DNA from: a virus
Virus record (IMG/VR): IMGVR_UViG_3300025120_000017
Span: 62,001-126,000 of that record
DNA: 64,000 nucleotides
Direction: 5' to 3' (one strand)
Every line of letters begins with the position of its first letter. The stretch's first letter is position 1. This document shows, in pieces, positions 1 through 64,000 of this stretch. The position numbers and the translations under genes are program-made. The notes under the pieces are model-generated. The model saw nothing but the letters and a program-made list of their open reading frames with translations, had not been told where the DNA came from and searched no databases.

Positions 1-197
1 TTTTGAATGTCTGGGTATTCAGCGCCAGCTTTAACCAATTCATCTATACTTATTATGAGAGTATCTTTTTTATTACTATCATCTATGTATATTTCAAATC
101 CTTGGGTAAACTTTCCTAACTTTTTTTCTATAGTTTTTTTAGCATTTTCCAAAGATTCATTAATATTCACGGAATAAAAATTATCAAGATCTTTCAT
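1..197 (-). CDS. Partial unknown protein, C-terminus cut by window edge
   Basis: The minus-strand reading frame opens with ATG at 197 (MKDLDNFYSVN...) and stays open for 65 codons to the left edge, so the C-terminus is outside the window. The visible part is rich in Lys, Asp and Ile, with no signal peptide or membrane segment. It follows the 85-residue gene after 9 bp, as expected for an operon. I recognise no family and propose no function. Confidence 0.6.
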   Translation of the reverse strand, partial: MKDLDNFYSVNINESLENAKKTIEKKLGKFTQGFEIYIDDSNKKDTLIISIDELVKAGAEYPDIQ

Positions 198-206
198 TTA
201 CTAATA

Positions 207-464
207 TTATTTTTTTACAACCTTTGCAATAACTTCTTTATTACCAGCTACTATTGCTTTATGTTCTGATCTATTAATACTATATGACTTTCCGTCAATT
301 ATAACATTTTTTTGGTTAAGAGATTCAACTTTTAAATCACCAGAAGATTTAGCAGGTTCAGGAATTACTGTTTTAGATTCTTCTTTAGAACCTTCAGTAG
401 TTTCAACATTCTTTAACTTCTCAACAGCCTCGTCTAAAGTTTTTTCAGTTTTCTTTTTAGCCAT
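207..464 (-). CDS. Small charged hypothetical protein
   Basis: An 85-residue protein of unknown function. The N-terminal half is low-complexity and rich in Lys, Glu, Thr and Ser (start MAKKKTEKTLDEAVEKL). The C-terminal 35 residues (NVIIDGKSYSINRSEHKAIV...) look like a small beta-rich module. It lies 11 bp downstream of the ligase-like gene and 9 bp before the partial gene at the window edge, so it is probably co-transcribed with both. It has no catalytic motif or membrane segment. The reading frame is supported mainly by its operon spacing and normal composition. Confidence 0.6.
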   Translation of the reverse strand: MAKKKTEKTLDEAVEKLKNVETTEGSKEESKTVIPEPAKSSGDLKVESLNQKNVIIDGKSYSINRSEHKAIVAGNKEVIAKVVKK

Positions 465-475
465 AACGTGTATTT

Positions 476-1669
476 TTATTTTTTGTTTTTAAATTTTCGC
501 CAATCACTAAAACTATAATAGTTTTCATTTATAGTTTCTTTAGCAATCTTTGAATGTATTAGCCTTACATAATTATTTATATACTTTTTCATATTTATAT
601 CTATAATTGGAGTAATTTTTTTACGCTCTTTTCTAAATGATGAAAATAGTATTTTATAAATATCTGCAAGATTTGGGTTATTATTAATAATATCTTGTAT
701 TTTTTTATTCTTTATAAATGATGTATTAAGTTTAAACTCAGGCATTAAAGCAAATGTAGGTTTCTTTAAATCAAAGTCTTCTATAAAAATAGAATTATCA
801 TCTATGAACATTGATATTAATGTACTTAATAAATCTATATATCTTTCATCAGGACTACTTCCTATTGCATTTACCTTTGTCATTGAATCAGTTTCACCAA
901 GCCATTCAATGAACTTATATATCAATAATCCTATTTCATCTGATGAAGATTTATTAACTTTTTTATGTAATGATAGTTGATGAAATATCGGATCTATAGT
1001 TTTTGCTGTGTAAACTTTATCATTGTTGCTAAACTCAAATATAAAACCTTCAATAGATTTGTCAATGTCTCCATTTAATGTAGTTTTCTTTAATCTAGGA
1101 TTTAAAATTTTAATAATATGTCGTGTAAAACTATTTGTGTTAAAACTAATCATTAAATCAGACTTATCAGTTTTTATAAAATTCAAAATCTTTTCTTTTT
1201 GTAATTCGCTTAACTCTCCATTAAAATACACTTTAGGTGTAGATGTTTTAAGAAGTTTTGACCACTTAAGAAGTGTTTTAGTGTCATTTATAATAGAATT
1301 ATCATCTTTATCTTCTAATCCTATTAGATGTGTTAATATAAGTCCATTCTTAGGAATATTTTCATATATAACATTAGTAGGCTTATTATTATAAAAATAT
1401 TCAAAAAAGAAGAATACTTCATCAGGAATTTTTGATAAATCTAATGAATTTATATGAGCAATAGGCTTTTCATATAGAGATGTTATAGTTCTTTGTATTT
1501 TATTAAGAGGATATCTCTTATCTCTAGCAAAAAATATTAATTCATTGTTGCTTTTCTTAAATCCAAATTTAGTTCCAGTAAGTTTTTCAGATACTTTTAC
1601 ATTTGAATTAAGAAGTTGCTTCAGAAAGTCTTCACCTAGTTCGTTATAGAAATCTTTTATTTCCTTCAT
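476..1669 (-). CDS. Putative RNA/DNA-ligase-like nucleotidyltransferase
   Basis: A 397-residue protein carrying what looks like the ordered motif set of covalent nucleotidyltransferases (ATP-dependent ligases and capping enzymes). A motif I-like EKLTGTKFGF lies near residues 28-37, with Lys as the candidate nucleophile. A motif III-like FFFFEYF lies near 87-93, a motif IV-like EGFIFEF near 208-214, and a motif V-like YTAKTIDPIF near 220-229. The C-terminal 150 residues are helical and could be the accessory domain. Such enzymes form a Lys-AMP intermediate and seal or cap nucleic acid ends. Motif I has Thr where the usual KxDG has Asp, so activity is uncertain. The gene follows a strong terminator and an ATTAAATATTAAAA element, so it probably starts its own transcript. 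Function is inferred from motifs only. Confidence 0.5.
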   Translation of the reverse strand: MKEIKDFYNELGEDFLKQLLNSNVKVSEKLTGTKFGFKKSNNELIFFARDKRYPLNKIQRTITSLYEKPIAHINSLDLSKIPDEVFFFFEYFYNNKPTNVIYENIPKNGLILTHLIGLEDKDDNSIINDTKTLLKWSKLLKTSTPKVYFNGELSELQKEKILNFIKTDKSDLMISFNTNSFTRHIIKILNPRLKKTTLNGDIDKSIEGFIFEFSNNDKVYTAKTIDPIFHQLSLHKKVNKSSSDEIGLLIYKFIEWLGETDSMTKVNAIGSSPDERYIDLLSTLISMFIDDNSIFIEDFDLKKPTFALMPEFKLNTSFIKNKKIQDIINNNPNLADIYKILFSSFRKERKKITPIIDINMKKYINNYVRLIHSKIAKETINENYYSFSDWRKFKNKK

Positions 1670-1685
1670 TCTTTACGAATTTATA

Positions 1686-1700
1686 GTTTTAATATTTAAT
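1686..1700 (-). promoter_or_regulatory. Candidate late-promoter element (variant)
   Basis: On the minus strand this reads ATTAAATATTAAAAC, one base away from the recurrent ATTAAATATAAAAA element. It lies 16 nt upstream of the ATG at 1669 and directly downstream of the terminator at 1712-1729. A promoter between a terminator and the next gene is the simplest reading. The role is inferred from recurrence and position. Confidence 0.4.
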
Positions 1701-1701
1701 T

Positions 1702-1729
1702 AAACAACAAAGACGGTCCGAAGACCGTC
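1702..1729 (-). terminator. Intrinsic terminator with UUCG tetraloop
   Basis: On the minus strand a 7-bp stem (GACGGTC/GACCGTC) closes a TTCG tetraloop with a C-G closing pair, followed by TTTGTTGTTT. This C(UUCG)G hairpin is the classic extra-stable form common in T4 terminators. It ends the transcript of the winged-helix/head-protein genes before the ligase-like gene. Confidence 0.85.
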
Positions 1730-1760
1730 CTTATAATATTTATTATTAGAATTTAAGATG

Positions 1761-2744
1761 CTAATTAAGAGCTTGGCTTAAATAAAAATCAACATCACCA
1801 CTAACTTTAGCGTAGTCCTTTTTAATATTAGGCTCTTTTAAGATACTTGAAATTATTTTCATATCTACATCGCCTTGTGGATATGACTGATCTAATCTAC
1901 TTGATAAATCATTTAAAACGCTAGCAACATCAGGCTCATCTTTTTCTATATCTTTAATAGTAAACTCAAGTTGTCTTTGAAGATACGGTGAATCTATAGT
2001 ATTTCCTTCATTAACTCCAGACTCTTCAGACATATTCATATATCTATAAAGTTTATTATATAATGCTCTAAGATCTTTTGTTAAAGTGCGAATTTTTTTG
2101 CTATCATCTTTCATGATCATACTGTAAATATGTTCACCATCTGCATCATCTTTAATTAACGCTCTAAGATCGGCAAAATCCTTAGCAGCCTGAGCAGCAT
2201 TTTCAACAACTAATGATTCTTTGATCTTATGCTTTCTCATAAAATCTCTCGCCATATCAATTGCATTTCTTAAATCAGTAACATCTAGTTCTGCCCAGGT
2301 TATATTACCTTGTAAAAGTACTTCAGATTCATCATCCCACTTTGCAGTAGTTCTCATATCACCTTGATCATAAATTAATTCTTCAAGATCTCCAATTTCC
2401 TCAACATAATCATTATTTGATTCATTAATATTTGTGGCATTAATTACTCTTTTACCAAGTTTTGATAATTTATAATGAGTTTCGCCATTTTTCTCAAAAG
2501 TTACTAAATATCTGGAATTCTTTTTAATCCACTGAGGACTAGTTTTTCTACCGCTCTCTTCATTAGCAGATTTAATGTATTCCATTAAGTCAGTTTTACA
2601 ACAAGATCCTTGCTCAGATACAAATCCAAGAATTTTTTGTCTAACTGGAGCATTTGCACCAACTACTGTTGATGCATACTTTCCATATTTTCTCTTAACT
2701 TGAATAGTTCTTCTTTCGTTTAAAAAGCTTTTATAACTCTTCAT
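1761..2744 (-). CDS. Capsid-targeted candidate with winged-helix domain
   Basis: I place the start at the ATG at 2744 (MKSYKSFLNE), not the upstream in-frame ATG at 2780. This gives 327 residues and exposes the shared N-terminal tag. The tag matches the T4 capsid-targeting pattern with a potential LNE cleavage site at residues 8-10. Residues about 31-102 (PVRQKILGFV ... HYKLSKLGKRVI) resemble a winged-helix DNA-binding domain with a short beta wing. The rest is helical and acidic and contains further possible processing sites such as NINES and SGVNEG. A DNA-binding protein packed in the head and delivered with the genome is a plausible inference. It is the last gene of its transcript, just before a terminator. 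Confidence 0.6.
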   Translation of the reverse strand: MKSYKSFLNERRTIQVKRKYGKYASTVVGANAPVRQKILGFVSEQGSCCKTDLMEYIKSANEESGRKTSPQWIKKNSRYLVTFEKNGETHYKLSKLGKRVINATNINESNNDYVEEIGDLEELIYDQGDMRTTAKWDDESEVLLQGNITWAELDVTDLRNAIDMARDFMRKHKIKESLVVENAAQAAKDFADLRALIKDDADGEHIYSMIMKDDSKKIRTLTKDLRALYNKLYRYMNMSEESGVNEGNTIDSPYLQRQLEFTIKDIEKDEPDVASVLNDLSSRLDQSYPQGDVDMKIISSILKEPNIKKDYAKVSGDVDFYLSQALN

Positions 2745-2769
2745 TTTAAATGTTTTTATTTTTGATGAT

Positions 2770-3774
2770 TTAAAATACAATCATAGATTCATCTCCATTA
2801 ACTTCAACGAATTTTATATTATTTGATTTAAGTATTTTAATTACATCTTTCATTGTCATCATTCCAGATATGGATTCATCTCCGATAACAAAAGACATTT
2901 TCTTAGATAATTTTTTTAATTGAGCCGCAGTAGATTCATCAAAATCATCAAATTCAATTTCAGATAATTCCCCAGCATAATCAGCAAGCTCTGATGGTAC
3001 ATCAGATTCATTAACCTTCCCAAAAGATTCTTCAACTCTATCAGAAACAACAATTCCTAAGTATTTCTCAATTTCTTCTTTTGAGAATCCTTTCTTAGCC
3101 AATTCATCGATTATCTTTGTTAAAGTACTTCCTACAATAGAGTCAAGTTTTCTTTTCATAAGCTTAACATCGCCTGCTTCACCAATAAACTCTTCAGCAT
3201 TTTCTTTATCTTCAGCATCAACATCCTCAACATCGTATTCTTCATCACCGACTTTAAATGTTTTTTCGTCATTTGCAATTGCCTTAGCTCTAGCAGCACT
3301 GAATGCATTTCCTTCTTTAACAGATTCAAATTGATGTCCTACAATTTTAAGACCTGCTACGCCTGGAAAAAATTCCCCTTGATCTGTTTGTATTCTACCG
3401 CTTGATGCTGAATGACGAGGTTCAGAAAAACCTTTAACTACAATAGCATCACCTCTAAAGTCTTTAGTCTTATAAGGTAATTTAACAACTTTTCCGGTTT
3501 TTTCATCTACTAACTTAGCTGATTCATTAACTGATTCGTTAGCAAATCTTGCCACGCCTTTATCAAATGCCTTATGATATTTTTTAGGAATATGGTCAGA
3601 TTTTAGGTAACTAATAAGTTCCTCTGCGCTATCCCACATTTGGTTAGCTGCCTCATCTGCATCGCTTGTATATTGACCAGCTGCATTAATGATTTCCATT
3701 GCAATATCCTGGTCAAGTCCATACATTTCATTAACAGACTTGCTTTTATTTATAAACCTTTTATAACTTTTCAT
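2770..3774 (-). CDS. Candidate internal head/core protein, multi-module
   Basis: A 334-residue acidic protein starting MKSYKRFINKSKSVNE, the same N-terminal tag as its neighbours, with a hydrophobic-x-Glu site (VNE) at 14-16. Further possible prohead-protease sites are SVNES near 81-85, FIGEA near 196-200 and KVNES near 253-257. Residues 157-185 (NAFSAARAKA ... VGDEEYDVEDV) form a small charged module. Residues 199-258 are nearly identical to a block in the 4529-5143 protein. No enzymatic motif is seen. Modular acidic proteins with such sites fit prohead core or internal proteins cut during head maturation. Function is inferred by analogy to T4 internal proteins. Confidence 0.6.
   Translation of the reverse strand: MKSYKRFINKSKSVNEMYGLDQDIAMEIINAAGQYTSDADEAANQMWDSAEELISYLKSDHIPKKYHKAFDKGVARFANESVNESAKLVDEKTGKVVKLPYKTKDFRGDAIVVKGFSEPRHSASSGRIQTDQGEFFPGVAGLKIVGHQFESVKEGNAFSAARAKAIANDEKTFKVGDEEYDVEDVDAEDKENAEEFIGEAGDVKLMKRKLDSIVGSTLTKIIDELAKKGFSKEEIEKYLGIVVSDRVEESFGKVNESDVPSELADYAGELSEIEFDDFDESTAAQLKKLSKKMSFVIGDESISGMMTMKDVIKILKSNNIKFVEVNGDESMIVF
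3001..3180 (-). repeat. Copy A of a 60-codon duplicated block
   Basis: This block encodes residues 199-258 of the 2770-3774 protein, beginning EAGDVKLMKRKLDSIVGS. It differs from copy B (4568-4747) at only about four of 60 residues, and the DNA is also closely similar. Recent duplication or recombination between neighbouring genes is the likely origin. Confidence 0.9.
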
Positions 3775-3786
3775 TTTAAATCTTTT

Positions 3787-4515
3787 TTATTTTATTTTCA
3801 ATAAGTCATTTATAAACTTTTCAACATCCTTTCCTTTACTTAAAATAACATCAGCAGTTTCATCATCTTCACTAAATGGTATAGGATATTCTATTGCAAT
3901 TCCATTACCTGCTTTGGATATATTAGCGTCATATCTATCAATATCTTGGATTGATGTGTTTTTAACTTTACCTGTCTTATTAAAATTTGATAGTACTGAA
4001 ATTAAAGTACTAATCTCATCTTCATCAAAAACCATTTCAGATTCACCATTAAAATCTATAGCAACACCCTGAGATGCTTTAGATACCGATACATCAGATT
4101 CATTAACTGATTCATTCATTGGAATATCAACACCTAGTAATATTACGCTAACAGTTGGAGTACCACCTACGCTAAATCCTGGCAAAAATGCTTTAGCTTT
4201 TTTTCCTTTTTTAGATATTGATTCGCCTGCCTTCTTTATAATATTTCTAATCTTTGCAGTTTTTGGATCATCTTCATCAGTAAATGATGAATATCCATTA
4301 TCGTCATCATATACTTTAATATCTTTAAGAGCTTTAGCAGTAAAATCAAACTTTAAAACAGGAAATTCCTTTCTTCCATCCATGTTAAGTTCAAGTTTAG
4401 GATTTTGTAATAAACCTGTCTTCATCATGACATCTTGTGCATATTTAATCTGTGCATCTGTAAAATTATCATTAACATGCTTTGCTTCATTAACAAAACT
4501 TTTATAACTTTTCAT
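3787..4515 (-). CDS. Candidate internal head protein with internal repeat
   Basis: A 242-residue protein beginning MKSYKSFVNEAKHVND, with the shared capsid-targeting-like tag and a VNE|A site. A second cluster of possible processing sites (NESVNES) lies near residues 134-140. The C-terminal 100 residues contain two divergent copies of one module: SVSKASQGVAIDFNGESEMV and NISKAGNGIAIEYPIPFSED, each followed by an acidic helix. This suggests a duplicated small alpha/beta domain. It sits 13 bp from each neighbour in a run of tagged genes. No catalytic motif is evident; a packaged structural or effector role is inferred. Confidence 0.6.
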   Translation of the reverse strand: MKSYKSFVNEAKHVNDNFTDAQIKYAQDVMMKTGLLQNPKLELNMDGRKEFPVLKFDFTAKALKDIKVYDDDNGYSSFTDEDDPKTAKIRNIIKKAGESISKKGKKAKAFLPGFSVGGTPTVSVILLGVDIPMNESVNESDVSVSKASQGVAIDFNGESEMVFDEDEISTLISVLSNFNKTGKVKNTSIQDIDRYDANISKAGNGIAIEYPIPFSEDDETADVILSKGKDVEKFINDLLKIK

Positions 4516-4528
4516 CTTAAACTATTTT

Positions 4529-5143
4529 TTATTTTTCAGTGGATGCCATATTTCCTTCACCGTCTGCATCTGATTCATTAACCTTTTTAAAAGATTCTTC
4601 AACTCTATCAGAAACAACAATCTCCATATACTTTTCGATTTCCTCTTTTGAAAAACCTTTCTTAGCTAATTCATCGATAATCTTCTTTAGTGTAGATCCT
4701 ACAATAGAGTCAAGTTTTCTTTTCATAAGCTTAACATCTCCTGCTTCAGTAATTCCTGATAATGCTTCAGTAACTTTTGCAGTTATTTCTTGGTCATCAT
4801 TAACAACTTCATCACCATCTCCGGATTTTGTTGGTTTACCTTTTGCTACTTCTTTATCTTCTATTTCATCAGATGATTCATCACCATCACCCATATCTTT
4901 AGAAACCTCTTTGCCAGCACCGTTTCCATTTTCTTGGTCTTCGTTATCTGCTTTTACCATTTCTGAAACTTCTCCGTCCCATTCTGATTCTATTTCGTTA
5001 AAGAATTTTTTCTTTTCTCCAGTAGATAAGTCAGCAGGTGAATCCGCGCCGTACTCAGCTAATTTTTCTTTAAAGAAATCTGCATATTCTTTTTGCTTTT
5101 TAGACTTCTCTTCTTCTAGTATAATTTGTCCTAAACTTCTCAT
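4529..5143 (-). CDS. Acidic candidate core protein sharing a 60-residue block
   Basis: A 204-residue, very acidic protein. The N-terminus MRSLGQIILEEEKSKK is a looser version of the capsid-targeting tag, with an ILE site at 8-10. Residues 60-125 are dominated by Glu, Asp, Gly and Lys and are probably disordered. Residues 133-192 duplicate the block of the 2770-3774 protein and end in KKVNESDADG, another possible cleavage site. T4 core proteins gp67 and gp68 are also small and highly charged, but I see no direct homology. An ATTAAATATAAAAA element lies upstream, so this gene may open a transcript running to the terminator at 1702-1729. Confidence 0.6.
   Translation of the reverse strand: MRSLGQIILEEEKSKKQKEYADFFKEKLAEYGADSPADLSTGEKKKFFNEIESEWDGEVSEMVKADNEDQENGNGAGKEVSKDMGDGDESSDEIEDKEVAKGKPTKSGDGDEVVNDDQEITAKVTEALSGITEAGDVKLMKRKLDSIVGSTLKKIIDELAKKGFSKEEIEKYMEIVVSDRVEESFKKVNESDADGEGNMASTEK
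4568..4747 (-). repeat. Copy B of a 60-codon duplicated block
   Basis: This block encodes residues 133-192 of the 4529-5143 protein. Compared with copy A, the substitutions are Thr to Lys, Leu to Met, Gly to Glu and Gly to Lys; all other positions match. Both copies end in VNESD. Confidence 0.9.
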
Positions 5144-5160
5144 AGTGAGTTTTATTTTTT

Positions 5161-5175
5161 GTTTTTATATTTAAT
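5161..5175 (-). promoter_or_regulatory. Candidate late-promoter element
   Basis: On the minus strand this is an exact ATTAAATATAAAAA followed by C, 17 nt upstream of the ATG at 5143. The same 14-mer recurs before at least five other genes in the window. Confidence 0.45.
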
Positions 5176-5179
5176 CTAT

Positions 5180-5842
5180 TTATTTAATTCCATTCACAGG
5201 CATTCTAACCATTTCCTTATTAAACCGCTTTTCTTTATTTTCTTTAAATCCAAATCTTTTATAAAATTCTTTAAGTCTAGATGTTGAGCTTCCAAATTTA
5301 TCTGTTGTATCAAGAGTTAATATAAAACTTTGGTTATCTGCAAATTTAATAAGATCTTCCATGATTCTTGATCCTATTCCACTATTTTTATGAGTTTTAT
5401 TTACTTCTAAATAATTTAGCATAATAACATCTTCATTAGTTGTTATTGGATAATAGGATAATTTAATATCTTCAACAGGAAACTTCTTTAGTATGCTATC
5501 AGCAAATTCTTTAACCATTTTGGTTTTAGTTTTAATATCTTCTTTAAGGCCATCATATTTTTTATAACTTAATAGCCAACCTCTTAGCACTTTAGTAATT
5601 GAATCTGCGTGAGTTCCTTCAGGTTTTTCTATTGTTGTAATATTAACAGTAATATCACCATCTTGTAAACTTACTACTCCCGCATCTTGAAGAATTTTAT
5701 ATTCTTTTTCTCCATATGTATTTTTAATAAAATATGCAACTTGTCCTAAAAGATCATATTGACTGTTTTCAACCATTACATTAGGTATAGTACCAATAGG
5801 ATATAATTTAGATTGATTAATAAATTTTTTTAACCTCTTCAT
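5180..5842 (-). CDS. GNAT-family acetyltransferase-like protein
   Basis: A 220-residue protein whose C-terminal half fits the GNAT fold. An acetyl-CoA-binding motif A-like stretch, NSGIGSRIMEDLIKFA, lies near residues 154-169. It is followed by a beta strand (FILTLDTT) and the typical YKRFGFKE motif near 190-197. GNAT enzymes transfer an acetyl group from acetyl-CoA to amines on proteins or small molecules; the substrate here is unknown. The N-terminus MKRLKKFINQSKLYP weakly resembles the tag of the neighbouring head-protein candidates but lacks the Glu at the expected cleavage position. The start overlaps the end of the uvsW gene by 4 bp, so the two are probably translationally coupled. Confidence 0.7.
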   Translation of the reverse strand: MKRLKKFINQSKLYPIGTIPNVMVENSQYDLLGQVAYFIKNTYGEKEYKILQDAGVVSLQDGDITVNITTIEKPEGTHADSITKVLRGWLLSYKKYDGLKEDIKTKTKMVKEFADSILKKFPVEDIKLSYYPITTNEDVIMLNYLEVNKTHKNSGIGSRIMEDLIKFADNQSFILTLDTTDKFGSSTSRLKEFYKRFGFKENKEKRFNKEMVRMPVNGIK

Positions 5843-7362
5843 AAATATATTTCTTTTATTTTATATGGAAACTTTTGTTCTTTATATATTTTCTGTCTTG
5901 CCTTGCCATGAAAGTATACTAAATTCTTTTTAGTACTTCTTAAAATGTCAGTATAATCAAAAACATATAATATAGCCTTATCATCGTGAAGTCTTAATCC
6001 TCTACCTAAACTTTGTCTTATAATTATATCACTTTTAAAACTTTCAGTTAAGTGTATGTAATGTATATTTTTTACATTAATTCCAGTAGAAAAAGTACCA
6101 TAAGATGCTACAAGAACTTTATCTTTCCCATGTTCCATAAGATGTTTGATTTCATTCCTAGCGTTTTTATCAACCCCGCCATCAATGTAATAAACTTTCT
6201 TATTAGTATTTTCATTTATATATTTATAAAGGTCCTTGCCATATACTGTTCTATGAAATAGTACTAATTCATTGCCTTTACATTTATCAACAACTCTTTT
6301 TATAACTTCAATACGTTGTTTATTTTGTATGATAACATCTTGCTCCATTCTAAGAAGCTTTGATTTGTCATCTATTGTTGCTGTGATTTCATCAAAAGAT
6401 TCTTTTATTTTATCTGAGTGATGTAATTCTAAAACATTTATAAAAAGCTTAGATATATGACCTTTATCTTGAAGTTCTTTTGCTTTTATTTCAGTAATAA
6501 GTGGACCTAGATATGCTTGTAATGTTAGCCAATCAAGAGTTCCTTTTTTAGGTACTGTACCTGTTAGACCAAATCTTCTATCTGCACTATGACACCTTCC
6601 TAAAATATCTTGAATTGATTTTGCTTTTACTTTATGAGTTTCATCACAGCATATAGTATCAAATGCCGATAAGAAACTATCAGAAAATTTAACTAGACTT
6701 TGAAATGTTCCTACGAAAATATTTTGGTCATATGTATATTCTTTTGATTCTCCTCCATGAATTTGCTTTATTTCTAATAGTGTTTTATTATTAGGTTTTA
6801 AAAAGCTATTATATTCATGAAAGTCTTCAAATGCTTGTATTACTAAATTGATTGTAGGTACAATCATAAGACATTTTTTAGATAATCCTTTATCTAATAA
6901 ATATGAAAATGCTATATAAATGATTAAAGATTTTCCTGCACTGGTAGCAAGTTCACTAATAGATAATTTATATTTAAGTATTTTATAGGCAGAGTTAATT
7001 TGATAATCTCTAGGAGCAAACGGTTCACCTTTTTTATCAGTAGCATCTTCAAATTTGCTATTTACCCATTCACTAAATTCGTTAAATTCCAAATCATAAA
7101 AAAGATTTCTTAAACCGTCTATTTCAATATCATAACGATATTTTTTAGCAACTTCTCTAAGCTCCATCCATAATCCTGATGGCACATACTTATCTTGATG
7201 AAAATATGATATTATACCATTCCATTTTGCCTTAACTGGGTTAGGTAAAAAATTATAGTATTCTAGTTTTTTTGTTAATGATTTTTGGAGTTGCCCTTTT
7301 TCAGTCCTATCAGCATCTACTAAAGTAAGAATCCTATTATTATGTGATAGTGTGAATTTCAT
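5839..7362 (-). CDS. uvsW: UvsW-like recombination DNA helicase
   Basis: A 507-residue superfamily 2 helicase, close to the length of T4 UvsW. A Walker A-type TSAGKS lies at 140-145, DETHK (motif II) at 240-244, GLTGT (motif III) at 265-269 and RQSLGRGLRLH (motif VI) at 449-459. The N-terminal 100 residues match the position of the substrate-binding domain of UvsW. In T4, UvsW unwinds R-loops and branched DNA, drives branch migration, and switches replication from origin-dependent to recombination-dependent mode. The gene lies just downstream of the UvsY-like gene, which keeps the recombination functions together. Confidence 0.92.
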   Translation of the reverse strand: MKFTLSHNNRILTLVDADRTEKGQLQKSLTKKLEYYNFLPNPVKAKWNGIISYFHQDKYVPSGLWMELREVAKKYRYDIEIDGLRNLFYDLEFNEFSEWVNSKFEDATDKKGEPFAPRDYQINSAYKILKYKLSISELATSAGKSLIIYIAFSYLLDKGLSKKCLMIVPTINLVIQAFEDFHEYNSFLKPNNKTLLEIKQIHGGESKEYTYDQNIFVGTFQSLVKFSDSFLSAFDTICCDETHKVKAKSIQDILGRCHSADRRFGLTGTVPKKGTLDWLTLQAYLGPLITEIKAKELQDKGHISKLFINVLELHHSDKIKESFDEITATIDDKSKLLRMEQDVIIQNKQRIEVIKRVVDKCKGNELVLFHRTVYGKDLYKYINENTNKKVYYIDGGVDKNARNEIKHLMEHGKDKVLVASYGTFSTGINVKNIHYIHLTESFKSDIIIRQSLGRGLRLHDDKAILYVFDYTDILRSTKKNLVYFHGKARQKIYKEQKFPYKIKEIYL

Positions 7363-7385
7363 TAATGTGTATTTTTATAATATAT

Positions 7386-7850
7386 TTAATAACCGCCACT
7401 TAGGAACCTAGTTGACTCTATTAAGTATTTTATTGCAAATCCAATCTTATCAATAGTTTCAATAGTTCTTCTATAATAATCTATTTGGTTTTCTAATACA
7501 GTTTTAAAATTTGTCTTAGGTTCAAGATCAGCATCAATATGTTTATGTATTTCACTATCATTTAATCTAACATTATATTCTGTCTTATACTTAAAATACA
7601 TATGCTTTCGTTCTTCACCAATTCTTTCGCTATGTTTGCGAATTTTTGAGCGTAGGTTAGAAATTTTATCACTTAACCTATGTCTTTGTGAAGATGTATG
7701 TACTTGTAACTCAGCAACTTCTTTAATATCAGTTAGTTTACTTATAATATTTTCATGGATAAATTTACCAATTTCATCTCTTTCAGATTCAAACTTTAAT
7801 TCAAGTTCTTGAACCTTTTTATAATATGCATCTTTTTGTTCTTTGTTCAT
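7386..7850 (-). CDS. uvsY: UvsY-like recombination mediator
   Basis: A 154-residue, highly charged helical protein, close to the 137 residues of T4 UvsY. The C-terminal IGFAIKYLIESTRFLSGGY lines up with the T4 UvsY ending, which has GFAIKHIQDMRAF. Residues 30-110 are predicted to be coiled and rich in Lys and Arg. UvsY loads the UvsX recombinase onto gp32-coated ssDNA. Location between uvsW and the primase/gene 32 group supports the call. The 5' end abuts the stop of the 74-residue gene. Identification rests on the C-terminal motif, size and context. Confidence 0.78.
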   Translation of the reverse strand: MNKEQKDAYYKKVQELELKFESERDEIGKFIHENIISKLTDIKEVAELQVHTSSQRHRLSDKISNLRSKIRKHSERIGEERKHMYFKYKTEYNVRLNDSEIHKHIDADLEPKTNFKTVLENQIDYYRRTIETIDKIGFAIKYLIESTRFLSGGY

Positions 7851-8062
7851 TAAAATAGAGAATTGTCTGCTGACTTATCAGCGTTTGTTATTGTTTTATC
7901 TATAGGATCAGATGTAGGAATTTCATCTACATCATTAATGATTAATTTAGATGTTGCTTTTTTTCTATATGCTCTTATAAACCATTTTCCTAAAGGTAAT
8001 TTTAAATCGCCAGTAGGTGCTTTAGTTGCCTTTTTAAATAATATACCTATTTCTTTATACAT
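7850..8062 (-). CDS. Small basic hypothetical protein
   Basis: A protein of about 70 residues starting MYKEIGILFKKATKAPTG. I prefer the ATG at 8062 to the one at 8074 because it shortens the overlap with the primase gene to 8 bp. The N-terminal half is basic with aromatic residues (KWFIRAYRKK); the C-terminal half is acidic. It lies between the primase and uvsY genes with overlaps or abutment on both sides, so it is translated with them. No family recognised; a small replication accessory role is only a guess from location. Confidence 0.55.
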   Translation of the reverse strand: MYKEIGILFKKATKAPTGDLKLPLGKWFIRAYRKKATSKLIINDVDEIPTSDPIDKTITNADKSADNSLF

Positions 8063-9137
8063 AATACATATCATATTTTGTTTTACTAAAATATGTAGAC
8101 AATTTATTTAATGATTCTGAGTATTCACGATTATCATAAACATATTTTATCACTTCGTTCAAATCTTTAAGTCTTTTGTTTTTATATTTAAAATCTTTAA
8201 AGAATTTTGACCACATAAAGCATTGCTTATTTATCTTTATTTTATCTATAGCATTAGTTTTACCTGTCTTATCGTTATCGTAAAAATATCTAATATTATC
8301 CATATCATCAAAAAATTCTTTTAATTTAGTTGCACCTGCGGTTGCTACGCTATTTGGTAAAAAGAATGAATCTAACGGACCTTCAAAAACTGTGAGAGGT
8401 ATTTCAAGGTTTACATTAAAGATATTGAATATTAAAGATAAGTTATCGCAAGTACCTTTAAACACAATATCTTTAAAATCTATATCATATCGCATTTCTT
8501 CATTTAACTTTGAAAAGTCTTTTGTCAGATATTTAGGACCACCGTCAAGATTTTTTATTTGTAACCCAACTACTTTATCTTCTCCTATTTTATTTAGGAT
8601 CCATACTTCTCTCTTCTTCCATTTATTTACTCTAAATAATAGTTGATTCTTTACACTTTGTAATAATCTATCTTTTATAAATTGTTCTGACCAATCATAG
8701 TATGCATAAGATTTTAATCCATAAAAATCTTTAATTCTTTTAGTGAGTATAGAATTTTCATGCAAGAACTTAAAATATTCACTACTGTTTTGAAGAGTGA
8801 TATGTTGTCTATTCTTACTATTATTTTTTAAGATCTCTGCAATATTTTTAATATAATCAGCATTTCCTATTTTTTTACCAAATGCTTTAAAGAATCTAAA
8901 TGCTCCCCAATATTTTGCTACGCATTCGCCATTAAAGCAATGGAATTTCATTGTATCAAAATAAAAATATCCACGTTTTTTTGTTCTATCTTTAACAGAG
9001 TCTCCGCATACTGGACAGGCCATTAATAATTCAGATCCTTTATTTCTTAGCTTTCTTTTATGAACATCTGTAAATGTATCATTAAGAATGTCTTGTATGG
9101 TTTCTGTTAAATGATTTTTTAAATTATCTTTACACAT
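8055..9137 (-). CDS. 61: DNA primase, T4 gp61-like
   Basis: A 360-residue protein, close to T4 gp61 (342). An N-terminal zinc-binding domain has Cys41-x2-Cys44 (CPVCGDS) and Cys67/Cys72, with the YFYFDTMKFHC strand typical of phage primases. The TOPRIM catalytic domain shows FEGPLD at 251-256 (catalytic Glu) and DND at 287-289 (metal binding). It would synthesise short RNA primers for lagging-strand replication together with the replicative helicase, which is not in this window. It lies immediately downstream of the gene 32 terminator, so it needs its own promoter or read-through. Confidence 0.88.
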   Translation of the reverse strand: MCKDNLKNHLTETIQDILNDTFTDVHKRKLRNKGSELLMACPVCGDSVKDRTKKRGYFYFDTMKFHCFNGECVAKYWGAFRFFKAFGKKIGNADYIKNIAEILKNNSKNRQHITLQNSSEYFKFLHENSILTKRIKDFYGLKSYAYYDWSEQFIKDRLLQSVKNQLLFRVNKWKKREVWILNKIGEDKVVGLQIKNLDGGPKYLTKDFSKLNEEMRYDIDFKDIVFKGTCDNLSLIFNIFNVNLEIPLTVFEGPLDSFFLPNSVATAGATKLKEFFDDMDNIRYFYDNDKTGKTNAIDKIKINKQCFMWSKFFKDFKYKNKRLKDLNEVIKYVYDNREYSESLNKLSTYFSKTKYDMYYV

Positions 9138-9145
9138 ATAATAGT

Positions 9146-9177
9146 ATAAAAAAAAGGGTGGGACTTATCCCACCCTT
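9146..9177 (-). terminator. Intrinsic terminator after gene 32
   Basis: On the minus strand a 10-bp perfect stem (AAGGGTGGGA/TCCCACCCTT) with a 4-nt loop is followed by eight T residues. It lies 28 bp past the stop of the gp32-like gene and just before the primase start, and should give high gene 32 expression relative to the downstream genes. Confidence 0.92.
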
Positions 9178-9204
9178 ATATAGTTACATTAATAGATTTA
9201 TCAA

Positions 9205-10233
9205 TTAAAGGTCTAAATCAAGATCATCTAGAAAATTATTAATGTTTTCGTCAGATTCTATTTCAACTGTTTTTTCTTTAGCAATAGGTTCAGATGTAGG
9301 TCTTGCATTTTTTAAAGCAGAACCAGACTCAACTTCATCTATCACATCATCAATAGATTCTGTAGATGCAGATGGTGTTGACTTATCAGCTTCTTTATTA
9401 ACAACTCCACTTATTTGCATTTCTCGTTTAGGTGCTGCAGTTGTCCCGAAAGATATTCCAGTTTTTTCAGTAATAATACTAAGCAATAGCGACTTTCGTT
9501 CTGCATCCATAGGAACATAAATGTATGGCTTCATAAGTTCTTCGCCTGTTTTAATAAATTCTAAAAATTCAGGTTTAGATTCAGTAGTAAATGATTCTCC
9601 TTTAAATTGTAATTCGCCTTTTTCTTGCCATTCACAACCATCATAATTCCAATACCCTCCTTTAAGACCAACGTTTACTTCTAAACTTCTTCCTATAAGT
9701 GGATTGAAGATATCTTCAGCTTTTTTACCCATCTTAATAGCTTTTGCATCAAGATTTACTTTACCATCAATTACTTTATGAACTTGTATAGGGCATTTCC
9801 ATACCATCAGCTTACCTTCATTCTCTGGTGTTACTAAATCTTTTTCTACATAAACTAAATAAAAGAAACTAGATTTTGGCTTAATTTCATCTGCAAGATC
9901 TTCAGATCTCTGATTTGTTTTTCCTTCTCTTTTTAATTTAAAGAATGCTCCCATAGCTTCGCATTTTTCGCCAATTGAGAACGGAGAGTCAAAATATCCA
10001 CCTTCATCAGCAGAATTCTTTAAATAGAATGTCTTTTTCTCAACGAAGTTTCTTTTAGGATTAAATCCGTCAGGATTAGCCAACCAATAAACAGGTCTTA
10101 CCACAGCAGAATATACTTTATCTTTTGCTTGGTTTGGATCTGGTTTAAATAAGTTAGTTGAATTTGAACTTTGCGACTGAGCAGGAGCTTCGAAGTCGTC
10201 CATGTTTACATTGAAAATGTCTAAATTTTCCAT
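9205..10233 (-). CDS. 32: Single-stranded DNA-binding protein, T4 gp32-like
   Basis: A 342-residue protein. TPENEGKLMVWK at 135-146 matches the conserved core strand of T4 gp32 (APENEGKVFKY). The C-terminus is a low-complexity linker ending in the acidic tail NNFLDDLDLDL, as in gp32, where the tail recruits replication and recombination proteins. It coats ssDNA and coordinates replication, recombination and repair. The Cys3-His zinc cluster of T4 gp32 is not visible; the corresponding region (residues 75-105) has a single Cys. The start M-E-N-L-D is followed by a poorly conserved linker. A strong terminator follows, fitting a separately and strongly expressed gene. Confidence 0.85.
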   Translation of the reverse strand: MENLDIFNVNMDDFEAPAQSQSSNSTNLFKPDPNQAKDKVYSAVVRPVYWLANPDGFNPKRNFVEKKTFYLKNSADEGGYFDSPFSIGEKCEAMGAFFKLKREGKTNQRSEDLADEIKPKSSFFYLVYVEKDLVTPENEGKLMVWKCPIQVHKVIDGKVNLDAKAIKMGKKAEDIFNPLIGRSLEVNVGLKGGYWNYDGCEWQEKGELQFKGESFTTESKPEFLEFIKTGEELMKPYIYVPMDAERKSLLLSIITEKTGISFGTTAAPKREMQISGVVNKEADKSTPSASTESIDDVIDEVESGSALKNARPTSEPIAKEKTVEIESDENINNFLDDLDLDL

Positions 10234-10273
10234 AATTTACCGTTTTTACTTTTGTTAAATTTTAATTACAATA

Positions 10274-10306
10274 GTTAAATTCTTTTAAGCGCTTAATTGT
10301 TTTAAC
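10274..10306. promoter_or_regulatory. Dyad-symmetric element upstream of gene 32
   Basis: A perfect 12-bp palindrome, TTAAGCGCTTAA (10285-10296), is flanked by an outer inverted pair GTTAAA/TTTAAC that is off-centre by one base. It lies in the 174-bp space between the epimerase and gene 32, about 40 bp upstream of the gene 32 start. It could be an operator or fold as an mRNA leader hairpin; T4 gene 32 is autoregulated through its mRNA leader. Function is inferred. Nothing else in 10234-10407 was recognisable beyond very AT-rich sequence. Confidence 0.35.
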
Positions 10307-10407
10307 CTTTGTTACCTTTTTTTATAAAAAAGAGTTTTTTATTCTTTTCTATAGTATATTTAATCAACTAGGTTATGTTTATTTGCTTAATTTTATAACA
10401 TTTTTCA

Positions 10408-11412
10408 CTAAATTTTTACTGCTTCTACATCTAAACTTTCCATAAAATTTTCAGGAATGTTACCTAATTTATCTTGATCTTTTAAGTACTCAATAGTATC
10501 TTGAATTGCATCATGAATTGTTTTAACAGGTTTCCATTCTGTAAACATTTGTGCTTTTACACTATTTGCATAAATACTATGAGCTTCTCCATTAATTTCA
10601 GGAAATTGAATAAAGTCAACTTTTTTACCCATCTTATATGCAATTACTTTAACAATATCTATAAGACTTGTTGCTCTACCCGTTCCTAAATTAAAAGTGC
10701 CTGTGATATCTTTGTTATCTAACAAGAGTCTATGAAATGCGTTTACATCATCAACGTGTATAAAATCTCTTTCTCTTGTTTCATCACCAAATATGATTGG
10801 TTTATTGCCTTGCATATATCTAATGATAACTCCTGCAAAAAGCGGTGGAACTGTTCTTGTATAGTCTTGCATACACCCAGCAACATTAAAGTATCTTAAT
10901 GCAACCCATTTCATACCATATAGTTTTTTATATGATTCTGCTAGTGAAGCAACTGCAGCTTTTGAAGTACTATAAATTGTTTTAGGATTAGATTGTTCTT
11001 CTCTATATCCTCCTTGATATAAATAAGAATCTTCATATACAGCGCTAGTTTCACTAAAAACAACTTTAACATTATATTTTACAGCAATGTTAAAAACATT
11101 GATACTTCCCATTAAGTTATTATCATAGCAATCAGCTTGATTCTTATCACAATCATAAATGCTAACAAGACCCGCAAAATGATAGATAATATCTACACCT
11201 CCTAAAATATCAATAGCATCTTCAAGATCATTAGGTTTTCTAATATCACCTTCATAAAACTTTACCTTATCATGAATCTCTGGCATATAAGTACCTTGAC
11301 CTAAATTATCTAAAATAGCAATGTTGTCACTATCATAGCCTTCTTTTAATAAATCAGCGATAAAATTAGTTCCTATAAAACCACATCCACCTGTTATCAG
11401 AATCTTTTTCAT
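10408..11412 (-). CDS. NAD-dependent nucleotide-sugar epimerase/dehydratase
   Basis: A 334-residue extended short-chain dehydrogenase. The N-terminal GGCGFIG at 8-14 is the NAD-binding glycine motif, followed by an acidic residue after strand 2 (LDNLGQG). The catalytic Tyr-x3-Lys is YSTSK at 147-151, with the upstream SETSAVYED strand. RDFIHVDD near 216 is the conserved substrate-domain motif. Members interconvert UDP- or GDP-sugars, and GalE-like 4-epimerases or heptose epimerases are the nearest match. The sugar cannot be read from the sequence. In a phage it may modify host surface polysaccharide, phage glycans or DNA-base sugars. It sits upstream of gene 32 and diverges from the guanylate-kinase-like gene. 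Confidence 0.88.
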   Translation of the reverse strand: MKKILITGGCGFIGTNFIADLLKEGYDSDNIAILDNLGQGTYMPEIHDKVKFYEGDIRKPNDLEDAIDILGGVDIIYHFAGLVSIYDCDKNQADCYDNNLMGSINVFNIAVKYNVKVVFSETSAVYEDSYLYQGGYREEQSNPKTIYSTSKAAVASLAESYKKLYGMKWVALRYFNVAGCMQDYTRTVPPLFAGVIIRYMQGNKPIIFGDETRERDFIHVDDVNAFHRLLLDNKDITGTFNLGTGRATSLIDIVKVIAYKMGKKVDFIQFPEINGEAHSIYANSVKAQMFTEWKPVKTIHDAIQDTIEYLKDQDKLGNIPENFMESLDVEAVKI

Positions 11413-11638
11413 TTCTTTTTATTAATTGAATAACAGTTATCTTATTTTTGTTTAAAATTAAAAAAATTAGAGTATTCTTAAACAAATATCTGGATTGTGT
11501 ATTTAATATATTGTAAAATCTCTAAGGAAGTTGAGACTCTGATTCTTTTAGAGTAACTATAAGGAGTTAATATTCTGAAACTATAAAGAGAAGAAATAGA
11601 ATATAAAAAGTATACATATAATAACTAAATGCATCTTA

Positions 11639-12115
11639 ATGAAAAGTAGAATAATAATAGTAGGAGCAGGTGGATCTGGTAAAGACCATTTAAGACAAAG
11701 ATTTATTGATAGAGGATATAAACCTAGTATAAGTTATACCACAAGACCTCCTAGAGATGGAGAAATTGAAGGGGTAGATTATTATTTCATTAATGAAGGC
11801 GCTTTTAAGTATGCGATAAAGCAAGGTGAGTTTTTTGAGTTTAGAGAATTTAACAGCTGGTATTATGGAACAAGTAATGTTGCTTTTAAATCTGCTAACT
11901 TATTTATAATGACTCCGCCTTCAATACATAAATTATCTAAAGAGATTAGAGAAACTTCTTTTATAATTTATTTAGATATACCAGAACATATTCGCATAAA
12001 GCGTCTTTCTGATAGAAAAGATGCAGATAGTGTTAAAAGAAGAGTAATTGCAGATAAAGAAATGTTTGATTGGTTTGTGGATTATGATCTTAGAATATCT
12101 GATCCTAACTTTTGA
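11639..12115 (+). CDS. Guanylate kinase-like nucleoside monophosphate kinase
   Basis: A 158-residue protein and the only gene on the plus strand. The P-loop GAGGSGKD lies at 9-16, followed by the GMP-binding signature YTTRPPRDGEIEGVDYYF at 33-50 and EFREFNSWYYGTS at 67-79, all characteristic of guanylate kinase. A lid-like region (RLSDRKDADSVKRR) is near 122-135. It is shorter than cellular guanylate kinases (about 200 residues), mainly in the C-terminal region. It would phosphorylate GMP or dGMP to supply nucleotides for replication, but another specificity is possible. It begins 226 bp from the divergent epimerase; that region (11413-11638) is AT-rich with no clear promoter. Confidence 0.82.
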   Translation: MKSRIIIVGAGGSGKDHLRQRFIDRGYKPSISYTTRPPRDGEIEGVDYYFINEGAFKYAIKQGEFFEFREFNSWYYGTSNVAFKSANLFIMTPPSIHKLSKEIRETSFIIYLDIPEHIRIKRLSDRKDADSVKRRVIADKEMFDWFVDYDLRISDPNF

Positions 12116-12142
12116 TTAAATAAACTACCTTCCTTATACAGC

Positions 12143-12185
12143 GAGGTTGCTAAATATTAAATTGTAACATTCTCTAAGCAACCTC
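12143..12185. terminator. Inverted repeat between convergent genes
   Basis: A 9-bp perfect inverted repeat (GAGGTTGCT/AGCAACCTC) with a 25-nt loop lies between the ends of the plus-strand kinase gene (12115) and the minus-strand gene ending at 12196. Location between convergent genes suggests a bidirectional terminator. The loop is long and neither side has a good T-run, so this is tentative. Confidence 0.4.
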
Positions 12186-12195
12186 CTGTACTTTC

Positions 12196-12702
12196 TTAAT
12201 ATCTTGTTATCTTTTTTATTGCTCGTTTGTCCCAAATACAACCTGATGAAACATCCCAAGGTCTAATCCAACTTCCTATAGGTCCCCACGGGTGTTTAAT
12301 TTCTATTCCTTGCCATCCATCTTTTTCAACATCTTCCCATTTTATACCACTAACAGTATCTGGAAATCCTATTAAACCATATTTTGCCTCAAAGTCTTTT
12401 TGAGACATGTCTTTACCTAATCTTAATACGTTTTTATAGTTTATCTCTATTTTATGAAGGTTTCCTGCTTCCCAATCTGGCATATTTTGTCTAACCCAAT
12501 CAATCCACTCAGTTCCAAATGAATACCATAAACCGCTAGGCTTAAAGTTCATATAGCTTTTAGCAGGAGTGTTTTTTTGTTTTGTGTTTCGAGTTTTTAT
12601 AGTATAATCAGATGACATTATAACTTTATCACTTGATTTTATTTTAGCATAATCTTCATCTACTATAATTTTATTTTCAAAAAACTTATCTAACCTTTTC
12701 AT
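12196..12702 (-). CDS. Unknown protein with conserved Trp-rich motifs
   Basis: I choose the ATG at 12702 (MKRLDKFFENK) over 12753, since the longer form overlaps the resolvase gene by 50 bp. The 168-residue product has a lysine-rich N-terminus and a compact C-terminal domain rich in Trp and Gly: PSGLWYSFGTEWIDWVRQN, GIKWEDVEKDGWQG, and the terminal WDVSSGCIWDK. The spacing of Trp, Gly and Ser blocks suggests a conserved enzyme-like domain, but I cannot assign it. An ADP-ribosyltransferase-like fold is one untested idea. The N-terminus faintly resembles the head-targeting tag. It is the last gene before the convergent junction with the kinase gene. Confidence 0.6.
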   Translation of the reverse strand: MKRLDKFFENKIIVDEDYAKIKSSDKVIMSSDYTIKTRNTKQKNTPAKSYMNFKPSGLWYSFGTEWIDWVRQNMPDWEAGNLHKIEINYKNVLRLGKDMSQKDFEAKYGLIGFPDTVSGIKWEDVEKDGWQGIEIKHPWGPIGSWIRPWDVSSGCIWDKRAIKKITRY

Positions 12703-12703
12703 T

Positions 12704-13210
12704 TTATTTCTTAAATTGAGGCTCAATTCCAAATTGCTCAAAAAGCCTTTCAAGCGGTTTGGTAAAATTTCCTCTTTTGTTTTTATATTCAGGTATTTTC
12801 TTTTTGCCGTTAACTGCTTTAACTAATTTATTATAAGAACTCTTCATTAGTATAGGCCTTCTTGGTTTTTCAGTAGGGTGAATCCATAATTCACCTTCTT
12901 GTATTTTATTATGTTCTAAATAATTTGCAAGATTTCTTAAAAAACTTATTATATCAATATGCTTAGACAACCCTAACCTATTAAATGAATTAGTTATTTT
13001 ACCTTCAAGTGCATTTGCTTGAAATTGTATTGCTCCTCTACATAAACCTTTTCCAGTTTCATCAGGAAGCTCTGCAACTAATTTATGCTGATGGTCTAAT
13101 ACAATTTCTTCAGGTGGATATTTATTACCTAATAAAGGACATATGCCTTTTTGCTCAGCATGCCATTTTTCTTTAAGTGCTTTTATATCTTTGCTTTCTA
13201 ATTGCTTCAT
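12704..13210 (-). CDS. 49: Endonuclease VII-like Holliday junction resolvase
   Basis: A 168-residue protein similar to T4 endonuclease VII (gp49, 157 residues). The catalytic HNH-like site LDHQH lies at 38-42, followed by G-L-C-R-G at 55-59, a conserved Asn near 66, EGK at 69-71 and FNRLG at 76-80, in the same order as T4. T4 endo VII cuts four-way junctions to debranch DNA before packaging. Unusually, of the four zinc-binding Cys only the first of each pair is visible (Cys24 and Cys57), so the structural zinc may be lost. It overlaps the upstream gene by 4 bp. Confidence 0.8.
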   Translation of the reverse strand: MKQLESKDIKALKEKWHAEQKGICPLLGNKYPPEEIVLDHQHKLVAELPDETGKGLCRGAIQFQANALEGKITNSFNRLGLSKHIDIISFLRNLANYLEHNKIQEGELWIHPTEKPRRPILMKSSYNKLVKAVNGKKKIPEYKNKRGNFTKPLERLFEQFGIEPQFKK

Positions 13211-13500
13211 TTATTTGTAGGTAAAAGTTTCCAAACATATATTGAATCTGAATGTGTTAAAAACTTTCCACCATCTTCAGTTTCTTCTAATATCTCTTTA
13301 ACTATATTAGTGCTTAATTTTCCACATATAAACCTGAAATTTACAGTAGGCTTAAATGGAATAGGGCCTCTAAATGCATCGTTATTTTCAATATTAGGAG
13401 TGTGTCCTTTTTCTCTATAGCAATAACCTAAAGCATCTGGGCTTAATAAATCAAGCTTGTTTAATATTTCCATATTAATATGAGTTTGCTTTATCTTCAT
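13207..13500 (-). CDS. Hypothetical protein
   Basis: A 97-residue protein if started at the ATG at 13500, whose ATG overlaps the TGA of the upstream gene; an in-frame ATG at 13506 is also possible. The sequence has a mixed alpha/beta look: KLDLLSPDALGYCYREKG, then strands PTVNFRFICGKLS and DSIYVWKLLP at the end. It has no membrane segment or known motif. It is tightly coupled to the resolvase gene (4-bp overlap). Function unknown. Confidence 0.6.
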   Translation of the reverse strand: MKIKQTHINMEILNKLDLLSPDALGYCYREKGHTPNIENNDAFRGPIPFKPTVNFRFICGKLSTNIVKEILEETEDGGKFLTHSDSIYVWKLLPTNK

Positions 13501-13751
13501 CCCCAATCGCTATCAGCTTGATTATTATTTATCTCATCTTCTGCTATTTTCTTAATAAGCATTTCAAACTTAACAGATGTTGTTCCACTATAAATATTTT
13601 CCATTTCATCCATTTTTCTAGCAGCATCTAAAAAAGCTTCTAAATTAACTCCATTTCCACCTTTTTTATTTATAATTTGCATTTGCTTTAAAACAAGCTT
13701 TTCCATATCATTGCTTGTGTTCCTATGATTCATTTCTTGTATAGTTTTCAT
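13497..13751 (-). CDS. Small helical hypothetical protein
   Basis: An 84-residue, mostly helical, charged protein (MKTIQEMNHRNTSNDMEKLVL...) ending NNNQADSDWG. It starts at the stop of the upstream head-protein candidate (1-bp overlap) and overlaps the next gene, so it is part of the same translationally coupled unit. No recognisable family. Confidence 0.55.
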   Translation of the reverse strand: MKTIQEMNHRNTSNDMEKLVLKQMQIINKKGGNGVNLEAFLDAARKMDEMENIYSGTTSVKFEMLIKKIAEDEINNNQADSDWG

Positions 13752-14329
13752 CAGTATGTAATATCTTTTTTATCTTGTGCTATAATTGATTTTATTTCCT
13801 TCACAAGCTTTGCAGTTGTTTTAGGATACCTATTTGTTCCAAAGTTATTGTAGAAACTTATAAAGCCATCTTCAGCTATGTCAATAAATAAAGTATCTTT
13901 TGCATTAACAAAGCCTTTCTTAGTAACACAGTCATATTCAAAAAATACATCATATTCACCATCAGCGTTATTAACGCCAATATCATATGTTGCTTTAGGG
14001 CCATTAGGAAACTTGCTTGTTAAAAACGCCGCAACTGATTCAGGCGTTATAGGTGCTTTAGCTTCTAAAATATTTCCATCTTTATCAAAGAAATCATCTG
14101 GGTCTAAATGATAATATCCCATTATGTCACTCACAATATCTTGATGGTCTGAATTATCCATATCATATTCCTTCTTAATGAACGCTTTAATTTTATCATC
14201 AGAAGGTTGACCTTTTCCTAAAACTTTTTTAATCTTAGCGATAGAATTATATTTATGATCTCTGTCGCTATCTTCACTTAAATGTGAATACTTCTTAGCT
14301 TCGTTTAAAAATTCGTTTAAGCTTTTCAT
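13751..14329 (-). CDS. Candidate internal head protein, capsid-targeting-like tag
   Basis: A 192-residue protein beginning MKSLNEFLNEAKKYSH, a good match to the T4 capsid-targeting pattern with an LNE|A site at 8-10. A second possible site, NILE|A, lies near residues 87-90. The central part has a helical region with two short acidic helices (DNSDHQDIVSDIMGYYHLDPDDFFDKDG). The C-terminal 100 residues form an alpha/beta domain ending KEIKSIIAQDKK. No enzymatic motif is recognised. It follows the glycine-zipper protein with one base between ATG and the preceding stop. Confidence 0.6.
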   Translation of the reverse strand: MKSLNEFLNEAKKYSHLSEDSDRDHKYNSIAKIKKVLGKGQPSDDKIKAFIKKEYDMDNSDHQDIVSDIMGYYHLDPDDFFDKDGNILEAKAPITPESVAAFLTSKFPNGPKATYDIGVNNADGEYDVFFEYDCVTKKGFVNAKDTLFIDIAEDGFISFYNNFGTNRYPKTTAKLVKEIKSIIAQDKKDITY

Positions 14330-14330
14330 T

Positions 14331-14984
14331 TTAAAATTTTAATTTCTTTCCTAGTGCTGCACCTATTGCAGTACCTACAAGTCTACTTGTGAGTACATTA
14401 TATAAAGGCGAGTTATCTTTAATGCCTAAAGTGTTTGCTAATAATTTACCTATAGATTTACCGAAAGCTAAACCTCCGATACCTCCTAGTATAGAACCAA
14501 ATATTCCTTCATTAAGTAATTCGATTTGTGATTCATTAACGCTTTCAGGATTCATAAATATATCAATAATAGCAGATGCCTGTTCTTTAGTTAATTCCAT
14601 TTCAACATCTTCCTCATCTTCATCTTCTTCCATATCAGCTAAAATGTCACTAAACTTTCTAACCTTCACGGTCCCAGTAGGTATATCACCACTTCCCAAT
14701 GAATTACCATTAGGTAATGAAACTCCACCCATTCCGTTTACATTTGCTCCGGTTGCTGCTCCAAGATCTTCTCCAACTGCATCAGCATTTGTTTCATATA
14801 TTTCAATAGAGTTATTTTCCAGTTCATCTAAAAATCCAACTATAGAATCTTCATTATTTGATTCATAATAATTAGTTGATGTCATTGCTATTCCTTGCTT
14901 TGACCATGTACCATCTTTATATATTTCTTGAGCTTCCCTAGCGTCTCTTACTGCTACTTCTATGTAATATTTGTACTTGCTCAT
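14331..14984 (-). CDS. Acidic head-core-like protein with C-terminal glycine-zipper peptide
   Basis: I start this at ATG 14984 (MSKYKYYIEV), since the longer frame begins with TTG inside the upstream gene's stop and reads through the promoter-like element. The 217-residue protein has an alpha/beta N-terminus, a Gly/Asn linker (70-105) and a very acidic helix (116-130). Then come two potential processing sites, SVNES near 148-152 and LLNE at 156-159. The last 58 residues are a hydrophobic glycine-zipper region (GSILGGIGGLAFGKSIGKLL ... LVGTAIGAALGKK) with a basic end. Cleavage at LLNE would release a membrane-active-looking peptide. A role in ejection or the host membrane is inference. Confidence 0.6.
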   Translation of the reverse strand: MSKYKYYIEVAVRDAREAQEIYKDGTWSKQGIAMTSTNYYESNNEDSIVGFLDELENNSIEIYETNADAVGEDLGAATGANVNGMGGVSLPNGNSLGSGDIPTGTVKVRKFSDILADMEEDEDEEDVEMELTKEQASAIIDIFMNPESVNESQIELLNEGIFGSILGGIGGLAFGKSIGKLLANTLGIKDNSPLYNVLTSRLVGTAIGAALGKKLKF

Positions 14985-14996
14985 TTTTAAGTTATT

Positions 14997-15011
14997 CTTT
15001 TTATATTTAAT
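14997..15011 (-). promoter_or_regulatory. Candidate late-promoter element
   Basis: An exact minus-strand ATTAAATATAAAAAG, 12 nt upstream of the ATG at 14984. It overlaps the stop of the gp19-like gene, which argues for selection of the element in an otherwise packed region. Confidence 0.5.
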
Positions 15012-15574
15012 CAACCTTTCATAAACTTCATTTCAGTAGTAGTGTAATTAAACGTTACATCAAATGTATCAAAACCTGCAATATTTTCACTATAACTTAT
15101 TTGAAATTCACTTATGGCACTAAATATGCAATCTTTAAATACTCTACTAAACATTATAGTTCCATCATTATCTAATATATGTACTGGTAAATCAAACATA
15201 TATGCCTTAGGATTACTAAAGTCATATTTCTCATGAAATGCATCTAACATTATCCAATAATTAACATATCCATTTATCATTTTAAATGTTATAGTTAATG
15301 ACTTATCACTTAAATCTTGTGGATTTATACTTGCTCTATTTTGTCTAGTTATTGCAGTAGGCGTATACTTATCTTTGTAAAAAGGTTCAGGGACATCGTA
15401 CCCAAATGTAGGTATAGTGATTGCTTGCACGGTTCCTTTAACAAGTTCTATTGGGCTATCAATATATGATGGCATTCTTTTTACATATGGTCTATAAAAA
15501 GCATCAATTTCTGTGGATATGAAATCTTTAGGAAACCCTACATAAAATAAATCTTTTCTACTTAAATCACTCAT
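15011..15574 (-). CDS. Tail tube-like protein (gp19 family)
   Basis: A 187-residue protein with the look of T4 gp19-type tube proteins. An N-terminal strand block (FYVGFPKDFISTEIDAFYRP) is followed by VKGTVQAITIPTFGY. The C-terminal pattern AISEFQISYSENIAGFDTFDVTFNYTTTEMKF matches the strand-turn-strand ending of gp19-fold proteins, which stack as hexamers to form the tail tube or its junction with the baseplate. It lies at the end of the tail operon, 6 bp after the 760-residue structural gene. Whether it is the main tube subunit or a baseplate paralogue cannot be decided here. Confidence 0.62.
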   Translation of the reverse strand: MSDLSRKDLFYVGFPKDFISTEIDAFYRPYVKRMPSYIDSPIELVKGTVQAITIPTFGYDVPEPFYKDKYTPTAITRQNRASINPQDLSDKSLTITFKMINGYVNYWIMLDAFHEKYDFSNPKAYMFDLPVHILDNDGTIMFSRVFKDCIFSAISEFQISYSENIAGFDTFDVTFNYTTTEMKFMKG

Positions 15575-15580
15575 TTATTA

Positions 15581-17863
15581 TTAGCTTGTTTGTCCTCTAT
15601 TTGTTGGTCCAAATGTATTAAAATTACTTCCTCTTACTTGGGAAGATAGTCTATTAATTTCTTTATCACTTGCAGTGTTTCCTAAGGTTTGTCTTTCTGC
15701 GCTCATTCCCATTGATACTTTCCTAGCAATTTCTCTTTCTATGCTTTCTTGATATGTAAGAGCATCAGCGTTTAAAGTCTTTATAGTGGTTTGCTGTTGT
15801 GCAATAACAAGAGACTGATCTGAATTAATTTCACTTAATTCTTTTATCTTATCATTAAGATTTTTAAGAGCATCTTTTACATCATCGGTAGTTTTTGTTT
15901 GACTGTCAATAAACCTACCCGAATATAATAAAGTTTCTGGTGAATTTTTACCTACTTTAGTAGTAATAAAGAAATTAGAATTAACAGCTCCTGCTATTTG
16001 TTGATATATTTCTTTAGTAATTCTAAAAAGTATTTGGCCTTTTTCTCTTTTTACGCTCTCATTATTTTCTTGAGTAAGTTTAAGTACTTCCCCATTACTT
16101 GGCGTAAAGTTTAAATATATTTCACCTATTTTAGTTAAATCAAAACTCACTGCTTCATCTTCTATTACATCAAAAATGTTAAAAAGTATATAATTATCAA
16201 ATGGGCTTACGGAGATAGATCCTAGATTTTGTCCAAATATGTTTTTAGTACCACTTGAAGATTTATCTACTATTTTATTATCTGAATTTATAATAACAGT
16301 ACTTGCTGATATATTTACATTTTTAGTTTCTTTAAACGAAGTAATATTTTTACTATAAAGATCAGTGTTATTTATATTTGTATCTTCTGATGAATTATTA
16401 GTGTCTCCAAGTAAATTAATAACTTTTTTATTATAAACATCAAATGATTGTATATTACTTTTAAGATTTATCTTAATAAGTTCTTGTCCATATTTAGCAG
16501 GGTTAAAACTTAAATAAGTACCTCTTTTTTCAGATATGCTATTAGTATTTACATTTAATATCTTAAGAGTGTACTCAATTTTAAAACTTAATGCGCTTCC
16601 TCCATATTTTAAAACTGGTCTAAACTCATTAGGATCTGAATAATTACTATCTTGAATGTATGATAGTTCAGAGGTTCTTATAAATGAGCTTATGTCATCA
16701 AATTCTGTCCCGTCACTTGCAACAACTTTTATTTTAACAGATCCTACTATTGTTGGATCATATATAAGTAAATCACCCTTATTCATACTAAGATTCAGAG
16801 TAGTGTCAAGACCTGTTTCAAGAGCAACCCAATAAGAACCTGCATCTAAATTATTTAAAAATGTATTATTTGATAAGTTTGGAGTACCTGTGCTAATTCT
16901 ATAAGAACCTATAAACTCATAACTACTAATTGTGTTAGGTAATTGCTCAGAAACAACTAATTCGTGTAATGCAATATATGAACTTCCTGCATTATTTAAT
17001 GTTGTCATATAATCTCCAAATATTACACTATTGAATGTACCATAAAACTCGATATAATCACCATTTGTGCTATCATTTATGTATACACCCACATCATTAA
17101 ACTCATCACTAGATGATATGCTAGATATCTCTGCATCTGTTATATGAGTGTATATTTGATTAGATTTCTTCTCAAACTTTGAAAACATACCTGCCTGTAT
17201 TTCAATATTAGCAGTATCATAAAACCCTTGCCCATTAGTTATCTTATATGCAAGAATGTCTGCATTAGCAGATTGTTGAAATTGTGTTTTATATGAATCT
17301 TTTAAATATCTTAATGCAGGAACTTTATATTCAATATATGTTGAGTATTGTCTACCTCCATATAAAAATGGATTACCATTAAGCGTAATCCAATTATCCT
17401 CAAATGTAAAAATACCATTAAGTAAGTTTACTTTAACATTTTTTTTATCATTTACTGATACTCTTATGCTTGCTCCATCATTTTCATTAAATGAAAAACC
17501 TTGAATAAAATGTAATCTAACAGTATCATAAATAACACCTTCAGACGCTGACCATGATAATGGTAAACTGGCAGTATTAGTTAGTTTAGCATCAGCATCA
17601 TTATATGGAGATCCTAGCTTATTTGTTGTTAATAGAGCATAATTAATATTCTTATCATCAATGTTAACAACTGATCTGTTTCTAGTGTTTGCTGTGAAAG
17701 CTTCTGTGCCATCGGTATTCATTACTTGTCTCTGCGAATTATGCGCATTTTCCATTAAATAAAAACCTGCATCTGTTGTATTAATAGCATCAGGTGATGA
17801 AGCATCATAGTATATGTATTCAACTAATATATTATTTGAAGAAAGATTTAAGAATAAACTCAT
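15581..17863 (-). CDS. Large virion structural protein with C-terminal coiled coil
   Basis: A 760-residue protein made mainly of beta-rich segments. It has many Asn/Ser/Thr-rich strands, such as DTVRLHFIQGFSFNENDGAS near 110-130. The end (about 670-740) is a helical coiled coil: LKNLNDKIKELSEINSDQSL followed by QQTTIKTLNADALTYQESIE. No signal peptide. Its place between the spanin-like gene and the tube-like gene, in an uninterrupted tail operon, supports a baseplate or tail-fibre-connector role. I do not recognise the exact family. It abuts the upstream gene with no spacer. Confidence 0.6.
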   Translation of the reverse strand: MSLFLNLSSNNILVEYIYYDASSPDAINTTDAGFYLMENAHNSQRQVMNTDGTEAFTANTRNRSVVNIDDKNINYALLTTNKLGSPYNDADAKLTNTASLPLSWSASEGVIYDTVRLHFIQGFSFNENDGASIRVSVNDKKNVKVNLLNGIFTFEDNWITLNGNPFLYGGRQYSTYIEYKVPALRYLKDSYKTQFQQSANADILAYKITNGQGFYDTANIEIQAGMFSKFEKKSNQIYTHITDAEISSISSSDEFNDVGVYINDSTNGDYIEFYGTFNSVIFGDYMTTLNNAGSSYIALHELVVSEQLPNTISSYEFIGSYRISTGTPNLSNNTFLNNLDAGSYWVALETGLDTTLNLSMNKGDLLIYDPTIVGSVKIKVVASDGTEFDDISSFIRTSELSYIQDSNYSDPNEFRPVLKYGGSALSFKIEYTLKILNVNTNSISEKRGTYLSFNPAKYGQELIKINLKSNIQSFDVYNKKVINLLGDTNNSSEDTNINNTDLYSKNITSFKETKNVNISASTVIINSDNKIVDKSSSGTKNIFGQNLGSISVSPFDNYILFNIFDVIEDEAVSFDLTKIGEIYLNFTPSNGEVLKLTQENNESVKREKGQILFRITKEIYQQIAGAVNSNFFITTKVGKNSPETLLYSGRFIDSQTKTTDDVKDALKNLNDKIKELSEINSDQSLVIAQQQTTIKTLNADALTYQESIEREIARKVSMGMSAERQTLGNTASDKEINRLSSQVRGSNFNTFGPTNRGQTS

Positions 17864-18616
17864 TTAAAATTGTATTATTTTATACGAAAGCCCTATACCT
17901 ATTTGAGGTACTATAGTAAAATTTGTACCAAGCCCTATTCCAAAATATGGGCCCACATTGAACCTTTTGTTATTTAATTTCTTTAAAGATGGAAGTATCT
18001 TTGGATCTAACACAACTGGTGTTATAGATTCAGCATTAAATCCTGGATGTTTACTTGTTACACTAACAATTAAATCATTACCATCCTCACTTAAAACTAT
18101 TTCTGCATCAAATATAAGCTCATCTCTATCAATAGTAAACTCACCTACATTTATTGCACTGTCTGCAGTAACAATAATTAACTTACCTGCAAGATGCCTT
18201 TCATTCCCTGGATTATAAATAGTGTCTTTACTGAACGGGACTTTAAATGTTGAGTCATTTATTTTAAATACGGTTGAATTAACTGTGACAGTATCATGAA
18301 TAACCTTAACGCCTGCATTTACATATACAACTGGCTTAGACTTAAGTTCTTTAGATAAATTATTAACTTTTTTATATAAAGATTTATTATAAACTTTAAG
18401 ATCTTTAAGTTCTGATACCATGCTCTTTTTTTGACTAACTAATTGGCCGTTTTTTAATACAGTTGTTTTAATAGTATCTTGCATAGCTTCAATATTATTA
18501 TTCTTTAAAATAAGGTCAGCTTGCACAGATTTCTTAGAGTCATGCGAACACTTTAATAGGAATAGTAAACATAATACTATTCCTATATATACTATATCTC
18601 TTTTTTTAAGTTTCAT
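17864..18616 (-). CDS. Membrane-anchored coiled-coil protein, spanin-like
   Basis: A 250-residue protein with one N-terminal hydrophobic segment (IVYIGIVLCLLFLLKC, residues 9-24) preceded by Lys/Arg, so a membrane anchor or signal sequence. Cys24 is not in a convincing lipobox. Residues 30-95 form a coiled coil. The rest is beta-rich, ending in PYFGIGLGTNFTIVPQIGIG and a C-terminal Phe, reminiscent of an outer-membrane strand ending. An anchor, a periplasmic coiled coil and an outer-membrane-like end fit a spanin or an envelope-spanning lysis protein. Location inside a tail-fibre operon is unusual for that. Function is inferred from topology only. Confidence 0.55.
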   Translation of the reverse strand: MKLKKRDIVYIGIVLCLLFLLKCSHDSKKSVQADLILKNNNIEAMQDTIKTTVLKNGQLVSQKKSMVSELKDLKVYNKSLYKKVNNLSKELKSKPVVYVNAGVKVIHDTVTVNSTVFKINDSTFKVPFSKDTIYNPGNERHLAGKLIIVTADSAINVGEFTIDRDELIFDAEIVLSEDGNDLIVSVTSKHPGFNAESITPVVLDPKILPSLKKLNNKRFNVGPYFGIGLGTNFTIVPQIGIGLSYKIIQF

Positions 18617-21600
18617 TAAACAAGTGGTATTGGTTCTGTGTATACATTTGCATAAATATCTTCTAAATTAGTTTCACCGCTATTACTAGAAGTGTAAGGA
18701 TCAATAGTTCTATATAATGTGTTTGGGTGCATAGTTCCTTCATTTCTATAAGTTACCTCAAATTCAGCAAATGCTTCTTGTCCTAATTGAGGAGTTATGA
18801 ACTTTTCAACTCCGGTTGAAGTTTCATATATATGTAGTTGCTGTCCTCCTCGACCTTTTGCAGATATAATATTACCAAAGTCAGTTGAGCCATCTAATAC
18901 AGTTGAAGCATTTGCATACCATGATAAATCAGCATTTACACCACCAGGAGTATCAAAATTCTTAAATCCTGAAAATGGAACGCCTGTTATAAAATCAAAA
19001 TCATTTATTACAGTATTTCCTCGATTAGGATTTTTAAGTCCATTAAGGTTAATTATAAAATATGTTCCTTTATAAACAGGGTCATAAAATTTCTGAGTTC
19101 TTTGTCTGAATTGTGAAACTATTGTATCATTTTTCCAGTTAGAGTTATCATATGTCTCCCAATCATAGGTCATATAGTATGCATTAGGTTCATCAGATGC
19201 TCTTTCTAGCTTTCTATCATTATAGACATTCCTTTCATTCTTTGTCACGCCTCCAGTAGTACGTCGGATAGCAATCACGCCGCTAGGAATTTGCGGCACA
19301 TCACCGAGAGGTCTTATAACATTTATACTTGATGAACCTGATGCATATTGTACTGTCTGGTGAAGTCCATCAAAATGTGTATGAAATGGTAGATTTTCAT
19401 TTCTTAAATATGGAAAACCTCCTTTAACAAACCCAGACTTTAATGGCCGATATGCATTTATGATATATTCTCCGCTATTATTAAGTCTATAATTATCTGG
19501 TGTAGGAACCCCAGTTCCATCATTATATGTAATTCTGGTATTTAGCGCTATTGTATCACTATTAGGAAATATTTGTTTAGGAAATCTACCAAAATAATTT
19601 GGTAAAACTACCCTAAATTTACTATCAAACCCTCTAGGTGCAAGCATTGATAGGCCATCATTTCCATATAAATCATTTATACTAGTCACAGAGTTTTTTA
19701 TAGCATTTTTTAAACCTACTGGTGTAGTTATATTAAATGTATTTCCTGTTGTTGCTCTTACAAGATATGTACTATTTAATGCATTATAATCAAACGCTGG
19801 ATTATCTTGTAATCCTGGCAGAGGTTTATCAGATCCATACCCGTGTATACCTTCTATAGTACTAAAGGCTCCTCTTAAATATACATCTCTTGTGTCTGCT
19901 AGCACAGCTCCATTACATACATAATAACCTTTAAACTCACCAGACCCTTTTCCTGGGAATGCCATTGACCACTGATTATATGTAGCTGTACCCCCAGCCC
20001 CATTTGGTTCACTTCCTTGATTCCATGAATATCTACCAATCTCATTACCCGTGCCAGATGCTGTTTGCCCATAGAGTCCTCGAGTTCTTGTAAAGAAATT
20101 AAAACTAGACATTTTAATTTCACCAACCATTATTATTGAGCCTGTTGGTAAACCTACTTTTTGAGGTGATTCCCATTTTACTATACCATGTCCACCATTA
20201 ACTGCAACATACCCTTCTTTATTTTCTGCTAATCCATACTCTCTTATACGAACGGTTCCATATAAATCTAAGGATCCTGTTGGCATTTTTTTATGACCTT
20301 CATCTAAATATAATTCAATGTTCTTATCTTTATTAACATCTGACGGATCAATGTTTCCAGCAGCATCTTTCTGCTGATTAAAGAACCCTGGAAAAATACC
20401 TAAACGAGTTAATGATTTATCTTTACCAACAAACCCATCTGCTATATTATATCCTAATGAATTAAAATCTAATCCATCTTCAGGTAGAAAATTATATGCG
20501 CTTGCGGTTGATCCATATGCCATAGGATTGGATCCACTAGGTATTCTGAAATTCATTGCGCTATATCCCATTATAGGAGTATCATAGCCTTGACCTAAGT
20601 AAAATACATTAGATGTTGAAGTTTGATTTCCTTTTCTTGCTTCTATTCTAGTTTGTCCTATTCTTAGCTGAGTATCTCTATAATTATTTGCATTTCTATA
20701 ATCATATGTTTTGGAAAGAATCTGTCTTCTTTTCTTATATGTTCCTTGTGTACTCCATGTATTTGCAGCCTCTTCCTCTACAACATCATTAACAATAATA
20801 AGTTCATTTGCATTCTTATCAAATGAAGAATTAGCATTTCTACCAATTACAGTTGAGTTAATATTATCTATATAACTTGCAGCTTTTGTTTTTGCCACAG
20901 TGCTTGATAGCGATATGCCACCATATCTTGTTATAAATTGACTAGTTGTACTAGAAAAATAAGTGTCTGCTGGATTATCACTACCTATTATTGCAAAACT
21001 ATCTTTTATATTATATTCTGTATATGTATCTGTGTTAAAGAAGTTAGACCAATCTGTTATTTTACTAATTGTCTTAATCTCTGCTCTTGAATATCCTGCA
21101 CTTAATCTAAATGTATTTGCACCTGTGCTTCTAAGATTAATACTTCCTACTGATGTTATACCAAAGTCAAAATTTCTATTTAATACTGCAAGCTTAGTAA
21201 ATGAGTCATATACACCGTAATTACTTACGCCTTTATATAATGCATCATAATCAGGATGTGTTTTATTAAGACCTATTGCAATACCATTAGTATATTCGCT
21301 ATTAGGATCTTTACCATTAGTAGCTAACGTGGGAAATGGATCTTTATAGTCATTTTGTCCTATTATTAACATAGGTACATCGCTTTCCTCTGTTGGAAAA
21401 TTAGAAAAATGTGGTTCAAATGTTCCATTATCTTTAAACATTGAAAGATATCTTGCAAGAACTAGTGAATTATTACCTAATCCTAGTGCAGCAAAATCTA
21501 AACCTTTATCAATATATCCGCTAGTTCCAGCACTATCATCCTCATCATTAATACTAGCTGCATTAATTAAATGATCATTTAAGGTTTTATAACTTCCGCC

Positions 21601-22041
21601 TAAAGTACCATTAGGAACAACAGAACCAGTGGTTGATGATGGATTAGAAAGTATTATTGAAATAGAGCCATCACCAGCAGGGCCAGCAGGGCCAGCAGGT
21701 CCTTTTATGTTAAGTCCGCTATTTACCCAAGGAGCACTAGGTCCAGCAGATCCTGCTAAATAGTATTGTATATCACCATCAGCTTTTAAACGAAAATCAT
21801 TATTTTTAAAAGATCCGTCAGTTGGTACATTTATTGTGCCTGTTGTTGTAGAATCAGCACCAAACCATTCAGATCCTCTAATACCTCTACTACCTGCAGG
21901 TCCACCTGGTCCGTCTGGGCCAGCAGGGCCTTGTGGCCCGCCTCCTGCTGCTATAAGTTGGTCAAAGTTATAGTTAACCTTTTCAACTAATTCTAAGATG
22001 TCATTAGAACCATATAATTCTTTAATTATGATTGAACTCAT
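18616..22041 (-). CDS. Short tail fibre / tail collar protein with collagen-like segments
   Basis: A 1141-residue fibre. Two collagen-like Gly-x-y stretches occur near the N-terminus (GPQGPAGPDGPGGPAGSRG around 35-53 and GPAGPAGPAGDGS around 114-126). After a long beta-rich shaft comes a tail-collar-type domain near 650-885, with GEFKGYYVCNGAVL, LPNYFGRFPKQIFP and ENLPFHTHFDG. The HTH motif resembles the His-x-His metal sites of T4 short and long fibre tips. A later Gly/Asn-rich region probably forms the receptor-binding tip. It likely corresponds in role to T4 gp12. It overlaps the spanin-like gene by one base and follows the 1548-residue gene by 2 bp. Confidence 0.78.
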   Translation of the reverse strand: MSSIIIKELYGSNDILELVEKVNYNFDQLIAAGGGPQGPAGPDGPGGPAGSRGIRGSEWFGADSTTTGTINVPTDGSFKNNDFRLKADGDIQYYLAGSAGPSAPWVNSGLNIKGPAGPAGPAGDGSISIILSNPSSTTGSVVPNGTLGGSYKTLNDHLINAASINDEDDSAGTSGYIDKGLDFAALGLGNNSLVLARYLSMFKDNGTFEPHFSNFPTEESDVPMLIIGQNDYKDPFPTLATNGKDPNSEYTNGIAIGLNKTHPDYDALYKGVSNYGVYDSFTKLAVLNRNFDFGITSVGSINLRSTGANTFRLSAGYSRAEIKTISKITDWSNFFNTDTYTEYNIKDSFAIIGSDNPADTYFSSTTSQFITRYGGISLSSTVAKTKAASYIDNINSTVIGRNANSSFDKNANELIIVNDVVEEEAANTWSTQGTYKKRRQILSKTYDYRNANNYRDTQLRIGQTRIEARKGNQTSTSNVFYLGQGYDTPIMGYSAMNFRIPSGSNPMAYGSTASAYNFLPEDGLDFNSLGYNIADGFVGKDKSLTRLGIFPGFFNQQKDAAGNIDPSDVNKDKNIELYLDEGHKKMPTGSLDLYGTVRIREYGLAENKEGYVAVNGGHGIVKWESPQKVGLPTGSIIMVGEIKMSSFNFFTRTRGLYGQTASGTGNEIGRYSWNQGSEPNGAGGTATYNQWSMAFPGKGSGEFKGYYVCNGAVLADTRDVYLRGAFSTIEGIHGYGSDKPLPGLQDNPAFDYNALNSTYLVRATTGNTFNITTPVGLKNAIKNSVTSINDLYGNDGLSMLAPRGFDSKFRVVLPNYFGRFPKQIFPNSDTIALNTRITYNDGTGVPTPDNYRLNNSGEYIINAYRPLKSGFVKGGFPYLRNENLPFHTHFDGLHQTVQYASGSSSINVIRPLGDVPQIPSGVIAIRRTTGGVTKNERNVYNDRKLERASDEPNAYYMTYDWETYDNSNWKNDTIVSQFRQRTQKFYDPVYKGTYFIINLNGLKNPNRGNTVINDFDFITGVPFSGFKNFDTPGGVNADLSWYANASTVLDGSTDFGNIISAKGRGGQQLHIYETSTGVEKFITPQLGQEAFAEFEVTYRNEGTMHPNTLYRTIDPYTSSNSGETNLEDIYANVYTEPIPLV

Positions 22042-22043
22042 AG

Positions 22044-25000
22044 TTAATTAGATTTTATTTTAATTACAAAGGCTAATGTTACATCTTTATCACTAGGTAA
22101 TGAATATTCAAAAGTTTTATCATAATCATTTTCCTTAATCCCACTGATAATAACATCATTTAGTTTAGTAAAGCCATTCTGTAACAATTCTTGTACGTTA
22201 TATTTATCTTCGATGTAAATGATACTTTCACCAATAGGAGTAAATTTACCATAAACCTCTACATTAACTACTTCATATCTTGGCAATATATTAGTTAGTA
22301 CATACCTGCCTACATCATCATCTAAAGTATTAAGATCATCAAAATTAAATCGTGTATTAACATATGTGTTAAAGAGTGAAGAAAGACTAGGTGATATTTG
22401 ATTTATCAACTTATCTTTAGTTCGTAATTTACCTTTTATTTTATACACTTTATTTATGTCATTATTTGTTCTAAAAAGAGTGTATAATATTTCTTTATCA
22501 GGAAGCAACCCTGTGCCTGTACTTGTTATATCAGATGATGTAAACTTTTCTAATGATATATTATCAGGTATGTTCATTATTGCTGATCCTAGCATACTAG
22601 GAACATCCTTAGGTTCAACATATCCAGGTAATGATACAAATGTTTTTTTATCTACATATTTTCTATAATAATTATGATCCCAATCACTTCTAAAAATATA
22701 ACTATCTAACTTATCAATAGCAATTTCAGAAATGCTCCACCATTGTGGCTTTAATTGACTTTCACTAGATAATTCTAATACAGTAAGAGGGTTATCAGGG
22801 TTTACTTTATTTATGTACTGTTGTTTATATAGAGCAAATTCTGGATAATTAGAAAAGAATTGAACGTTTTTAAACAATAACTGATCTCTAATTTCTTTAT
22901 TAAATTTAGTTCCATGATTATCATTAAAGAAAACTATGTCATTAACTTTAGGAGAGAAGTTACCTTTAACTCTACTTATAGGTGTTAAGTATGTGTTATT
23001 AAGATTTGTAATTACTGATCCTACTGGCTTATAATCATTATCACTCACGGCATTAGTAATAAAAGGCTCAGATTTTAAATAATCGGCCTTTGCATTAATA
23101 TCACTATTAATAAACTCTATAGTAAACTCATCTTCTGATTTAACTACATTACCGCTAGCATCTTCATCAAAACTTATATATTCTATTGAAGGATTTCCAT
23201 TATTTACTTTGTTAAATATTTCACCAAAACTTAAATTTTGAATAATACCAGTAAATGCATTAAACCCGCCATCTCTATATATTGGAGTTTCTTTAACACT
23301 ATTAGCAAAATTTGGATATATGTTTAGATATGAGTTATTAAAAGCTGCATAAGTAAGCCCAGTAGTACTAAACTCAAATATACTTGCTTTAATACTATCA
23401 GAACTAACCTCTTGGATTCCATCAATTTTTATTATTCCTTTTATTGTGGTTATTTCTATTTTATTATATCGTCCACTTTCATCAGGTAATATCTGTGTCC
23501 TAAAATCTGGTAAGCTATTATCTGTGCTATTTTGAAATCCTTTTATGATAAATGAACCATCTAGTGCTATGTCCCATGTTTTATTATCAGCTGCATCATA
23601 TGGAGCAAATGCACCAAGTAATAATATATCAGAAATTACATTATCAGCACTATATTTATCTTTAATTACATATAAACTACTTCTATCTAAATATCTTTGA
23701 TTGTTTTCATCAAGGGTTAAGTAAAAATCATCAAGGTTTGCTTCTATATAAAATGTTATAGTTTTATATTTTTTATTTTCTATTATTTTATATGATAATG
23801 GACTTGTAGTATCATTTGTAAGTACTGCTGCAAATTTATATCCATTAAAATAATTACTTGGATAAGTAACAATATTCTTAATATTGAAGTTTAACGGAGT
23901 TTCATATTCATTTCTACGCTTTATGATTAATTTAGCTCCCCTAAACATTACGCTAGAATATGATACATCATTTCCACCAGAAAAAATACTATACTTTATT
24001 CTTCTAGGAATGTCAACAGTTGCACTTACTCTCTCTTGAATAAAATAATTTGAAAATTTATCAGATGTCATATCTATAATGTCAGCTTGTGATATAAAAT
24101 CTTCAAAGTATGAAAAAGTATCAATCCTTTCAATATCAGTTAAATATGGAGGAAATTTTTGTAGGTAATACCATTCATGAGTAAAGTATCTTGTATCTGC
24201 TGTTTTATAAAACCTACTAGGTGAAAATGAAGTAAAGCCAAATGCAGTAGATGTATTAAGCCTATAGCCATTTTCTCTAACATCTTTTCCATCATCATCA
24301 AATACCCATTTATTAATAAACGGTATAATTCTACCCGGTGTTGCTAATGTAGGTAATTCATTTTCAGATAGCCTATTATACTCATTATCTATTTTAGGAG
24401 ATTCATTTGTTGTTTCATTAATGATCCCAACAAGACTAGCAAATCCACTATCAGAAAAAGAATTCATAGCCGATGATATGTTTATAGGTGTAGTAACACC
24501 TATATTGTTTGTGATGTAATTTATTTGCTTTTCTATATACCCATCACCATCTTTTTTATAATCACTTCTAAACTGGTCAATATCAAACTGCTTTATAGGA
24601 TAGCATGATAATAAACCAACTTCATTAGGCTTATTATTATATATGTAAGCATAATTACCAGGTGATAAAAAAATTGATTCATCATCTTCTATATCAACTA
24701 TTACATATTTAAAAAAGTCTGTAAAATCTATAAGAGTTCTGCCGTCAAGTACATAATCATCAGTATATCTATACACTCCTTTAATTTTACTAAACCATGT
24801 GTTTGTTTTTAAGAATTTTGTATTATTAAAATATGAAAAGAATTCAGCATCAACTCTGATTCTACTTACTTTACTTGTTTTTCCTCCTATTAGTGTTGAT
24901 TCTAAAATCCATGAAGATGTTGGTGCATATGTAGTTGCTCCTATATCATCATATCCTTTAAAATGGGTAGATGCTGTTCTAAATGTACTATTATAATCTG

Positions 25001-26690
25001 AAACATTAATAAAGCTTAAGTCATTAAAATTAATAGTAATAGATGGCGCCGTAGGCTTATTTGAATATATAAGCCATTTATAAGTATTTGCAAAATCATT
25101 TTCAACTCTTGATGCAATGATTACTTTATTACCTATGTTAACTGCGCTTAATCCAAAATCATCATCATTGCTTGCATACTTATTTATAACGTCTGTTAAT
25201 GCCTTTGCACTATTTTCAGGCAATCCTGCAGAAGAAAATTTATTTGATATGAATGTACCTTGAGGTAAAGAACTATCCGCAATAAATGAACCTATTTTAG
25301 AAAAATCTGCATTATACTCATTAACTTTTTTAAGACGTACTTCAACATTATTTATGTTTCCTGTTATTGTTAATTCAACATACCCTTTTCCAGATGTGCT
25401 TACATTTTTTGCAGGTATGACACCTACAGATTCATCTGTGTATCCTTTAAAATCAATTAACTCTATTTCTTTATTTTTTAATACTATTTCATTAGTACTC
25501 CAGTCTGTATTGGTATTTACATTAAAATACTTATTAGTAGTTCCTTTAACATATGGAATATAATTACTGTTTTTTATATCAGCGGATAACAGGTCATAGT
25601 TTGTTAATCCATTTATGAATAGTTTAACCCCATTTTCATTCTTAAACGTAAAGTTCTTTTTATCATTAATGTTTATTTGATCATTAGTGAAAACATCTTT
25701 ATTTTGTTTAAAATTTTGTGGTTTTTTATTATAAAAATCTTTACCATTTAGATAAAATTTGCTAATAACTTCAGTATTAACAAAGAATCCGAAATATCTA
25801 GATACTTCATAATCATCTTTATTCTCATCATCAAATAAGAACTCGAAGTTTATCATATTAGCACATATGACAGAGTTTCGCTCAAATCCATTAGTTACAT
25901 TATTATCAAATTCTGTAATTGTTTTATCACTAGCATAAAAATTATCAAAAGATTCTTCAGGCTCCTCAGTAAACCCACTCTTTTTTAATGATATTCCATT
26001 ATATGTAGAGTATTCATTATTATTATATTTTATTGTAATAGGAGACTCTGGAAAATTATTATCTTGTAAATGATTTCTAAGGTATTTTCCAATGACAGTG
26101 TTTTCACTCATGTCATATACTTTATGAATTTCGCTATTTTTTAAAATAGTATTAAAAAAGTAATCTGATGTGTTTCCATTAAGGTAATCTGGATTATATA
26201 TCTGCTTTTCTATTACATCATTATATGATGTTATAATATCTCTAGTGTTAATAGAAACAGGGTCATTAAGTCTAAAAATAACAAAATTTTCAGGAATGTC
26301 ACTTCCTTCTAACCAAGATGGTGCAAAATATGCAAGTTGTTCAGGGTATTCTTTGGAAACTTTAGGGTATGCACCTTGTGTATACTGTGTATAATATTGT
26401 TGTGCATATGTATTTTTAACACTTAAGAAGTTTTCATTCTGTGCTAATTTATATACCAGTGATGCAGGTGTCTTGCCTTCATTAAATAATTGATAAACAT
26501 CTGAAGAGAATTTTCTCCTTTCATTAGTTTTAACTGCTTTATATCTATTTAAGCTAAGCTCTTTATCTGCGTCAATTGTCTCTAAATATATTTGACCTTT
26601 ACTATCAACTACAAGTTTTATATTACCTGTAAGCTTAGGGTTAGTTTTTATTAAAGAATAGCTATTTTTTCCTGTAAAAGGTGTGCTCAT
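22044..26690 (-). CDS. Giant virion structural (baseplate/fibre) protein
   Basis: A 1548-residue protein, the largest in the window. It is beta-rich and high in Asn, Tyr and Phe, with no signal peptide, membrane segment or catalytic motif. The N-terminal 130 residues (SYSLIKTNPKLTGNIKLVVD...YFAPSWLEGSDIPENFVIF) appear well structured and could be the attachment domain. The C-terminus has YNVQELLQNGFTKLNDVIIS near 1500. Its place between the collar fibre and another giant structural gene supports a peripheral baseplate or fibre-scaffold role. An exact promoter-like element lies 13 nt upstream, so it may open a transcript with the collar fibre. No specific family recognised. Confidence 0.65.
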   Translation of the reverse strand: MSTPFTGKNSYSLIKTNPKLTGNIKLVVDSKGQIYLETIDADKELSLNRYKAVKTNERRKFSSDVYQLFNEGKTPASLVYKLAQNENFLSVKNTYAQQYYTQYTQGAYPKVSKEYPEQLAYFAPSWLEGSDIPENFVIFRLNDPVSINTRDIITSYNDVIEKQIYNPDYLNGNTSDYFFNTILKNSEIHKVYDMSENTVIGKYLRNHLQDNNFPESPITIKYNNNEYSTYNGISLKKSGFTEEPEESFDNFYASDKTITEFDNNVTNGFERNSVICANMINFEFLFDDENKDDYEVSRYFGFFVNTEVISKFYLNGKDFYNKKPQNFKQNKDVFTNDQININDKKNFTFKNENGVKLFINGLTNYDLLSADIKNSNYIPYVKGTTNKYFNVNTNTDWSTNEIVLKNKEIELIDFKGYTDESVGVIPAKNVSTSGKGYVELTITGNINNVEVRLKKVNEYNADFSKIGSFIADSSLPQGTFISNKFSSAGLPENSAKALTDVINKYASNDDDFGLSAVNIGNKVIIASRVENDFANTYKWLIYSNKPTAPSITINFNDLSFINVSDYNSTFRTASTHFKGYDDIGATTYAPTSSWILESTLIGGKTSKVSRIRVDAEFFSYFNNTKFLKTNTWFSKIKGVYRYTDDYVLDGRTLIDFTDFFKYVIVDIEDDESIFLSPGNYAYIYNNKPNEVGLLSCYPIKQFDIDQFRSDYKKDGDGYIEKQINYITNNIGVTTPINISSAMNSFSDSGFASLVGIINETTNESPKIDNEYNRLSENELPTLATPGRIIPFINKWVFDDDGKDVRENGYRLNTSTAFGFTSFSPSRFYKTADTRYFTHEWYYLQKFPPYLTDIERIDTFSYFEDFISQADIIDMTSDKFSNYFIQERVSATVDIPRRIKYSIFSGGNDVSYSSVMFRGAKLIIKRRNEYETPLNFNIKNIVTYPSNYFNGYKFAAVLTNDTTSPLSYKIIENKKYKTITFYIEANLDDFYLTLDENNQRYLDRSSLYVIKDKYSADNVISDILLLGAFAPYDAADNKTWDIALDGSFIIKGFQNSTDNSLPDFRTQILPDESGRYNKIEITTIKGIIKIDGIQEVSSDSIKASIFEFSTTGLTYAAFNNSYLNIYPNFANSVKETPIYRDGGFNAFTGIIQNLSFGEIFNKVNNGNPSIEYISFDEDASGNVVKSEDEFTIEFINSDINAKADYLKSEPFITNAVSDNDYKPVGSVITNLNNTYLTPISRVKGNFSPKVNDIVFFNDNHGTKFNKEIRDQLLFKNVQFFSNYPEFALYKQQYINKVNPDNPLTVLELSSESQLKPQWWSISEIAIDKLDSYIFRSDWDHNYYRKYVDKKTFVSLPGYVEPKDVPSMLGSAIMNIPDNISLEKFTSSDITSTGTGLLPDKEILYTLFRTNNDINKVYKIKGKLRTKDKLINQISPSLSSLFNTYVNTRFNFDDLNTLDDDVGRYVLTNILPRYEVVNVEVYGKFTPIGESIIYIEDKYNVQELLQNGFTKLNDVIISGIKENDYDKTFEYSLPSDKDVTLAFVIKIKSN

Positions 26691-26703
26691 CTACTTCTTA
26701 TTT

Positions 26704-26718
26704 CTTTTTATATTTAAT
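26704..26718 (-). promoter_or_regulatory. Candidate late-promoter element
   Basis: An exact minus-strand ATTAAATATAAAAAG, 13 nt upstream of the ATG at 26690, in a 74-bp gap that has no terminator-like hairpin. Confidence 0.5.
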
Positions 26719-26764
26719 TAATATACCTAATAGAAATAATCAAGCGATATATAATATCATATTC

Positions 26765-29700
26765 TTAATCAGTAATATCAGTAGTTACATTTCCAGATAG
26801 TTTATTAAATGTATTTTGGTATGTAAGCGTTGGTATATCAGAAGAACTTACAGAGTTAGATTTGTATCTTGAATTTATTTCTAAATCAAACGAAAATATC
26901 TGCTCATCATAAAATACATCGAATCCTAATATCTTAGAAAATAATACTTGAGTAACTCCGGATGCTCCACCTACTCTACCTGTACCTCCTGTGCCTGGAC
27001 CAAAATAATCTGTCATTCTAAATTGATAAACAATTTGGATTGATATACCTTTTTCGGTACCTTTTTCTAAATTTAATTTACTAGGTGTATCATTACCATT
27101 AACCCTAACGTCTTTATATTCTTGTGGTACCATATACATATAGCAACCACATGATTTTGATCCTATTAAATACTTATCATCATCTTGAAAAGATAATTTA
27201 TTGGTATTTTTATTAATATCCATATATAAAGGAGATTGTTTATAAAATACAGTATCATCATTTTCCCTATCAAGCGGCGCATATTTAGATACTGTTGTAT
27301 TACTTCTAATAAATTCAGTGATATTAGGAGAAGATGTTGCTGATATACCTGCTTGTAATACAGGATGCTCTGCGTGTACATATACTGAATCATTTGTTAA
27401 TGTACTAGTTACTCCAGGTATGTCTCCGCTCCCTGGAGCAGTCACATTATCAGTTGTTGCTACTCCGCTCCATATAAAGTTTTCAGGAGTAGCAACATAA
27501 TTAGCAGTTGCTCCTGGAGTATTAGAAACAAGATATTCATTATATGAACCTACTGGAGAATTAACAACCCCGGTATCACCAACAAGTGCATTAGTTTCAT
27601 ATATTGCCTTAGTTCCTGTAACATCACTATTTCTAACATACACAAATTGACCATTTACTTGAGCAGATTGTGAAGGTAGCTTAACTGCTGTTCCGCCAGG
27701 TCCTAATGTATTTAAAGTATCTTCTTGAAGTGGATTACTTAACCCTATAGCAGGAGTTGAATATTTAAGATTTAATGTTCTTATTAACTTAGATCCACCT
27801 GATGCTGTGTATAATTCAATATCTGTAGCGGCAGCATTTTCAATTCTTAAGAAATAGTTCTTAGATACTATAACACCTTTAGGCTTATCAAGGTCGCTTA
27901 CAATATCTTTATAATTTCCAGCAAAAACAGAAACAAATTCATTTTGTTGAATAATTTTTTGGTTTCCTAAATCATCTTCAATTTTAATAACTAATACTCC
28001 TAAAGTCTTTTCAACTTGTGCCCTTAATGAATCAATTTCATTTTGCATTTCCTGTAGCTTGTCAAAAATAGAAATAACATTTCGTTCTGATGTTAAATAG
28101 CCACTTGCTAAATTAAAAGCTTGGTGAGCATAAAATGTATCATTTTGTGAAAATTGGTCTGCTATATGACCATCAATTCCTTTAGCAGTTAAGTCCTGTT
28201 GTAATTTAATATTAACTTTCTCATCTGATGCTTCTTTAACTATTGATAATATGTCTTTAGAAACTCCTAAGTCATCTGGGAAATCTATTCTTATAATGTC
28301 TGAATATTCTGATTCCAATGGATTACTAGGATATCCTGCCTCTGAAATAGACCTTATTCTAATTTCAACAGATTCATTAGGTTGAATTGAAATATCTAAT
28401 TGGTTAATGTTAACTGAATCGCCATCTTCTGTGTTTTGTGCAGCCCATGCATATGATCCTGATATTGCATCAAATACCCTATGCCTTAAAGGAGTTTTAG
28501 TGCTTATCCAATTTGAGTATACTCCATTAAGCTCAGTGCCATCATTAGAAGTTCTTTTAAATTCTTCTAAGTTATTTGCGGATCCTCCTTTTGTTAGGTA
28601 TCTATGCTCAACTAAAAATTGAATAACATCTTGTGTACTGCCATCTATTGCAGTTTTTTCTATAGGCAAATCAAAAAATCCTCTAATTCTATATTTAGCA
28701 GAAGCAGCTGATGTTGTTTTATCACTTGCTTTAGTAATGATGTCATTAACTGTTGTGTTATATAATGTTTCAGTACTAGCACGCTCGTCAATAAGATTTG
28801 CTAATTTATTTTTATCAGTCTGTCTATCTACATCAGTTTTATATGTTTTAGTACTAACCTCATTTCTAAGTTTTTTAACAGATTCATCTAATTGATTTAA
28901 TTGGCTTTTAAGTGAATTCTTTTCTTTATTAAGTGATTCAATTTCTTTATTACTCTGTACATCAGTTATATGTTTATTAATTTGAACTACTTGTAATTCA
29001 GTAGGATTTTCCGATGCAGAAAAAGATACTCTATTAGGTACCACGCCTTTGCTAGATGGTGGTATGTTCTCATTTGCTATGCTTAATAGAGTAGCGCCAA
29101 AATCAACAACGTTTTCTTGGTAATATGTTTCTAATGTCTTTATAATGCCGTTATCATTAATAGATAATTCACTTGAATAAAAACCAACGCCTGGTGTCCA
29201 ATTATCAGATGGTTGATTTGATAATGGGTCTATAGGTTTAATAAATTGTACTATATATTCATTAAACCCTACTCCTATTTGTACATCAGGAACTAATGGA
29301 GTTGTACTATAAAACTTAAGATTATCTGATCCTACTGTAACAGAGTCATAGCCTTCAACAAGAATCACAGAAACTGTATTTGTAGCGAAGTCAATATTAG
29401 TAATGGAGTATCTTGTGTTTTTTGAATTTTTATTAACTAATACAGAATCTCCTATTTTTAATTGTTGAGTTTCAAGTAAATTAGATGTCTTATCGTTATA
29501 TGTTAATTTATCTAATTGAAATTTAATATTTTTCTTAATTGCATTAACTCCATTAACTTCAACTGTTTCATTTTCTTCAAATGATCTAAGTACTGAAAAA
29601 TTTCCATAAAATCTAGATTCTTTTGGAGGTAGCTTAATAACATCTTCATCTAATGCATATTCTATTCCTGCACCTACTATAGTGTCAATAAAATCATTAT

Positions 29701-30238
29701 AATCAATGTTAGAATTTCCTTTAAAGCTTTGATTAAAAAGAGATAGCTTACTATCATCATTAAGATTTAATATAAACCTATGTGATTTAGCTTCTCTAGT
29801 ATCAGGATTTATTTCTTTTCCAAAATTATATGTAACATATAAGTAAGGATTTAAAAAAGATTCAAAAAACCAGTTATTTTTATTTTGAAAGCTAGTAGGT
29901 ACTTTAATATTTTTTATATCACTAGCAGCTTTCATTAAGCTTGTTGTTGCAACTGTTCTAAATGTACCGTCTTGTAATCTAATTGATGCATCACTACCTG
30001 ATAGCCCAGTAAGCTGTTTAATGTTTTCATCTATTCGCTGAACATCTTTCTTTAATGATCCAAGTGAAGGGATTGATACTGTTTTTATCGAATTATTAGA
30101 AATATCTTCAATTTTTAACTCTACTGTATCAGCTTCACTATTAATAACATCAGATAACTTTGAAAGTATGTCTGAATTATTTCTCTGTAGCTTAATAAGA
30201 TTATCAATTACGGATGCTAATGTATTTTTGCTCTCCAT
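26765..30238 (-). CDS. Giant baseplate-associated structural protein with coiled coil and FN3-like domain
   Basis: A 1157-residue protein. The N-terminal 85 residues are helical (NTLASVIDNLIKLQRNNSDI...). A clear coiled coil lies near 430-485 (KEIESLNKEKNSLKSQLNQL). A fibronectin-III-like region follows near 610-670, ending SVEIRIRSISEAGYPSNPLE and YSDIIRIDFP. A second coiled-coil segment is near 735-755 (KLQEMQNEIDSLRAQVEKTL). The C-terminal third is Gly/Thr/Ser-rich and beta-like. This architecture fits an extended peripheral baseplate protein that holds fibres. It lies 13 bp downstream of the 691-residue structural gene. Not assignable to a named T4 protein with confidence. Confidence 0.65.
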   Translation of the reverse strand: MESKNTLASVIDNLIKLQRNNSDILSKLSDVINSEADTVELKIEDISNNSIKTVSIPSLGSLKKDVQRIDENIKQLTGLSGSDASIRLQDGTFRTVATTSLMKAASDIKNIKVPTSFQNKNNWFFESFLNPYLYVTYNFGKEINPDTREAKSHRFILNLNDDSKLSLFNQSFKGNSNIDYNDFIDTIVGAGIEYALDEDVIKLPPKESRFYGNFSVLRSFEENETVEVNGVNAIKKNIKFQLDKLTYNDKTSNLLETQQLKIGDSVLVNKNSKNTRYSITNIDFATNTVSVILVEGYDSVTVGSDNLKFYSTTPLVPDVQIGVGFNEYIVQFIKPIDPLSNQPSDNWTPGVGFYSSELSINDNGIIKTLETYYQENVVDFGATLLSIANENIPPSSKGVVPNRVSFSASENPTELQVVQINKHITDVQSNKEIESLNKEKNSLKSQLNQLDESVKKLRNEVSTKTYKTDVDRQTDKNKLANLIDERASTETLYNTTVNDIITKASDKTTSAASAKYRIRGFFDLPIEKTAIDGSTQDVIQFLVEHRYLTKGGSANNLEEFKRTSNDGTELNGVYSNWISTKTPLRHRVFDAISGSYAWAAQNTEDGDSVNINQLDISIQPNESVEIRIRSISEAGYPSNPLESEYSDIIRIDFPDDLGVSKDILSIVKEASDEKVNIKLQQDLTAKGIDGHIADQFSQNDTFYAHQAFNLASGYLTSERNVISIFDKLQEMQNEIDSLRAQVEKTLGVLVIKIEDDLGNQKIIQQNEFVSVFAGNYKDIVSDLDKPKGVIVSKNYFLRIENAAATDIELYTASGGSKLIRTLNLKYSTPAIGLSNPLQEDTLNTLGPGGTAVKLPSQSAQVNGQFVYVRNSDVTGTKAIYETNALVGDTGVVNSPVGSYNEYLVSNTPGATANYVATPENFIWSGVATTDNVTAPGSGDIPGVTSTLTNDSVYVHAEHPVLQAGISATSSPNITEFIRSNTTVSKYAPLDRENDDTVFYKQSPLYMDINKNTNKLSFQDDDKYLIGSKSCGCYMYMVPQEYKDVRVNGNDTPSKLNLEKGTEKGISIQIVYQFRMTDYFGPGTGGTGRVGGASGVTQVLFSKILGFDVFYDEQIFSFDLEINSRYKSNSVSSSDIPTLTYQNTFNKLSGNVTTDITD

Positions 30239-30251
30239 TTATTTAGTCTTT

Positions 30252-32327
30252 TTATTTTATTACATCTATTTCAAATATATACTTGGTTGCATCTACACAT
30301 ATAATCTCAATTATAGGTTTAGCATTAATTAAATCAGCTAATGTTAATTTTCCTACTAGCCAATTCCAAGAACCTTGATTAAAAATATTATTACCATCTG
30401 TGTAAAATATTATTTCTGATAATGAATCTATCGTAAGTGTATTTTCAAATGATATTTTATAACTTTGTCCTGTTTGCCACTTATTTACTCTATCATCAAT
30501 ATTAATTTTTATATCATTTGATACAGTAGAATCTGCGGTTTTATTTTTAAAATAATTACTAAATGTACCAAGAAATATAATATTATTTCTAGTTTTATAA
30601 TTAACATCTGCTGTGTTTGTTATACCATTCCCGCTTACATAACTAAAGCTTCCTGTATCTGTATAGCAAATTCCTATATTATTATATGATTGTACATCAT
30701 TTAGAAAAGTTAATCTATTAGGAGTTGATTTATCAATTTTAATACCATTTCCTTGATAAAACGTGTCAAGATTGTAAGTGAGAGTTTCTGTTAATTCCCC
30801 TGCCGCAAGAGAATTGATTCTCTTACTATTATTATTAATAAGATCTATTAAAGTGCTTGGGCTTTCTAATGCAATCTGTGCATTGGAAACCTGTTCACTT
30901 AAAGCACTTATGCTATTTTTTAATTCATCTATGGTTGATTGACCATAGTAAAACTTTTCTAAATTATCTACTTGAGATGATAGTGTTTGTACTTTTATAT
31001 TTAGCGTTTGAAATGTTTCTAATGTATTTTGAAGACCTATCATTGCATCAGAATATAAATCCATAGAAAATGTATTATACTCATTTATTACCTTTTCTAT
31101 TCCAACATTATCTGCGCTTGTGTCAAATTTTACATTAAGTTTAAGACCATATGAATTACCGTTTAATTTAGTAATAGGATTAGGTTTAAATTTGCTAAAT
31201 GTTTTAATAGTTGAACCATCAGCAATAGTTTCTTTAAAATCATCAATAAATAAAACACCATAAAGGTTTCTTACAGTATCACTTGGGTTAGATACGTCAT
31301 ATATATCATAATAAACAAGAACTACATTAAACTTAAAATCTTGAGCTAACGCAGTTGCATTAAATTCACTAAGTAATTGAACATTTGGATCATCAGCAAC
31401 TTTTTTATAATCAGCAGCATCCCAGTCAATGATAGCACCATCCATATTAGATACCGTCATGTTATATGTGCTAGAACCTGCAATATCAGTAGATGCTTGA
31501 ATTACTTTATTGGTTACATTACCAAATGTATTATTAGTTGAATATGTATTAGTAGTATTATTATCAAAATATGCAGTTACTGACATAGATGGGTCAACAT
31601 GAGATGTTCTACCTTCAATATTATTACCATTAGTTCCTGTCCATGATACTGCTGGTGAATAATTACTATCATTTCTTAAACCAAATAAAACATCTGCAGT
31701 ATTTCCATGTGTTGTTGGTATATGTAAGTAAACTTCTGTATATGCTTGACCGCCTTTCTTTACATTATTAACAACATCAATATCACCTAAATACTTTACA
31801 ACTCTATTATAAATATTAAGACTTGTGTTATCGGTGTTTTCAGTTTCTTCTTCATATAGGTTAGAAGATGCTGCTACTGTACTTCTAGCTGTTTGGAATC
31901 GCATTGATCCTAAATTAGTCATCCATTTCCAAAATATTCTTTCAGAGACGGTTGATTTAAGGCTATCATCGTATACCCCGCCCCCAGAGTTTGTAGAGTT
32001 AAGAATTAATGTTTCCCAGTTAAGAACATAGTTTTCAAAACTATTAGCCATATATACATTACTCTTTTGTACACCATTTATCATATCCGTGATAACTGTT
32101 GGATCTGGAGTTCCTGTATTATCATCATTCCCAATTGCTTGAAATGATGGTGCATTATTACTATTTGTAGGCTGCTTAAATGTAGGAACATCAAGACATG
32201 CAAATTTAGAAAATGTAAATCTAAAGTTATCGTCACTAAATGTTTTTGATATATCTAAAGCAGCAGAAGGAAATACATAAAATGTTCCTCCTTGGGTACT
32301 TATAGGTTTTATAAGAGGTGTTGCCAT
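30252..32327 (-). CDS. Virion structural protein, baseplate/fibre associated
   Basis: A 691-residue protein. The N-terminal region (TQGGTFYVFPSAALDIS, then FRFTFSKFACLDVP) and the block NSFENYVLNWETLI ... STVSERIFWKWMTNLGSMRF near 95-150 look like a conserved attachment domain. A coiled coil lies near 445-500 (LETFQTLNIKVQTLSSQVDN, then LKNSISALSEQVSNAQIAL). The C-terminal 150 residues are beta-rich. No enzymatic motif. It follows a terminator and an exact promoter-like element, so it probably starts a transcript with the two giant genes downstream. The role is inferred from architecture and context. Confidence 0.62.
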   Translation of the reverse strand: MATPLIKPISTQGGTFYVFPSAALDISKTFSDDNFRFTFSKFACLDVPTFKQPTNSNNAPSFQAIGNDDNTGTPDPTVITDMINGVQKSNVYMANSFENYVLNWETLILNSTNSGGGVYDDSLKSTVSERIFWKWMTNLGSMRFQTARSTVAASSNLYEEETENTDNTSLNIYNRVVKYLGDIDVVNNVKKGGQAYTEVYLHIPTTHGNTADVLFGLRNDSNYSPAVSWTGTNGNNIEGRTSHVDPSMSVTAYFDNNTTNTYSTNNTFGNVTNKVIQASTDIAGSSTYNMTVSNMDGAIIDWDAADYKKVADDPNVQLLSEFNATALAQDFKFNVVLVYYDIYDVSNPSDTVRNLYGVLFIDDFKETIADGSTIKTFSKFKPNPITKLNGNSYGLKLNVKFDTSADNVGIEKVINEYNTFSMDLYSDAMIGLQNTLETFQTLNIKVQTLSSQVDNLEKFYYGQSTIDELKNSISALSEQVSNAQIALESPSTLIDLINNNSKRINSLAAGELTETLTYNLDTFYQGNGIKIDKSTPNRLTFLNDVQSYNNIGICYTDTGSFSYVSGNGITNTADVNYKTRNNIIFLGTFSNYFKNKTADSTVSNDIKINIDDRVNKWQTGQSYKISFENTLTIDSLSEIIFYTDGNNIFNQGSWNWLVGKLTLADLINAKPIIEIICVDATKYIFEIDVIK

Positions 32328-32341
32328 ATTTGACTAATTTT

Positions 32342-32356
32342 CTTTTTATATTTAAT
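32342..32356 (-). promoter_or_regulatory. Candidate late-promoter element
   Basis: An exact minus-strand ATTAAATATAAAAAG, 14 nt upstream of the ATG at 32327 and about 20 nt downstream of an intrinsic terminator. This terminator-then-element order supports a promoter function. Confidence 0.55.
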
Positions 32357-32360
32357 TAAA

Positions 32361-32394
32361 CATAAAACAAGAAAACCGAGGCAAGAAGCCTCGG
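32361..32394 (-). terminator. Intrinsic terminator after the spike gene group
   Basis: A 7-bp GC-rich stem (CCGAGGC/GCCTCGG) with a 5-nt loop is followed on the minus strand by TTTTCTTGTTTT. It lies 54 bp beyond the stop of the 171-residue gene and ends the transcript that carries the tail-spike genes. Confidence 0.85.
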
Positions 32395-32447
32395 CTAATA
32401 AAATATTCTTAAAAATTACACATTAATAAGATATGATTAATATATTT

Positions 32448-32963
32448 TTATACAAATGATATAGTTTTCCATATAGTTGCATTATATAATTTAGCAACAT
32501 TAGCAGTAGTGTCATAAACCATTTCCCCTCCTACTAAACCTGCTATATTAATATCTCCAATTTCAGTAGTAGTTAATCTAGGTAATTTAAGTAAATCAAA
32601 CGTAGATACATCTAAACCACTAAAATTACCAGTAGATGTTTTAGCAAATAATTTCTCTGCTACTTTGTTTCCAGTTGATCCTAACACCATAAAAGATTCA
32701 TCTTTATTTAAAAGAATATCTCCATCATTTAGTGATAAATCACCAATAGTTACTCCTACGCCTAAAGATGCTACTGTAAGTCCTTCAGTTATGATTACAC
32801 CATTTGAACCAACTCCAGTGTTATCAAATTTTCCTGTAGTTGTATCTAAAATTCCTAACAGACCATTAATGCCACTAATTACTGTAGAAAAATTATCATT
32901 TATGGTAATCCTATCAGCTGCTATTGAGCTAGTACCTTGTAGTGTTGTTACGCTTATTGACAT
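32448..32963 (-). CDS. Short fibre-base-like protein sharing the spike N-terminal domain
   Basis: A 171-residue protein. The start MSISVTTLQGTSSIAADRITINDNFSTV is clearly related in pattern to the MGKIIVLKGTGSILADRESINKNF start of the next two genes: a GT-SI-ADR-IN-NF signature. This suggests a common virion-attachment domain. The middle has a beta-rich repetitive part (GVIITEGLTVASLGVGVTIG). The C-terminus (GGEMVYDTTANVAKLYNATIWKTISF) resembles the common fibre ending in which a strand pair closes a trimer. It could be a minimal fibre or a spacer. It is the last gene before a terminator. Confidence 0.62.
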   Translation of the reverse strand: MSISVTTLQGTSSIAADRITINDNFSTVISGINGLLGILDTTTGKFDNTGVGSNGVIITEGLTVASLGVGVTIGDLSLNDGDILLNKDESFMVLGSTGNKVAEKLFAKTSTGNFSGLDVSTFDLLKLPRLTTTEIGDINIAGLVGGEMVYDTTANVAKLYNATIWKTISFV

Positions 32964-32996
32964 GTTTAATTATTATTTTGTTTTATATTTATTTCA

Positions 32997-34526
32997 TTAG
33001 ATTATTCTTATATCAGTAACTCCGCTTCTTATACCGGACGAATTACTAGAAATTGCCGTTCCGTAATTAAGTAAAGTTGTGGGTATTATAGCATTAGTTA
33101 CTATATTATCTATTTGTACATTCAAATCCGTAGAAGTAGAATCGTCTAATAGTATGTATCCATCAGTAACTCCTTGTGCTGAAACTTTGAACCTACTATT
33201 TATGATATGAAACATTGCATATCTTGTAGGTATTAAAATACTACTGGCTGCCAATGAATCGTGTTTATAGTCAATAGAACAATCTTGAAACATTATATCT
33301 ACATACGCTTTTTCATTACTAGATGATATATTGAATAACGGAAATCCATCTTCAACTGTAAGTTTACATTTATCTAATTTGAATCTTGTATAAGTTTCAC
33401 TATTGTTATTAGTAAATCTAAACAAAGCTCTTTGTGTTGCTTGGTCTCCGGTCTTTATAACTATTTCATCAATATTAATATCAACATAGTTAAAAGCGTG
33501 TGTGCCCGTAGCATCGTGATATTCTTGAATATTCATTATATTAAAGTAAGAAACTTGAGCGGCTCCGCTATTAACCCATTCTAATCTTTTTGCAGTTACT
33601 TTAAACGTGTTGGTTCCAGTTATAGCATATACATTATCTGTAAACCAAGGAACTCTATCAACATTTATAAAATATTTATGCGTATCAGCAACACAGTACC
33701 CACAAGTAATTTTTCCTTTTACATTTAAGTCTATCAGTTGACTACCTTCTGCTTGGCAAAATATTGCGGCTACATTTACATTTCCTCCAACTTCAATAAC
33801 AGCACTTGATGCGTGTGCTCCTAAGAAATAGTGACCTCCCATAACATCTCCAGTTACAGACCCTTTTAGGAATCCTTGATAGGTTTCGGGAACAAGGTCG
33901 GATTGAACATAAAAGTGTGTTCCGATATCAGCTTTGTTACTTCCTGTTGGTTCTAATAAAGTTGTACTTTTTATATTAAATTCTACGGTTGACCCTTCGG
34001 TTATTAGTATAAATCCACTTCCGAAATCATTATTACTTCTACCTACAAATTCCCCTTCTCCTGTAATGTAAAATTTAATAGGATTAGCACCATTATTTGT
34101 TTTACCTACATCATGGAACATTATAGTATCCTTTGCTTGGCCGCCATTTCTAAAAGTAAAAAGAACTGGTTGGTCAGTCAAATGAGGATTTGTAATTCCT
34201 GTTCCGGGTAAAAAATGATAAGTAACTTCATCTTTACCTAAACCAATTTCATTAGTCATCATCGTGGTAATCAAAATAGTATCTCCAAAAGTTGCTCCCA
34301 GTTCTGCCCCAGCAATTGTTTTATATTTTTTAATTAAACTTCCTTTTATTGCAGTGGAATTATCACCATTTGTAGCATCTACTACTAATATTTGATTTGA
34401 AATTATTACACTATTAATGTTTTTTAAACTATTAACATCTTCATGTAAATGTTTAAAGTTTTTATTTATGCTCTCTCTATCGGCTAATATCGACCCAGTC
34501 CCTTTAAGTACTATTATTTTACCCAT
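32997..34526 (-). CDS. Tail spike-like beta-helix protein 1
   Basis: A 509-residue protein. The first 32 residues are identical to those of the 34553-36214 protein (KGTGSILADRESINKNFKHL) and probably form the baseplate-attachment domain. A pectate-lyase-type entry block (ILVVDATNGDNSTAIKGSLI...YKTIAGAE) follows near 45-80. The rest has the short-strand, Asn/Gly/Ile-rich pattern of a right-handed beta-helix, usual for spikes that bind or degrade surface polysaccharide. No catalytic residues can be named. The leader and first codons lie in a perfect 112-bp repeat shared with the upstream spike gene. Confidence 0.7.
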   Translation of the reverse strand: MGKIIVLKGTGSILADRESINKNFKHLHEDVNSLKNINSVIISNQILVVDATNGDNSTAIKGSLIKKYKTIAGAELGATFGDTILITTMMTNEIGLGKDEVTYHFLPGTGITNPHLTDQPVLFTFRNGGQAKDTIMFHDVGKTNNGANPIKFYITGEGEFVGRSNNDFGSGFILITEGSTVEFNIKSTTLLEPTGSNKADIGTHFYVQSDLVPETYQGFLKGSVTGDVMGGHYFLGAHASSAVIEVGGNVNVAAIFCQAEGSQLIDLNVKGKITCGYCVADTHKYFINVDRVPWFTDNVYAITGTNTFKVTAKRLEWVNSGAAQVSYFNIMNIQEYHDATGTHAFNYVDINIDEIVIKTGDQATQRALFRFTNNNSETYTRFKLDKCKLTVEDGFPLFNISSSNEKAYVDIMFQDCSIDYKHDSLAASSILIPTRYAMFHIINSRFKVSAQGVTDGYILLDDSTSTDLNVQIDNIVTNAIIPTTLLNYGTAISSNSSGIRSGVTDIRII

Positions 34527-34540
34527 AACTTTTTTATATT
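34429..34540. repeat. 112-bp direct repeat, copy 1
   Basis: This segment is identical base for base to 36117-36228. It spans the upstream leader, the start codon and about 32 codons of a spike gene. Identity at synonymous sites and in the leader implies recent duplication or ongoing gene conversion. Confidence 0.95.
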
Positions 34541-34552
34541 CTTAATTTTGTT

Positions 34553-36214
34553 TTATAATAGACTTTCGTATTTTGAATATTCGGTTAATATTGTAGAATC
34601 TAACAGTTTCATCTTTGGTATCCCAGTTGCATAAGAGTTTCCTGTAAAACTATCTACAAATGTATTAATTTTTACCGTTCCGTTTGATATAAACTCACCA
34701 ACAATATAAGCATTATCTTCTGTATTGTCATCTGTTCCAAATACAACTTGACCAGCAGTAATTGCCAATGGATTTATGATAACCTTAGTTGTTCCATTAA
34801 AGGTAAAGTTAGAAAATTTAGTATCTATGACTGAACCTCCATACCTATTAGAACCTCTTTTCCAATCGTAGAAACTTGTTTGAGCTGCAGGGTCAGTATA
34901 AACAATAGTTGTATTATTATAATTTATAATTGCCTTTGATTTATGAATTGAGGTATTTGTCTTTCTTGAATAATCTAATCTTGCCCCAACACCCAATAAT
35001 ACTAAATCAACATTCATATCAAGTACCAAAGAAATCGGTGCATATGCTGTGTCTGTACTAACAGATGATACTGATTGGTGCCCACCATTACCTGGCGCAA
35101 CCGTTGTATCGTTGTGTATTTTCAAAATTCCTACATTAAATTGTACATAATGATTACAATCTTTATATGCTAAAATAATACCATTTTCATCTAATGACAT
35201 ATTTGGTCGAGGGTCATAAAATTCATATAAAGGGGTGTTTATAATATATGTAGATTTAGCAGTTGCCGAATTAGCACATTGTATATTAGCTCTTGCACCA
35301 CCTACATAATGACTACCGGTTGTTATTGATTTTTCTGCTGATAAAGTTGCAAAAGAATTATCACAAGTTGATGATGAACCACTGTTTGTAATTAATGTAA
35401 CACCATAACTTAAATCATTTGTTCTAATACTACCTTTTGTATGAATATTAATATTCGTATTGGCAGCACCAAGATTTACTACTACCCAAGCATTGACTAT
35501 ATCACCACTTGCTCTAACATCTATCGTACACCCATTACCACCTAAATAAAATAACCAACCATCATCACCAATAATTTCGATATGTTCAGAATCGAGCATT
35601 ACTACCTTAGATGCTGATGTTAATCTTACAATAGACCTTCTCCACACACCATACCAATATGAATCAATTGTAAATCTGCCACCTATTATAGTATAAGAAA
35701 TATCTGTTCCTGATTTATCTGTCCATAATGCATTCCAATTTTCTCCTGTTATGTTTGGGTCAGTTGACGGATATGACATTGTTGAATTATTTTCAAAAAT
35801 ATAAGTAATTCCATCTTTACCTCTATTTGCTTCTACAACATCTGTGATTATTTTAATAATATTTCCAACTACTGCCACATTTTCTGCACCTTCAATAGTT
35901 TTAAAAGGTTTATCATAACTCCCTTTTACTGCAGTTGCATTATCACCATTTATGGCATCAACAATTAATATGCCAGTATTTAGTTGCTGGTCAATAGGTA
36001 CACTATTTTTCAAACTCTCCAATGCATCAGTGACAGTAGTTCCAGGCACGGTTGACTCATTATCTACATTCCCAGAAGTCGTTTTAACATTTTTATTAGT
36101 AATTGTGCTTTCTATGCTATTAACATCTTCATGTAAATGTTTAAAGTTTTTATTTATGCTCTCTCTATCGGCTAATATCGACCCAGTCCCTTTAAGTACT
36201 ATTATTTTACCCAT
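34553..36214 (-). CDS. Tail spike-like beta-helix protein 2
   Basis: A 553-residue paralogue of the preceding spike. The N-terminal attachment domain is identical over 32 residues. It is followed by a short linker (residues 35-75) and the block ILIVDAINGDNATAVKGSYD then FKTIEGAENVAVVG. The remaining 450 residues are beta-helix-like and diverge fully from the other spike. The pair looks like alternative or stacked receptor-recognition spikes on a common anchor. No catalytic motif is identifiable. It lies 16 bp downstream of the gp7-like gene and carries the second copy of the 112-bp repeat. Confidence 0.7.
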   Translation of the reverse strand: MGKIIVLKGTGSILADRESINKNFKHLHEDVNSIESTITNKNVKTTSGNVDNESTVPGTTVTDALESLKNSVPIDQQLNTGILIVDAINGDNATAVKGSYDKPFKTIEGAENVAVVGNIIKIITDVVEANRGKDGITYIFENNSTMSYPSTDPNITGENWNALWTDKSGTDISYTIIGGRFTIDSYWYGVWRRSIVRLTSASKVVMLDSEHIEIIGDDGWLFYLGGNGCTIDVRASGDIVNAWVVVNLGAANTNINIHTKGSIRTNDLSYGVTLITNSGSSSTCDNSFATLSAEKSITTGSHYVGGARANIQCANSATAKSTYIINTPLYEFYDPRPNMSLDENGIILAYKDCNHYVQFNVGILKIHNDTTVAPGNGGHQSVSSVSTDTAYAPISLVLDMNVDLVLLGVGARLDYSRKTNTSIHKSKAIINYNNTTIVYTDPAAQTSFYDWKRGSNRYGGSVIDTKFSNFTFNGTTKVIINPLAITAGQVVFGTDDNTEDNAYIVGEFISNGTVKINTFVDSFTGNSYATGIPKMKLLDSTILTEYSKYESLL

Positions 36215-36228
36215 AACTTTTTTATATT
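36117..36228. repeat. 112-bp direct repeat, copy 2
   Basis: Perfect match to 34429-34540 with exactly the same relation to the start codon of a spike gene. Recombination between the two copies would delete or swap one spike gene. Confidence 0.95.
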
Positions 36229-36229
36229 T

Positions 36230-39200
36230 TTATTCATCATATTCAACCACTCTTATAAGACCATTTTTTTGTATAGTCTTAGAGTTTCCATTAGTATCAT
36301 CAAGAGTTAATTTTACTGAATACTCTCCATTATCATTAAATAGATAAGTCATATACTTATTAAGATATGTAATAATAGTTTTTCCAGTGGTTTCATTTAT
36401 TATTTCCCATCTGGGATTAGTGTATCCTGGCATCTTACTCATGTCATAATTAAAAAATACCTGAGAACTTCTCTTTACGTCTCTCTGGTAATATAAAACA
36501 TCTAATGTGCTCCATGTTGCATTAGTTGTTATGCTTCTACCATATCGTGTTCCTAGAATATCTTTATATAATATATTACAAACATCATTAGGTGCATAAT
36601 CTTTTTTATATGCAATAATCTTTAAGTCATATGTAGTTACTCCTGTTGTTCCTGATGCAACTTTAACAATATTAAATTCCCAGTCAGCTATGAAGGGTGA
36701 ATTAGCATCTAAGTCAGCTTTAAGAGTTGCTAAATTATTAACTCCAGGTGTTATAGGATAAACAACTCCATCTATACTTAACTTAGCATCGCCTAATGCA
36801 CTTACTGTCCCTATTTCAAATATACTAAATCCGCACGGCGCATCTCCCAGTGCACCATATCCATTTATAGGTGTATTAGATGGGCTAACTGTCATTCCTG
36901 TGCTTGTGCTAAATATGTATCTATTAGGCTTTTCATATTCTTTTGATATTGCTATTATGGTATCAACCTCAAATAGTGTAAGGTTTCGTATTTTAGTGTA
37001 ATCCCATAAAAAACTTGTTAATATAGGATATGTATTAGGATCTAATTTAGTAATTTCATTAACAAAATCTATAAATAGGTTAGATGATGCACCTGTTGCT
37101 GTAAAGGTAAATGTTTCTGTTCTGTTATTATTTTCATCTACTACTATTAATTGACCTCCTGATGTTAAATCAGTTATTTGAAATTTAGTAAACGTTGGGC
37201 TTAATTCATCCCAAAATAAATGACCCATTTGATCCCATGTAACGCTATCAGGTATGTTATTCCAAATATATGGATTCATATCTTCTAAGCTGTTTTGTTC
37301 AACAGATTGTTTAGCCAAGTTTTGATAAAATTCTACATTATCAATACTATGCCAAGGAACTTCAGCAGTATCCCAAGTTGTTGAGTTTTTTACAGGAAGA
37401 TCCCATGTAAATCCTGCACTATCCCATGTCATTTCTAAACTATCCCAAGTTGCCTCATATTTATCTGCTATTTTCCATGCAGTGAAGTCTGGGTTTTTTT
37501 GTTCTACTTCGATAGCATCTTTTTTAATTATTTGGCTATAGCTTCCATATAGGTCATATAGTTTTAAATCTATTGAATATTTTCCAGGATATGGCAAAAT
37601 AACAAAGTATTCATTATATTCATCTATAGTTCCTTTTACTGTACTAGAAAATGCTGGGCTATCATCTAATGGCTTATAAACTGTCCATTCAATTTCATAA
37701 AAATTAGATTGCCCTGCTTGATCCCAACTAACCCCGCTTGATTGGTCTTGTCCGCTATTCCATAATGTTGTAGGAAACCCAATATCAGTAGGAAGAGTAA
37801 AGTCTTTATATGCATTATAGTTATCTAATGAATCCCACGTAACTTGTGCTTCACTCCATGTTATATCAAATGAAGTATTCTTTAGATATACTGGGTACCC
37901 TACTGGAATACCTTCTTTATTGTCTAAATCAAATACTGACCAATCAGGCTCAAAGAAATATCCTAAATATGCTTCACCAAAATTATTAACAGGATTAGAC
38001 CCGTTAAAGAAATCTACATGCGCTAATGTAGGTGCAGTAGACGCATATCTACCTTGCTCAACATATGAAATTATATTACTTGTGGTTGAATCTTTTTCTA
38101 CAAATAATATTTTATTATTATTAAGATTCATATGATATCTTGTAAAAGGGTATTGATTAATTTCCACAAGTTCATTATATAGCCTTGTCATATTATCCTT
38201 ATCGCTGGATTTATATAGAGCTATTATTTCTACACCTATCCCAGTAATGGTATCATATATCTTAAGCTTATTATCATAGAATGAATTTGTAAGAGTAAAC
38301 TCTCTTACTTTAAGATTTGTTGTACCATCCAGTTTTAAATCATTACCTATCTTTGTACCTATCCAATATAAAGGACGCAGATCTTGTATGAAACCAAAGT
38401 TACTTGGAGTAATGTCACATGTAACATCTATATTTACATCAATTGCATCAATTCTGGTAATATCTCTCCAATAATTTATTTCTATTTTATTATAATATAA
38501 TGCTTCCCCTACAATATCAATTATCCTTGCATTAAAAGGCAGGAAAGATTTTTTTAATTTTTCTTTAAGAGCAAATAATTTAATAAGAATTTCCTGAAGA
38601 GTAAATTCTGAAGTTTCTTCAACTATTGGGATTCCATCTTCATCAAATCTGCCGCTTTCTTTAGTTATTTGATAATATAAACCAAACTTGTTAGTTTTTC
38701 TATATACTTTAGATGGAAATAGATCAGTTCCTGTTGATGTATCACCATACTTAAATACATCTTCAATATTTACCCCCTTAAAAAACCCATATTTTTCATT
38801 ATTAATATCAACATTTTTCCAATACTCTTTAATTGTTAGATTTTCATAACCGAAAAATTTAATAATATTAATTAATGCTTTATAGCTGCCTAAATAAGGA
38901 AATATATTATGGAATTCTAATAAAAGTTCCTTTCTCTTTTTATTTATGATGTTAAAATCTATTTCAGATTCTTTAACATCAGTTTTATCAAAAATAATAA
39001 AATCTTTATTATCTATAGAGCTTCCTAATGTATTAAGTAATAAAGGAAGTCTAGGATCTTCTGCAATAACATCAGCAAAAAAGAATATTTCAGCAAGCTG
39101 GGTAATTGTTCCATTTTCATTAATATTAATGATAAGTTTTCCAACATATGAATTTGCATTGCTTGCACTAAATCCTATATTTACTGTTGTAAAATCTTTT

Positions 39201-39634
39201 TTAATGCTATCAATATTATATGCAGTAGGTACTTCTGTATATACTTTAGAAGCTATTGTTGTATCAGTAAATGTTGCATCATATGTTAACGTAACATCTT
39301 GCTCAGTTACTTTATTAATATAATAAAAATTATCATCGCCCTTTGCAATGCCATAAAAAAAGAATTCAGATGAATCATCAGATAGTTTAAATTCTAATTT
39401 TGAGTTTGAAACTTGTGTAAGAGGTTTAACATATTGGAAACTACCATCTTCTTGATCCGATACTTTTTCTAATACTATAAGTTGTTCACTCTCTATAAGA
39501 TCTGCTGATATAGAAGTATTATCGGTTATAACATAATTACCTTTATAGATTTCATCGACTGAATCCCAATGGAAATTCATGTTATCTCCTTTTTTATTAA
39601 AAAATAAGAAATTTTGCTTATTTATATTAGCCAT
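36230..39634 (-). CDS. Gp7-like baseplate wedge protein with Trp-Asp repeats and PKD-like domains
   Basis: A 1134-residue protein directly downstream of the gp6-like gene (with one small gene between), as gene 7 follows gene 6 in T4; T4 gp7 is 1032 residues. The N-terminus begins FFNKKGDNMNFHWDSVDEIY. The middle (about 585-800) has many short Trp-centred repeats such as VTWDSLDN, VSWDQAG, MTWDSAGFTWD and TTWDTAEVPW. Two regions look like PKD/Ig-type beta sandwiches: FVILPYPGKYSIDLKLYDLY and, at the C-terminus, LFNDNGEYSVKLTLDDTNGN. The wedge assignment rests on context and size; the sequence itself is divergent. Confidence 0.6.
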   Translation of the reverse strand: MANINKQNFLFFNKKGDNMNFHWDSVDEIYKGNYVITDNTSISADLIESEQLIVLEKVSDQEDGSFQYVKPLTQVSNSKLEFKLSDDSSEFFFYGIAKGDDNFYYINKVTEQDVTLTYDATFTDTTIASKVYTEVPTAYNIDSIKKDFTTVNIGFSASNANSYVGKLIININENGTITQLAEIFFFADVIAEDPRLPLLLNTLGSSIDNKDFIIFDKTDVKESEIDFNIINKKRKELLLEFHNIFPYLGSYKALINIIKFFGYENLTIKEYWKNVDINNEKYGFFKGVNIEDVFKYGDTSTGTDLFPSKVYRKTNKFGLYYQITKESGRFDEDGIPIVEETSEFTLQEILIKLFALKEKLKKSFLPFNARIIDIVGEALYYNKIEINYWRDITRIDAIDVNIDVTCDITPSNFGFIQDLRPLYWIGTKIGNDLKLDGTTNLKVREFTLTNSFYDNKLKIYDTITGIGVEIIALYKSSDKDNMTRLYNELVEINQYPFTRYHMNLNNNKILFVEKDSTTSNIISYVEQGRYASTAPTLAHVDFFNGSNPVNNFGEAYLGYFFEPDWSVFDLDNKEGIPVGYPVYLKNTSFDITWSEAQVTWDSLDNYNAYKDFTLPTDIGFPTTLWNSGQDQSSGVSWDQAGQSNFYEIEWTVYKPLDDSPAFSSTVKGTIDEYNEYFVILPYPGKYSIDLKLYDLYGSYSQIIKKDAIEVEQKNPDFTAWKIADKYEATWDSLEMTWDSAGFTWDLPVKNSTTWDTAEVPWHSIDNVEFYQNLAKQSVEQNSLEDMNPYIWNNIPDSVTWDQMGHLFWDELSPTFTKFQITDLTSGGQLIVVDENNNRTETFTFTATGASSNLFIDFVNEITKLDPNTYPILTSFLWDYTKIRNLTLFEVDTIIAISKEYEKPNRYIFSTSTGMTVSPSNTPINGYGALGDAPCGFSIFEIGTVSALGDAKLSIDGVVYPITPGVNNLATLKADLDANSPFIADWEFNIVKVASGTTGVTTYDLKIIAYKKDYAPNDVCNILYKDILGTRYGRSITTNATWSTLDVLYYQRDVKRSSQVFFNYDMSKMPGYTNPRWEIINETTGKTIITYLNKYMTYLFNDNGEYSVKLTLDDTNGNSKTIQKNGLIRVVEYDE

Positions 39635-39638
39635 CTAC

Positions 39639-39851
39639 TTATTTGTTTTCTTTTGTATAATTATATAAATTTTCCAAGGTTTTAATAGAATTATATGAAT
39701 GCATATAGTATCTTTCTAATCTATCTAAAAAACCTGTCATCATACCATTACCATATCGAACATAAGGCGACATAGTTTTTTCAAAAACGTCAAGATCCTC
39801 TTTAGGAACTCCGTTTATTGCTTGCTTTATTTGAGATTTTTGAGTTATCAT
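39639..39851 (-). CDS. Small helical protein between gp6- and gp7-like genes
   Basis: A 70-residue helical, charged protein (MITQKSQIKQAINGVPKEDL...). Its ATG overlaps the stop of the gp6-like gene by one base, and it ends 4 bp before the gp7-like gene. Such coupling inside a wedge operon suggests a small baseplate component or assembly factor. No named family recognised. Confidence 0.6.
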   Translation of the reverse strand: MITQKSQIKQAINGVPKEDLDVFEKTMSPYVRYGNGMMTGFLDRLERYYMHSYNSIKTLENLYNYTKENK

Positions 39852-41671
39852 TATGCTTTATATTTTTTAAATCTTGGCACGCTTTCTTTAAAAACAACAT
39901 TAACTGCTGATAGGTTTACAGGGTCAATACCATCTTTATATTCAATATTATTTCTATCATTAAATCCACCTCTTAATATAGGAAGTTCTTTATTTCCTAT
40001 AACAATATCTCCAAAGTCATCAATACCTATTTTTGGGTCAGTTCCAGTTGATAAGATAATCTTTTCAGTTTTAGTAACATCAGTTGATGTATTAATATCT
40101 AATGAATTTTGTGTATTGTTTCTCAATTGGTCTAATAAAATATCAGACGTTTGTTTATTATTATAAGAAACTTCTTTAAAGTAATAACCATTTCGTATTG
40201 CTTCTTCATTATCCCCAGATATAAATGTAATGCTTACACTATCAATTCCATCAATAGATTCAATGGTCTTAATTAAATCCGATTTAGGTATTTTATCTCT
40301 CCGCTCAAGATTAATAAAATATTCTCCTGCTTTATTAATGATTTCCTCTTCAATAGTTTCTTCTGATGTAATATCATCAAAAACTCGTAAATAAACATTC
40401 ATTGCATATTTTTTTACAATTGGGTCTATAATTTTCATTTCTGCTGAAATAAGTTGAGATCCGCTTTTATTGATTGCATTATACACAGCTTCTTTTGTCT
40501 GTGCATCAATATAGAAATTTTCTATGCTTGTACTAAAGTAATCTGAATTGCTTGATACCTTCTTTGTAATGTCTGGCATTAAGAAAACATATACAACATT
40601 ATCATCATCTAAATAATCATCACCATAAGTGTTAAATGCATAAATAAAAGAAAATTGATTATAACGTCTTAAAAAATGTATGTAATTATCAGGATTTGCA
40701 AGAACTAAAGATCTGCTGTTTTTATTCAGTAAGTATTTTGTTAAATCAGTGCTTTCACCATCAGATCCTAGAGTAATTTTTTTAGTTACTGTAATATCAA
40801 AAATTTCATTAAGATCCACTACTTGCCCAGTTCCTAAGGTAACTTCATCATCAAATTCAAAAACTATTTCATTTTGATTTATTCCTAGGTTTCCTGCAGT
40901 TCCTGCTGTTTTAACATAATTAACTTTAATAAGTTGGCCTACATCAGGAATAGTACCATAATCTTCATTACCAAAATAAATATCGACTTGGCCATTTATA
41001 CCAGTTTTTATAATAACGCCTTTATCATTCTTATTCATATCATAAATAGATTCAAAGTTCTTATACTCTTCGTCATTTACAAATATTTTTACATTATCAT
41101 TTTCAATTATTTCAGTTCTATTGTCAATAGTAAATGACTGTAGTGGAGTTCCATCTCCTTGAAAACTTTCATCTGCTAATTCACCTTGAATTATATTAAA
41201 GTAAACAAACTCTTGACTAGTTTTAGGGATTAATATATTATCAGATGGTAATTTTATTAAGTATGCTAAGCTATTGTTTTGGCACATTAGCTTTGTAAAA
41301 TTATTTATTTTAATATTAGTGCTATTTATTAAGTTAGATGCACCTGGTTTTATCTTAAGACTTAATTCACCTGTTGCACTAGTTCCTCTAGATGGATTAT
41401 GGCCAGTCAATCGAGCAAGCCCTCTTATACTCTTTTGTTTAAATGCAGTTTCTGTATTTCTTTCATTAAGAGCATCTTCTAAATAAAAATATTGTAATTT
41501 ATTAAGTTCTTCTATTACATGAAGTATTTGGCCGTAAGGACTGGTCTCAGAAAAATTCTGATCTCTTTTAGCGTACTCTTTAATTAGATAATTTTCTACT
41601 TGAGTCTTTAATGCCTGATCTTGAATTAACAATTTATCAAGCACCAATTTTATTTTATTTTTATCAGTCAT
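39851..41671 (-). CDS. 6: Baseplate wedge protein gp6-like (J family)
   Basis: A 606-residue protein, near T4 gp6 in length (660). The N-terminal block FSETSPYGQILHVIEELNKL ... YLEDALNERNTETAFKQKSI then RGLARLTGHNPSRGTSA is strongly characteristic of gp6/baseplate J-type wedge proteins. The central region is a beta-rich J-like domain, and the C-terminal part has the GDNEEAIRNGYYFKE loop. Gp6 dimers form the inner ring that joins wedges around the hub. It lies 14 bp after gp25, the conserved gp25-gp6 order. Confidence 0.88.
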   Translation of the reverse strand: MTDKNKIKLVLDKLLIQDQALKTQVENYLIKEYAKRDQNFSETSPYGQILHVIEELNKLQYFYLEDALNERNTETAFKQKSIRGLARLTGHNPSRGTSATGELSLKIKPGASNLINSTNIKINNFTKLMCQNNSLAYLIKLPSDNILIPKTSQEFVYFNIIQGELADESFQGDGTPLQSFTIDNRTEIIENDNVKIFVNDEEYKNFESIYDMNKNDKGVIIKTGINGQVDIYFGNEDYGTIPDVGQLIKVNYVKTAGTAGNLGINQNEIVFEFDDEVTLGTGQVVDLNEIFDITVTKKITLGSDGESTDLTKYLLNKNSRSLVLANPDNYIHFLRRYNQFSFIYAFNTYGDDYLDDDNVVYVFLMPDITKKVSSNSDYFSTSIENFYIDAQTKEAVYNAINKSGSQLISAEMKIIDPIVKKYAMNVYLRVFDDITSEETIEEEIINKAGEYFINLERRDKIPKSDLIKTIESIDGIDSVSITFISGDNEEAIRNGYYFKEVSYNNKQTSDILLDQLRNNTQNSLDINTSTDVTKTEKIILSTGTDPKIGIDDFGDIVIGNKELPILRGGFNDRNNIEYKDGIDPVNLSAVNVVFKESVPRFKKYKA

Positions 41672-41685
41672 TAATAATACTTTTT

Positions 41686-42051
41686 TTAATTAAGAACAAT
41701 TCTTACTAAATTATCATCCTCAACCGTGACATCAACCACAGCAGCTTCTTCATTTTCTATTTGATAAAAAGTAACAGAAACTTTCCAAGAAAAGTCACTA
41801 GCATATGATGAATACTCTTGAATTTGTTGGTTTATTCTAGATTTCATGTCACTTTCATTAGTACCTAACGTATGTAAATACATATCTAATGATGCGCCAA
41901 ACTTAGGACTACCAATAACAGCAGTCATAGGGCTTGTTAAGATTATTTCTATTTCTTGTAGAAATATTTCTAAGATATCATTTACTTCTATAGTGTTTGG
42001 GCTATAGTTCTTTGAATATGACTTTCTTAAGTAAATATCTGTTGCTCCCAC
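41686..42051 (-). CDS. 25: Baseplate wedge protein gp25-like
   Basis: A 121-residue protein of the gp25/GPW family (T4 gp25 has 132 residues). The conserved core VIGSPKFGASLDMYLHTLGT followed by a helix with NQQIQEY is visible at about 44-78, then two strands (FSWKVSVTFYQIE and AAVVDVTVEDDN). Gp25 binds the sheath-initiating ring of the baseplate. The start appears to be GTG at 42051, with a promoter-like element 10 nt upstream. It directly precedes the gp6-like gene. Confidence 0.88.
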   Translation of the reverse strand: MGATDIYLRKSYSKNYSPNTIEVNDILEIFLQEIEIILTSPMTAVIGSPKFGASLDMYLHTLGTNESDMKSRINQQIQEYSSYASDFSWKVSVTFYQIENEEAAVVDVTVEDDNLVRIVLN

Positions 42052-42061
42052 GGCTTACTTT

Positions 42062-42076
42062 ATTTTTATATTTAAT
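42062..42076 (-). promoter_or_regulatory. Candidate late-promoter element
   Basis: An exact minus-strand ATTAAATATAAAAAT, 10 nt upstream of the GTG start of the gp25-like gene, in the 43-bp gap after the ParB-like gene. Confidence 0.5.
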
Positions 42077-42094
42077 AACCGAGGTAATGGTAAA

Positions 42095-42475
42095 TCATGT
42101 AGTGTATGCAGAGATATATGGAATATCTTCTCTATAATGTGTTGATAATCTAGAATAACCATCAAGAACTTCATCATTAAAAATTACAATAGGATTATCC
42201 AATTCATCATCATGTGGAATTTCATCCCACTCTTCAGAATCTTCTCCATATCTATCTTCACCGCTTTTTATATATTCCTTAACATCTTTATCTTTTCTAA
42301 TTACATCTTTAACTTTAACTTTTTTTAATGTAAATGTCTTATTAGATTTAAGAATTTTTTCTATAAAAAAGTCAGGAACATCGCTACTATCTGGTGTGAT
42401 GTAAGTAATGTAATCAGCAATTTCTTGCGCTGATTTACTTTTAGCCTCATTTAAAAATTTCTTATAACTTTTCAT
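42095..42475 (-). CDS. Capsid-targeting-tagged protein with ParB-like C-terminus
   Basis: A 126-residue protein beginning MKSYKKFLNEAKSKSAQE, the clearest match in the window to a capsid-targeting sequence, with an LNE|A site at 8-10. The remainder resembles a ParB/sulfiredoxin-type fold: FTLKKVKVKDVIRKD, then NPIVIFNDEVLDGYSRLSTHYR near 93-114, where DGYSR is close to the usual DGxHR signature. ParB-like domains bind nucleotides, cut DNA or act as adaptors; which applies is unknown. It lies between two structural genes, with a 1-bp overlap upstream. A packaged DNA- or nucleotide-binding effector is an inference. Confidence 0.55.
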   Translation of the reverse strand: MKSYKKFLNEAKSKSAQEIADYITYITPDSSDVPDFFIEKILKSNKTFTLKKVKVKDVIRKDKDVKEYIKSGEDRYGEDSEEWDEIPHDDELDNPIVIFNDEVLDGYSRLSTHYREDIPYISAYTT

Positions 42476-43242
42476 TATTGTCCGTTTGTTGTAAAGAAAA
42501 AACTAGGTGAGCTTAATCCTTTAATTTCTTCTTCTACTTTTTCAATCATAGTTACACCATTATCAAACCATTTAGAATAATCAATTTGTACATTTCCAGG
42601 AAGTTCCATTTGAAATGCTCCTAATATGTTTCCTAATTGTTTATAGGATTCTCCTAAAACATAATTATAAAATAGGTCTAGTCCATATAATGCTTCATAA
42701 GGAACTTTAATCATTACATCAAGTATAAGATCTGGGCAATTCTTAACGTCACCTTTTATAAATAGCCTATTATTTAATCGGTTGTATTCATATGTAAGTG
42801 GGTGTTTAGTAATATGATACATTAGATCATCCCAAGATGCATAAACCACATATGCAAGAACTGCATCACTATACATACCATCTTCAACAGCACCACCGCC
42901 ACCTAAGCCATAATTACCATAAACAAATTTATTTAAACTAAAGTCACTTGTTAAATCTGATGTTTTTGTAAACTGATTATTTTTAGTAAGACCATTAACT
43001 GAATATACGCATGATGGTAATGTAACTCCTCTATTCATTTTAAACAATGAATCTTTCATATACTGCTCGGATGGAATTAAAATATAAACATTATCAACAG
43101 CATCTTCATAATTTCTATAAAACCATTCAGCTGTATATTTTGATATTCTATCTATTTCAGTTAATGGAATTTTAAAAGGTATATTACATGATGCTGTTAG
43201 TGCATTTATAATATCTTGATTAAATTCTTCCTTACTTCTCAT
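42475..43242 (-). CDS. Virion structural protein, baseplate/neck-like
   Basis: A 255-residue protein with an N-terminal helical region (SKEEFNQDIINALTASCNIP), a Gly-rich loop (VYGNYGLGGGGAVEDG near 109-124) and a C-terminal helical part with LDLFYNYVLGESYKQLGNIL. No signal, membrane or catalytic motif. It lies between the amidoligase-like gene and the ParB-like gene in the wedge cluster. The C-terminal pattern looks like a conserved connector or neck component, but I cannot name the family. Confidence 0.55.
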   Translation of the reverse strand: MRSKEEFNQDIINALTASCNIPFKIPLTEIDRISKYTAEWFYRNYEDAVDNVYILIPSEQYMKDSLFKMNRGVTLPSCVYSVNGLTKNNQFTKTSDLTSDFSLNKFVYGNYGLGGGGAVEDGMYSDAVLAYVVYASWDDLMYHITKHPLTYEYNRLNNRLFIKGDVKNCPDLILDVMIKVPYEALYGLDLFYNYVLGESYKQLGNILGAFQMELPGNVQIDYSKWFDNGVTMIEKVEEEIKGLSSPSFFFTTNGQ

Positions 43243-43247
43243 ATTTA

Positions 43248-44552
43248 TTAATTATTTTGTGCTTCTTCTGCGTCTATTACCTCTACAGAATCATCTATCT
43301 CAGTATCTACATATTTACCTTCTCTAAAAATAGTGTTACCTTTAATTTGCATTCGGTCTAATGTAATAAATTTTCCATTTATATATCCATTTATGACTTT
43401 ACCGCTTTCATGGTGACCATCCTTAAGTCTAGTCTTCTTTAAATCGCATGAAATTGTATCAGTGTTTGTTAAGTCACATTTACTTGTTTTACTATCTTGT
43501 AATATTGCATTATCTATCACGCATTGTATAAACCTACAGTTATGAAAAATTACCCTATGTGAATCTATCACAGTATCCTTAAAACTAATATCAACAAACT
43601 CAAGCAATGATTCGTCTGAGTCATAATTTATTTTTCCTGCCATGCCATAAGGAATGTTTTCCATCTGTTGCATTAGTGGAAAAAATACTTGTATTATTTT
43701 ATGGAACTGTGATTTAACTGCTTCAGAATTATCATTACCATCAACAGATAACTTAAGTTTTTTAAATATGTTCTTAAAATTAAAATAATCTTTACTTGCT
43801 AAAAAAAGTTTATGCTTTTTATCTACTATAGATTTAAGAATCTTATTATCTTCTTTATCATATGGTTTATTATATGATAAAATTAATGAATCAATAAAAT
43901 AGTCCATTAACTCAATAGTTTCATCAGATCTAATTGCATATTTAGGTCCTCCTAAATATCTAAATTCTAAATAACCTTTTGATAATTTAGTAAAGTTTAT
44001 TCCATAGTACTTATTACTTGGAAATACATAATTTGTTTTATTAAATGTTAAATTATCAATGGCATAACTGCCATGTCTAGGGAAAATAGATTTAATGGTT
44101 TTGGCATATATATTATTTTTTCTATCTGGAAAATATTTATAAACCAAATCCTCATCAAAATCAATAATATATTTAAGAATGTCAATGTTTTGAATATACC
44201 TACCTTCTATATTAATGTTAATATGTATACCACATCTTTCATTAAGTGATATTTTTTTATCTTCTCTTATAAACTTAAGCATGTTTAGTAAGACAATTCT
44301 TGCTAATGGATATGATATAGGCCCAGTAACAACCTCAACTAGGCTTACGCCTCCTGAAAAATCTGGCTCCATTTTCCAATGGTCATTTGTTGGTATAAAG
44401 TCAGAATGATGTTCTTTTTCTAATTTAACATCAACTTTAAATATTTTTTTGATTTTTTTCTTAATTTCTCCTAAGTTATATTTAGGATCTCTTAAAAATT
44501 CAAACTCAAACCCTATTTGTGACTTAGTTTGTTTAATTTCGTTAGGAGTCAT
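43248..44552 (-). CDS. Putative amidoligase (glutamine synthetase-like fold) with pentapeptide-like C-terminus
   Basis: A 434-residue protein. The N-terminal 220 residues carry the motif set of the phage/bacterial amidoligase family: GFEFEF at 14-19, WKMEPD at 59-64, LVEVVTGP at 71-78, CGIHININ at 107-114 and YLEFRYLGGP at 194-203. Such enzymes use a glutamine-synthetase-type ATP site to join a carboxyl to an amine, making peptide-like or protein-modifying bonds. Residues about 315-410 form short repeated strands (ISFKDTVIDSHRVIFHNCRF...) like a pentapeptide or beta-helix stack. An enzyme of this type inside a baseplate cluster is unusual. Substrate unknown; modification of a virion protein or of host peptidoglycan are possibilities. 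It follows a terminator and a promoter-like element. Confidence 0.68.
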   Translation of the reverse strand: MTPNEIKQTKSQIGFEFEFLRDPKYNLGEIKKKIKKIFKVDVKLEKEHHSDFIPTNDHWKMEPDFSGGVSLVEVVTGPISYPLARIVLLNMLKFIREDKKISLNERCGIHININIEGRYIQNIDILKYIIDFDEDLVYKYFPDRKNNIYAKTIKSIFPRHGSYAIDNLTFNKTNYVFPSNKYYGINFTKLSKGYLEFRYLGGPKYAIRSDETIELMDYFIDSLILSYNKPYDKEDNKILKSIVDKKHKLFLASKDYFNFKNIFKKLKLSVDGNDNSEAVKSQFHKIIQVFFPLMQQMENIPYGMAGKINYDSDESLLEFVDISFKDTVIDSHRVIFHNCRFIQCVIDNAILQDSKTSKCDLTNTDTISCDLKKTRLKDGHHESGKVINGYINGKFITLDRMQIKGNTIFREGKYVDTEIDDSVEVIDAEEAQNN

Positions 44553-44565
44553 CTATTACGCATAT

Positions 44566-44580
44566 CTTTTAATATTTAAT
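44566..44580 (-). promoter_or_regulatory. Candidate late-promoter element (variant)
   Basis: Minus-strand ATTAAATATTAAAAG, one base from the consensus, 13 nt upstream of the amidoligase-like start and immediately downstream of the terminator stem at 44586-44609. Confidence 0.45.
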
Positions 44581-44609
44581 AAAAAAGACGCAGTATAATT
44601 ACTGCGTCT
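44581..44609 (-). terminator. Intrinsic terminator after the S1-domain gene
   Basis: A 9-bp perfect stem (AGACGCAGT/ACTGCGTCT) with a 6-nt loop is followed on the minus strand by TTTTTTATT. It lies 37 bp past the stop of the S1-domain gene and before the amidoligase-like gene. Confidence 0.9.
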
Positions 44610-44645
44610 CTTTGAACATTTTTAAAACATGTCTTTTATATAAAA

Positions 44646-45770
44646 TTAAACAAATGATAAATCATATTTTCCATTATTAATGTTTATGATTTTGCATTCT
44701 ACTTTATCATTACGTTCTACCTCAACATTTTTCATTTTTGATATATGTACTAGACCACTTGTATTTTTATCAAATTTAACAAATGCACCGTATGAAGTAA
44801 GTTTAGTTACTCTACCTTTTACTATTTCGTTTTTCTTATATTTAACTTCCTTTAATGCTGTTAAATCCACTTCAAATCTTGATAGGATAATTCTCTTAGG
44901 ATTAATTATTTCTTTTAAGAAAAATTCAATCTCTACACCAGGCTTAACCTGACTATTGTCAAATAATTCCTTAAGGCCTTCATCAAATTCATCTTTATGA
45001 ATTAACCCTGTGAGAACTTCATTAAACTCAACAAATATACCAAAATGCGTAGTATCAGTTACTTTTCCAGTATACTTATCACCTACCACAAGATCTTGTA
45101 ATTTTATAGGAATTAAAGTTTTTAAATATTCTCGATGAGATACGATAAGAGTGTTTTTATACTTAGAATAACTATTATTATTTTTAACAGTCATTACTTT
45201 AATGGTTTCTCCAACAAGATCATTAAAATCAACTAATCTGTTTATTCCACCTAAGCTACCTGGCATAAATACATCAAGACCTAGAATATCAAGGTCATAT
45301 CCATTATTTGATAGCCTTAATACCTTAGCATCATATACTTTCTTAGAATCCCAATCTGTCATATCATCATATAGCTCTTTCCTGATCTTTCCAGTAATAG
45401 ATGCTTTTAAATACTCAGAACTTTCTTGATCTTGAGTGATAATTACTTCAATTTCCTGACCAATAGAAAAGTCGCTTGGATTTAGTTTATCCTTATCAAC
45501 AGACACGTATGCAAGTTCTCTATGCCCAACATCTAAAGATATTTCACCCTCAGTAATAGAAACAATTCTTCCTAGAACTACTTCGCCAGTGCATAATGAA
45601 TATTTTTTAACAGGAGTTACTCCATTAAAATAGTCTTCATATGATTTTGCTAAATCTTTTGCATAAGGCTCTGTTGATAGAATTTTTAAGCCTGATTTTG
45701 TTTGAAATGGTTGTTCAGCCGTGAACACGGAAATGTTTTTAGGATCCCCATAAACTTCTGTAGAGTTCAT
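44646..45770 (-). CDS. Four-S1-domain RNA-binding protein, ribosomal protein S1-like
   Basis: A 374-residue protein built of four OB-fold S1 repeats near residues 60-125, 142-213, 228-298 and 312-374. The last two are the most typical (GKVTDTTHFGIFVEFNEVLTGLIH and KGRVTKLTSYGAFVKFDKNTSGLVHIS). The first 55 residues are an unrelated leader. Bacterial S1 has six repeats and brings mRNA to the 30S subunit; four-repeat forms are also known. A phage copy could favour phage mRNAs, act in transcription or antitermination, or bind phage RNA. It is placed between a structural gene and a strong terminator. RNA binding is well supported; the target is not. Confidence 0.85.
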   Translation of the reverse strand: MNSTEVYGDPKNISVFTAEQPFQTKSGLKILSTEPYAKDLAKSYEDYFNGVTPVKKYSLCTGEVVLGRIVSITEGEISLDVGHRELAYVSVDKDKLNPSDFSIGQEIEVIITQDQESSEYLKASITGKIRKELYDDMTDWDSKKVYDAKVLRLSNNGYDLDILGLDVFMPGSLGGINRLVDFNDLVGETIKVMTVKNNNSYSKYKNTLIVSHREYLKTLIPIKLQDLVVGDKYTGKVTDTTHFGIFVEFNEVLTGLIHKDEFDEGLKELFDNSQVKPGVEIEFFLKEIINPKRIILSRFEVDLTALKEVKYKKNEIVKGRVTKLTSYGAFVKFDKNTSGLVHISKMKNVEVERNDKVECKIININNGKYDLSFV

Positions 45771-45794
45771 ATTTTTTATTTTTAAGTGTATAAT

Positions 45795-46322
45795 TTATTT
45801 AATAGTAAATCCGATTACTGGTACTGAGATTTTAGGAGGTGGAGCTCCTGCCACTGCAAGACCATTATATAAAAATGATATAGTTTTTGCATGTCCGCTA
45901 AAGACATTAAATAATGCGCTTGTTATATTATCATAATCAGCGCTTTCTTCAAATAGAGGCAATGTAGGTGGTATTGGAGGTGTTGATATTGTGACTACTC
46001 CTGAATCAACTAAAGACATTCCAATTGTAGGAATAGCAGGTAGTTTAAGACTACCTGTTGCCCATGCAGCAATAAGAGATGCTTCTATTAAAGTAAATTG
46101 CATGTATGATCCTGGAATAGATTCAGATAATTTAATTTGTGCTACTATTGCACTTTTGATGAGTGTATAATTAATTCCACTCCATCTGTTCATATTTGAA
46201 TCTTTACCATTGCTGACAGCATCTTTATAATTATCAACAATAAGACCAGCAACATCTACTATGCTGCCAGAATTATTTAAGTTATCTTTAAATGATTGTT
46301 CTAAATCAGATTTTAGGCCCAC
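45795..46322 (-). CDS. Putative baseplate-associated protein, Pro-rich
   Basis: A 175-residue protein. The first 90 residues are helical with a hydrophobic stretch (FTLIEASLIAAWATGSLKLP near 77-96). Then comes a Pro/Val/Ile-rich part (VVTISTPPIPPTLPLFEES) and an ending APPPKISVPVIGFTIK. The hydrophobic helix is not a clear membrane anchor. It lies 3 bp from the tagged protein and close to the spike and hub genes, which suggests a baseplate-centre component. Family not recognised. Confidence 0.55.
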   Translation of the reverse strand: MGLKSDLEQSFKDNLNNSGSIVDVAGLIVDNYKDAVSNGKDSNMNRWSGINYTLIKSAIVAQIKLSESIPGSYMQFTLIEASLIAAWATGSLKLPAIPTIGMSLVDSGVVTISTPPIPPTLPLFEESADYDNITSALFNVFSGHAKTISFLYNGLAVAGAPPPKISVPVIGFTIK

Positions 46323-46325
46323 CGT

Positions 46326-47309
46326 TTATTTAAGTTTAGTTAATAAATCAGACCATAAATCAACTCTTGAAATATCAGGAAAGTTATATCCTGATTTTTT
46401 TCCTCTCATATCTTCAACACCGACTTCTTTTTCAAGATGCTTTATAACCATTTTAGTAATATCTTTATCGTTAAAACGTATAATAGGCTTTTCCATTATA
46501 GGTGAATAAGGACCTCCATACATATTATATTGACCTTCTTGAATAGCAAATATTTCTTTACCAAATTTTGTTTTACCTTTTACTTTAAAAGTGTTGCTGC
46601 TCCACTCTATATAGCCTTCTAATAGATCCAACTCAGCAGCAATTTGACTAGCTGCATCCTCTTCACTACTGTTATATTCTGCCCAAAGGGATCTATCAAT
46701 ATCATACTCTACGTTAATCTCTGCAGGAATCATTATTTTATCTCTTAAAACTCCTTCATTAACTGATTCCATTTTACCAGATGATAGGTCTTTAAGATCT
46801 TTATTAGCATTATCTATGTTTTTACTTTCTCTTTTGAATATTCCAATAAATTTCTTAACAACACTTTTTAAACCTTGTATCATTTTAGAAAGAATATTTT
46901 CATCGATACTTTCAGATTCATTTGTTCCTATTTCAAAAGAATGTCCTATATTGGTTATCTTTTTAGAAGCTGCTAAAGATTCTTCTAATATGTTTCTTGT
47001 TGCTGAATTAACTTTACCTAAAGCCATTTCAAACGCATTCTTATACGAAGCTGAACTTCTCTCATGTGCAAATCTTTTAATCTTTATCAAATAATCATCA
47101 GTTTCTGCTAGCTTTTCACCAGTTTCCTGCATTGAATCCAATAAAGGTGTTATTTGCTTACCATATTCACCAAATTGTTTTTTAGCTTCTTTAAGCTTTG
47201 CTGATAGTTGATTAATCTCTTCTTGTAAAAGATAAAAATCATCCATTGATGCAACAATTGAAGGGTCTTCTATTTTAGATTCTTTTATAAAATTTCGTAA
47301 ACTTTTCAT
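46326..47309 (-). CDS. Capsid-targeting-tagged protein in the baseplate cluster
   Basis: A 327-residue protein starting MKSLRNFIKESKIEDPS, with an IKE site at 8-10 as in the head-protein candidates. Residues 20-110 form a long coiled coil (LQEEINQLSAKLKEAKKQFG...). Near 134-165 there is SIDE|NILSKMIQGLKSVVKKFIGIFKRE, a basic amphipathic helix just after another Glu site, and further on ESVNE|GVLRDK near 186-195. The C-terminal 130 residues are alpha/beta. The possible processing sites fit cleavage by a prohead protease, with release of a cationic peptide. Its place between the spike and structural genes is odd for a head protein. Function unknown. Confidence 0.55.
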   Translation of the reverse strand: MKSLRNFIKESKIEDPSIVASMDDFYLLQEEINQLSAKLKEAKKQFGEYGKQITPLLDSMQETGEKLAETDDYLIKIKRFAHERSSASYKNAFEMALGKVNSATRNILEESLAASKKITNIGHSFEIGTNESESIDENILSKMIQGLKSVVKKFIGIFKRESKNIDNANKDLKDLSSGKMESVNEGVLRDKIMIPAEINVEYDIDRSLWAEYNSSEEDAASQIAAELDLLEGYIEWSSNTFKVKGKTKFGKEIFAIQEGQYNMYGGPYSPIMEKPIIRFNDKDITKMVIKHLEKEVGVEDMRGKKSGYNFPDISRVDLWSDLLTKLK

Positions 47310-47321
47310 TTTAACTCATTT

Positions 47322-47336
47322 CTTTTTATATTTAAT
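47322..47336 (-). promoter_or_regulatory. Candidate late-promoter element
   Basis: An exact minus-strand ATTAAATATAAAAAG, 12 nt upstream of the ATG at 47309, starting within the TGA stop of the spike gene. Confidence 0.5.
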
Positions 47337-48079
47337 CACTCAGGATCAATCGTAACCAATTTACTTTTAAAGTTTACAAAATCTGTTTTAAATTTGCTTG
47401 CTAATGCGGCCCAATTAGGCGATGAACCTATTGGACCACTAGGTCCTGTGGGTGTTGGTATTGCTGATATCTTAGCCAATTCAGTTATAAATGAATTAAG
47501 TAACTCTTCAAGAGTATCTCCTAATACTGCAGGCTCTGCAGATATATCTTCAGAACCAATGCTAATGCCATTATCGCTAATATGAATAGATTTTTGCGTC
47601 TTTCCATTAGATAATAAAATACTTTCATCTTCATTTTTAATTTGAATATATGTTAAGTTTTTTCTTATTATCAATCCTTGAGTTTCTGTATAAAAAATTT
47701 CAAGAGTCCTTTCTTCTCCTGGGGTACCTTCACCATCTTCTCCTAGTTTTTTATCATACATTAATGACCATACTTTAGGATAATCTTCACCGTATTCCGC
47801 TAAGAGGTCTTCAGAGTTTTTTATAGTTGTAAAATAAAATGGAACATAGTCATCATCATTCTCAAAAAACGTATTAATTATATCACCTACTTTAGGTATT
47901 ATACAAGTTCCTGTGCTTAGTTGATTATATGGAATAGCCCAAGGAATTACGCCCTCTTCAAGCTCATCATATTTAGAAAAGATTTTAATTTTAACTCTAC
48001 CTAATTGAAGCGGGTCATCTGTTCTAATAACTTCTCCAATCCAAATAGTACCAACAAGGACATCTTTAAAATACTTCAT
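47336..48079 (-). CDS. Gp5-like baseplate central spike protein, no lysozyme domain
   Basis: A 247-residue protein. The N-terminal OB-fold block GTIWIGEVIRTDDPLQLGRVKIKIF ... IPWAIPYNQLSTGTCIIPKVGDII is typical of gp5/VgrG-type spikes. Residues 125-170 have the short beta repeats of the spike needle (LIIRKNLTYIQIKNEDESIL). The C-terminus is a helical segment after a Pro/Gly-rich linker. T4 gp5 also carries a lysozyme domain between these parts; it is absent here, so local peptidoglycan digestion must come from elsewhere. It overlaps the upstream tube-like gene by 1 bp. Confidence 0.75.
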   Translation of the reverse strand: MKYFKDVLVGTIWIGEVIRTDDPLQLGRVKIKIFSKYDELEEGVIPWAIPYNQLSTGTCIIPKVGDIINTFFENDDDYVPFYFTTIKNSEDLLAEYGEDYPKVWSLMYDKKLGEDGEGTPGEERTLEIFYTETQGLIIRKNLTYIQIKNEDESILLSNGKTQKSIHISDNGISIGSEDISAEPAVLGDTLEELLNSFITELAKISAIPTPTGPSGPIGSSPNWAALASKFKTDFVNFKSKLVTIDPE

Positions 48080-49326
48080 TAATCATTTATATTTTGTATG
48101 AATGTAGGAGTTTCACCATCTAGTAAATTATTACCTAATTCATCAATCTTACTTCTTACACCAGCAGCACCTGCACTTACTATACTTCCTGCACTAAATC
48201 CATATACATTTCCTAAGAACAATGAACTAAGCCCAGCTGTTACTGCATTTGTTACTGAAGCTAATGCATCTTTTTTAAGGTCTTCTATAAACCCTTCTGT
48301 TGCATTTTTAAGTTCATCTGCTGCTTTTGCTTTTGCTTTTGCTATTTCATCTTTTAAGTTAAATGCATCGCTAGCACCGTCTACATTAGAAGATGTTTGA
48401 ATTCCACCTCCACCTAATAAGCTTTTATTAAATTCGCCTAGACCACCTCCGCTTAAATTTGTTATAATGTTATTTACATAATCTTTAACATACCAGAATT
48501 TTTTATCATCTGATTTATATAACATGCTAAGTATTTTAAATAGATTACTTTCTTCTACTAATTCATAATCAAATATTAAACTTTGTTGAGCTGCTTCATT
48601 ACCTCCATTATTAATTGAACTAAATAAATCTCCACCTGAGCCCATGTTAATTTCAACAAATGAAAAATCAAACATAAATTGGCTATACTCAAATTCACTT
48701 TCGCCAAAAAATGTTTTATTTACTTCTTCTGAGTTTGAATTAGGTTTAGGTTCAACGCCATCAATCTTATCACCTGCAAGAGATTGCATAAATGTTCTAT
48801 TATCATAAACCATCACGCCCATTTCAAAATGTCTTAGGTTATCTGTTAGTACTTCTCTCTTATGTACCCAATCATATGTAGCTTTTCTGTATAAATCAAC
48901 TAGTGCACTCATTCTTAAGTCTAAAGATTCTATGCATGCTATTGTAATTTGTCCTTTAATTTCAGGTTTTTCTATTTCAGCTCGTCTTTTCCAACATTCA
49001 TCTAATCCTGTTATTGATTGAAAGTACCACGGATATTCCTTATTAATCTTTTGTAGTAAATTAACAAAAGTATCAAGCATTTTAAACCTAGTAGTGTCTC
49101 CTATTTGATTTAAGTAATATCTAGCAGAATTTGAATTTGATGCTGCGCCTAATAATCCACCATGATTAGAATCATTAATTCCTCTAAAAAATAACTTAAA
49201 TCCTAAATATGTAGGGTCTTCAAACTGTGCTAAAGTATCTTTAGAATTAGTTCGAGTTTTAAACTTACTAAGATCTTCATTCTTTATATAATTAACGCCG
49301 TTTGTATTTTTACTCTCAATTCCCAT
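48079..49326 (-). CDS. Baseplate hub / tail tube-junction-like protein
   Basis: A 415-residue protein. Residues 95-175 (YPWYFQSITGLDECWKRRAE ... IACIESLDLRMSALVDLYRK) and the following LTDNLRHFEMGVMVYDNRTF and FDFSFVEINMGSGGDLF make a strand/helix pattern like tube-fold proteins that cap the hub. The C-terminal 120 residues are Gly- and Ala-rich helices (KAKAKAADELKNATEGFIED). It lies between the gp27-like hub and the gp5-like spike with overlaps of 1-4 bp. It may play the role of T4 gp48 or gp54, but homology is not certain. Confidence 0.58.
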   Translation of the reverse strand: MGIESKNTNGVNYIKNEDLSKFKTRTNSKDTLAQFEDPTYLGFKLFFRGINDSNHGGLLGAASNSNSARYYLNQIGDTTRFKMLDTFVNLLQKINKEYPWYFQSITGLDECWKRRAEIEKPEIKGQITIACIESLDLRMSALVDLYRKATYDWVHKREVLTDNLRHFEMGVMVYDNRTFMQSLAGDKIDGVEPKPNSNSEEVNKTFFGESEFEYSQFMFDFSFVEINMGSGGDLFSSINNGGNEAAQQSLIFDYELVEESNLFKILSMLYKSDDKKFWYVKDYVNNIITNLSGGGLGEFNKSLLGGGGIQTSSNVDGASDAFNLKDEIAKAKAKAADELKNATEGFIEDLKKDALASVTNAVTAGLSSLFLGNVYGFSAGSIVSAGAAGVRSKIDELGNNLLDGETPTFIQNIND

Positions 49327-49330
49327 TTAA

Positions 49331-50791
49331 TTATTTACTTTGATTTATATTACCTCCTGGATAAGGCATTGGCCATTCTCTTCTTATAAGGTATACAATT
49401 TGAGCAAATGAGCCATCTTTTTGCCAAACAATATCATAATCTTTAACAACATACCACCCAGATAAGAAATTATCAATTAAGTATCCCTGTGGATCAGTGT
49501 ATGCTTCTTCAGTTTTTTGCTCTCTCCCTGCTAGTTCATCACCTGCAGCTCTCCTATCTTTTGCTTGCTGACCTTGCTTAAATATTGATATTGGAATGCT
49601 TTTATATTTTAAAATACTACTTGAAATTCCATTAAGAGCAATAACAAGTCCCATTTTATTTATTTCTGTATTATTTTGATAGTTTTGTATTTTAGCATAG
49701 TGATAATTAGGATGTAAACTGCCTTCATTATCTGTACTATATCTTCTGCCAAAATATTTATATTTTATTTGATTTTCATAACTATTATCACCTGCTTTAC
49801 CTTTAAGAATTACATTATCCGTTTCAGCACCTTGTGTTGTTAAAGGATCAACAAAAAAACTCTCAAATTCATTAGTGTCCATATTAAAAGAATCTGCAAA
49901 TCTTTTATATCCATTTCTCATCCAAATATCTCCTGCATTGTTAAAAAGTGAATATGACATAATAAAAGATGAACTAGTTTGCATGTTTTTATGATTACTT
50001 AACATAAACTTTTCTTGTACTCCTTCAGGCCCATCATTATCCTTGTCTTGATTTGAAAAAGTTGCCGCATCATAATCACCGCTTTGTAATGGGCCTTCTG
50101 TTTGAAAGCAACTATTTACATTTACAAAATTTAAGTAATACCATAAATCTACATAAGAAGTAAAAAAAGAATCCTCATCTTTATATGATGCATCAGTGGT
50201 CTTTTGTATAAATTCCTGTATTGTATTTTTTGCATTAAATCTAGGCATCTGGTCAGCTGTATCAGTTACATTGCTGGCAAACCCTAACTGTAATGAATCA
50301 CATATATCTAATAAATGATTATATGAGCTCCCACTAGGAAACGATATACTAATATCACTTAATAAGTCAGGAATTTTCATTATACCTGACATTTTATAAT
50401 TAGTCCCTTCTTTTCGTTGATTTGATTTAATGTTAAGAATATCAAAATCTATTCTTATTTTTTTAAATTTATCATTATTAGGACTTCTCATATATACCTC
50501 AATAAGATCACCATCTTTTGGAAAATCTGCATCAAGCATATCATCTGGATCCAAGAACTGGATCATAAGAGTTGGCCTAAATCCTATAGTACTTAGTTTA
50601 AATTTAATGATATTATTATATGTTAACCTATACCCATTAATTTTCACAAATGGGTTGGCATACCCTATAAGTTTAGAGTCATCAGGAGAGTCTCCACTTT
50701 TTTCATTATAGTTTTCCTTTATAGGAGAAGGCTTTAACTTAGGCTCTTTGACTGTAAGTACATTAGATGTATTATTTCCTAATATTGACAT
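49331..50791 (-). CDS. Gp27-like baseplate hub protein
   Basis: A 486-residue protein. Residues 45-130 (PFVKINGYRLTYNNIIKFKL ... MIQFLDPDDMLDADFPKDGD) look like the first beta barrel of gp27/gpD-type hubs, followed by LLDICDSLQLGFASN near 165-180 and NTIQEFIQKTTDAS near 192-205, the helical element of that family. The C-terminal part ends FLSGWYVVKDYDIVWQ ... VYLIRREWPMPY. Trimeric hubs sit above the spike and adapt it to the six-fold tube. Location just before the tube-like and gp5-like genes supports this. Confidence 0.7.
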   Translation of the reverse strand: MSILGNNTSNVLTVKEPKLKPSPIKENYNEKSGDSPDDSKLIGYANPFVKINGYRLTYNNIIKFKLSTIGFRPTLMIQFLDPDDMLDADFPKDGDLIEVYMRSPNNDKFKKIRIDFDILNIKSNQRKEGTNYKMSGIMKIPDLLSDISISFPSGSSYNHLLDICDSLQLGFASNVTDTADQMPRFNAKNTIQEFIQKTTDASYKDEDSFFTSYVDLWYYLNFVNVNSCFQTEGPLQSGDYDAATFSNQDKDNDGPEGVQEKFMLSNHKNMQTSSSFIMSYSLFNNAGDIWMRNGYKRFADSFNMDTNEFESFFVDPLTTQGAETDNVILKGKAGDNSYENQIKYKYFGRRYSTDNEGSLHPNYHYAKIQNYQNNTEINKMGLVIALNGISSSILKYKSIPISIFKQGQQAKDRRAAGDELAGREQKTEEAYTDPQGYLIDNFLSGWYVVKDYDIVWQKDGSFAQIVYLIRREWPMPYPGGNINQSK

Positions 50792-50793
50792 AT

Positions 50794-51300
50794 TTATAAT
50801 TTAATTCCACCATTTTTAATTTCTAAATTACTTTCTCCTGTTTTTAATGCATTAGGAGCAACATTTTCTTTAGATCCATTTTTAGTACTTTTTGATATTT
50901 GTGCAATAGCTTTAAGCCTATTATCATCTTTCTTTGATTTTTTGCTTGGGTCTATGTACTTACTATTAATTTGTGAATTGATAGCTTCTTTAGATGGATT
51001 AACATAAAAGTTTTTTGCAGGTTGTAATGCAGGAACTAAAATAAGCATGCCTTCTCTAATAGATAAAGGATCACTTATTTCATTGCATTTAAGTAATATA
51101 TCAACATAATCATCAGTCCCATATAATGAAAAGCATAATAGATCAGGTCTCTTATCATATTCATTAGTGACAATAATTCTTTTAGTTATTACAAAATCTT
51201 TAGTGTCATATCCAGGTACATATGTAGGTTCAGCAAAATCTATCATTTCTACATCATCTTTTATAATTTTAATTTTATTGTCTACTGTGTCTATCTTCAT
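50794..51300 (-). CDS. 53: Gp53-like baseplate wedge protein with LysM-like core
   Basis: A 168-residue protein. Residues 50-94 (KRPDLLCFSLYGTDDYVDIL ... EISDPLSIREGMLILVP) match the pattern of a LysM-type or tail-protein-X-like core, as in T4 gp53: a residue start, a helix with YVDILL, and the closing I-x-x-G-x-x-L-x-V-P. Gp53 locks neighbouring wedges to the hub. The C-terminal 70 residues are basic and probably disordered. It lies between the tube-junction and hub genes. Assignment by motif and context. Confidence 0.68.
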   Translation of the reverse strand: MKIDTVDNKIKIIKDDVEMIDFAEPTYVPGYDTKDFVITKRIIVTNEYDKRPDLLCFSLYGTDDYVDILLKCNEISDPLSIREGMLILVPALQPAKNFYVNPSKEAINSQINSKYIDPSKKSKKDDNRLKAIAQISKSTKNGSKENVAPNALKTGESNLEIKNGGIKL

Positions 51301-51315
51301 TATGTAAATATTTTT

Positions 51316-52923
51316 TTAAGCAGTTTTAATTGCTGGAAACTTCTCTTGATATACTCCTGCTACGAACTTTGAAGCTGTTTCTGCTGTATCTATTGTATTA
51401 TTAGCTGTTTGTAAAGGAGTAACCGTTTTACCACCGCCACCTGATGCTGATCTATTTCTATAATATGACTTATCAGCAAAATCTACATCAGATCCATAAT
51501 ACCTATGACCACCATAATTAAACATTTTTTGTATTGCATATTTATCTCTTGGCATAGCATGTTTAAGCTTACATGATACAATTATTGCACTAGGAACATC
51601 ATCTATAGTAAAAGGACCTTCAAAACTAATTGAAGAATCTTCTAGAGCAAGGTTACCGATCATCATGGTTGGGTTAAAGGGATTACCTACTGTTAGATGC
51701 CACTCTCCTGTGCTTTGTGCAGTTAAAAGTGAATGTAAGCTATGCATTTCAGGTCTTCCTAATTTATCAAGGCCACCTCCTACTAATTTAGCCATTGAAT
51801 TACCTCCTAAAGTTTTTCCTAAGTTTCCCATGCTTTCCATAAATCCACCACTGAATGCATTTGTGAATGTACTCTTAAGATCTTTTGCAAATGATTTTAA
51901 AAAACCTACGGTATCCCCACTTCGTAATTTACTAAAATCTCCAATAGGAGTAGCAAATCCCCCACCTCCTGTAAATCTAACAGCTCCTCCCCAAAACGGC
52001 GCTTTACTAGAAGTCATGTTTAGTATGTTACCTAGAATATCTTGAAATGCTGCTCGTGTATTTATGCCATCATATGAACGAATCTTATACTTGAATTTAA
52101 CATCAAGGTTATGTTCAAATTTTAATCCACGTGATCTAGTATAAATAGAATCTATAACATCTATAGGACCCCATGTAAAATTATCTTGATGACTTGTATA
52201 TGGGTCAAAGTCTGTTGCTGCCTGTCCTTGAAGCTTTTCTTTAGCATATCTACCATCTGAATTGAATAATCCTGCTATGTTATTTAGTTTTTTGTTACCA
52301 AATGCAGTTTTTCCTCTTTCTATTGTTTGGATTTCAGATTTGAATTCTTTCCAGTTATATCCTACAGAAAAACTAAACATAGATTCCATTGTATTATCTT
52401 CACCATCAATATAACTAATTAGCCTACTTACATCTCTTGAAGGATTTTCTAATTGATTTTTTAAATTATCTCCACATGGGTTACTAAACCTACGAAGAGT
52501 TATCATATAATTATTAGGTATTTTACCATATTTAGCAGGAAAAAGAAAATCACCTTCTTTATATTGCATTGCATGATCTACAAAATTTTCTCCAAATTCT
52601 TTTACTATATTACTGCCTGTTGGGTTTTTTAAACCAGTAGCAACATTATTATTAAAGTAATCAGTTGGAGTTCCATAAAAATCAGAGTTTGCATTACCTT
52701 GATCATTAAATTTATTAAAGTGTATGACAGATAAGCTATGTAAAAGAGATTCTCTCCCTTTAATAGGAGGCATATTTTGATTTAGCTTTTCTCCTTTTTT
52801 ACCATATTTCTTTCCTTCAGGTATATCCTTTTCAGGAGAATCTCTCCATTTCTGTCTTATTAGAGATCCTGATCCACTTTTATTTAATTTATCTAGGCTT
52901 GAATATAATACTTTAGTACTCAT
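51316..52923 (-). CDS. Baseplate tail-tube junction-like protein (gp48/gp54 role)
   Basis: A 535-residue protein. Residues about 250-330 (NFTWGPIDVIDSIYTRSRGL ... RSYDGINTRAAFQDILGNILN then SSKAPFWGGAVRF) and the later GEWHLTVGNPFNPTMMIGNL ... GPFTIDDVPSAIIVSCKLKH then AMPRDKYAIQKMFNYG form a pattern I associate with tube-like baseplate proteins. A Gly/Lys-rich helical linker separates the two. It probably forms the ring joining hub and tube. It carries a TATAAATA element upstream and begins the hub gene block. Confidence 0.6.
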   Translation of the reverse strand: MSTKVLYSSLDKLNKSGSGSLIRQKWRDSPEKDIPEGKKYGKKGEKLNQNMPPIKGRESLLHSLSVIHFNKFNDQGNANSDFYGTPTDYFNNNVATGLKNPTGSNIVKEFGENFVDHAMQYKEGDFLFPAKYGKIPNNYMITLRRFSNPCGDNLKNQLENPSRDVSRLISYIDGEDNTMESMFSFSVGYNWKEFKSEIQTIERGKTAFGNKKLNNIAGLFNSDGRYAKEKLQGQAATDFDPYTSHQDNFTWGPIDVIDSIYTRSRGLKFEHNLDVKFKYKIRSYDGINTRAAFQDILGNILNMTSSKAPFWGGAVRFTGGGGFATPIGDFSKLRSGDTVGFLKSFAKDLKSTFTNAFSGGFMESMGNLGKTLGGNSMAKLVGGGLDKLGRPEMHSLHSLLTAQSTGEWHLTVGNPFNPTMMIGNLALEDSSISFEGPFTIDDVPSAIIVSCKLKHAMPRDKYAIQKMFNYGGHRYYGSDVDFADKSYYRNRSASGGGGKTVTPLQTANNTIDTAETASKFVAGVYQEKFPAIKTA

Positions 52924-52935
52924 AGAGAAAAGATG

Positions 52936-52943
52936 TATTTATA
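52936..52943 (-). promoter_or_regulatory. TATAAATA, matches T4 late promoter -10 box
   Basis: On the minus strand the octamer TATAAATA lies 12 nt upstream of the ATG at 52923. TATAAATA is the T4 late promoter consensus recognised by gp55 sigma. In AT-rich DNA a chance match is quite possible, and the resulting leader would be very short. Confidence 0.35.
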
Positions 52944-52950
52944 TTATTTA

Positions 52951-53754
52951 TTATACATCTTTCTCTCGTTTTCTTGTGTTGGTTGATTTCTTTTCAGTAA
53001 ATGACTTTCTACTTTTAGTGAATTCCATTCTTCGGTATCTTCTATTTAAAATATAATCATCAAAAAATGTTGATAGTTTATCATTATGTATAAAATGCTC
53101 AAAATCAGGACCAAGCTCTTCAAGTAGGGATATTATTAAAGGTCTTGCTAATTTAAAAAACTTAGAAGTACTTGGCGTGTATATTTTAGCATTTGACTGC
53201 CTTAATGCATCATTACACATTAGGTTATGTAAGTCTCTTAGCTTATTACATAATGTTATTGTAGACATTTTAGTGCAATATTCAGCACATATGTGTAGCT
53301 TATCAAATACAAATGCTTCATTTACTAAAAATGTAAATTTTTCACTGTGATTTCTAAAAAATGTACTATATTTTGAAAAGTCAAAATATTTATCAGTTTC
53401 TTCAACTAATTCATAATCAGTAAAGCTAAATTTTCTAGTGTACTCGTTTAGGTCTTTAGGATCATTTGAAGTAACTGATTTAAACCAATTATTATGAAAA
53501 AAATCTTTTAAGATTTCTCTCTTATCAAATCCTGTGTGTATTTTTATAGCATATTCAACAGTATAGTCTGTGTTATCTACATGATATAGAACTTCGCCTG
53601 AAAACATCTTAAAATTATCAGACTCATTAAACGGGTATAAAATAAAAAATACTTTATCACCTTTTTTAAATATAGTATCACTTAAGATTTCTTTAGTATA
53701 ATAATTTTCTCTAAAAGTTTTAAGTTTCTTTGATCCTTTAGTTGGTTTAGACAT
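52951..53754 (-). CDS. Hypothetical protein, basic C-terminus
   Basis: A 267-residue protein with an N-terminal alpha/beta half (GDKVFFILYPFNESDNFKMF, a strand-rich domain like a small barrel), a helical middle containing several Cys (DKLHICAEYCTKMSTITLCN) and a strongly basic C-terminus (RRYRRMEFTKSRKSFTEKK). Its first 25 codons overlap the preceding gene by 73 bp, an unusually long overlap in this genome. A later start is possible, but no ATG is near. Basic tails suggest nucleic acid binding. Function unknown; it is just upstream of the baseplate hub genes. Confidence 0.55.
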   Translation of the reverse strand: MSKPTKGSKKLKTFRENYYTKEILSDTIFKKGDKVFFILYPFNESDNFKMFSGEVLYHVDNTDYTVEYAIKIHTGFDKREILKDFFHNNWFKSVTSNDPKDLNEYTRKFSFTDYELVEETDKYFDFSKYSTFFRNHSEKFTFLVNEAFVFDKLHICAEYCTKMSTITLCNKLRDLHNLMCNDALRQSNAKIYTPSTSKFFKLARPLIISLLEELGPDFEHFIHNDKLSTFFDDYILNRRYRRMEFTKSRKSFTEKKSTNTRKREKDV

Positions 53755-54137
53755 TCTTGTTCTTTTTTAGTTATTTCTTCAATAGGTAAAAAGCATATTT
53801 CAGTATTTATAGAACCTGCCTTATATGCATTTATTTTTTTACTTACTTCTGTTATTATGCTTTCAAAAAGATCTTTGTCTATACGAGATACGTAATAATA
53901 TATAAAAAAACATGGAGTTCTTTTATTGGTAAGCATATTCTTGACAGATGTATTTATCTTGGCAAATACATCTGTCTGTAATACTAGGTTACTCTGATCT
54001 TCATCAAATATTGTGTATTTTTGATGAGATGCTTGAATATCTTCATAGCTAATTAAAACACTGTTTTTTGATTTTTTTAAATATGTTTTAAACTGCTTAT
54101 TGTTTTTAGCATATGTTATTATAAAAAACTTATTCAT
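53682..54137 (-). CDS. Hypothetical protein, possible assembly factor
   Basis: A 151-residue alpha/beta protein (MNKFFIITYAKNNKQFKTYL ... FFIYYYVSRIDKDLFESIITEV ... CFLPIEEITKKEQECLNQLK). The alternating hydrophobic strands and helices look like a Rossmann-type fold without a visible P-loop. It ends in a basic helix. Tight packing with the 73-residue gene (5 bp) and overlap with the 267-residue gene suggest co-translation. Not assignable. Confidence 0.55.
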   Translation of the reverse strand: MNKFFIITYAKNNKQFKTYLKKSKNSVLISYEDIQASHQKYTIFDEDQSNLVLQTDVFAKINTSVKNMLTNKRTPCFFIYYYVSRIDKDLFESIITEVSKKINAYKAGSINTEICFLPIEEITKKEQECLNQLKDQRNLKLLEKIIILKKS

Positions 54138-54142
54138 ATTTA

Positions 54143-54364
54143 TTATGTGTCATCTTCTACACTATCATCTGTTTTAAGATCATGTAATTGCTCATCTGTT
54201 AGCGTAGAAGATTCTTCTGATTTTCTAAGCTGTTCAGAAACATGTCTTCTATGCAAATCTTTCCCGATTTTCTTAACCTCTTTCTTTGCTTTATGATATT
54301 CAGCAATATTAGTCTTTTTTAACCACTTAAGGTACTCTCTTCTCTGTGCTCTGGTTGTTTTCAT
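54143..54364 (-). CDS. Small basic/acidic hypothetical protein
   Basis: A 73-residue protein. The first 48 residues are strongly basic (RAQRREYLKWLKKTNIAEYH, KKEVKKIGKDLHRR); the last 20 are acidic. It overlaps the upstream gene by 38 bp. Charge segregation suggests RNA/DNA or protein binding. Unknown. Confidence 0.55.
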   Translation of the reverse strand: MKTTRAQRREYLKWLKKTNIAEYHKAKKEVKKIGKDLHRRHVSEQLRKSEESSTLTDEQLHDLKTDDSVEDDT

Positions 54365-54881
54365 CTTCTGTTTTTATTAACTGTTCTATCCATGCATTAA
54401 TAGTGTTATGTACATTTTCTTTTATATCATCTGATATCTTATTTTTTATATACACGTTTAACTCATTTTTTAAATCTTCACCATATGCATCTATAAGTAT
54501 TTCTAGAGCTGCTTTTTTAGGTAATGATACTGAAAAATTCATTTTAATATCAACACTTTCATATGATTTTATTTTATCTAATATATCTGTAAATATTGAA
54601 TCGTTTTTAGGAGATGGGTAATCGCTAGGATTAAGTGATCCTGTTTTAATTTCTAGTTCCTTTACAAACTTCTCAGTGTCTTCTACGTCAAGTTCACTTA
54701 TTTCAGCTATAAGAGATAAGTATTCTTTAGTTAATGATTGATTTATTCGCCTTCCACTAACAAACTCAACAAATCTCATAGATCCTTGTGTTACTTCAGT
54801 GTTTTTAACAATTTCTTCTTGACCAAAGTTTTCGCCTTTAATCCATTCATATTTATTGCCAACCTTAATTCCTTGTAGCAT
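54327..54881 (-). CDS. Hypothetical protein, possible baseplate hub assembly factor
   Basis: A 184-residue protein with a first half of mixed structure (GIKVGNKYEWIKGENFGQEE ... TQGSMRFVEFVSGRRINQSL) and a helical second half (LPKKAALEILIDAYGEDLKN ... NTINAWIEQLIKTED). It begins the hub gene block, a position held by the assembly genes 26 and 51 in T4-like genomes, but I see no direct match to either. It is preceded by a 43-bp gap without obvious signals. Confidence 0.5.
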   Translation of the reverse strand: MLQGIKVGNKYEWIKGENFGQEEIVKNTEVTQGSMRFVEFVSGRRINQSLTKEYLSLIAEISELDVEDTEKFVKELEIKTGSLNPSDYPSPKNDSIFTDILDKIKSYESVDIKMNFSVSLPKKAALEILIDAYGEDLKNELNVYIKNKISDDIKENVHNTINAWIEQLIKTEDENNQSTEKRVP

Positions 54882-54924
54882 ATTATTATAGTTTAATGAT
54901 TATAAAATATATAATAGATAAAAA

Positions 54925-55590
54925 TTAACATATGATTATTCTTCTTCTTGAAGAACCTCCACCACTTAGACCTTTTATTTCAACCCTATCTAAAGATACA
55001 TTACCACTCGTAGATGTTGCTCTTAAACTTATTGTACCAGCACTATGTCCAGCATCAGCACTAATTGCACCAGTTGCTACTTGTCTGTTTGTATTGTGGG
55101 TAGTAAAAGTCCTATTTGTTCCTTGTGGAATTTGTTGTGTAAGGATTTGATTAATAGAACATGATGTAATCATTATTAGTGAATCCTCTTCAACTGTTAA
55201 ATTTTGAGTGTTTGGTGTTGCTTGACCACCCGTTCTTGTGTATGCTCCAATACCACCGCTATCGGTAAAACTTCTTATGTGAACAGATACTGGATTCCAC
55301 ATGTTTTGATTAAAACTTACTACAACATTATGAGTTCCAGTAGGAGGGTCTACTAAATAAAAGAAAGACATTCTTTGTCCTAATCCACCTCTATTAGTGC
55401 TATGTAATTGTGTTAATGAAACTCCATTGTAAGTACATGGATTACTGCCTAACCCAACATTATTTGCATGAGTTATTTGAACAACAAGTAATCTATTGTT
55501 CCCTGTATTTTGATTATGTGAATAACTTTTAGAATATCCCGAAGGCGTAGCATTACTATTTGTTACATTTCCTTTAGTTGGAGCTGCCAT
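54925..55590 (-). CDS. Beta-sandwich adhesin-like protein
   Basis: A 221-residue protein rich in Thr, Asn, Ser and Gly, with regular strands: NRLLVVQITHANNVG, CTYNGVSLTQLHS, MSFFYLVDPPTGTHNVVVSF and SLIMITSCSINQ. This pattern (novel Ca-independent strands with YNGVSLT and PPTGTHNV) is common in secreted or fibre-tip adhesins. A Gly/Ser linker leads to a short basic ending RRRIIIC with a terminal Cys. It probably forms a fibre-tip or decoration protein. It lies at the end of the fibre gene block. Confidence 0.62.
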   Translation of the reverse strand: MAAPTKGNVTNSNATPSGYSKSYSHNQNTGNNRLLVVQITHANNVGLGSNPCTYNGVSLTQLHSTNRGGLGQRMSFFYLVDPPTGTHNVVVSFNQNMWNPVSVHIRSFTDSGGIGAYTRTGGQATPNTQNLTVEEDSLIMITSCSINQILTQQIPQGTNRTFTTHNTNRQVATGAISADAGHSAGTISLRATSTSGNVSLDRVEIKGLSGGGSSRRRIIIC

Positions 55591-55591
55591 A

Positions 55592-55876
55592 TTATAAATC
55601 GTTTATGTCTTTAATTTCAATTAAATTTCTTCCTTCTAGTGTATTTACTTCCGTTCTTGCCTCATTTACTGAATCAATATCATTAAAAAATGTATTTATT
55701 GATACCTCTCCCAGTTCTAACTTGGTTCTGTTTTCTCCTAAAAAAACTCCTAAAGTACTATCATATTGTTCATTTATTTCATTTGCGATGTTAACATCTT
55801 CGGTATATCCGACATCTGTATATTTAAGAGAATCGGTTCCTTCCAATTCTATTTTGCTGATTATATAGTATTTCAT
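55592..55876 (-). CDS. Small acidic hypothetical protein
   Basis: A 94-residue acidic protein (MKYYIISKIELEGTDSLKYT...). The short strand start and later helix suggest a compact alpha/beta fold. It ends 1 bp before the adhesin-like gene. Small proteins encoded between fibre genes are often fibre chaperones, but nothing here proves that. Confidence 0.55.
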   Translation of the reverse strand: MKYYIISKIELEGTDSLKYTDVGYTEDVNIANEINEQYDSTLGVFLGENRTKLELGEVSINTFFNDIDSVNEARTEVNTLEGRNLIEIKDINDL

Positions 55877-55899
55877 TTTGTGTCGATTGTTATTTTAAA

Positions 55900-56295
55900 T
55901 TAATCTAAATAAGTTACTTCAACACTACCGACACTAGGAAAAAATTCTTCAATGATTTGTTTACCGTAATTGCTCATTGCATAATGAAGAGCACTTAGTC
56001 CAGTTTTTCCACCATCAGAATATACATATTTGTCAGAACCATCTTCGTTTTCCATTTCAAAGTCTTGTCCCATAATATTTTTTTCTGAATCTGCAATTTT
56101 TAATTGAACGGTGTTATTAGAATTCCATTCATTAGCTTCTCCGTAACACCAATTAAAAGGTACATTAAAATTTTGAACAGTTTCTCTTCCTGTTCCTATG
56201 TTTCCTGGACAAGAAATTTTTCTTATTCCGGCTGCGTAAATATTAAGACCTCCGGCCTTAATTTCACAATCCTCTGTTAAAGTTATAGTTATCAT
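55900..56295 (-). CDS. Hypothetical protein, fibre-locus
   Basis: A 131-residue protein. The N-terminus has strands (MITITLTEDCEIKAGGLNIY); Cys residues occur at 10, 29 and near 50 (FNWCYGEANEW); the C-terminus is helical then SVGSVEVTYLD. No signal peptide. It lies between the modular fibre gene and a small acidic gene in the adhesin block. Unknown. Confidence 0.55.
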   Translation of the reverse strand: MITITLTEDCEIKAGGLNIYAAGIRKISCPGNIGTGRETVQNFNVPFNWCYGEANEWNSNNTVQLKIADSEKNIMGQDFEMENEDGSDKYVYSDGGKTGLSALHYAMSNYGKQIIEEFFPSVGSVEVTYLD

Positions 56296-56319
56296 ATCTT
56301 ATTTATTTTTATTTATTTA

Positions 56320-59300
56320 CTAATCTTCTGTATATCTTATATCAACACTTAAATAAACACTTGTTCCACTTGCGGCACTTGTTTCTATCCAAACCCAACT
56401 ATTTGCTGGAATAGTAGCATCACTTAATGATGCAATATCTCCGGTTGTTGTACTTGTTGTTGCAGCACTTGTTGTTAATGCATTCCCGGCATCACTTCTA
56501 GTAGGATGATGTTTTAATTGATAAGTTGTATCTGGTGATGTTCCAGTTGAACAAGCAATTACTTCTTGTACTGTTATAGCAACATCAGTTCTAAAAATTG
56601 TAATATCATCAGAAGCTGTTGGTTCTTGTAAAGTAAATGTTTTACTTAAAGAAACTGGGGCACCTGTTCCTGTATCTCCTTTTTCTCCTTTAATACCTGA
56701 AGTCTTAGATATTCTCATACCTTGAGTAAAGTTCCAAGTACCATTTGCTGAGATAGTTGTTGTATTCTGATATGATTGCAATTTAATTTCAACTTCATCA
56801 CCTACATCTAAATCAAGTGAAATACTACCCGATACGCCATCCCAAGTAGAATCATCAACAGCATCCGACGCAGCAAAAGCACCATTTGGTGTTTTTATGC
56901 TTCCGTTAATAAATGCTTGTAAATTGTAATATGCAGAAGTACTATTTGTAGCAAATAAATTAACTTCAAATTGATAAGTTCCAGCACCACTTGTTGAGCT
57001 AACAACAAACTTTTTATTTGTATTATCCCAATCACCGTTCTTGTCTATCGCTCCTGTTACGGTGTCATCAAAATTAATAGTAGTTGCGTTGTTAGCAACA
57101 GTAATAAGTTGGTTGGTACTTCCAAAACCTAAATCAACAAGTAATCCACCACCTACGGCTGGCGTTTCTGATAAGTTTTTCCATTTTAATCCTGTTGCTT
57201 CCGTACTATCAGCTACTAATGCTTGTCCGTTAGTTCCAACTGGCAATCTTGCATCGGCAGTATCGTATGTATAAACATCTCCTTTTGTTGTTAATGGACT
57301 TGAACTACCAGCTGCTCCCCAAGAAAGAACTCCTGAACCATCAGTTTTCAAAAATTGTCCGTTAGAACCGGTGTCGTTTGGAAATGTTAAAGTATAACTT
57401 GCACCTGCAGAATGCGGTGGTGATTTAAGTTTTATACCGTGATTATTATTCCAACAATTTAATTGAATATAACCATCTTGTGATGAACCATCTCCTTTTG
57501 CAATAAAAGCTGCAATAGAACTTGTAGAAGTACTACTGACATTTCCTGTCATTTCTATTGCATTTGATGAACTAATCGTAAACGGTTCCGTTGAAGTTGT
57601 TCCGTTGTATATACGGAAAGTGCTATCGCTTTCGTTACCTATTGACCATTTAAAATTCCCTTGATTTAAAAATTTTATAAAAACTCCTGTATCAGCAGTC
57701 GTGTCTAGTGATATATTTGGGTTTGAGCTGAAACTGCTTTTAAAAGTTAAAATATCTTTTACAGTAGAATTAAATGTAGTTGCCTGTCCTAAATGAACAT
57801 TACCATCATTTCTAAAGTCCCATAACGAAGCATCATTAATATCAGTAACTTTGAAACCACTTGTACTTGCTGAATTATCAGAACCTTTAACTAGTGTGTC
57901 GTCTTGTAGGCTAATTCCTTCGCTTCCTATGACGTTTGAACCGTTGGCAATTGTTTTTCCGTTCCTTATTCTAAAGGTTTCTAAATGCGCAAGAGTTCCA
58001 AAAATTAAACTCATATCATTTGAACCATGCCATACATTTTGCATTCTACTAGAAAAATAACCACTAACATTAAAATCAATTGATGCTTTTTCTCCAGCTA
58101 CTAAAGAGCCAGTTTTGTTTATTCTTAAAGCCGTATGGTTTGCGCTTGTATTTTCTAAAGTTAACCCCGTAAAGGCATCACCTGCTAAACTTGAATGTAT
58201 TTCTCCTGCTACATCTAAATCATAACTTGGAATTATTTGTTTTATTCCTACTTTTCCATTCCTAATTCTAAAAGTTTCTAAATGCGCTAAAGTTCCTAAT
58301 GTTAAACTAATATCATTTGAACCATGCCATACATTTTGCATTCTACTAGAAAAATAACCACTAACATTAAAATCTATAGAAGCTTTTTCACCTGCAACTA
58401 ATGAACCAGTTTTATTAATTAAAATACCTGTATGATCTGTATTTGTGTTTTCTAAAGTTAGAGAAGGAATAGTAGAACTTGCATTTTTAAAAGTTAAATC
58501 ATTACCATTTAAATCAAGTATTCTATCTCCTGTTAAAGTTCCATCAGCAGTATAAATAGAACTACCACCAGTTCCGCTAGTTCCTATTCTAACTACTCCG
58601 TTTTCATTCCATAAATCGCCAGCTGATAAACCACTTGAGCTAGTAGGCATATTAACATTTATAGTGTTAGTTTTAACTGCTACTTTAGTTGTTACCGTTC
58701 CACTATCTGCCACCCTTAACTCTAATCTTCCCGTATGACTACCTGCTGTATTGCTTTCAATTATTGATACAAATCTTGCATAAGTTGCCTGAGCACTGCT
58801 TGAGTTATGTAAATCAATATTGAAACCTGCTCCGTAGCCAGTTGGATTTGCTGGTCTACAAAATGTAAAAGTAGATGAGGTATTAGAATCACCTATGATA
58901 TTAACATCTTGGCCTACTAGTATATCTCCGTTATTTCTAAAGTCCCATTTAGAATCATCATTTGTATCAACTATTTTAAATCCACTTGTACTTGCTGAAT
59001 TATCAGAACCTTTAACAAGGGTATTGCCTTGTAAAGAAATACTTTCACTTCCTACAACAGCATCTTCACCTACTATAAATTTATGTGTTGCTAAAGCACC
59101 AGCGGCAGCTAAAAAGTAATGCGGAACATTTGCGCCTATCTTAGTGTGTGCTCCACTCCATTGGTCAGAAAAGTGCATGTAACTTGTTGTTCCTGATCCT
59201 CTTCTTAGTTGTATTGCTTTTTGTGGTCCGATATCTAAACCTAAATAATTAAAGGAAACTCCATTAACATAATTACCAGCGTTATCAATATTTATTGCGT

Positions 59301-59685
59301 TTTGTCTAGTTCCCCATCTATCATAATATTCTGTAACTGGAATACCAATAGAACTATTATAATAATGATCTATTCTATCAGTTGTACCTGTTAGTCTACC
59401 CTTAAAAGTTAATTTATTACTATCAAGTTCAAGTTCTCTATCACCCGTTAAAGTACCATCAGCGGTATAAATACTAGAACCCCCACCGCCCCCACCGGCT
59501 TCATTCCATACGGCTGCTCCGGCTGTTGCATCAACACAATTATATGCTTTATCATTCGTAACATCTATCCATGTTGAACCTACTGAAAATCCAGTAGAAG
59601 TATCATCATTTACAGTCGGTGCTGCGGTTGCATCGAATTTATTTCCTTGTATCTTTAAAAGATTAATATTTGGTGTAGCACTCAT
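56320..59685 (-). CDS. Modular tail fibre protein with internal duplications
   Basis: A 1121-residue fibre. The N-terminus includes [20 protein letters not shown], a strand pair typical of fibre bases. Repeated units occur: [13 protein letters not shown] twice (near 95 and 380), [22 protein letters not shown] and its later copy, and a 65-residue block from SLTLENT to FRIRNGK present twice. A short collagen-like GEKGDTGTG lies near 1015. The C-terminal 100 residues ([20 protein letters not shown] ... [14 protein letters not shown]) look like the trimerising tip common in such fibres. It probably recognises a host surface receptor. Repeats suggest growth by duplication. Confidence 0.75.
58013..58077. 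repeat. 65-bp direct repeat in fibre gene, copy 1
   Basis: Identical at the DNA level to 58310-58374, within longer blocks of about 200 bp that are similar but diverged at third positions. It encodes the [17 protein letters not shown] part of the duplicated fibre unit. Confidence 0.9.
58310..58374. repeat. 65-bp direct repeat in fibre gene, copy 2
   Basis: Second copy of the 65-bp segment, 297 bp from the first. The spacing equals 99 codons, so loss or gain of one unit by recombination would keep the frame. Confidence 0.9.
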
Positions 59686-59692
59686 ATATTAT

Positions 59693-59869
59693 TTAATTAT
59701 TTTCTTCTTGTGATTCTAACCATTCTGTGTATTCTTTGGGCGGTTCATCACTCCAAAACCAACCATTTTTTTCAATCTTATTATCTTTTGTGATAATCGT
59801 TCCGTCTGAAAATCCCACTCTACCTGCTGAATTCCATTCATCATTTTCTTCGTTGTATATATAGAACAT
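59693..59869 (-). CDS. 58-residue protein between two fibre genes
   Basis: A short frame from ATG 59869 to TAA 59693: MFYIYNEENDEWNSAGRVGF ... NGWFWSDEPPKEYTEWLESQ. It is acidic and Trp-rich. It fills the gap between two large fibre genes, 7 bp before the modular fibre start and 19 bp after the BspA-repeat gene. The good spacing, sensible composition and Trp/Pro motif (WSDEPPKEYTEWL) support a real gene. Small proteins next to fibres are often fibre assembly chaperones; here that is inference. Confidence 0.62.
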   Translation of the reverse strand: MFYIYNEENDEWNSAGRVGFSDGTIITKDNKIEKNGWFWSDEPPKEYTEWLESQEENN

Positions 59870-59888
59870 AATTTTAATTTTTATTTTA

Positions 59889-61520
59889 TTATGTAATTGC
59901 TACCGTCCATCCTTTTGCTGTTGCTATTGCTATCTCTGCACTTGTAACTGAAGATGAGCCTGGATTGTCTTGAACATTTATAGTTTGTGTTCCATTAGCT
60001 GTACCTAAATTGTTAAAAATAACTACGATTTGTGCTTGTTCTAAATTACAATATCTATATGAATGTCCTACAGTTAGGTTGGTTATTAATACTTCTTGTA
60101 AAGCATAACAGCCTTGAAACCAGTTTCCACAGCTTGTTATATTTGCACCATCCCATGCGGGTATTTTTACCAAACTCTGACAATTATTGAAGGCAGCACT
60201 AAAAGAAGTAGTTGTTGTATTAATTACAATGTTAGGCAATTCCTCCAAAGAAGTATTGCTTAAAAATACTCTAGTCATTGATGTTGGAGGGGTGCCATTA
60301 AAGGTACCCCACTTTTTTATCTGATTAGCATTTTGAGCAAAATATGGATGTATTCCTGTTCCTAATTGCGCAGGACTTTTTCTAAGACCACTATATATAA
60401 ACATATACTGCATACTGGTAGATGAACTAAAATCAAATGCGCTTAAATCATCTATCCTATATGTGTTCCTAAACATAAATTGACTATTAGTTACATTACT
60501 GCAATCAAAGACCTTTACTTCTTCTAAATAAATGCATTGGTCAAACATATAATCTGTCCTAGTTAAGTTGTTTGGGAATGTGGCATTGCAGCTTATTAGA
60601 TTTGTACAGCCAATAAACATACTTTTGACGTCCGTTGCACTTGAACAGTCTAAATTAAAGTCTCCACCCCACTTATTTCCTGAAAATACAGCAGTAAAGA
60701 CTTGAATATTGGAACAACTTGTAATCGGACAAACCATTAGTGTACTACAAGCATAAAACATGTTTTGAATGCTAATAAGGTTAGGGGCATCAGCATCTAA
60801 ACTCCAAGGTTCTATGTATTCTATCTCATAGCAATTGTAAAACATTTCCGTAACTCCTGTAGCACTAGATAAATCTAATTTTGGAACTTCTAATAATAAT
60901 ACACATTGACGAAAACACCTATAAAAATTAGTAACATTAGAAGTATCTATTCCAACTACCTTTTGTAATCTGTAACTTAAATAAAATGCTTGCGACATGT
61001 TTGTAACATTACAAGTTCCCACAAATTCAAATTGCTCTAATCCCGAATTATTGTAAAAACTACTTGCTAATGATGTGATATTAACACTTGCCATTTTGCA
61101 ATCAATGATATTATTATTTGCTGAACCTGCACTAGCATCATTAGGATTTAATAAATTACCCATAACAAAGGAAGTAAGGTTTTGCCCAGATTGAGGTGTT
61201 AATGTAACTATTGCCTGTCTGTATCCTTCAGTAGTTTGTGTTGTTGCTGAAATATGTGTAAAGTCAATAGAATAGTCTGCAAATGCTCCCGAAGAATAAT
61301 TTACTGAACCCTGCCCATCACCCCAATCAACAGTATAATCACCTGCCGCTTGTAATCTTATGTGATTGCCAAACTTTTCATATATCTTAACTAGTAGATA
61401 AACTTTTTGGTCACCATCAGATAATACAGGTAAATCTAAATATTCAGGATTCCGAATATACTTTCTGAAAGATTTTTGCCCTCCTAATAATCTGCCGTTA
61501 TTTATTATTATATTTGCCAT
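59889..61520 (-). CDS. BspA-type leucine-rich repeat adhesin
   Basis: A 543-residue protein. From about residue 120 to 480 it carries many 20-26-residue repeats of the surface-protein (BspA/DUF285) type, marked by N(V/I)T(N/S)-x-x-x-x-F and M-F-x-x-C: for example NVTNMSQAFYLSYRL, TGVTEMFYNC and ATDVKSMFIGCTNL. The N-terminal 100 residues contain a PKD-like strand block (VDWGDGQGSVNYSS) often linked to such repeats. These repeats bind proteins and surfaces in Bacteroidota and mycoplasmas. In a phage this is a likely receptor-binding fibre or decoration. No signal peptide is present, consistent with a virion protein. Confidence 0.78.
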   Translation of the reverse strand: MANIIINNGRLLGGQKSFRKYIRNPEYLDLPVLSDGDQKVYLLVKIYEKFGNHIRLQAAGDYTVDWGDGQGSVNYSSGAFADYSIDFTHISATTQTTEGYRQAIVTLTPQSGQNLTSFVMGNLLNPNDASAGSANNNIIDCKMASVNITSLASSFYNNSGLEQFEFVGTCNVTNMSQAFYLSYRLQKVVGIDTSNVTNFYRCFRQCVLLLEVPKLDLSSATGVTEMFYNCYEIEYIEPWSLDADAPNLISIQNMFYACSTLMVCPITSCSNIQVFTAVFSGNKWGGDFNLDCSSATDVKSMFIGCTNLISCNATFPNNLTRTDYMFDQCIYLEEVKVFDCSNVTNSQFMFRNTYRIDDLSAFDFSSSTSMQYMFIYSGLRKSPAQLGTGIHPYFAQNANQIKKWGTFNGTPPTSMTRVFLSNTSLEELPNIVINTTTTSFSAAFNNCQSLVKIPAWDGANITSCGNWFQGCYALQEVLITNLTVGHSYRYCNLEQAQIVVIFNNLGTANGTQTINVQDNPGSSSVTSAEIAIATAKGWTVAIT

Positions 61521-61535
61521 AATTTATGTTATTTA

Positions 61536-64000
61536 TCATCCTCTAATTAATCTAATCCAAGTATTATCTGCAACTGCAGTAAACCAATAGTTTCCATTGT
61601 AATGTGATTGTCCTTGATAGGTTCCTGTTATTGTACTTCCTGTATAATTACCATTAACATCCCAATTAGATGTTGTTTCTAATAATGTTGCTACTGCTCC
61701 TGCTGATAGATAGGCTTCAATTATTGGAATTTCTGAAACTTGTCCAACTCCAGCACTAGTTTTACCTAACATACAGGGCTGAGTAACATCTTGCATTTTA
61801 TCGTAAGTAACTTTATCAGCTCCAATGGTAACCACTCCAGTATTACTTATTGTAGTGTCTCCACTCATTGCTACCGAAGTTGCAGCGTTTGAAGAGTTAC
61901 CTACAAATATTTGTCCATTATTTAAAGTTGGTGTTCCACCTCCACCAGCTTCAGATACACCATAACATTCCCATTTACTTGTGTCGGTGCTATATCTAAA
62001 TCTCGCAGCTACTACATCACCAACTATAGTTGTGTTTGGAAGGGTTATACCATTAATTCCAGTGTAAATAGCATTCCAAGTAATTGCTCTAGCAGTGCCA
62101 TCATCATCTAATCGAAACTCAAGTCTTTGTCCATTTCTAGGAGTTCCTGTTGGAGCATTTATACCTACTGCACCACCTAGTGCCTGATAATCAACAAAGT
62201 CTGTGAAGTCTCCATCCCAACTTGCCGATGTGCCTGTATTTTCAAAAGTCCTTACAATCTTAGTATAATCTCTAAGATTGTCCATTTCTACCTTTTTCTT
62301 ATTATTAGAATCAAATATATCCTCAATAAGCATTACTTCCCCGCCAACAAGAACTGTCTTCTGTGTGATAGGAGTAATTTCTGAAGCTTTATTGCTATGT
62401 ATTGCAGTATCAAATTCAGTATAAAAATTTAAGTACTTAATAGCACCTTGATTTGCATCATCTCTTATCATTACTTGTGCTGCTGTACTTCCGCTATATA
62501 AAGGAAGAGTTTGGGTAAGTGACCATGCTGGGGAATCTAATACTACACTAGATTCATTAATTGTAATGCTTGATGTATCACCGCCAGTGCCTCCATAATG
62601 TTCAAGTTTTATAGATGCATCTTGTAAACTAATTTTTCTATGAGATGCATCAGATATTTTAGTTTGTTTCCAAAACGCTGAACCTGTCCCAAAAATATTT
62701 GATTGGTCCCATTCTACAGTATGAAATTGGCTATTATTTTTAATATTACTTTTATATGCATCAAAATAGTAGTCTTGAGCATATAAGTTTCTTGTAGATG
62801 TTCCTTTATTTAATGCATATGGTACTGCAGTTGGTCCGTTTATCCAACCTGAAAATAATTTAGATCCACTTACAGTAATGCCTGGTGTTCCTGGGTTTGT
62901 TGCTCCTGGAGTACCACTATATATTTCTAAGTATACTGGCTTTCCTGTAGATGTAGCGCCTATCTGGTCAGTCTTTGCTCTTGCGCTTGAATCCGTTGCA
63001 CCTGAGTAACTATCATTAACAACACTTTGCCAATCTTGCACAGATCCTGAAGGGCCTGTTGGTCCTGGTACAGTGCTTTGTGCACCTGTATTACCTTGAA
63101 CTCCTTGAACTCCTTGAATTCCTTGAGATCCTTGTGGTCCTGTAACTCCTATTAGTCCTGTAGGACCAACTACCGTACTTGCGGCTCCTGTTGGGCCAGC
63201 AACACCTTGGGCTCCTGTTGGTCCTATTGGCCCTTGAGCTCCAGTAGTTCCTATTGTACCTACAGGTCCCTGTGGCCCAGTAGCTCCAATAGCTCCAGGC
63301 GTTCCGGCCGATCCTGTCGGTCCTTGTGCACCTGTTACCCCAGTTCCCAATACGCCAGTTGGCACAATCGTCCAATCAGAATTTGTACCTCCTAAAGAAG
63401 ATACATAAAAAGGTGTATCTAATGTTATATCCCCGCTTCCTGGACTATATCCAATAACTTTACAATCTGCAAATTGATTAGGAATGTTGTCATTTATAAT
63501 TCTAGCAAACTGACCTGGTGCAAATGCTTGACCTGATGGAAATGAAGTAATAGTAAGAGGGTTAATATCAATTAATCCAAATGATTGTGTACTTCTTATT
63601 ATTGCGCCTGCGCCTGTTAGCCCTTGTGCACCGTTAAGACCATTAAATCCAGTTACTCCTGTCGCTCCTTGACTTCCTTGGAGTCCTGAGATTCCTTGAG
63701 CTCCTGTAGGTCCAGCAGGACCTACAGGACCACCGCTTGGTCCTGTTGGGCCAATTGCAGTAGCACCTGTGGCACCTATTGGCCCAGTTACTCCTTGAGG
63801 CCCTGTTGGTCCTGGTAAACCAGTACCTGTAATTACCCAGCTATTTGATGGGTTGGTATCAGCACCTGGATTTATATAAAAAGGTGCATCAAATTGTAAT
63901 GCGCCAGTATTGTTATTAAATGAAGATACTCTACTTACTTGAAAATCACTAGGTGATAAAGTTTTTGAAATCTGTACATATGAGCCTACCACGAATGCAG
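61536..64000 (-). CDS. Collagen-like tail fibre protein, N-terminus cut by window edge
   Basis: The frame is open to the right edge, so the start is outside the window; the GTG at 63992 is not a convincing start because upstream codons continue the same domain. At least 820 residues are visible. A small domain (AFVVGSYVQISK ... LQFDAPFYINPG) occurs twice, each followed by a long Gly-x-y collagen-like run, together roughly 150 residues, such as GPTGPQGVTGPIGATGATA and GPTGPSGSVQDW. The C-terminal 500 residues are a beta-rich shaft ending GSTITGTYQGQSHYNGNYWF. Collagen stalks give trimeric extension in fibres. It is probably a major host-recognition fibre. Confidence 0.78.
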   Translation of the reverse strand, partial: AFVVGSYVQISKTLSPSDFQVSRVSSFNNNTGALQFDAPFYINPGADTNPSNSWVITGTGLPGPTGPQGVTGPIGATGATAIGPTGPSGGPVGPAGPTGAQGISGLQGSQGATGVTGFNGLNGAQGLTGAGAIIRSTQSFGLIDINPLTITSFPSGQAFAPGQFARIINDNIPNQFADCKVIGYSPGSGDITLDTPFYVSSLGGTNSDWTIVPTGVLGTGVTGAQGPTGSAGTPGAIGATGPQGPVGTIGTTGAQGPIGPTGAQGVAGPTGAASTVVGPTGLIGVTGPQGSQGIQGVQGVQGNTGAQSTVPGPTGPSGSVQDWQSVVNDSYSGATDSSARAKTDQIGATSTGKPVYLEIYSGTPGATNPGTPGITVSGSKLFSGWINGPTAVPYALNKGTSTRNLYAQDYYFDAYKSNIKNNSQFHTVEWDQSNIFGTGSAFWKQTKISDASHRKISLQDASIKLEHYGGTGGDTSSITINESSVVLDSPAWSLTQTLPLYSGSTAAQVMIRDDANQGAIKYLNFYTEFDTAIHSNKASEITPITQKTVLVGGEVMLIEDIFDSNNKKKVEMDNLRDYTKIVRTFENTGTSASWDGDFTDFVDYQALGGAVGINAPTGTPRNGQRLEFRLDDDGTARAITWNAIYTGINGITLPNTTIVGDVVAARFRYSTDTSKWECYGVSEAGGGGTPTLNNGQIFVGNSSNAATSVAMSGDTTISNTGVVTIGADKVTYDKMQDVTQPCMLGKTSAGVGQVSEIPIIEAYLSAGAVATLLETTSNWDVNGNYTGSTITGTYQGQSHYNGNYWFTAVADNTWIRLIRG

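Follow-up and report, generated by a model that had tools for sequence, protein, structure and literature searches.

Phage amidoligases figure in the open-licence literature only as accessory or peptidoglycan-modifying genes. Those of the phiEco32/RIO-1 peptidoglycan-modification cassette (PMC5498523) belong to the same superfamily of amide-forming enzymes as the protein described here; such cassettes with phage amidoligases are also reported in PMC3890496 and PMC10580990, and UFV-P2 carries its cassette genes among the early genes (PMC3890496). The corresponding sequence families are Amidoligase_2 (PF12224), phrog_2443 and phrog_7469. Agrobacterium phage Atu_ph07 gp196, encoded two genes from the portal gene, and Salicola phage SCTP-2 gp125 each contain an amidoligase domain, and unannotated homologs are found in the huge phages LR756500-LR756504 and LR745206. 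Finally, the DUF2169-pentapeptide fusions of type VI secretion spike clusters (PMC11883445) have a C-terminal pentapeptide domain and are encoded with a contractile-spike module; their N-terminal domain is unrelated to amidoligases, and the likeness is one of analogy only.

The gene described here lies in the window, a 64,000-nucleotide stretch of viral record IMGVR_UViG_3300025120_000017. Its product shares with the PF12224 and PHROG amidoligases a sequence-family match above cut-off, the fold, and the ExE, H and ExR motifs. The window family differs from them in its HxN motif 3, C-terminal β-helix, fixed locus in a tail operon and repeated loss of catalytic residues. The huge-phage homologs are full-length (30-34% identity over 85-94% of the protein), but more divergent in sequence, and their gene has often moved away from that for the gp6-like baseplate wedge protein. 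Atu_ph07 gp196 and SCTP-2 gp125 align over the amidoligase domain with its later motifs (hhalign E = 1.7e-12 and 3.4e-11), but leave the β-helix unmatched and are not encoded in a baseplate operon. We found no paper in the open-licence full-text literature that links an amidoligase to a baseplate operon. While the enzyme superfamily is already known from phages, the constant tail-operon place, the β-helix fusion and the repeated catalytic loss appear to be undescribed. We note that SCTP-2 (L088:7924-11684) encodes two large proteins in tandem, both of which are matched by the amidoligase profile (E = 1e-14 and 9e-13), with no Pfam match for either.

Fold and motifs of the window protein

The open reading frame occupies exactly 43248..44552 on the minus strand, starts with ATG and encodes 434 residues (Table 1). 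Residues 12-160 match PF12224 with E = 1.6e-8, scoring 35.2 bits where the curated cut-off is 22, and two PHROGs families annotated as "amidoligase enzyme" are matched with E values of 2.4e-8 and 5.2e-5. The C-terminus matches Pentapeptide_4 (E = 8.7e-6) below its curated cut-off; for the pentapeptide families PF00805/PF13599, the scores are 26.2 bits against a cut-off of 38 and 12.6 against 20.2. Weak profile matches connect the β-helix to the solved pentapeptide proteins 2xt2 and 2xt4. The defence-system library contains no match to the protein.

The AlphaFold2 model, generated with 27 family members, has a pLDDT of 89.8 and a pTM of 0.83. It predicts a mixed α/β enzyme domain, a helical linker and then a β-helix, in which residues 306-415 form the regular stack of short strands expected of pentapeptide-repeat proteins. 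Foldseek identifies glutamine synthetases and glutathione-synthesis enzymes among PDB entries (best E = 2.4e-4, probability 1.00, TM ~0.3). This places the enzyme domain in the glutamine synthetase/glutamate-cysteine ligase fold, but because TM values to solved structures are low, we claim superfamily membership and not close kinship. Direct hhalign comparison with the single E. coli YbdK and GlnA sequences gave no match, so the relationship to these enzymes is one of fold. In the viral library, Foldseek finds many named or putative phage amidoligases, with E values down to 2.2e-11 and a best full-length TM of 0.87. The preliminary description had read the gene as a full set of amidoligase motifs followed by a pentapeptide-like stack. 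The ExE, His and ExR active-site motifs are indeed all present, and the predicted structure confirms an amidoligase-fold protein fused to a pentapeptide-type β-helix. We refer to E16, E18, E73, H110, E196 and R198 as catalytic, an assignment that we take from the motifs of the glutamine-synthetase-like amidoligase family and not from a solved structure.

Table 1. Features of the amidoligase gene and its neighborhood (window coordinates)
Feature	Position	Strand	Basis
Whole gene, amidoligase-fold domain and β-helix, 434 aa	43248..44552	-	ORF, Pfam, AlphaFold2 model
Enzyme domain, residues ~10-230, glutamine-synthetase-like	43863..44525	-	PF12224 12-160; conserved motifs up to 205; Foldseek
Motif 1, G14-F-E16-F-E18-F-L, putative metal-binding ExE, first strand	44493..44513	-	Invariant in 30/30 enzyme-selected relatives having the region
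Motif 2, V72-E73-V-V-T76-G77-P	44319..44339	-	E73: 100% of intact set, 0% of degenerate set
Motif 3, G108-I-H110-I-N112-I-N (HxN)	44211..44231	-	H110: 96% of intact set, 0% of degenerate set
Motif 4, K181-Y-Y-G-I-N186	43995..44012	-	Invariant in enzyme-selected set; relaxed in degenerate orthologs
Motif 5, L195-E196-F-R198-Y-L-G-G202	43947..43970	-	Intact vs degenerate: E196 100% vs 9%, R198 100% vs 45%
Helical linker, residues 231-305	43638..43862	-	Model secondary structure
C-terminal β-helix, residues 306-415; caps I-N309-Y-D and G405..F-R410-E-G412	43308..43637	-	Model
S1-domain (RNA-binding) protein, upstream neighbor	44646..45770	-	Pfam S1 E = 9e-21; alongside amidoligase in 78/85 loci
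Head-tail adaptor-like protein, start 5 nt past amidoligase gene	42475..43242	-	phrog_211 E = 3e-6; 82/85 loci
gp25-like baseplate wedge protein	41686..42051	-	PHROGs, weak (0.013); 80/85 loci
gp6-like baseplate wedge protein, independent anchor and tree	39851..41671	-	phrog_219 E = 6.7e-29; 75/85 loci
Baseplate protein	47336-48079		PHROGs 3.6e-26

Position in the tail operon

At least 446 viral contig stretches encode relatives of the amidoligase, 80 of which were kept; the search of cellular genomes returned just two phage-like contigs. Across the 85 loci, the genes repeatedly follow the order S1 protein, amidoligase, adaptor, gp25, gp6. The baseplate setting proposed earlier is borne out in the window by the gp6-like protein, a further baseplate protein and the adaptor, with a weak match for the gp25-like protein (Table 1). 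To escape selection on the enzyme, gp6 was chosen as the search anchor; a single-protein gp6 scan gave no match. The amidoligase gene is present on 74 of the 79 newly fetched gp6-anchored contigs. Where at least 3.5 kb lie upstream of gp6 (60 contigs), the S1, amidoligase, adaptor and gp25 genes are all found there in 59; the sole exception, L105, carries the amidoligase at another place on that contig. The amidoligase stop codon precedes the adaptor start by a median of 3 nt, and in 154 of 155 loci the gap does not exceed 20 nt. Pairwise identities of the amidoligase track those of gp6 (Spearman 0.944). Together with the fixed operon place, this sequence comparison marks the gene as a core member of the late module that is passed on vertically. 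The link to the baseplate is not absolute: in L180 and in the largest phages (LR7565xx, 636-735 kb), where the neighborhood is broken up, the amidoligase gene and gp6 are not adjacent. The L180 relative (91-1431), on a small MAG contig, adjoins a clamp-loader-like ATPase gene and not tail genes.

The company of the S1 gene in 78 of the 85 loci could mean that the two proteins jointly alter host translation, for instance through residues added to a ribosomal protein. Proposals that phage S1 proteins and peptide ligases redirect translation in the host, or modify its proteins, have been published (PMC7162821, PMC7824862). We regard such a role as highly unlikely. The gap between the amidoligase and S1 genes has a median of 51 nt, as opposed to 3 nt for the adaptor, the two genes lie far apart in several huge phages, and S1 residues are unchanged where catalysis is lost. 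The window S1 protein contains several S1 RNA-binding domains. An S1 relative also occurs in the Prevotella Lak phages, where it is placed differently relative to gp6, and in L179 (919-1560) an ORF that by eye resembles a GIY-YIG homing endonuclease apparently interrupts the stretch from the S1 region to the amidoligase.

The enzyme might instead modify host peptidoglycan or γ-glutamyl metabolites to exclude other phages, in the manner of the phiEco32-type cassette, its place among late genes serving timing only; the described cassettes are a precedent for phage amidoligases in such a setting (PMC5498523, PMC3890496, PMC10580990). Partner genes of the cassette were not found for the window gene, and its genome location is different. 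GATase_6 and ATP-grasp_4 were not detected in the window record and nine related ones, although their controls were; the absence of a glutamine amidotransferase and an ATP-grasp ligase from the window record is to be read with the record possibly incomplete. COOH-NH2_lig likewise had no match in these records, with its control silent too, and GGACT was seen only in three huge phages. The missing partners and the location in a tail operon, whereas the UFV-P2 cassette genes sit with early genes (PMC3890496), weaken this explanation, which we consider improbable.

Loss of catalytic residues in orthologs

In the enzyme-selected set, every motif residue is invariant or nearly so. This apparent invariance of the active site is a sampling artifact, since the search itself selected for the motifs KYYG[IV]N and NxYxKSxK, and it was overturned by the gp6-anchored sample. 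The motifs could be read in 66 gp6-anchored contigs: 54 carry E16, E18, E73, H110, E196 and R198 without exception, and 12 have lost several of the six. Well-supported branches of the gp6 tree force at least three changes of catalytic state; we trust this tree over that of the amidoligase, which draws long branches together. The degenerate pair L165/L168 branches within an intact clade, and its sister L068, which is intact, is colinear with it over the whole protein. Since the distant phage amidoligases Atu_ph07 gp196 and SCTP-2 gp125 share the motifs, the intact state is ancestral and the degenerate copies represent losses.

Degenerate copies retain the full length, the β-helix and the predicted fold, as well as the gene order in 12 of 12 checked, and drop below PF12224 detection. 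E16 is gone in most of the 11 degenerate orthologs compared; the catalytic motifs are lost or relaxed along with H49, K60, E62, D64, K181, Y182 and R410. Residues kept in both the intact and degenerate sets include E134, Y199, G201, G202, Y205, D271, N309, Y310, G405 and G412. The relaxation of R410, which belongs to a β-helix cap, suggests that the cap may serve the active site. Motif 3 of the L179 amidoligase reads VQVN and not IHxN.

Enzyme-domain dN/dS in the family is mostly 0.01-0.1. The one testable degenerate pair, L103/L104, has a dN of 0.035 and a dS of 0.71 over the enzyme region (dN/dS ~0.05), a sign that purifying selection continues there, the others being too diverged for a firm estimate. 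No second amidoligase, intact or otherwise, was found on the degenerate contigs, which are fragments, and an intact copy may lie elsewhere in these genomes. Because the gene persists in at least three lineages that lack its catalytic residues, catalysis cannot explain its universal retention. The window copy is probably still an active enzyme whose activity is dispensable in the family. Against this reading, a different substrate or activity might serve the degenerate lineages. The preliminary description had named loss of active-site residues in close homologs as one observation that would refute it. That loss is seen in at least three lineages of syntenic orthologs, and not in the window copy or most of the family; the amidoligase fold, the motifs, the β-helix and the conserved place among tail genes stand.

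These losses also bear on the idea of an active amidoligase that serves solely to modify or cross-link some virion protein, be it the adaptor, gp25, gp6 or another, as the particle assembles. The motif set, complete in the window copy and most relatives, the low enzyme-domain dN/dS, the fixed place in a structural operon with a near-zero gap to the adaptor gene, and the conserved adaptor C-terminal tail, including E239 and K241, would all fit. We nevertheless find it unlikely, as the gene outlives its catalytic residues in at least three lineages and a neighbor-column comparison found no conserved adaptor, S1 or gp25 residue that is lost along with them. Three gp6 columns do differ, but only in one of three degenerate lineages. 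Across the four neighboring proteins, none of the conserved residues disappears consistently with catalysis, and the comparison singles out no substrate. The adaptor tail was considered as a candidate and is not supported, its conserved columns being equally conserved where catalysis is lost. This C-terminal tail of the adaptor (42475-43242, minus strand) is acidic-aromatic, EEIKGDEGVDYFFT, in most relatives and has diverged to EEIKGLSSPSFFFTTNGQ in the window.

Proposed role and host

With moderate confidence, we read the protein as a core component of the tail/neck-building module, or as an assembly factor within it, in a large phage group; it joins a glutamine-synthetase-fold amidoligase domain to a β-helix. 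A function independent of catalysis would keep the gene everywhere. The simplest candidate is a structural or chaperone role together with the adaptor or baseplate, in which the β-helix would be the docking part. Its tight coupling with the adaptor gene suggests that the site of action is the neck or tail. In the window phage and most relatives, the domain probably still forms an amide bond on some acceptor, using ATP and a metal. On the simplest account, the protein would have a dual role, with a universal assembly or structural function and an amide-forming activity in most lineages, the window phage included. It is possible, though rather doubtful, that an ATP-dependent amidoligase is built into the forming tail, or acts on it, and makes new amide bonds on a virion protein, and that in several lineages the enzyme has become a structural part and nothing more.

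The amidoligase is a fixed tail-operon part in hundreds of uncultured phages, and the largest phages known carry full-length relatives. Because this fixed part has repeatedly lost its catalytic residues and yet been retained, the family offers a natural experiment on an enzyme becoming a structural component. Intact and degenerate versions can be compared directly, which makes the questions of chemistry and of assembly separable.

We found no cultured relative with an amidoligase gene in the same operon place, and no ortholog in the Lak, PTm1, PAU and MaF61 phages, though gp6 is common to them. The named phages among gp6 relatives mostly infect Bacteroidota (Prevotella for Lak, Tenacibaculum, Flavobacterium and Chryseobacterium), and huge phages above 634 kb have been assigned to Bacteroidetes (PMC7162821). 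On these grounds, the host of the window phage is probably a member of the Bacteroidota.

Finally, small proteins are encoded near the amidoligase, many with a start similar to MKYIKEYEEFLxE. They lie at 42095-42475 and 46326-47309 (minus strand) in the window, at L002:14247-19342 and at L179:3964-4952, and LR756500 has a run of them. Their start resembles the T4 capsid-targeting leader of internal head proteins, and we note the likeness as a lead.

Follow-up and report, generated by a model that had tools for sequence, protein, structure and literature searches.

A phage homolog of ribosomal protein bS1 domains D1 to D4 in a lineage of huge phages and its probable role in the translation of messages without Shine-Dalgarno sequences

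The window analyzed here, 64,000 nucleotides of a 171,834-bp IMG/VR virus contig (IMGVR_UViG_3300025120_000017) that is likely a fragment of a larger genome, contains an open reading frame (ORF) for a protein of 374 amino acids. A first-pass annotation made from the letters alone had read it as a phage protein with four S1 repeats, a translation or transcription factor that could direct ribosomes to A/T-rich phage leaders. Is this protein a generic RNA binder or a counterpart of the ribosomal protein bS1, and on which messages would it act? The ORF lies on the minus strand where it had been called, and its place among baseplate genes on a virus contig agrees with a phage origin. Because the gene and its neighbors are conserved across 80 viral loci, it is not a chance ORF.

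Domain architecture and relation to bS1

Pfam recognizes D3 and D4 of the 374-aa protein as S1 domains (PF00575, 9e-21, in two stretches, together with S1_2). D1 and D2 have diverged too far to be recognized by the generic Pfam S1 model, and the count of four domains therefore rests on profile, structure, and bS1 alignment. In a phmmer search against PDB sequences, residues 55 to 347 match bS1 (E 8e-26), and the NCBIfam rpsA model (TIGR00717), a model of the long cellular bS1 forms, matches residues 58 to 368 (9e-32) with 110 bits, under its curated cut-off of 577 bits. As all rpsA equivalog cut-offs in NCBIfam are missed, we term the protein a bS1 homolog and not an rpsA equivalog.

An AlphaFold2 model built from 45 homologs (mean pLDDT, 82; pTM, 0.50) consists of a helix (residues 35 to 49) and four OB barrels, so that the four repeats of the first-pass annotation are borne out by profile, structure, and alignment alike. 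The short N-terminal helix of bS1 is its anchor on uS2. In the PDB, the model is most similar in fold to bS1 chains of 30S subunit structures (Foldseek, E 1.3e-21), and VIA places model residues 43 to 374 on bS1 residues 1 to 347 with a Z of 12.9 over 311 residues; the rmsd of 11 over this length arises because the domains move, and D1-D2 taken separately gives a Z of 12.9 over 167 residues at an rmsd of 4.7. A relative on another contig (L051) is aligned by phmmer with bS1 residues 5 to 344 in one stretch, which begins in the N-terminal helix. The window protein is thus a colinear homolog of bS1 D1 to D4 that includes a predicted counterpart of the docking helix, which goes beyond the possession of generic S1 repeats. 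D5 and D6 are missing, as the chain stops with D4 (Table 1).

Table 1. Features of the S1 locus, in window coordinates
Feature	Position	Strand	Basis or remarks
Phage bS1-like gene, 374 aa, ATG start	44646..45770	-	ORF call and translation; Pfam S1, PDB bS1, and NCBIfam rpsA matches
Predicted N-terminal helix (residues 35-49), putative counterpart of the uS2-binding bS1 helix	45624..45668	-	AlphaFold2 model, phmmer alignment of L051, VIA
D1, OB barrel, residues ~58-118	45417..45599	-	Model and VIA; Arg at the bS1 Lys43 position
D2, residues ~143-214, signature FMPGSLGGIN	45129..45344	-	Model; Phe120/Phe130 positions aromatic
D3, canonical S1 domain, residues ~228-298	44877..45089	-	Pfam S1_2, best stretch 230-267; model, VIA
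D4, canonical S1 domain, residues ~310-374, chain end	44649..44843	-	Pfam S1, 310-366; model, VIA
Leader box ACACTTAA, -19 to -12 of the S1 start	45782..45789	-	Family form AC(C/T)TTTAA; column information
ATTAAATAA, possible S1-gene promoter element (weak)	45795..45803	-	Putative function
Intrinsic terminator after the S1 gene	44582..44613	-	14-bp stem, 4-nt loop, T run; dG -18.7 kcal/mol, z -6.6
TTAAATATTAAA, late-promoter-like element of the amidoligase gene	44568..44579	-	15 nt 5' of its start, directly after the terminator
Amidoligase-like domain and pentapeptide repeats, 434 aa, downstream neighbor	43248..44552	-	Pfam 1.6e-8 and 8.7e-6

This architecture also bears on the suggestion that the protein is an S1/NusA-like transcription factor that serves the RNA polymerase of the phage or of the host. 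S1 domains are also part of NusA, NusA chains are found among the lower fold matches, and the CUUUAA within the leader box described below presumably resembles boxA. However, Pfam finds no KH domains in the window protein and the model shows four OB barrels only, the top matches are all ribosomal bS1, and the activities of E. coli bS1 that are linked to RNA polymerase involve D5-D6 (PMC10931766), which are missing here. The transcription alternative of the first-pass annotation has thereby lost ground, and we regard it as highly improbable.

A cryo-EM study of the E. coli ribosome names the bS1 residues that touch uS2 or mRNA (PMC10123108). The equivalent positions were read from 33 phage proteins aligned to cellular bS1, an alignment in which the N-terminal register is uncertain. 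The Lys43 position holds R or K in 30 of the 33 phage proteins (Arg in the window protein), the Phe130 position is F and the Phe120 position Y or F in all 33, and the OB2 aromatic pair near the mRNA (Phe120/Phe130) is thus kept in 33/33. At the Phe9 position, the window protein and all three Bacteroidota bS1 sequences have Tyr, and at the Phe5 position, where the register is uncertain, the phages have mostly Leu or Met and Bacteroidota bS1 has Leu. Equivalents of Lys117 and Phe79 show no conservation in the alignment of the 33 phage proteins, and the Lak proteins are without D4 and without a Lys43 equivalent. An N-terminal tag, F-x-W-x2-(Y/F/H)-(E/Q), is present in 3/3 Bacteroidota bS1 and 0/7 other sequences tested and is absent from the window protein itself; among the phage proteins it was counted in 36 of 61, a number that depends on the regular expression, which missed a near match in Lak-B5. 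The family has signatures of its own, FMP(G/N)(S/T)L and TGTTxFGVF, and the one in D2 is strong. Because the patterns used in the contig scan were phage biased, their few matches mean a phage-specific signature and not a scarcity of bS1 in cells.

It is conceivable that the protein no longer docks on the 30S subunit and binds RNA off the ribosome, where it would coat, protect, or silence RNA, for example in host mRNA decay or in competition with host bS1. In line with this, the best-recognized canonical S1 domains are D3 and D4, D1 is divergent and has lost some of the E. coli contact residues, and Al-Shayeb et al. allow for either place of action, “on or off the ribosome” (PMC7162821). A protein released from the ribosome would not obviously account for the retention of D1-D2 and the invariant aromatic positions across the clade at about 30% identity, nor for the strong family signature in D2, and we consider this reading unlikely.

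Distribution and descent of the phage S1 gene

A profile scan of IMG/VR revealed 490 stretches that encode relatives of the window S1 protein, the best 80 of which were kept as loci. In 80/80 of these best loci, the S1 gene belongs to a tail/baseplate block and is followed by an amidoligase-like gene and a head-tail-adaptor-like gene; where the loci reach far enough, a baseplate spike gene flanks the S1 gene on one side and gp25/gp6-like genes on the other. The pentapeptide-repeat match of the amidoligase-like neighbor (8.7e-6) is under the Pfam gathering score. A functional pairing of the S1 and amidoligase genes was considered and rejected, since the two are unlinked in the larger mahaphages. 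There were no near DNA matches in the phage collection.

In a sensitive whole-record search, the S1 gene was found once in each of seven huge phages out of seven (mahaphages of 462 to 735 kb and two Lak phages). It occupies a single site in LR756500, LR745206, LR756502, LR756504, LR756501, and Lak-B5, and in Lak-A1 it consists of two adjoining pieces of one gene. The same kind of search found it in 0/5 smaller phages (168 to 235 kb) that share the gp6 baseplate gene. A tblastn search with the window protein yielded a match in all 15 of the Lak records that match gp6. Matches in small “Listeria,” “Enterococcus,” “Acinetobacter,” and fecal “Bacteriophage sp.” records were not accepted as relatives; judged by record size and identity to cellular bS1, they are likely host bS1 in contaminated assemblies. 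One contig from a metagenome-assembled genome labeled Erysipelotrichaceae (L090) has the phage S1 gene adjoining gp6 and gp25 homologs, and hence either a Bacillota phage carries the gene or the contig was mis-binned.

Phylogenetic analysis placed the phage S1 proteins in one clade (support, 100/100) apart from the cellular bS1 used, in a tree that took in three Bacteroidota bS1 sequences and in which the phage branch is long. S1 identities between loci track the identities of the tail genes (Pearson, 0.95 to 0.97). From the single clade and the divergence in step with the tail genes, we conclude that the S1 gene is an old, vertically kept part of the huge-phage lineage. The carriers are a lineage of very large phages related to Bacteroidota phages.

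Since the gene lies within the tail/baseplate block in the window lineage and in LR756500, and since its divergence tracks the tail genes, a role as a virion or tail-assembly part, with the baseplate having taken up an OB/S1 protein, has to be weighed as well. In the Lak phages, however, the S1 gene has a DnaB-type helicase gene and an RNA ligase gene as neighbors and gp6 is far away; the gene has its own leader and terminator, and four-domain bS1 homology would be unexpected for a baseplate component. We therefore find a structural role very unlikely.

Elsewhere in the window, six minus-strand genes (2770-3774, 3787-4515, 5180-5842, 13751-14329, 42095-42475, and 46326-47309) encode otherwise different proteins that start with an MK(S/R)(Y/L)xxF(L/I/V)(N/K)-like N-terminal tag followed by a lysine-rich stretch. 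The tag is reminiscent of the T4 capsid-targeting sequence. Three adjoining genes at 32448-36214 (minus strand) have related N-terminal regions, and two of them, 32997-34526 and 34553-36214, have an identical start context too; the arrangement suggests tandem duplication with different C-terminal parts. The proteins of 2770-3774 and 4529-5143 (minus strand), otherwise unlike, share a 66-aa stretch at 88% identity, probably a recent local duplication or exchange.

Translation starts and the leader of the S1 gene

Shine-Dalgarno (SD)-like tetramers were found at 1/52 window starts, compared with 14% of random 15-mers (p 0.004), in agreement with the weak SD use that the first-pass annotation had ascribed to the hosts. 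Adenine peaks at -13, where it occurs at 79% of the window starts. These SD-poor, A-rich starts match the Bacteroidota pattern, and the A-rich stretch near -13 fits S1-assisted initiation; in Bacteroidota, domain 4 of bS1 has been suggested to meet the mRNA at -12 to -15 (PMC6847099).

The proposal that the S1 protein directs ribosomes to A/T-rich leaders held up in part: the A-rich stretch fits it, whereas the recurrent element of the first-pass annotation, which we took to be TTAAATATAAAA, is promoter-like. All seven exact copies of TTAAATATAAAA lie on the coding strand, and the opposite strand has none; five of the seven precede a start codon by 12 to 19 nt, and a terminator or an intergenic gap is often found ahead of the element. 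It resembles the T4 late promoter, TATAAATA. Because of the strand bias, the position after gaps and terminators, and this likeness, a late promoter is the simpler reading, and TTAAATATAAAA was rejected as a translation leader. In L023, L028, L051, and their relatives, GATATATAATA, which differs from the TTAAATATAAAA of the window, recurs before several tail-module genes and is a candidate late promoter of that sub-lineage. A sigma-70 scan was uninformative (39 found versus 40 expected).

The leader of the S1 gene itself contains a conserved box that had been missed at first pass. When 37 S1 leaders (those of the window and of 36 loci left after dereplication at 85% protein identity) were aligned solely by the start codon, AC(C/T)TTTAA emerged as common to them near positions -18 to -12, a stretch that is occupied by adenines in ordinary genes of these phages. 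Over columns -18 to -12, the information content is 7.16 bits for the S1 leaders of the 36 loci versus 1.3 to 3.4 bits for eight orthologous neighbor genes at the same loci. A T at -14 is present in 32/37 S1 leaders versus 45/336 control genes, the starts of which were assigned by BLAST and may be wrong at some loci. The regular expression for the box was chosen after the leaders had been inspected; the column analysis did not depend on such a choice. A similar box, ACCCTTAA, is present in LR756500, and no clear copy was found in the larger mahaphages or Lak. On the strength of this sequence conservation, the box is a candidate regulatory site of the S1 gene.

In many relatives, GATATATAATA also lies about 35 nt upstream of the S1 start, and this placement, together with the strong terminator behind the gene (a hairpin found by folding and missed by the terminator scan), indicates that the S1 gene may be its own transcription unit. 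The four S1 leaders tested have no consistent fold (z from -3.1 to 1.1), and the low z of L051 stems from hairpins located at the start codon and past it.

A special leader without an SD sequence allows E. coli bS1 to repress its own mRNA, and D6 is required for this repression (PMC10931766). Because D6 is absent here, autoregulation of the phage S1 gene can be put forward, by analogy, as a hypothesis only. The phage bS1 gene might be controlled through its own mRNA, with AC(C/U)UUUAA as a dedicated site that phage bS1, or ribosomes equipped with it, would recognize; we hold this possibility to be tentative and rather doubtful. If true, the box would be a sequence-specific, SD-free signal for initiation or repression on the Bacteroidota ribosome, and control through it would set phage-programmed ribosomes apart from those of the host.

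Proposed function and relation to known systems

In Bacteroidota ribosomes the anti-Shine-Dalgarno tail is hidden, and a part in start-site choice has been suggested for bS1. Our analysis establishes computationally the bS1 homology over D1 to D4, several kept contact positions, presence in all lineage members searched, and the near absence of SD motifs. The translation-factor reading of the first-pass annotation is thereby sharpened, through alignment, fold, and contact positions, to that of a bS1 D1-D4 homolog with the half that corresponds to the ribosome-docking part of bS1. We estimate at roughly two in three the probability that this protein docks on the host 30S subunit and favors SD-less phage mRNAs. 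Ribosome docking, RNA binding, preference for phage mRNA, and timing are what we infer, as follows. During infection, phage bS1 would most likely bind the 30S platform, either replacing host bS1 or next to it. The helix and D1-D2 would be the docking half, and D3-D4, the first two mRNA-binding domains, would be presented to single-stranded A/U-rich phage leaders without an SD sequence; with such leaders captured, ribosomes would start on phage messages.

Two arguments stand against docking with such a preference. (i) Bacteroidota hosts ordinarily start translation without SD sequences, and the bS1 of these hosts should also be able to serve phage mRNAs. (ii) Lys117 and Phe79 have no conserved equivalents, Phe5 is mostly Leu/Met, the window protein is without the F-x-W tag, Lak is without D4, and the rpsA cut-offs are missed.

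The kind of phage protein described here is already known, as Al-Shayeb et al. (2020) reported rpS1 in huge phages, linked it to missing SD sequences, and proposed the same role in a hijack of translation (PMC7162821). The proteins that they described, from “a few genomes,” have as many as six S1 domains, and they noted that true rpS1 is hard to confirm (PMC7162821). Their phages are partly the same as ours (Mahaphage, Lak clade), with predicted Bacteroidetes hosts, S1-domain proteins, and few SD sequences; the present analysis differs in that one D1-D4 family is found in 7/7 huge phages, with evidence from orthology, synteny, and residues. Mizuno et al. omitted S1 owing to its functional ambiguity (PMC6375957). 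What the present analysis adds is the orthology test, the lineage-wide count, and the leader box, of which we found no description in the literature consulted.

With the bS1 of Bacteroidota and E. coli, the phage family shares colinear D1 to D4, the aromatic Phe120/Phe130, and probably the docking helix, with a basic residue at the Lys43 position in most members; it differs in being without D5-D6, in its long branch outside cellular bS1, in its rpsA score below the cut-off, and in its own signatures. The bS1 of Microcystis phage PhiMa05 is likewise phage encoded and about 360 aa long, but it groups with cellular bS1 in the tree and adjoins cell-like rplU and rpmA; we considered it as contamination and rejected this, as it has been reported to be genuine (PMC13157829). 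Phage bS21, known from Bacteroidota phages, is also a phage copy of a ribosomal protein of the 30S platform, but it is another protein at another site. It is present in four mahaphages and was not found in the record of the window, LR756500, or Lak.

With these results, the earlier “possible rpS1” of huge phages can be delimited as a family, for which a candidate regulatory site is at hand. For the question of how Bacteroidota ribosomes choose their start sites, a minimal bS1 of four domains, retained by all huge genomes searched, offers itself as a tool.
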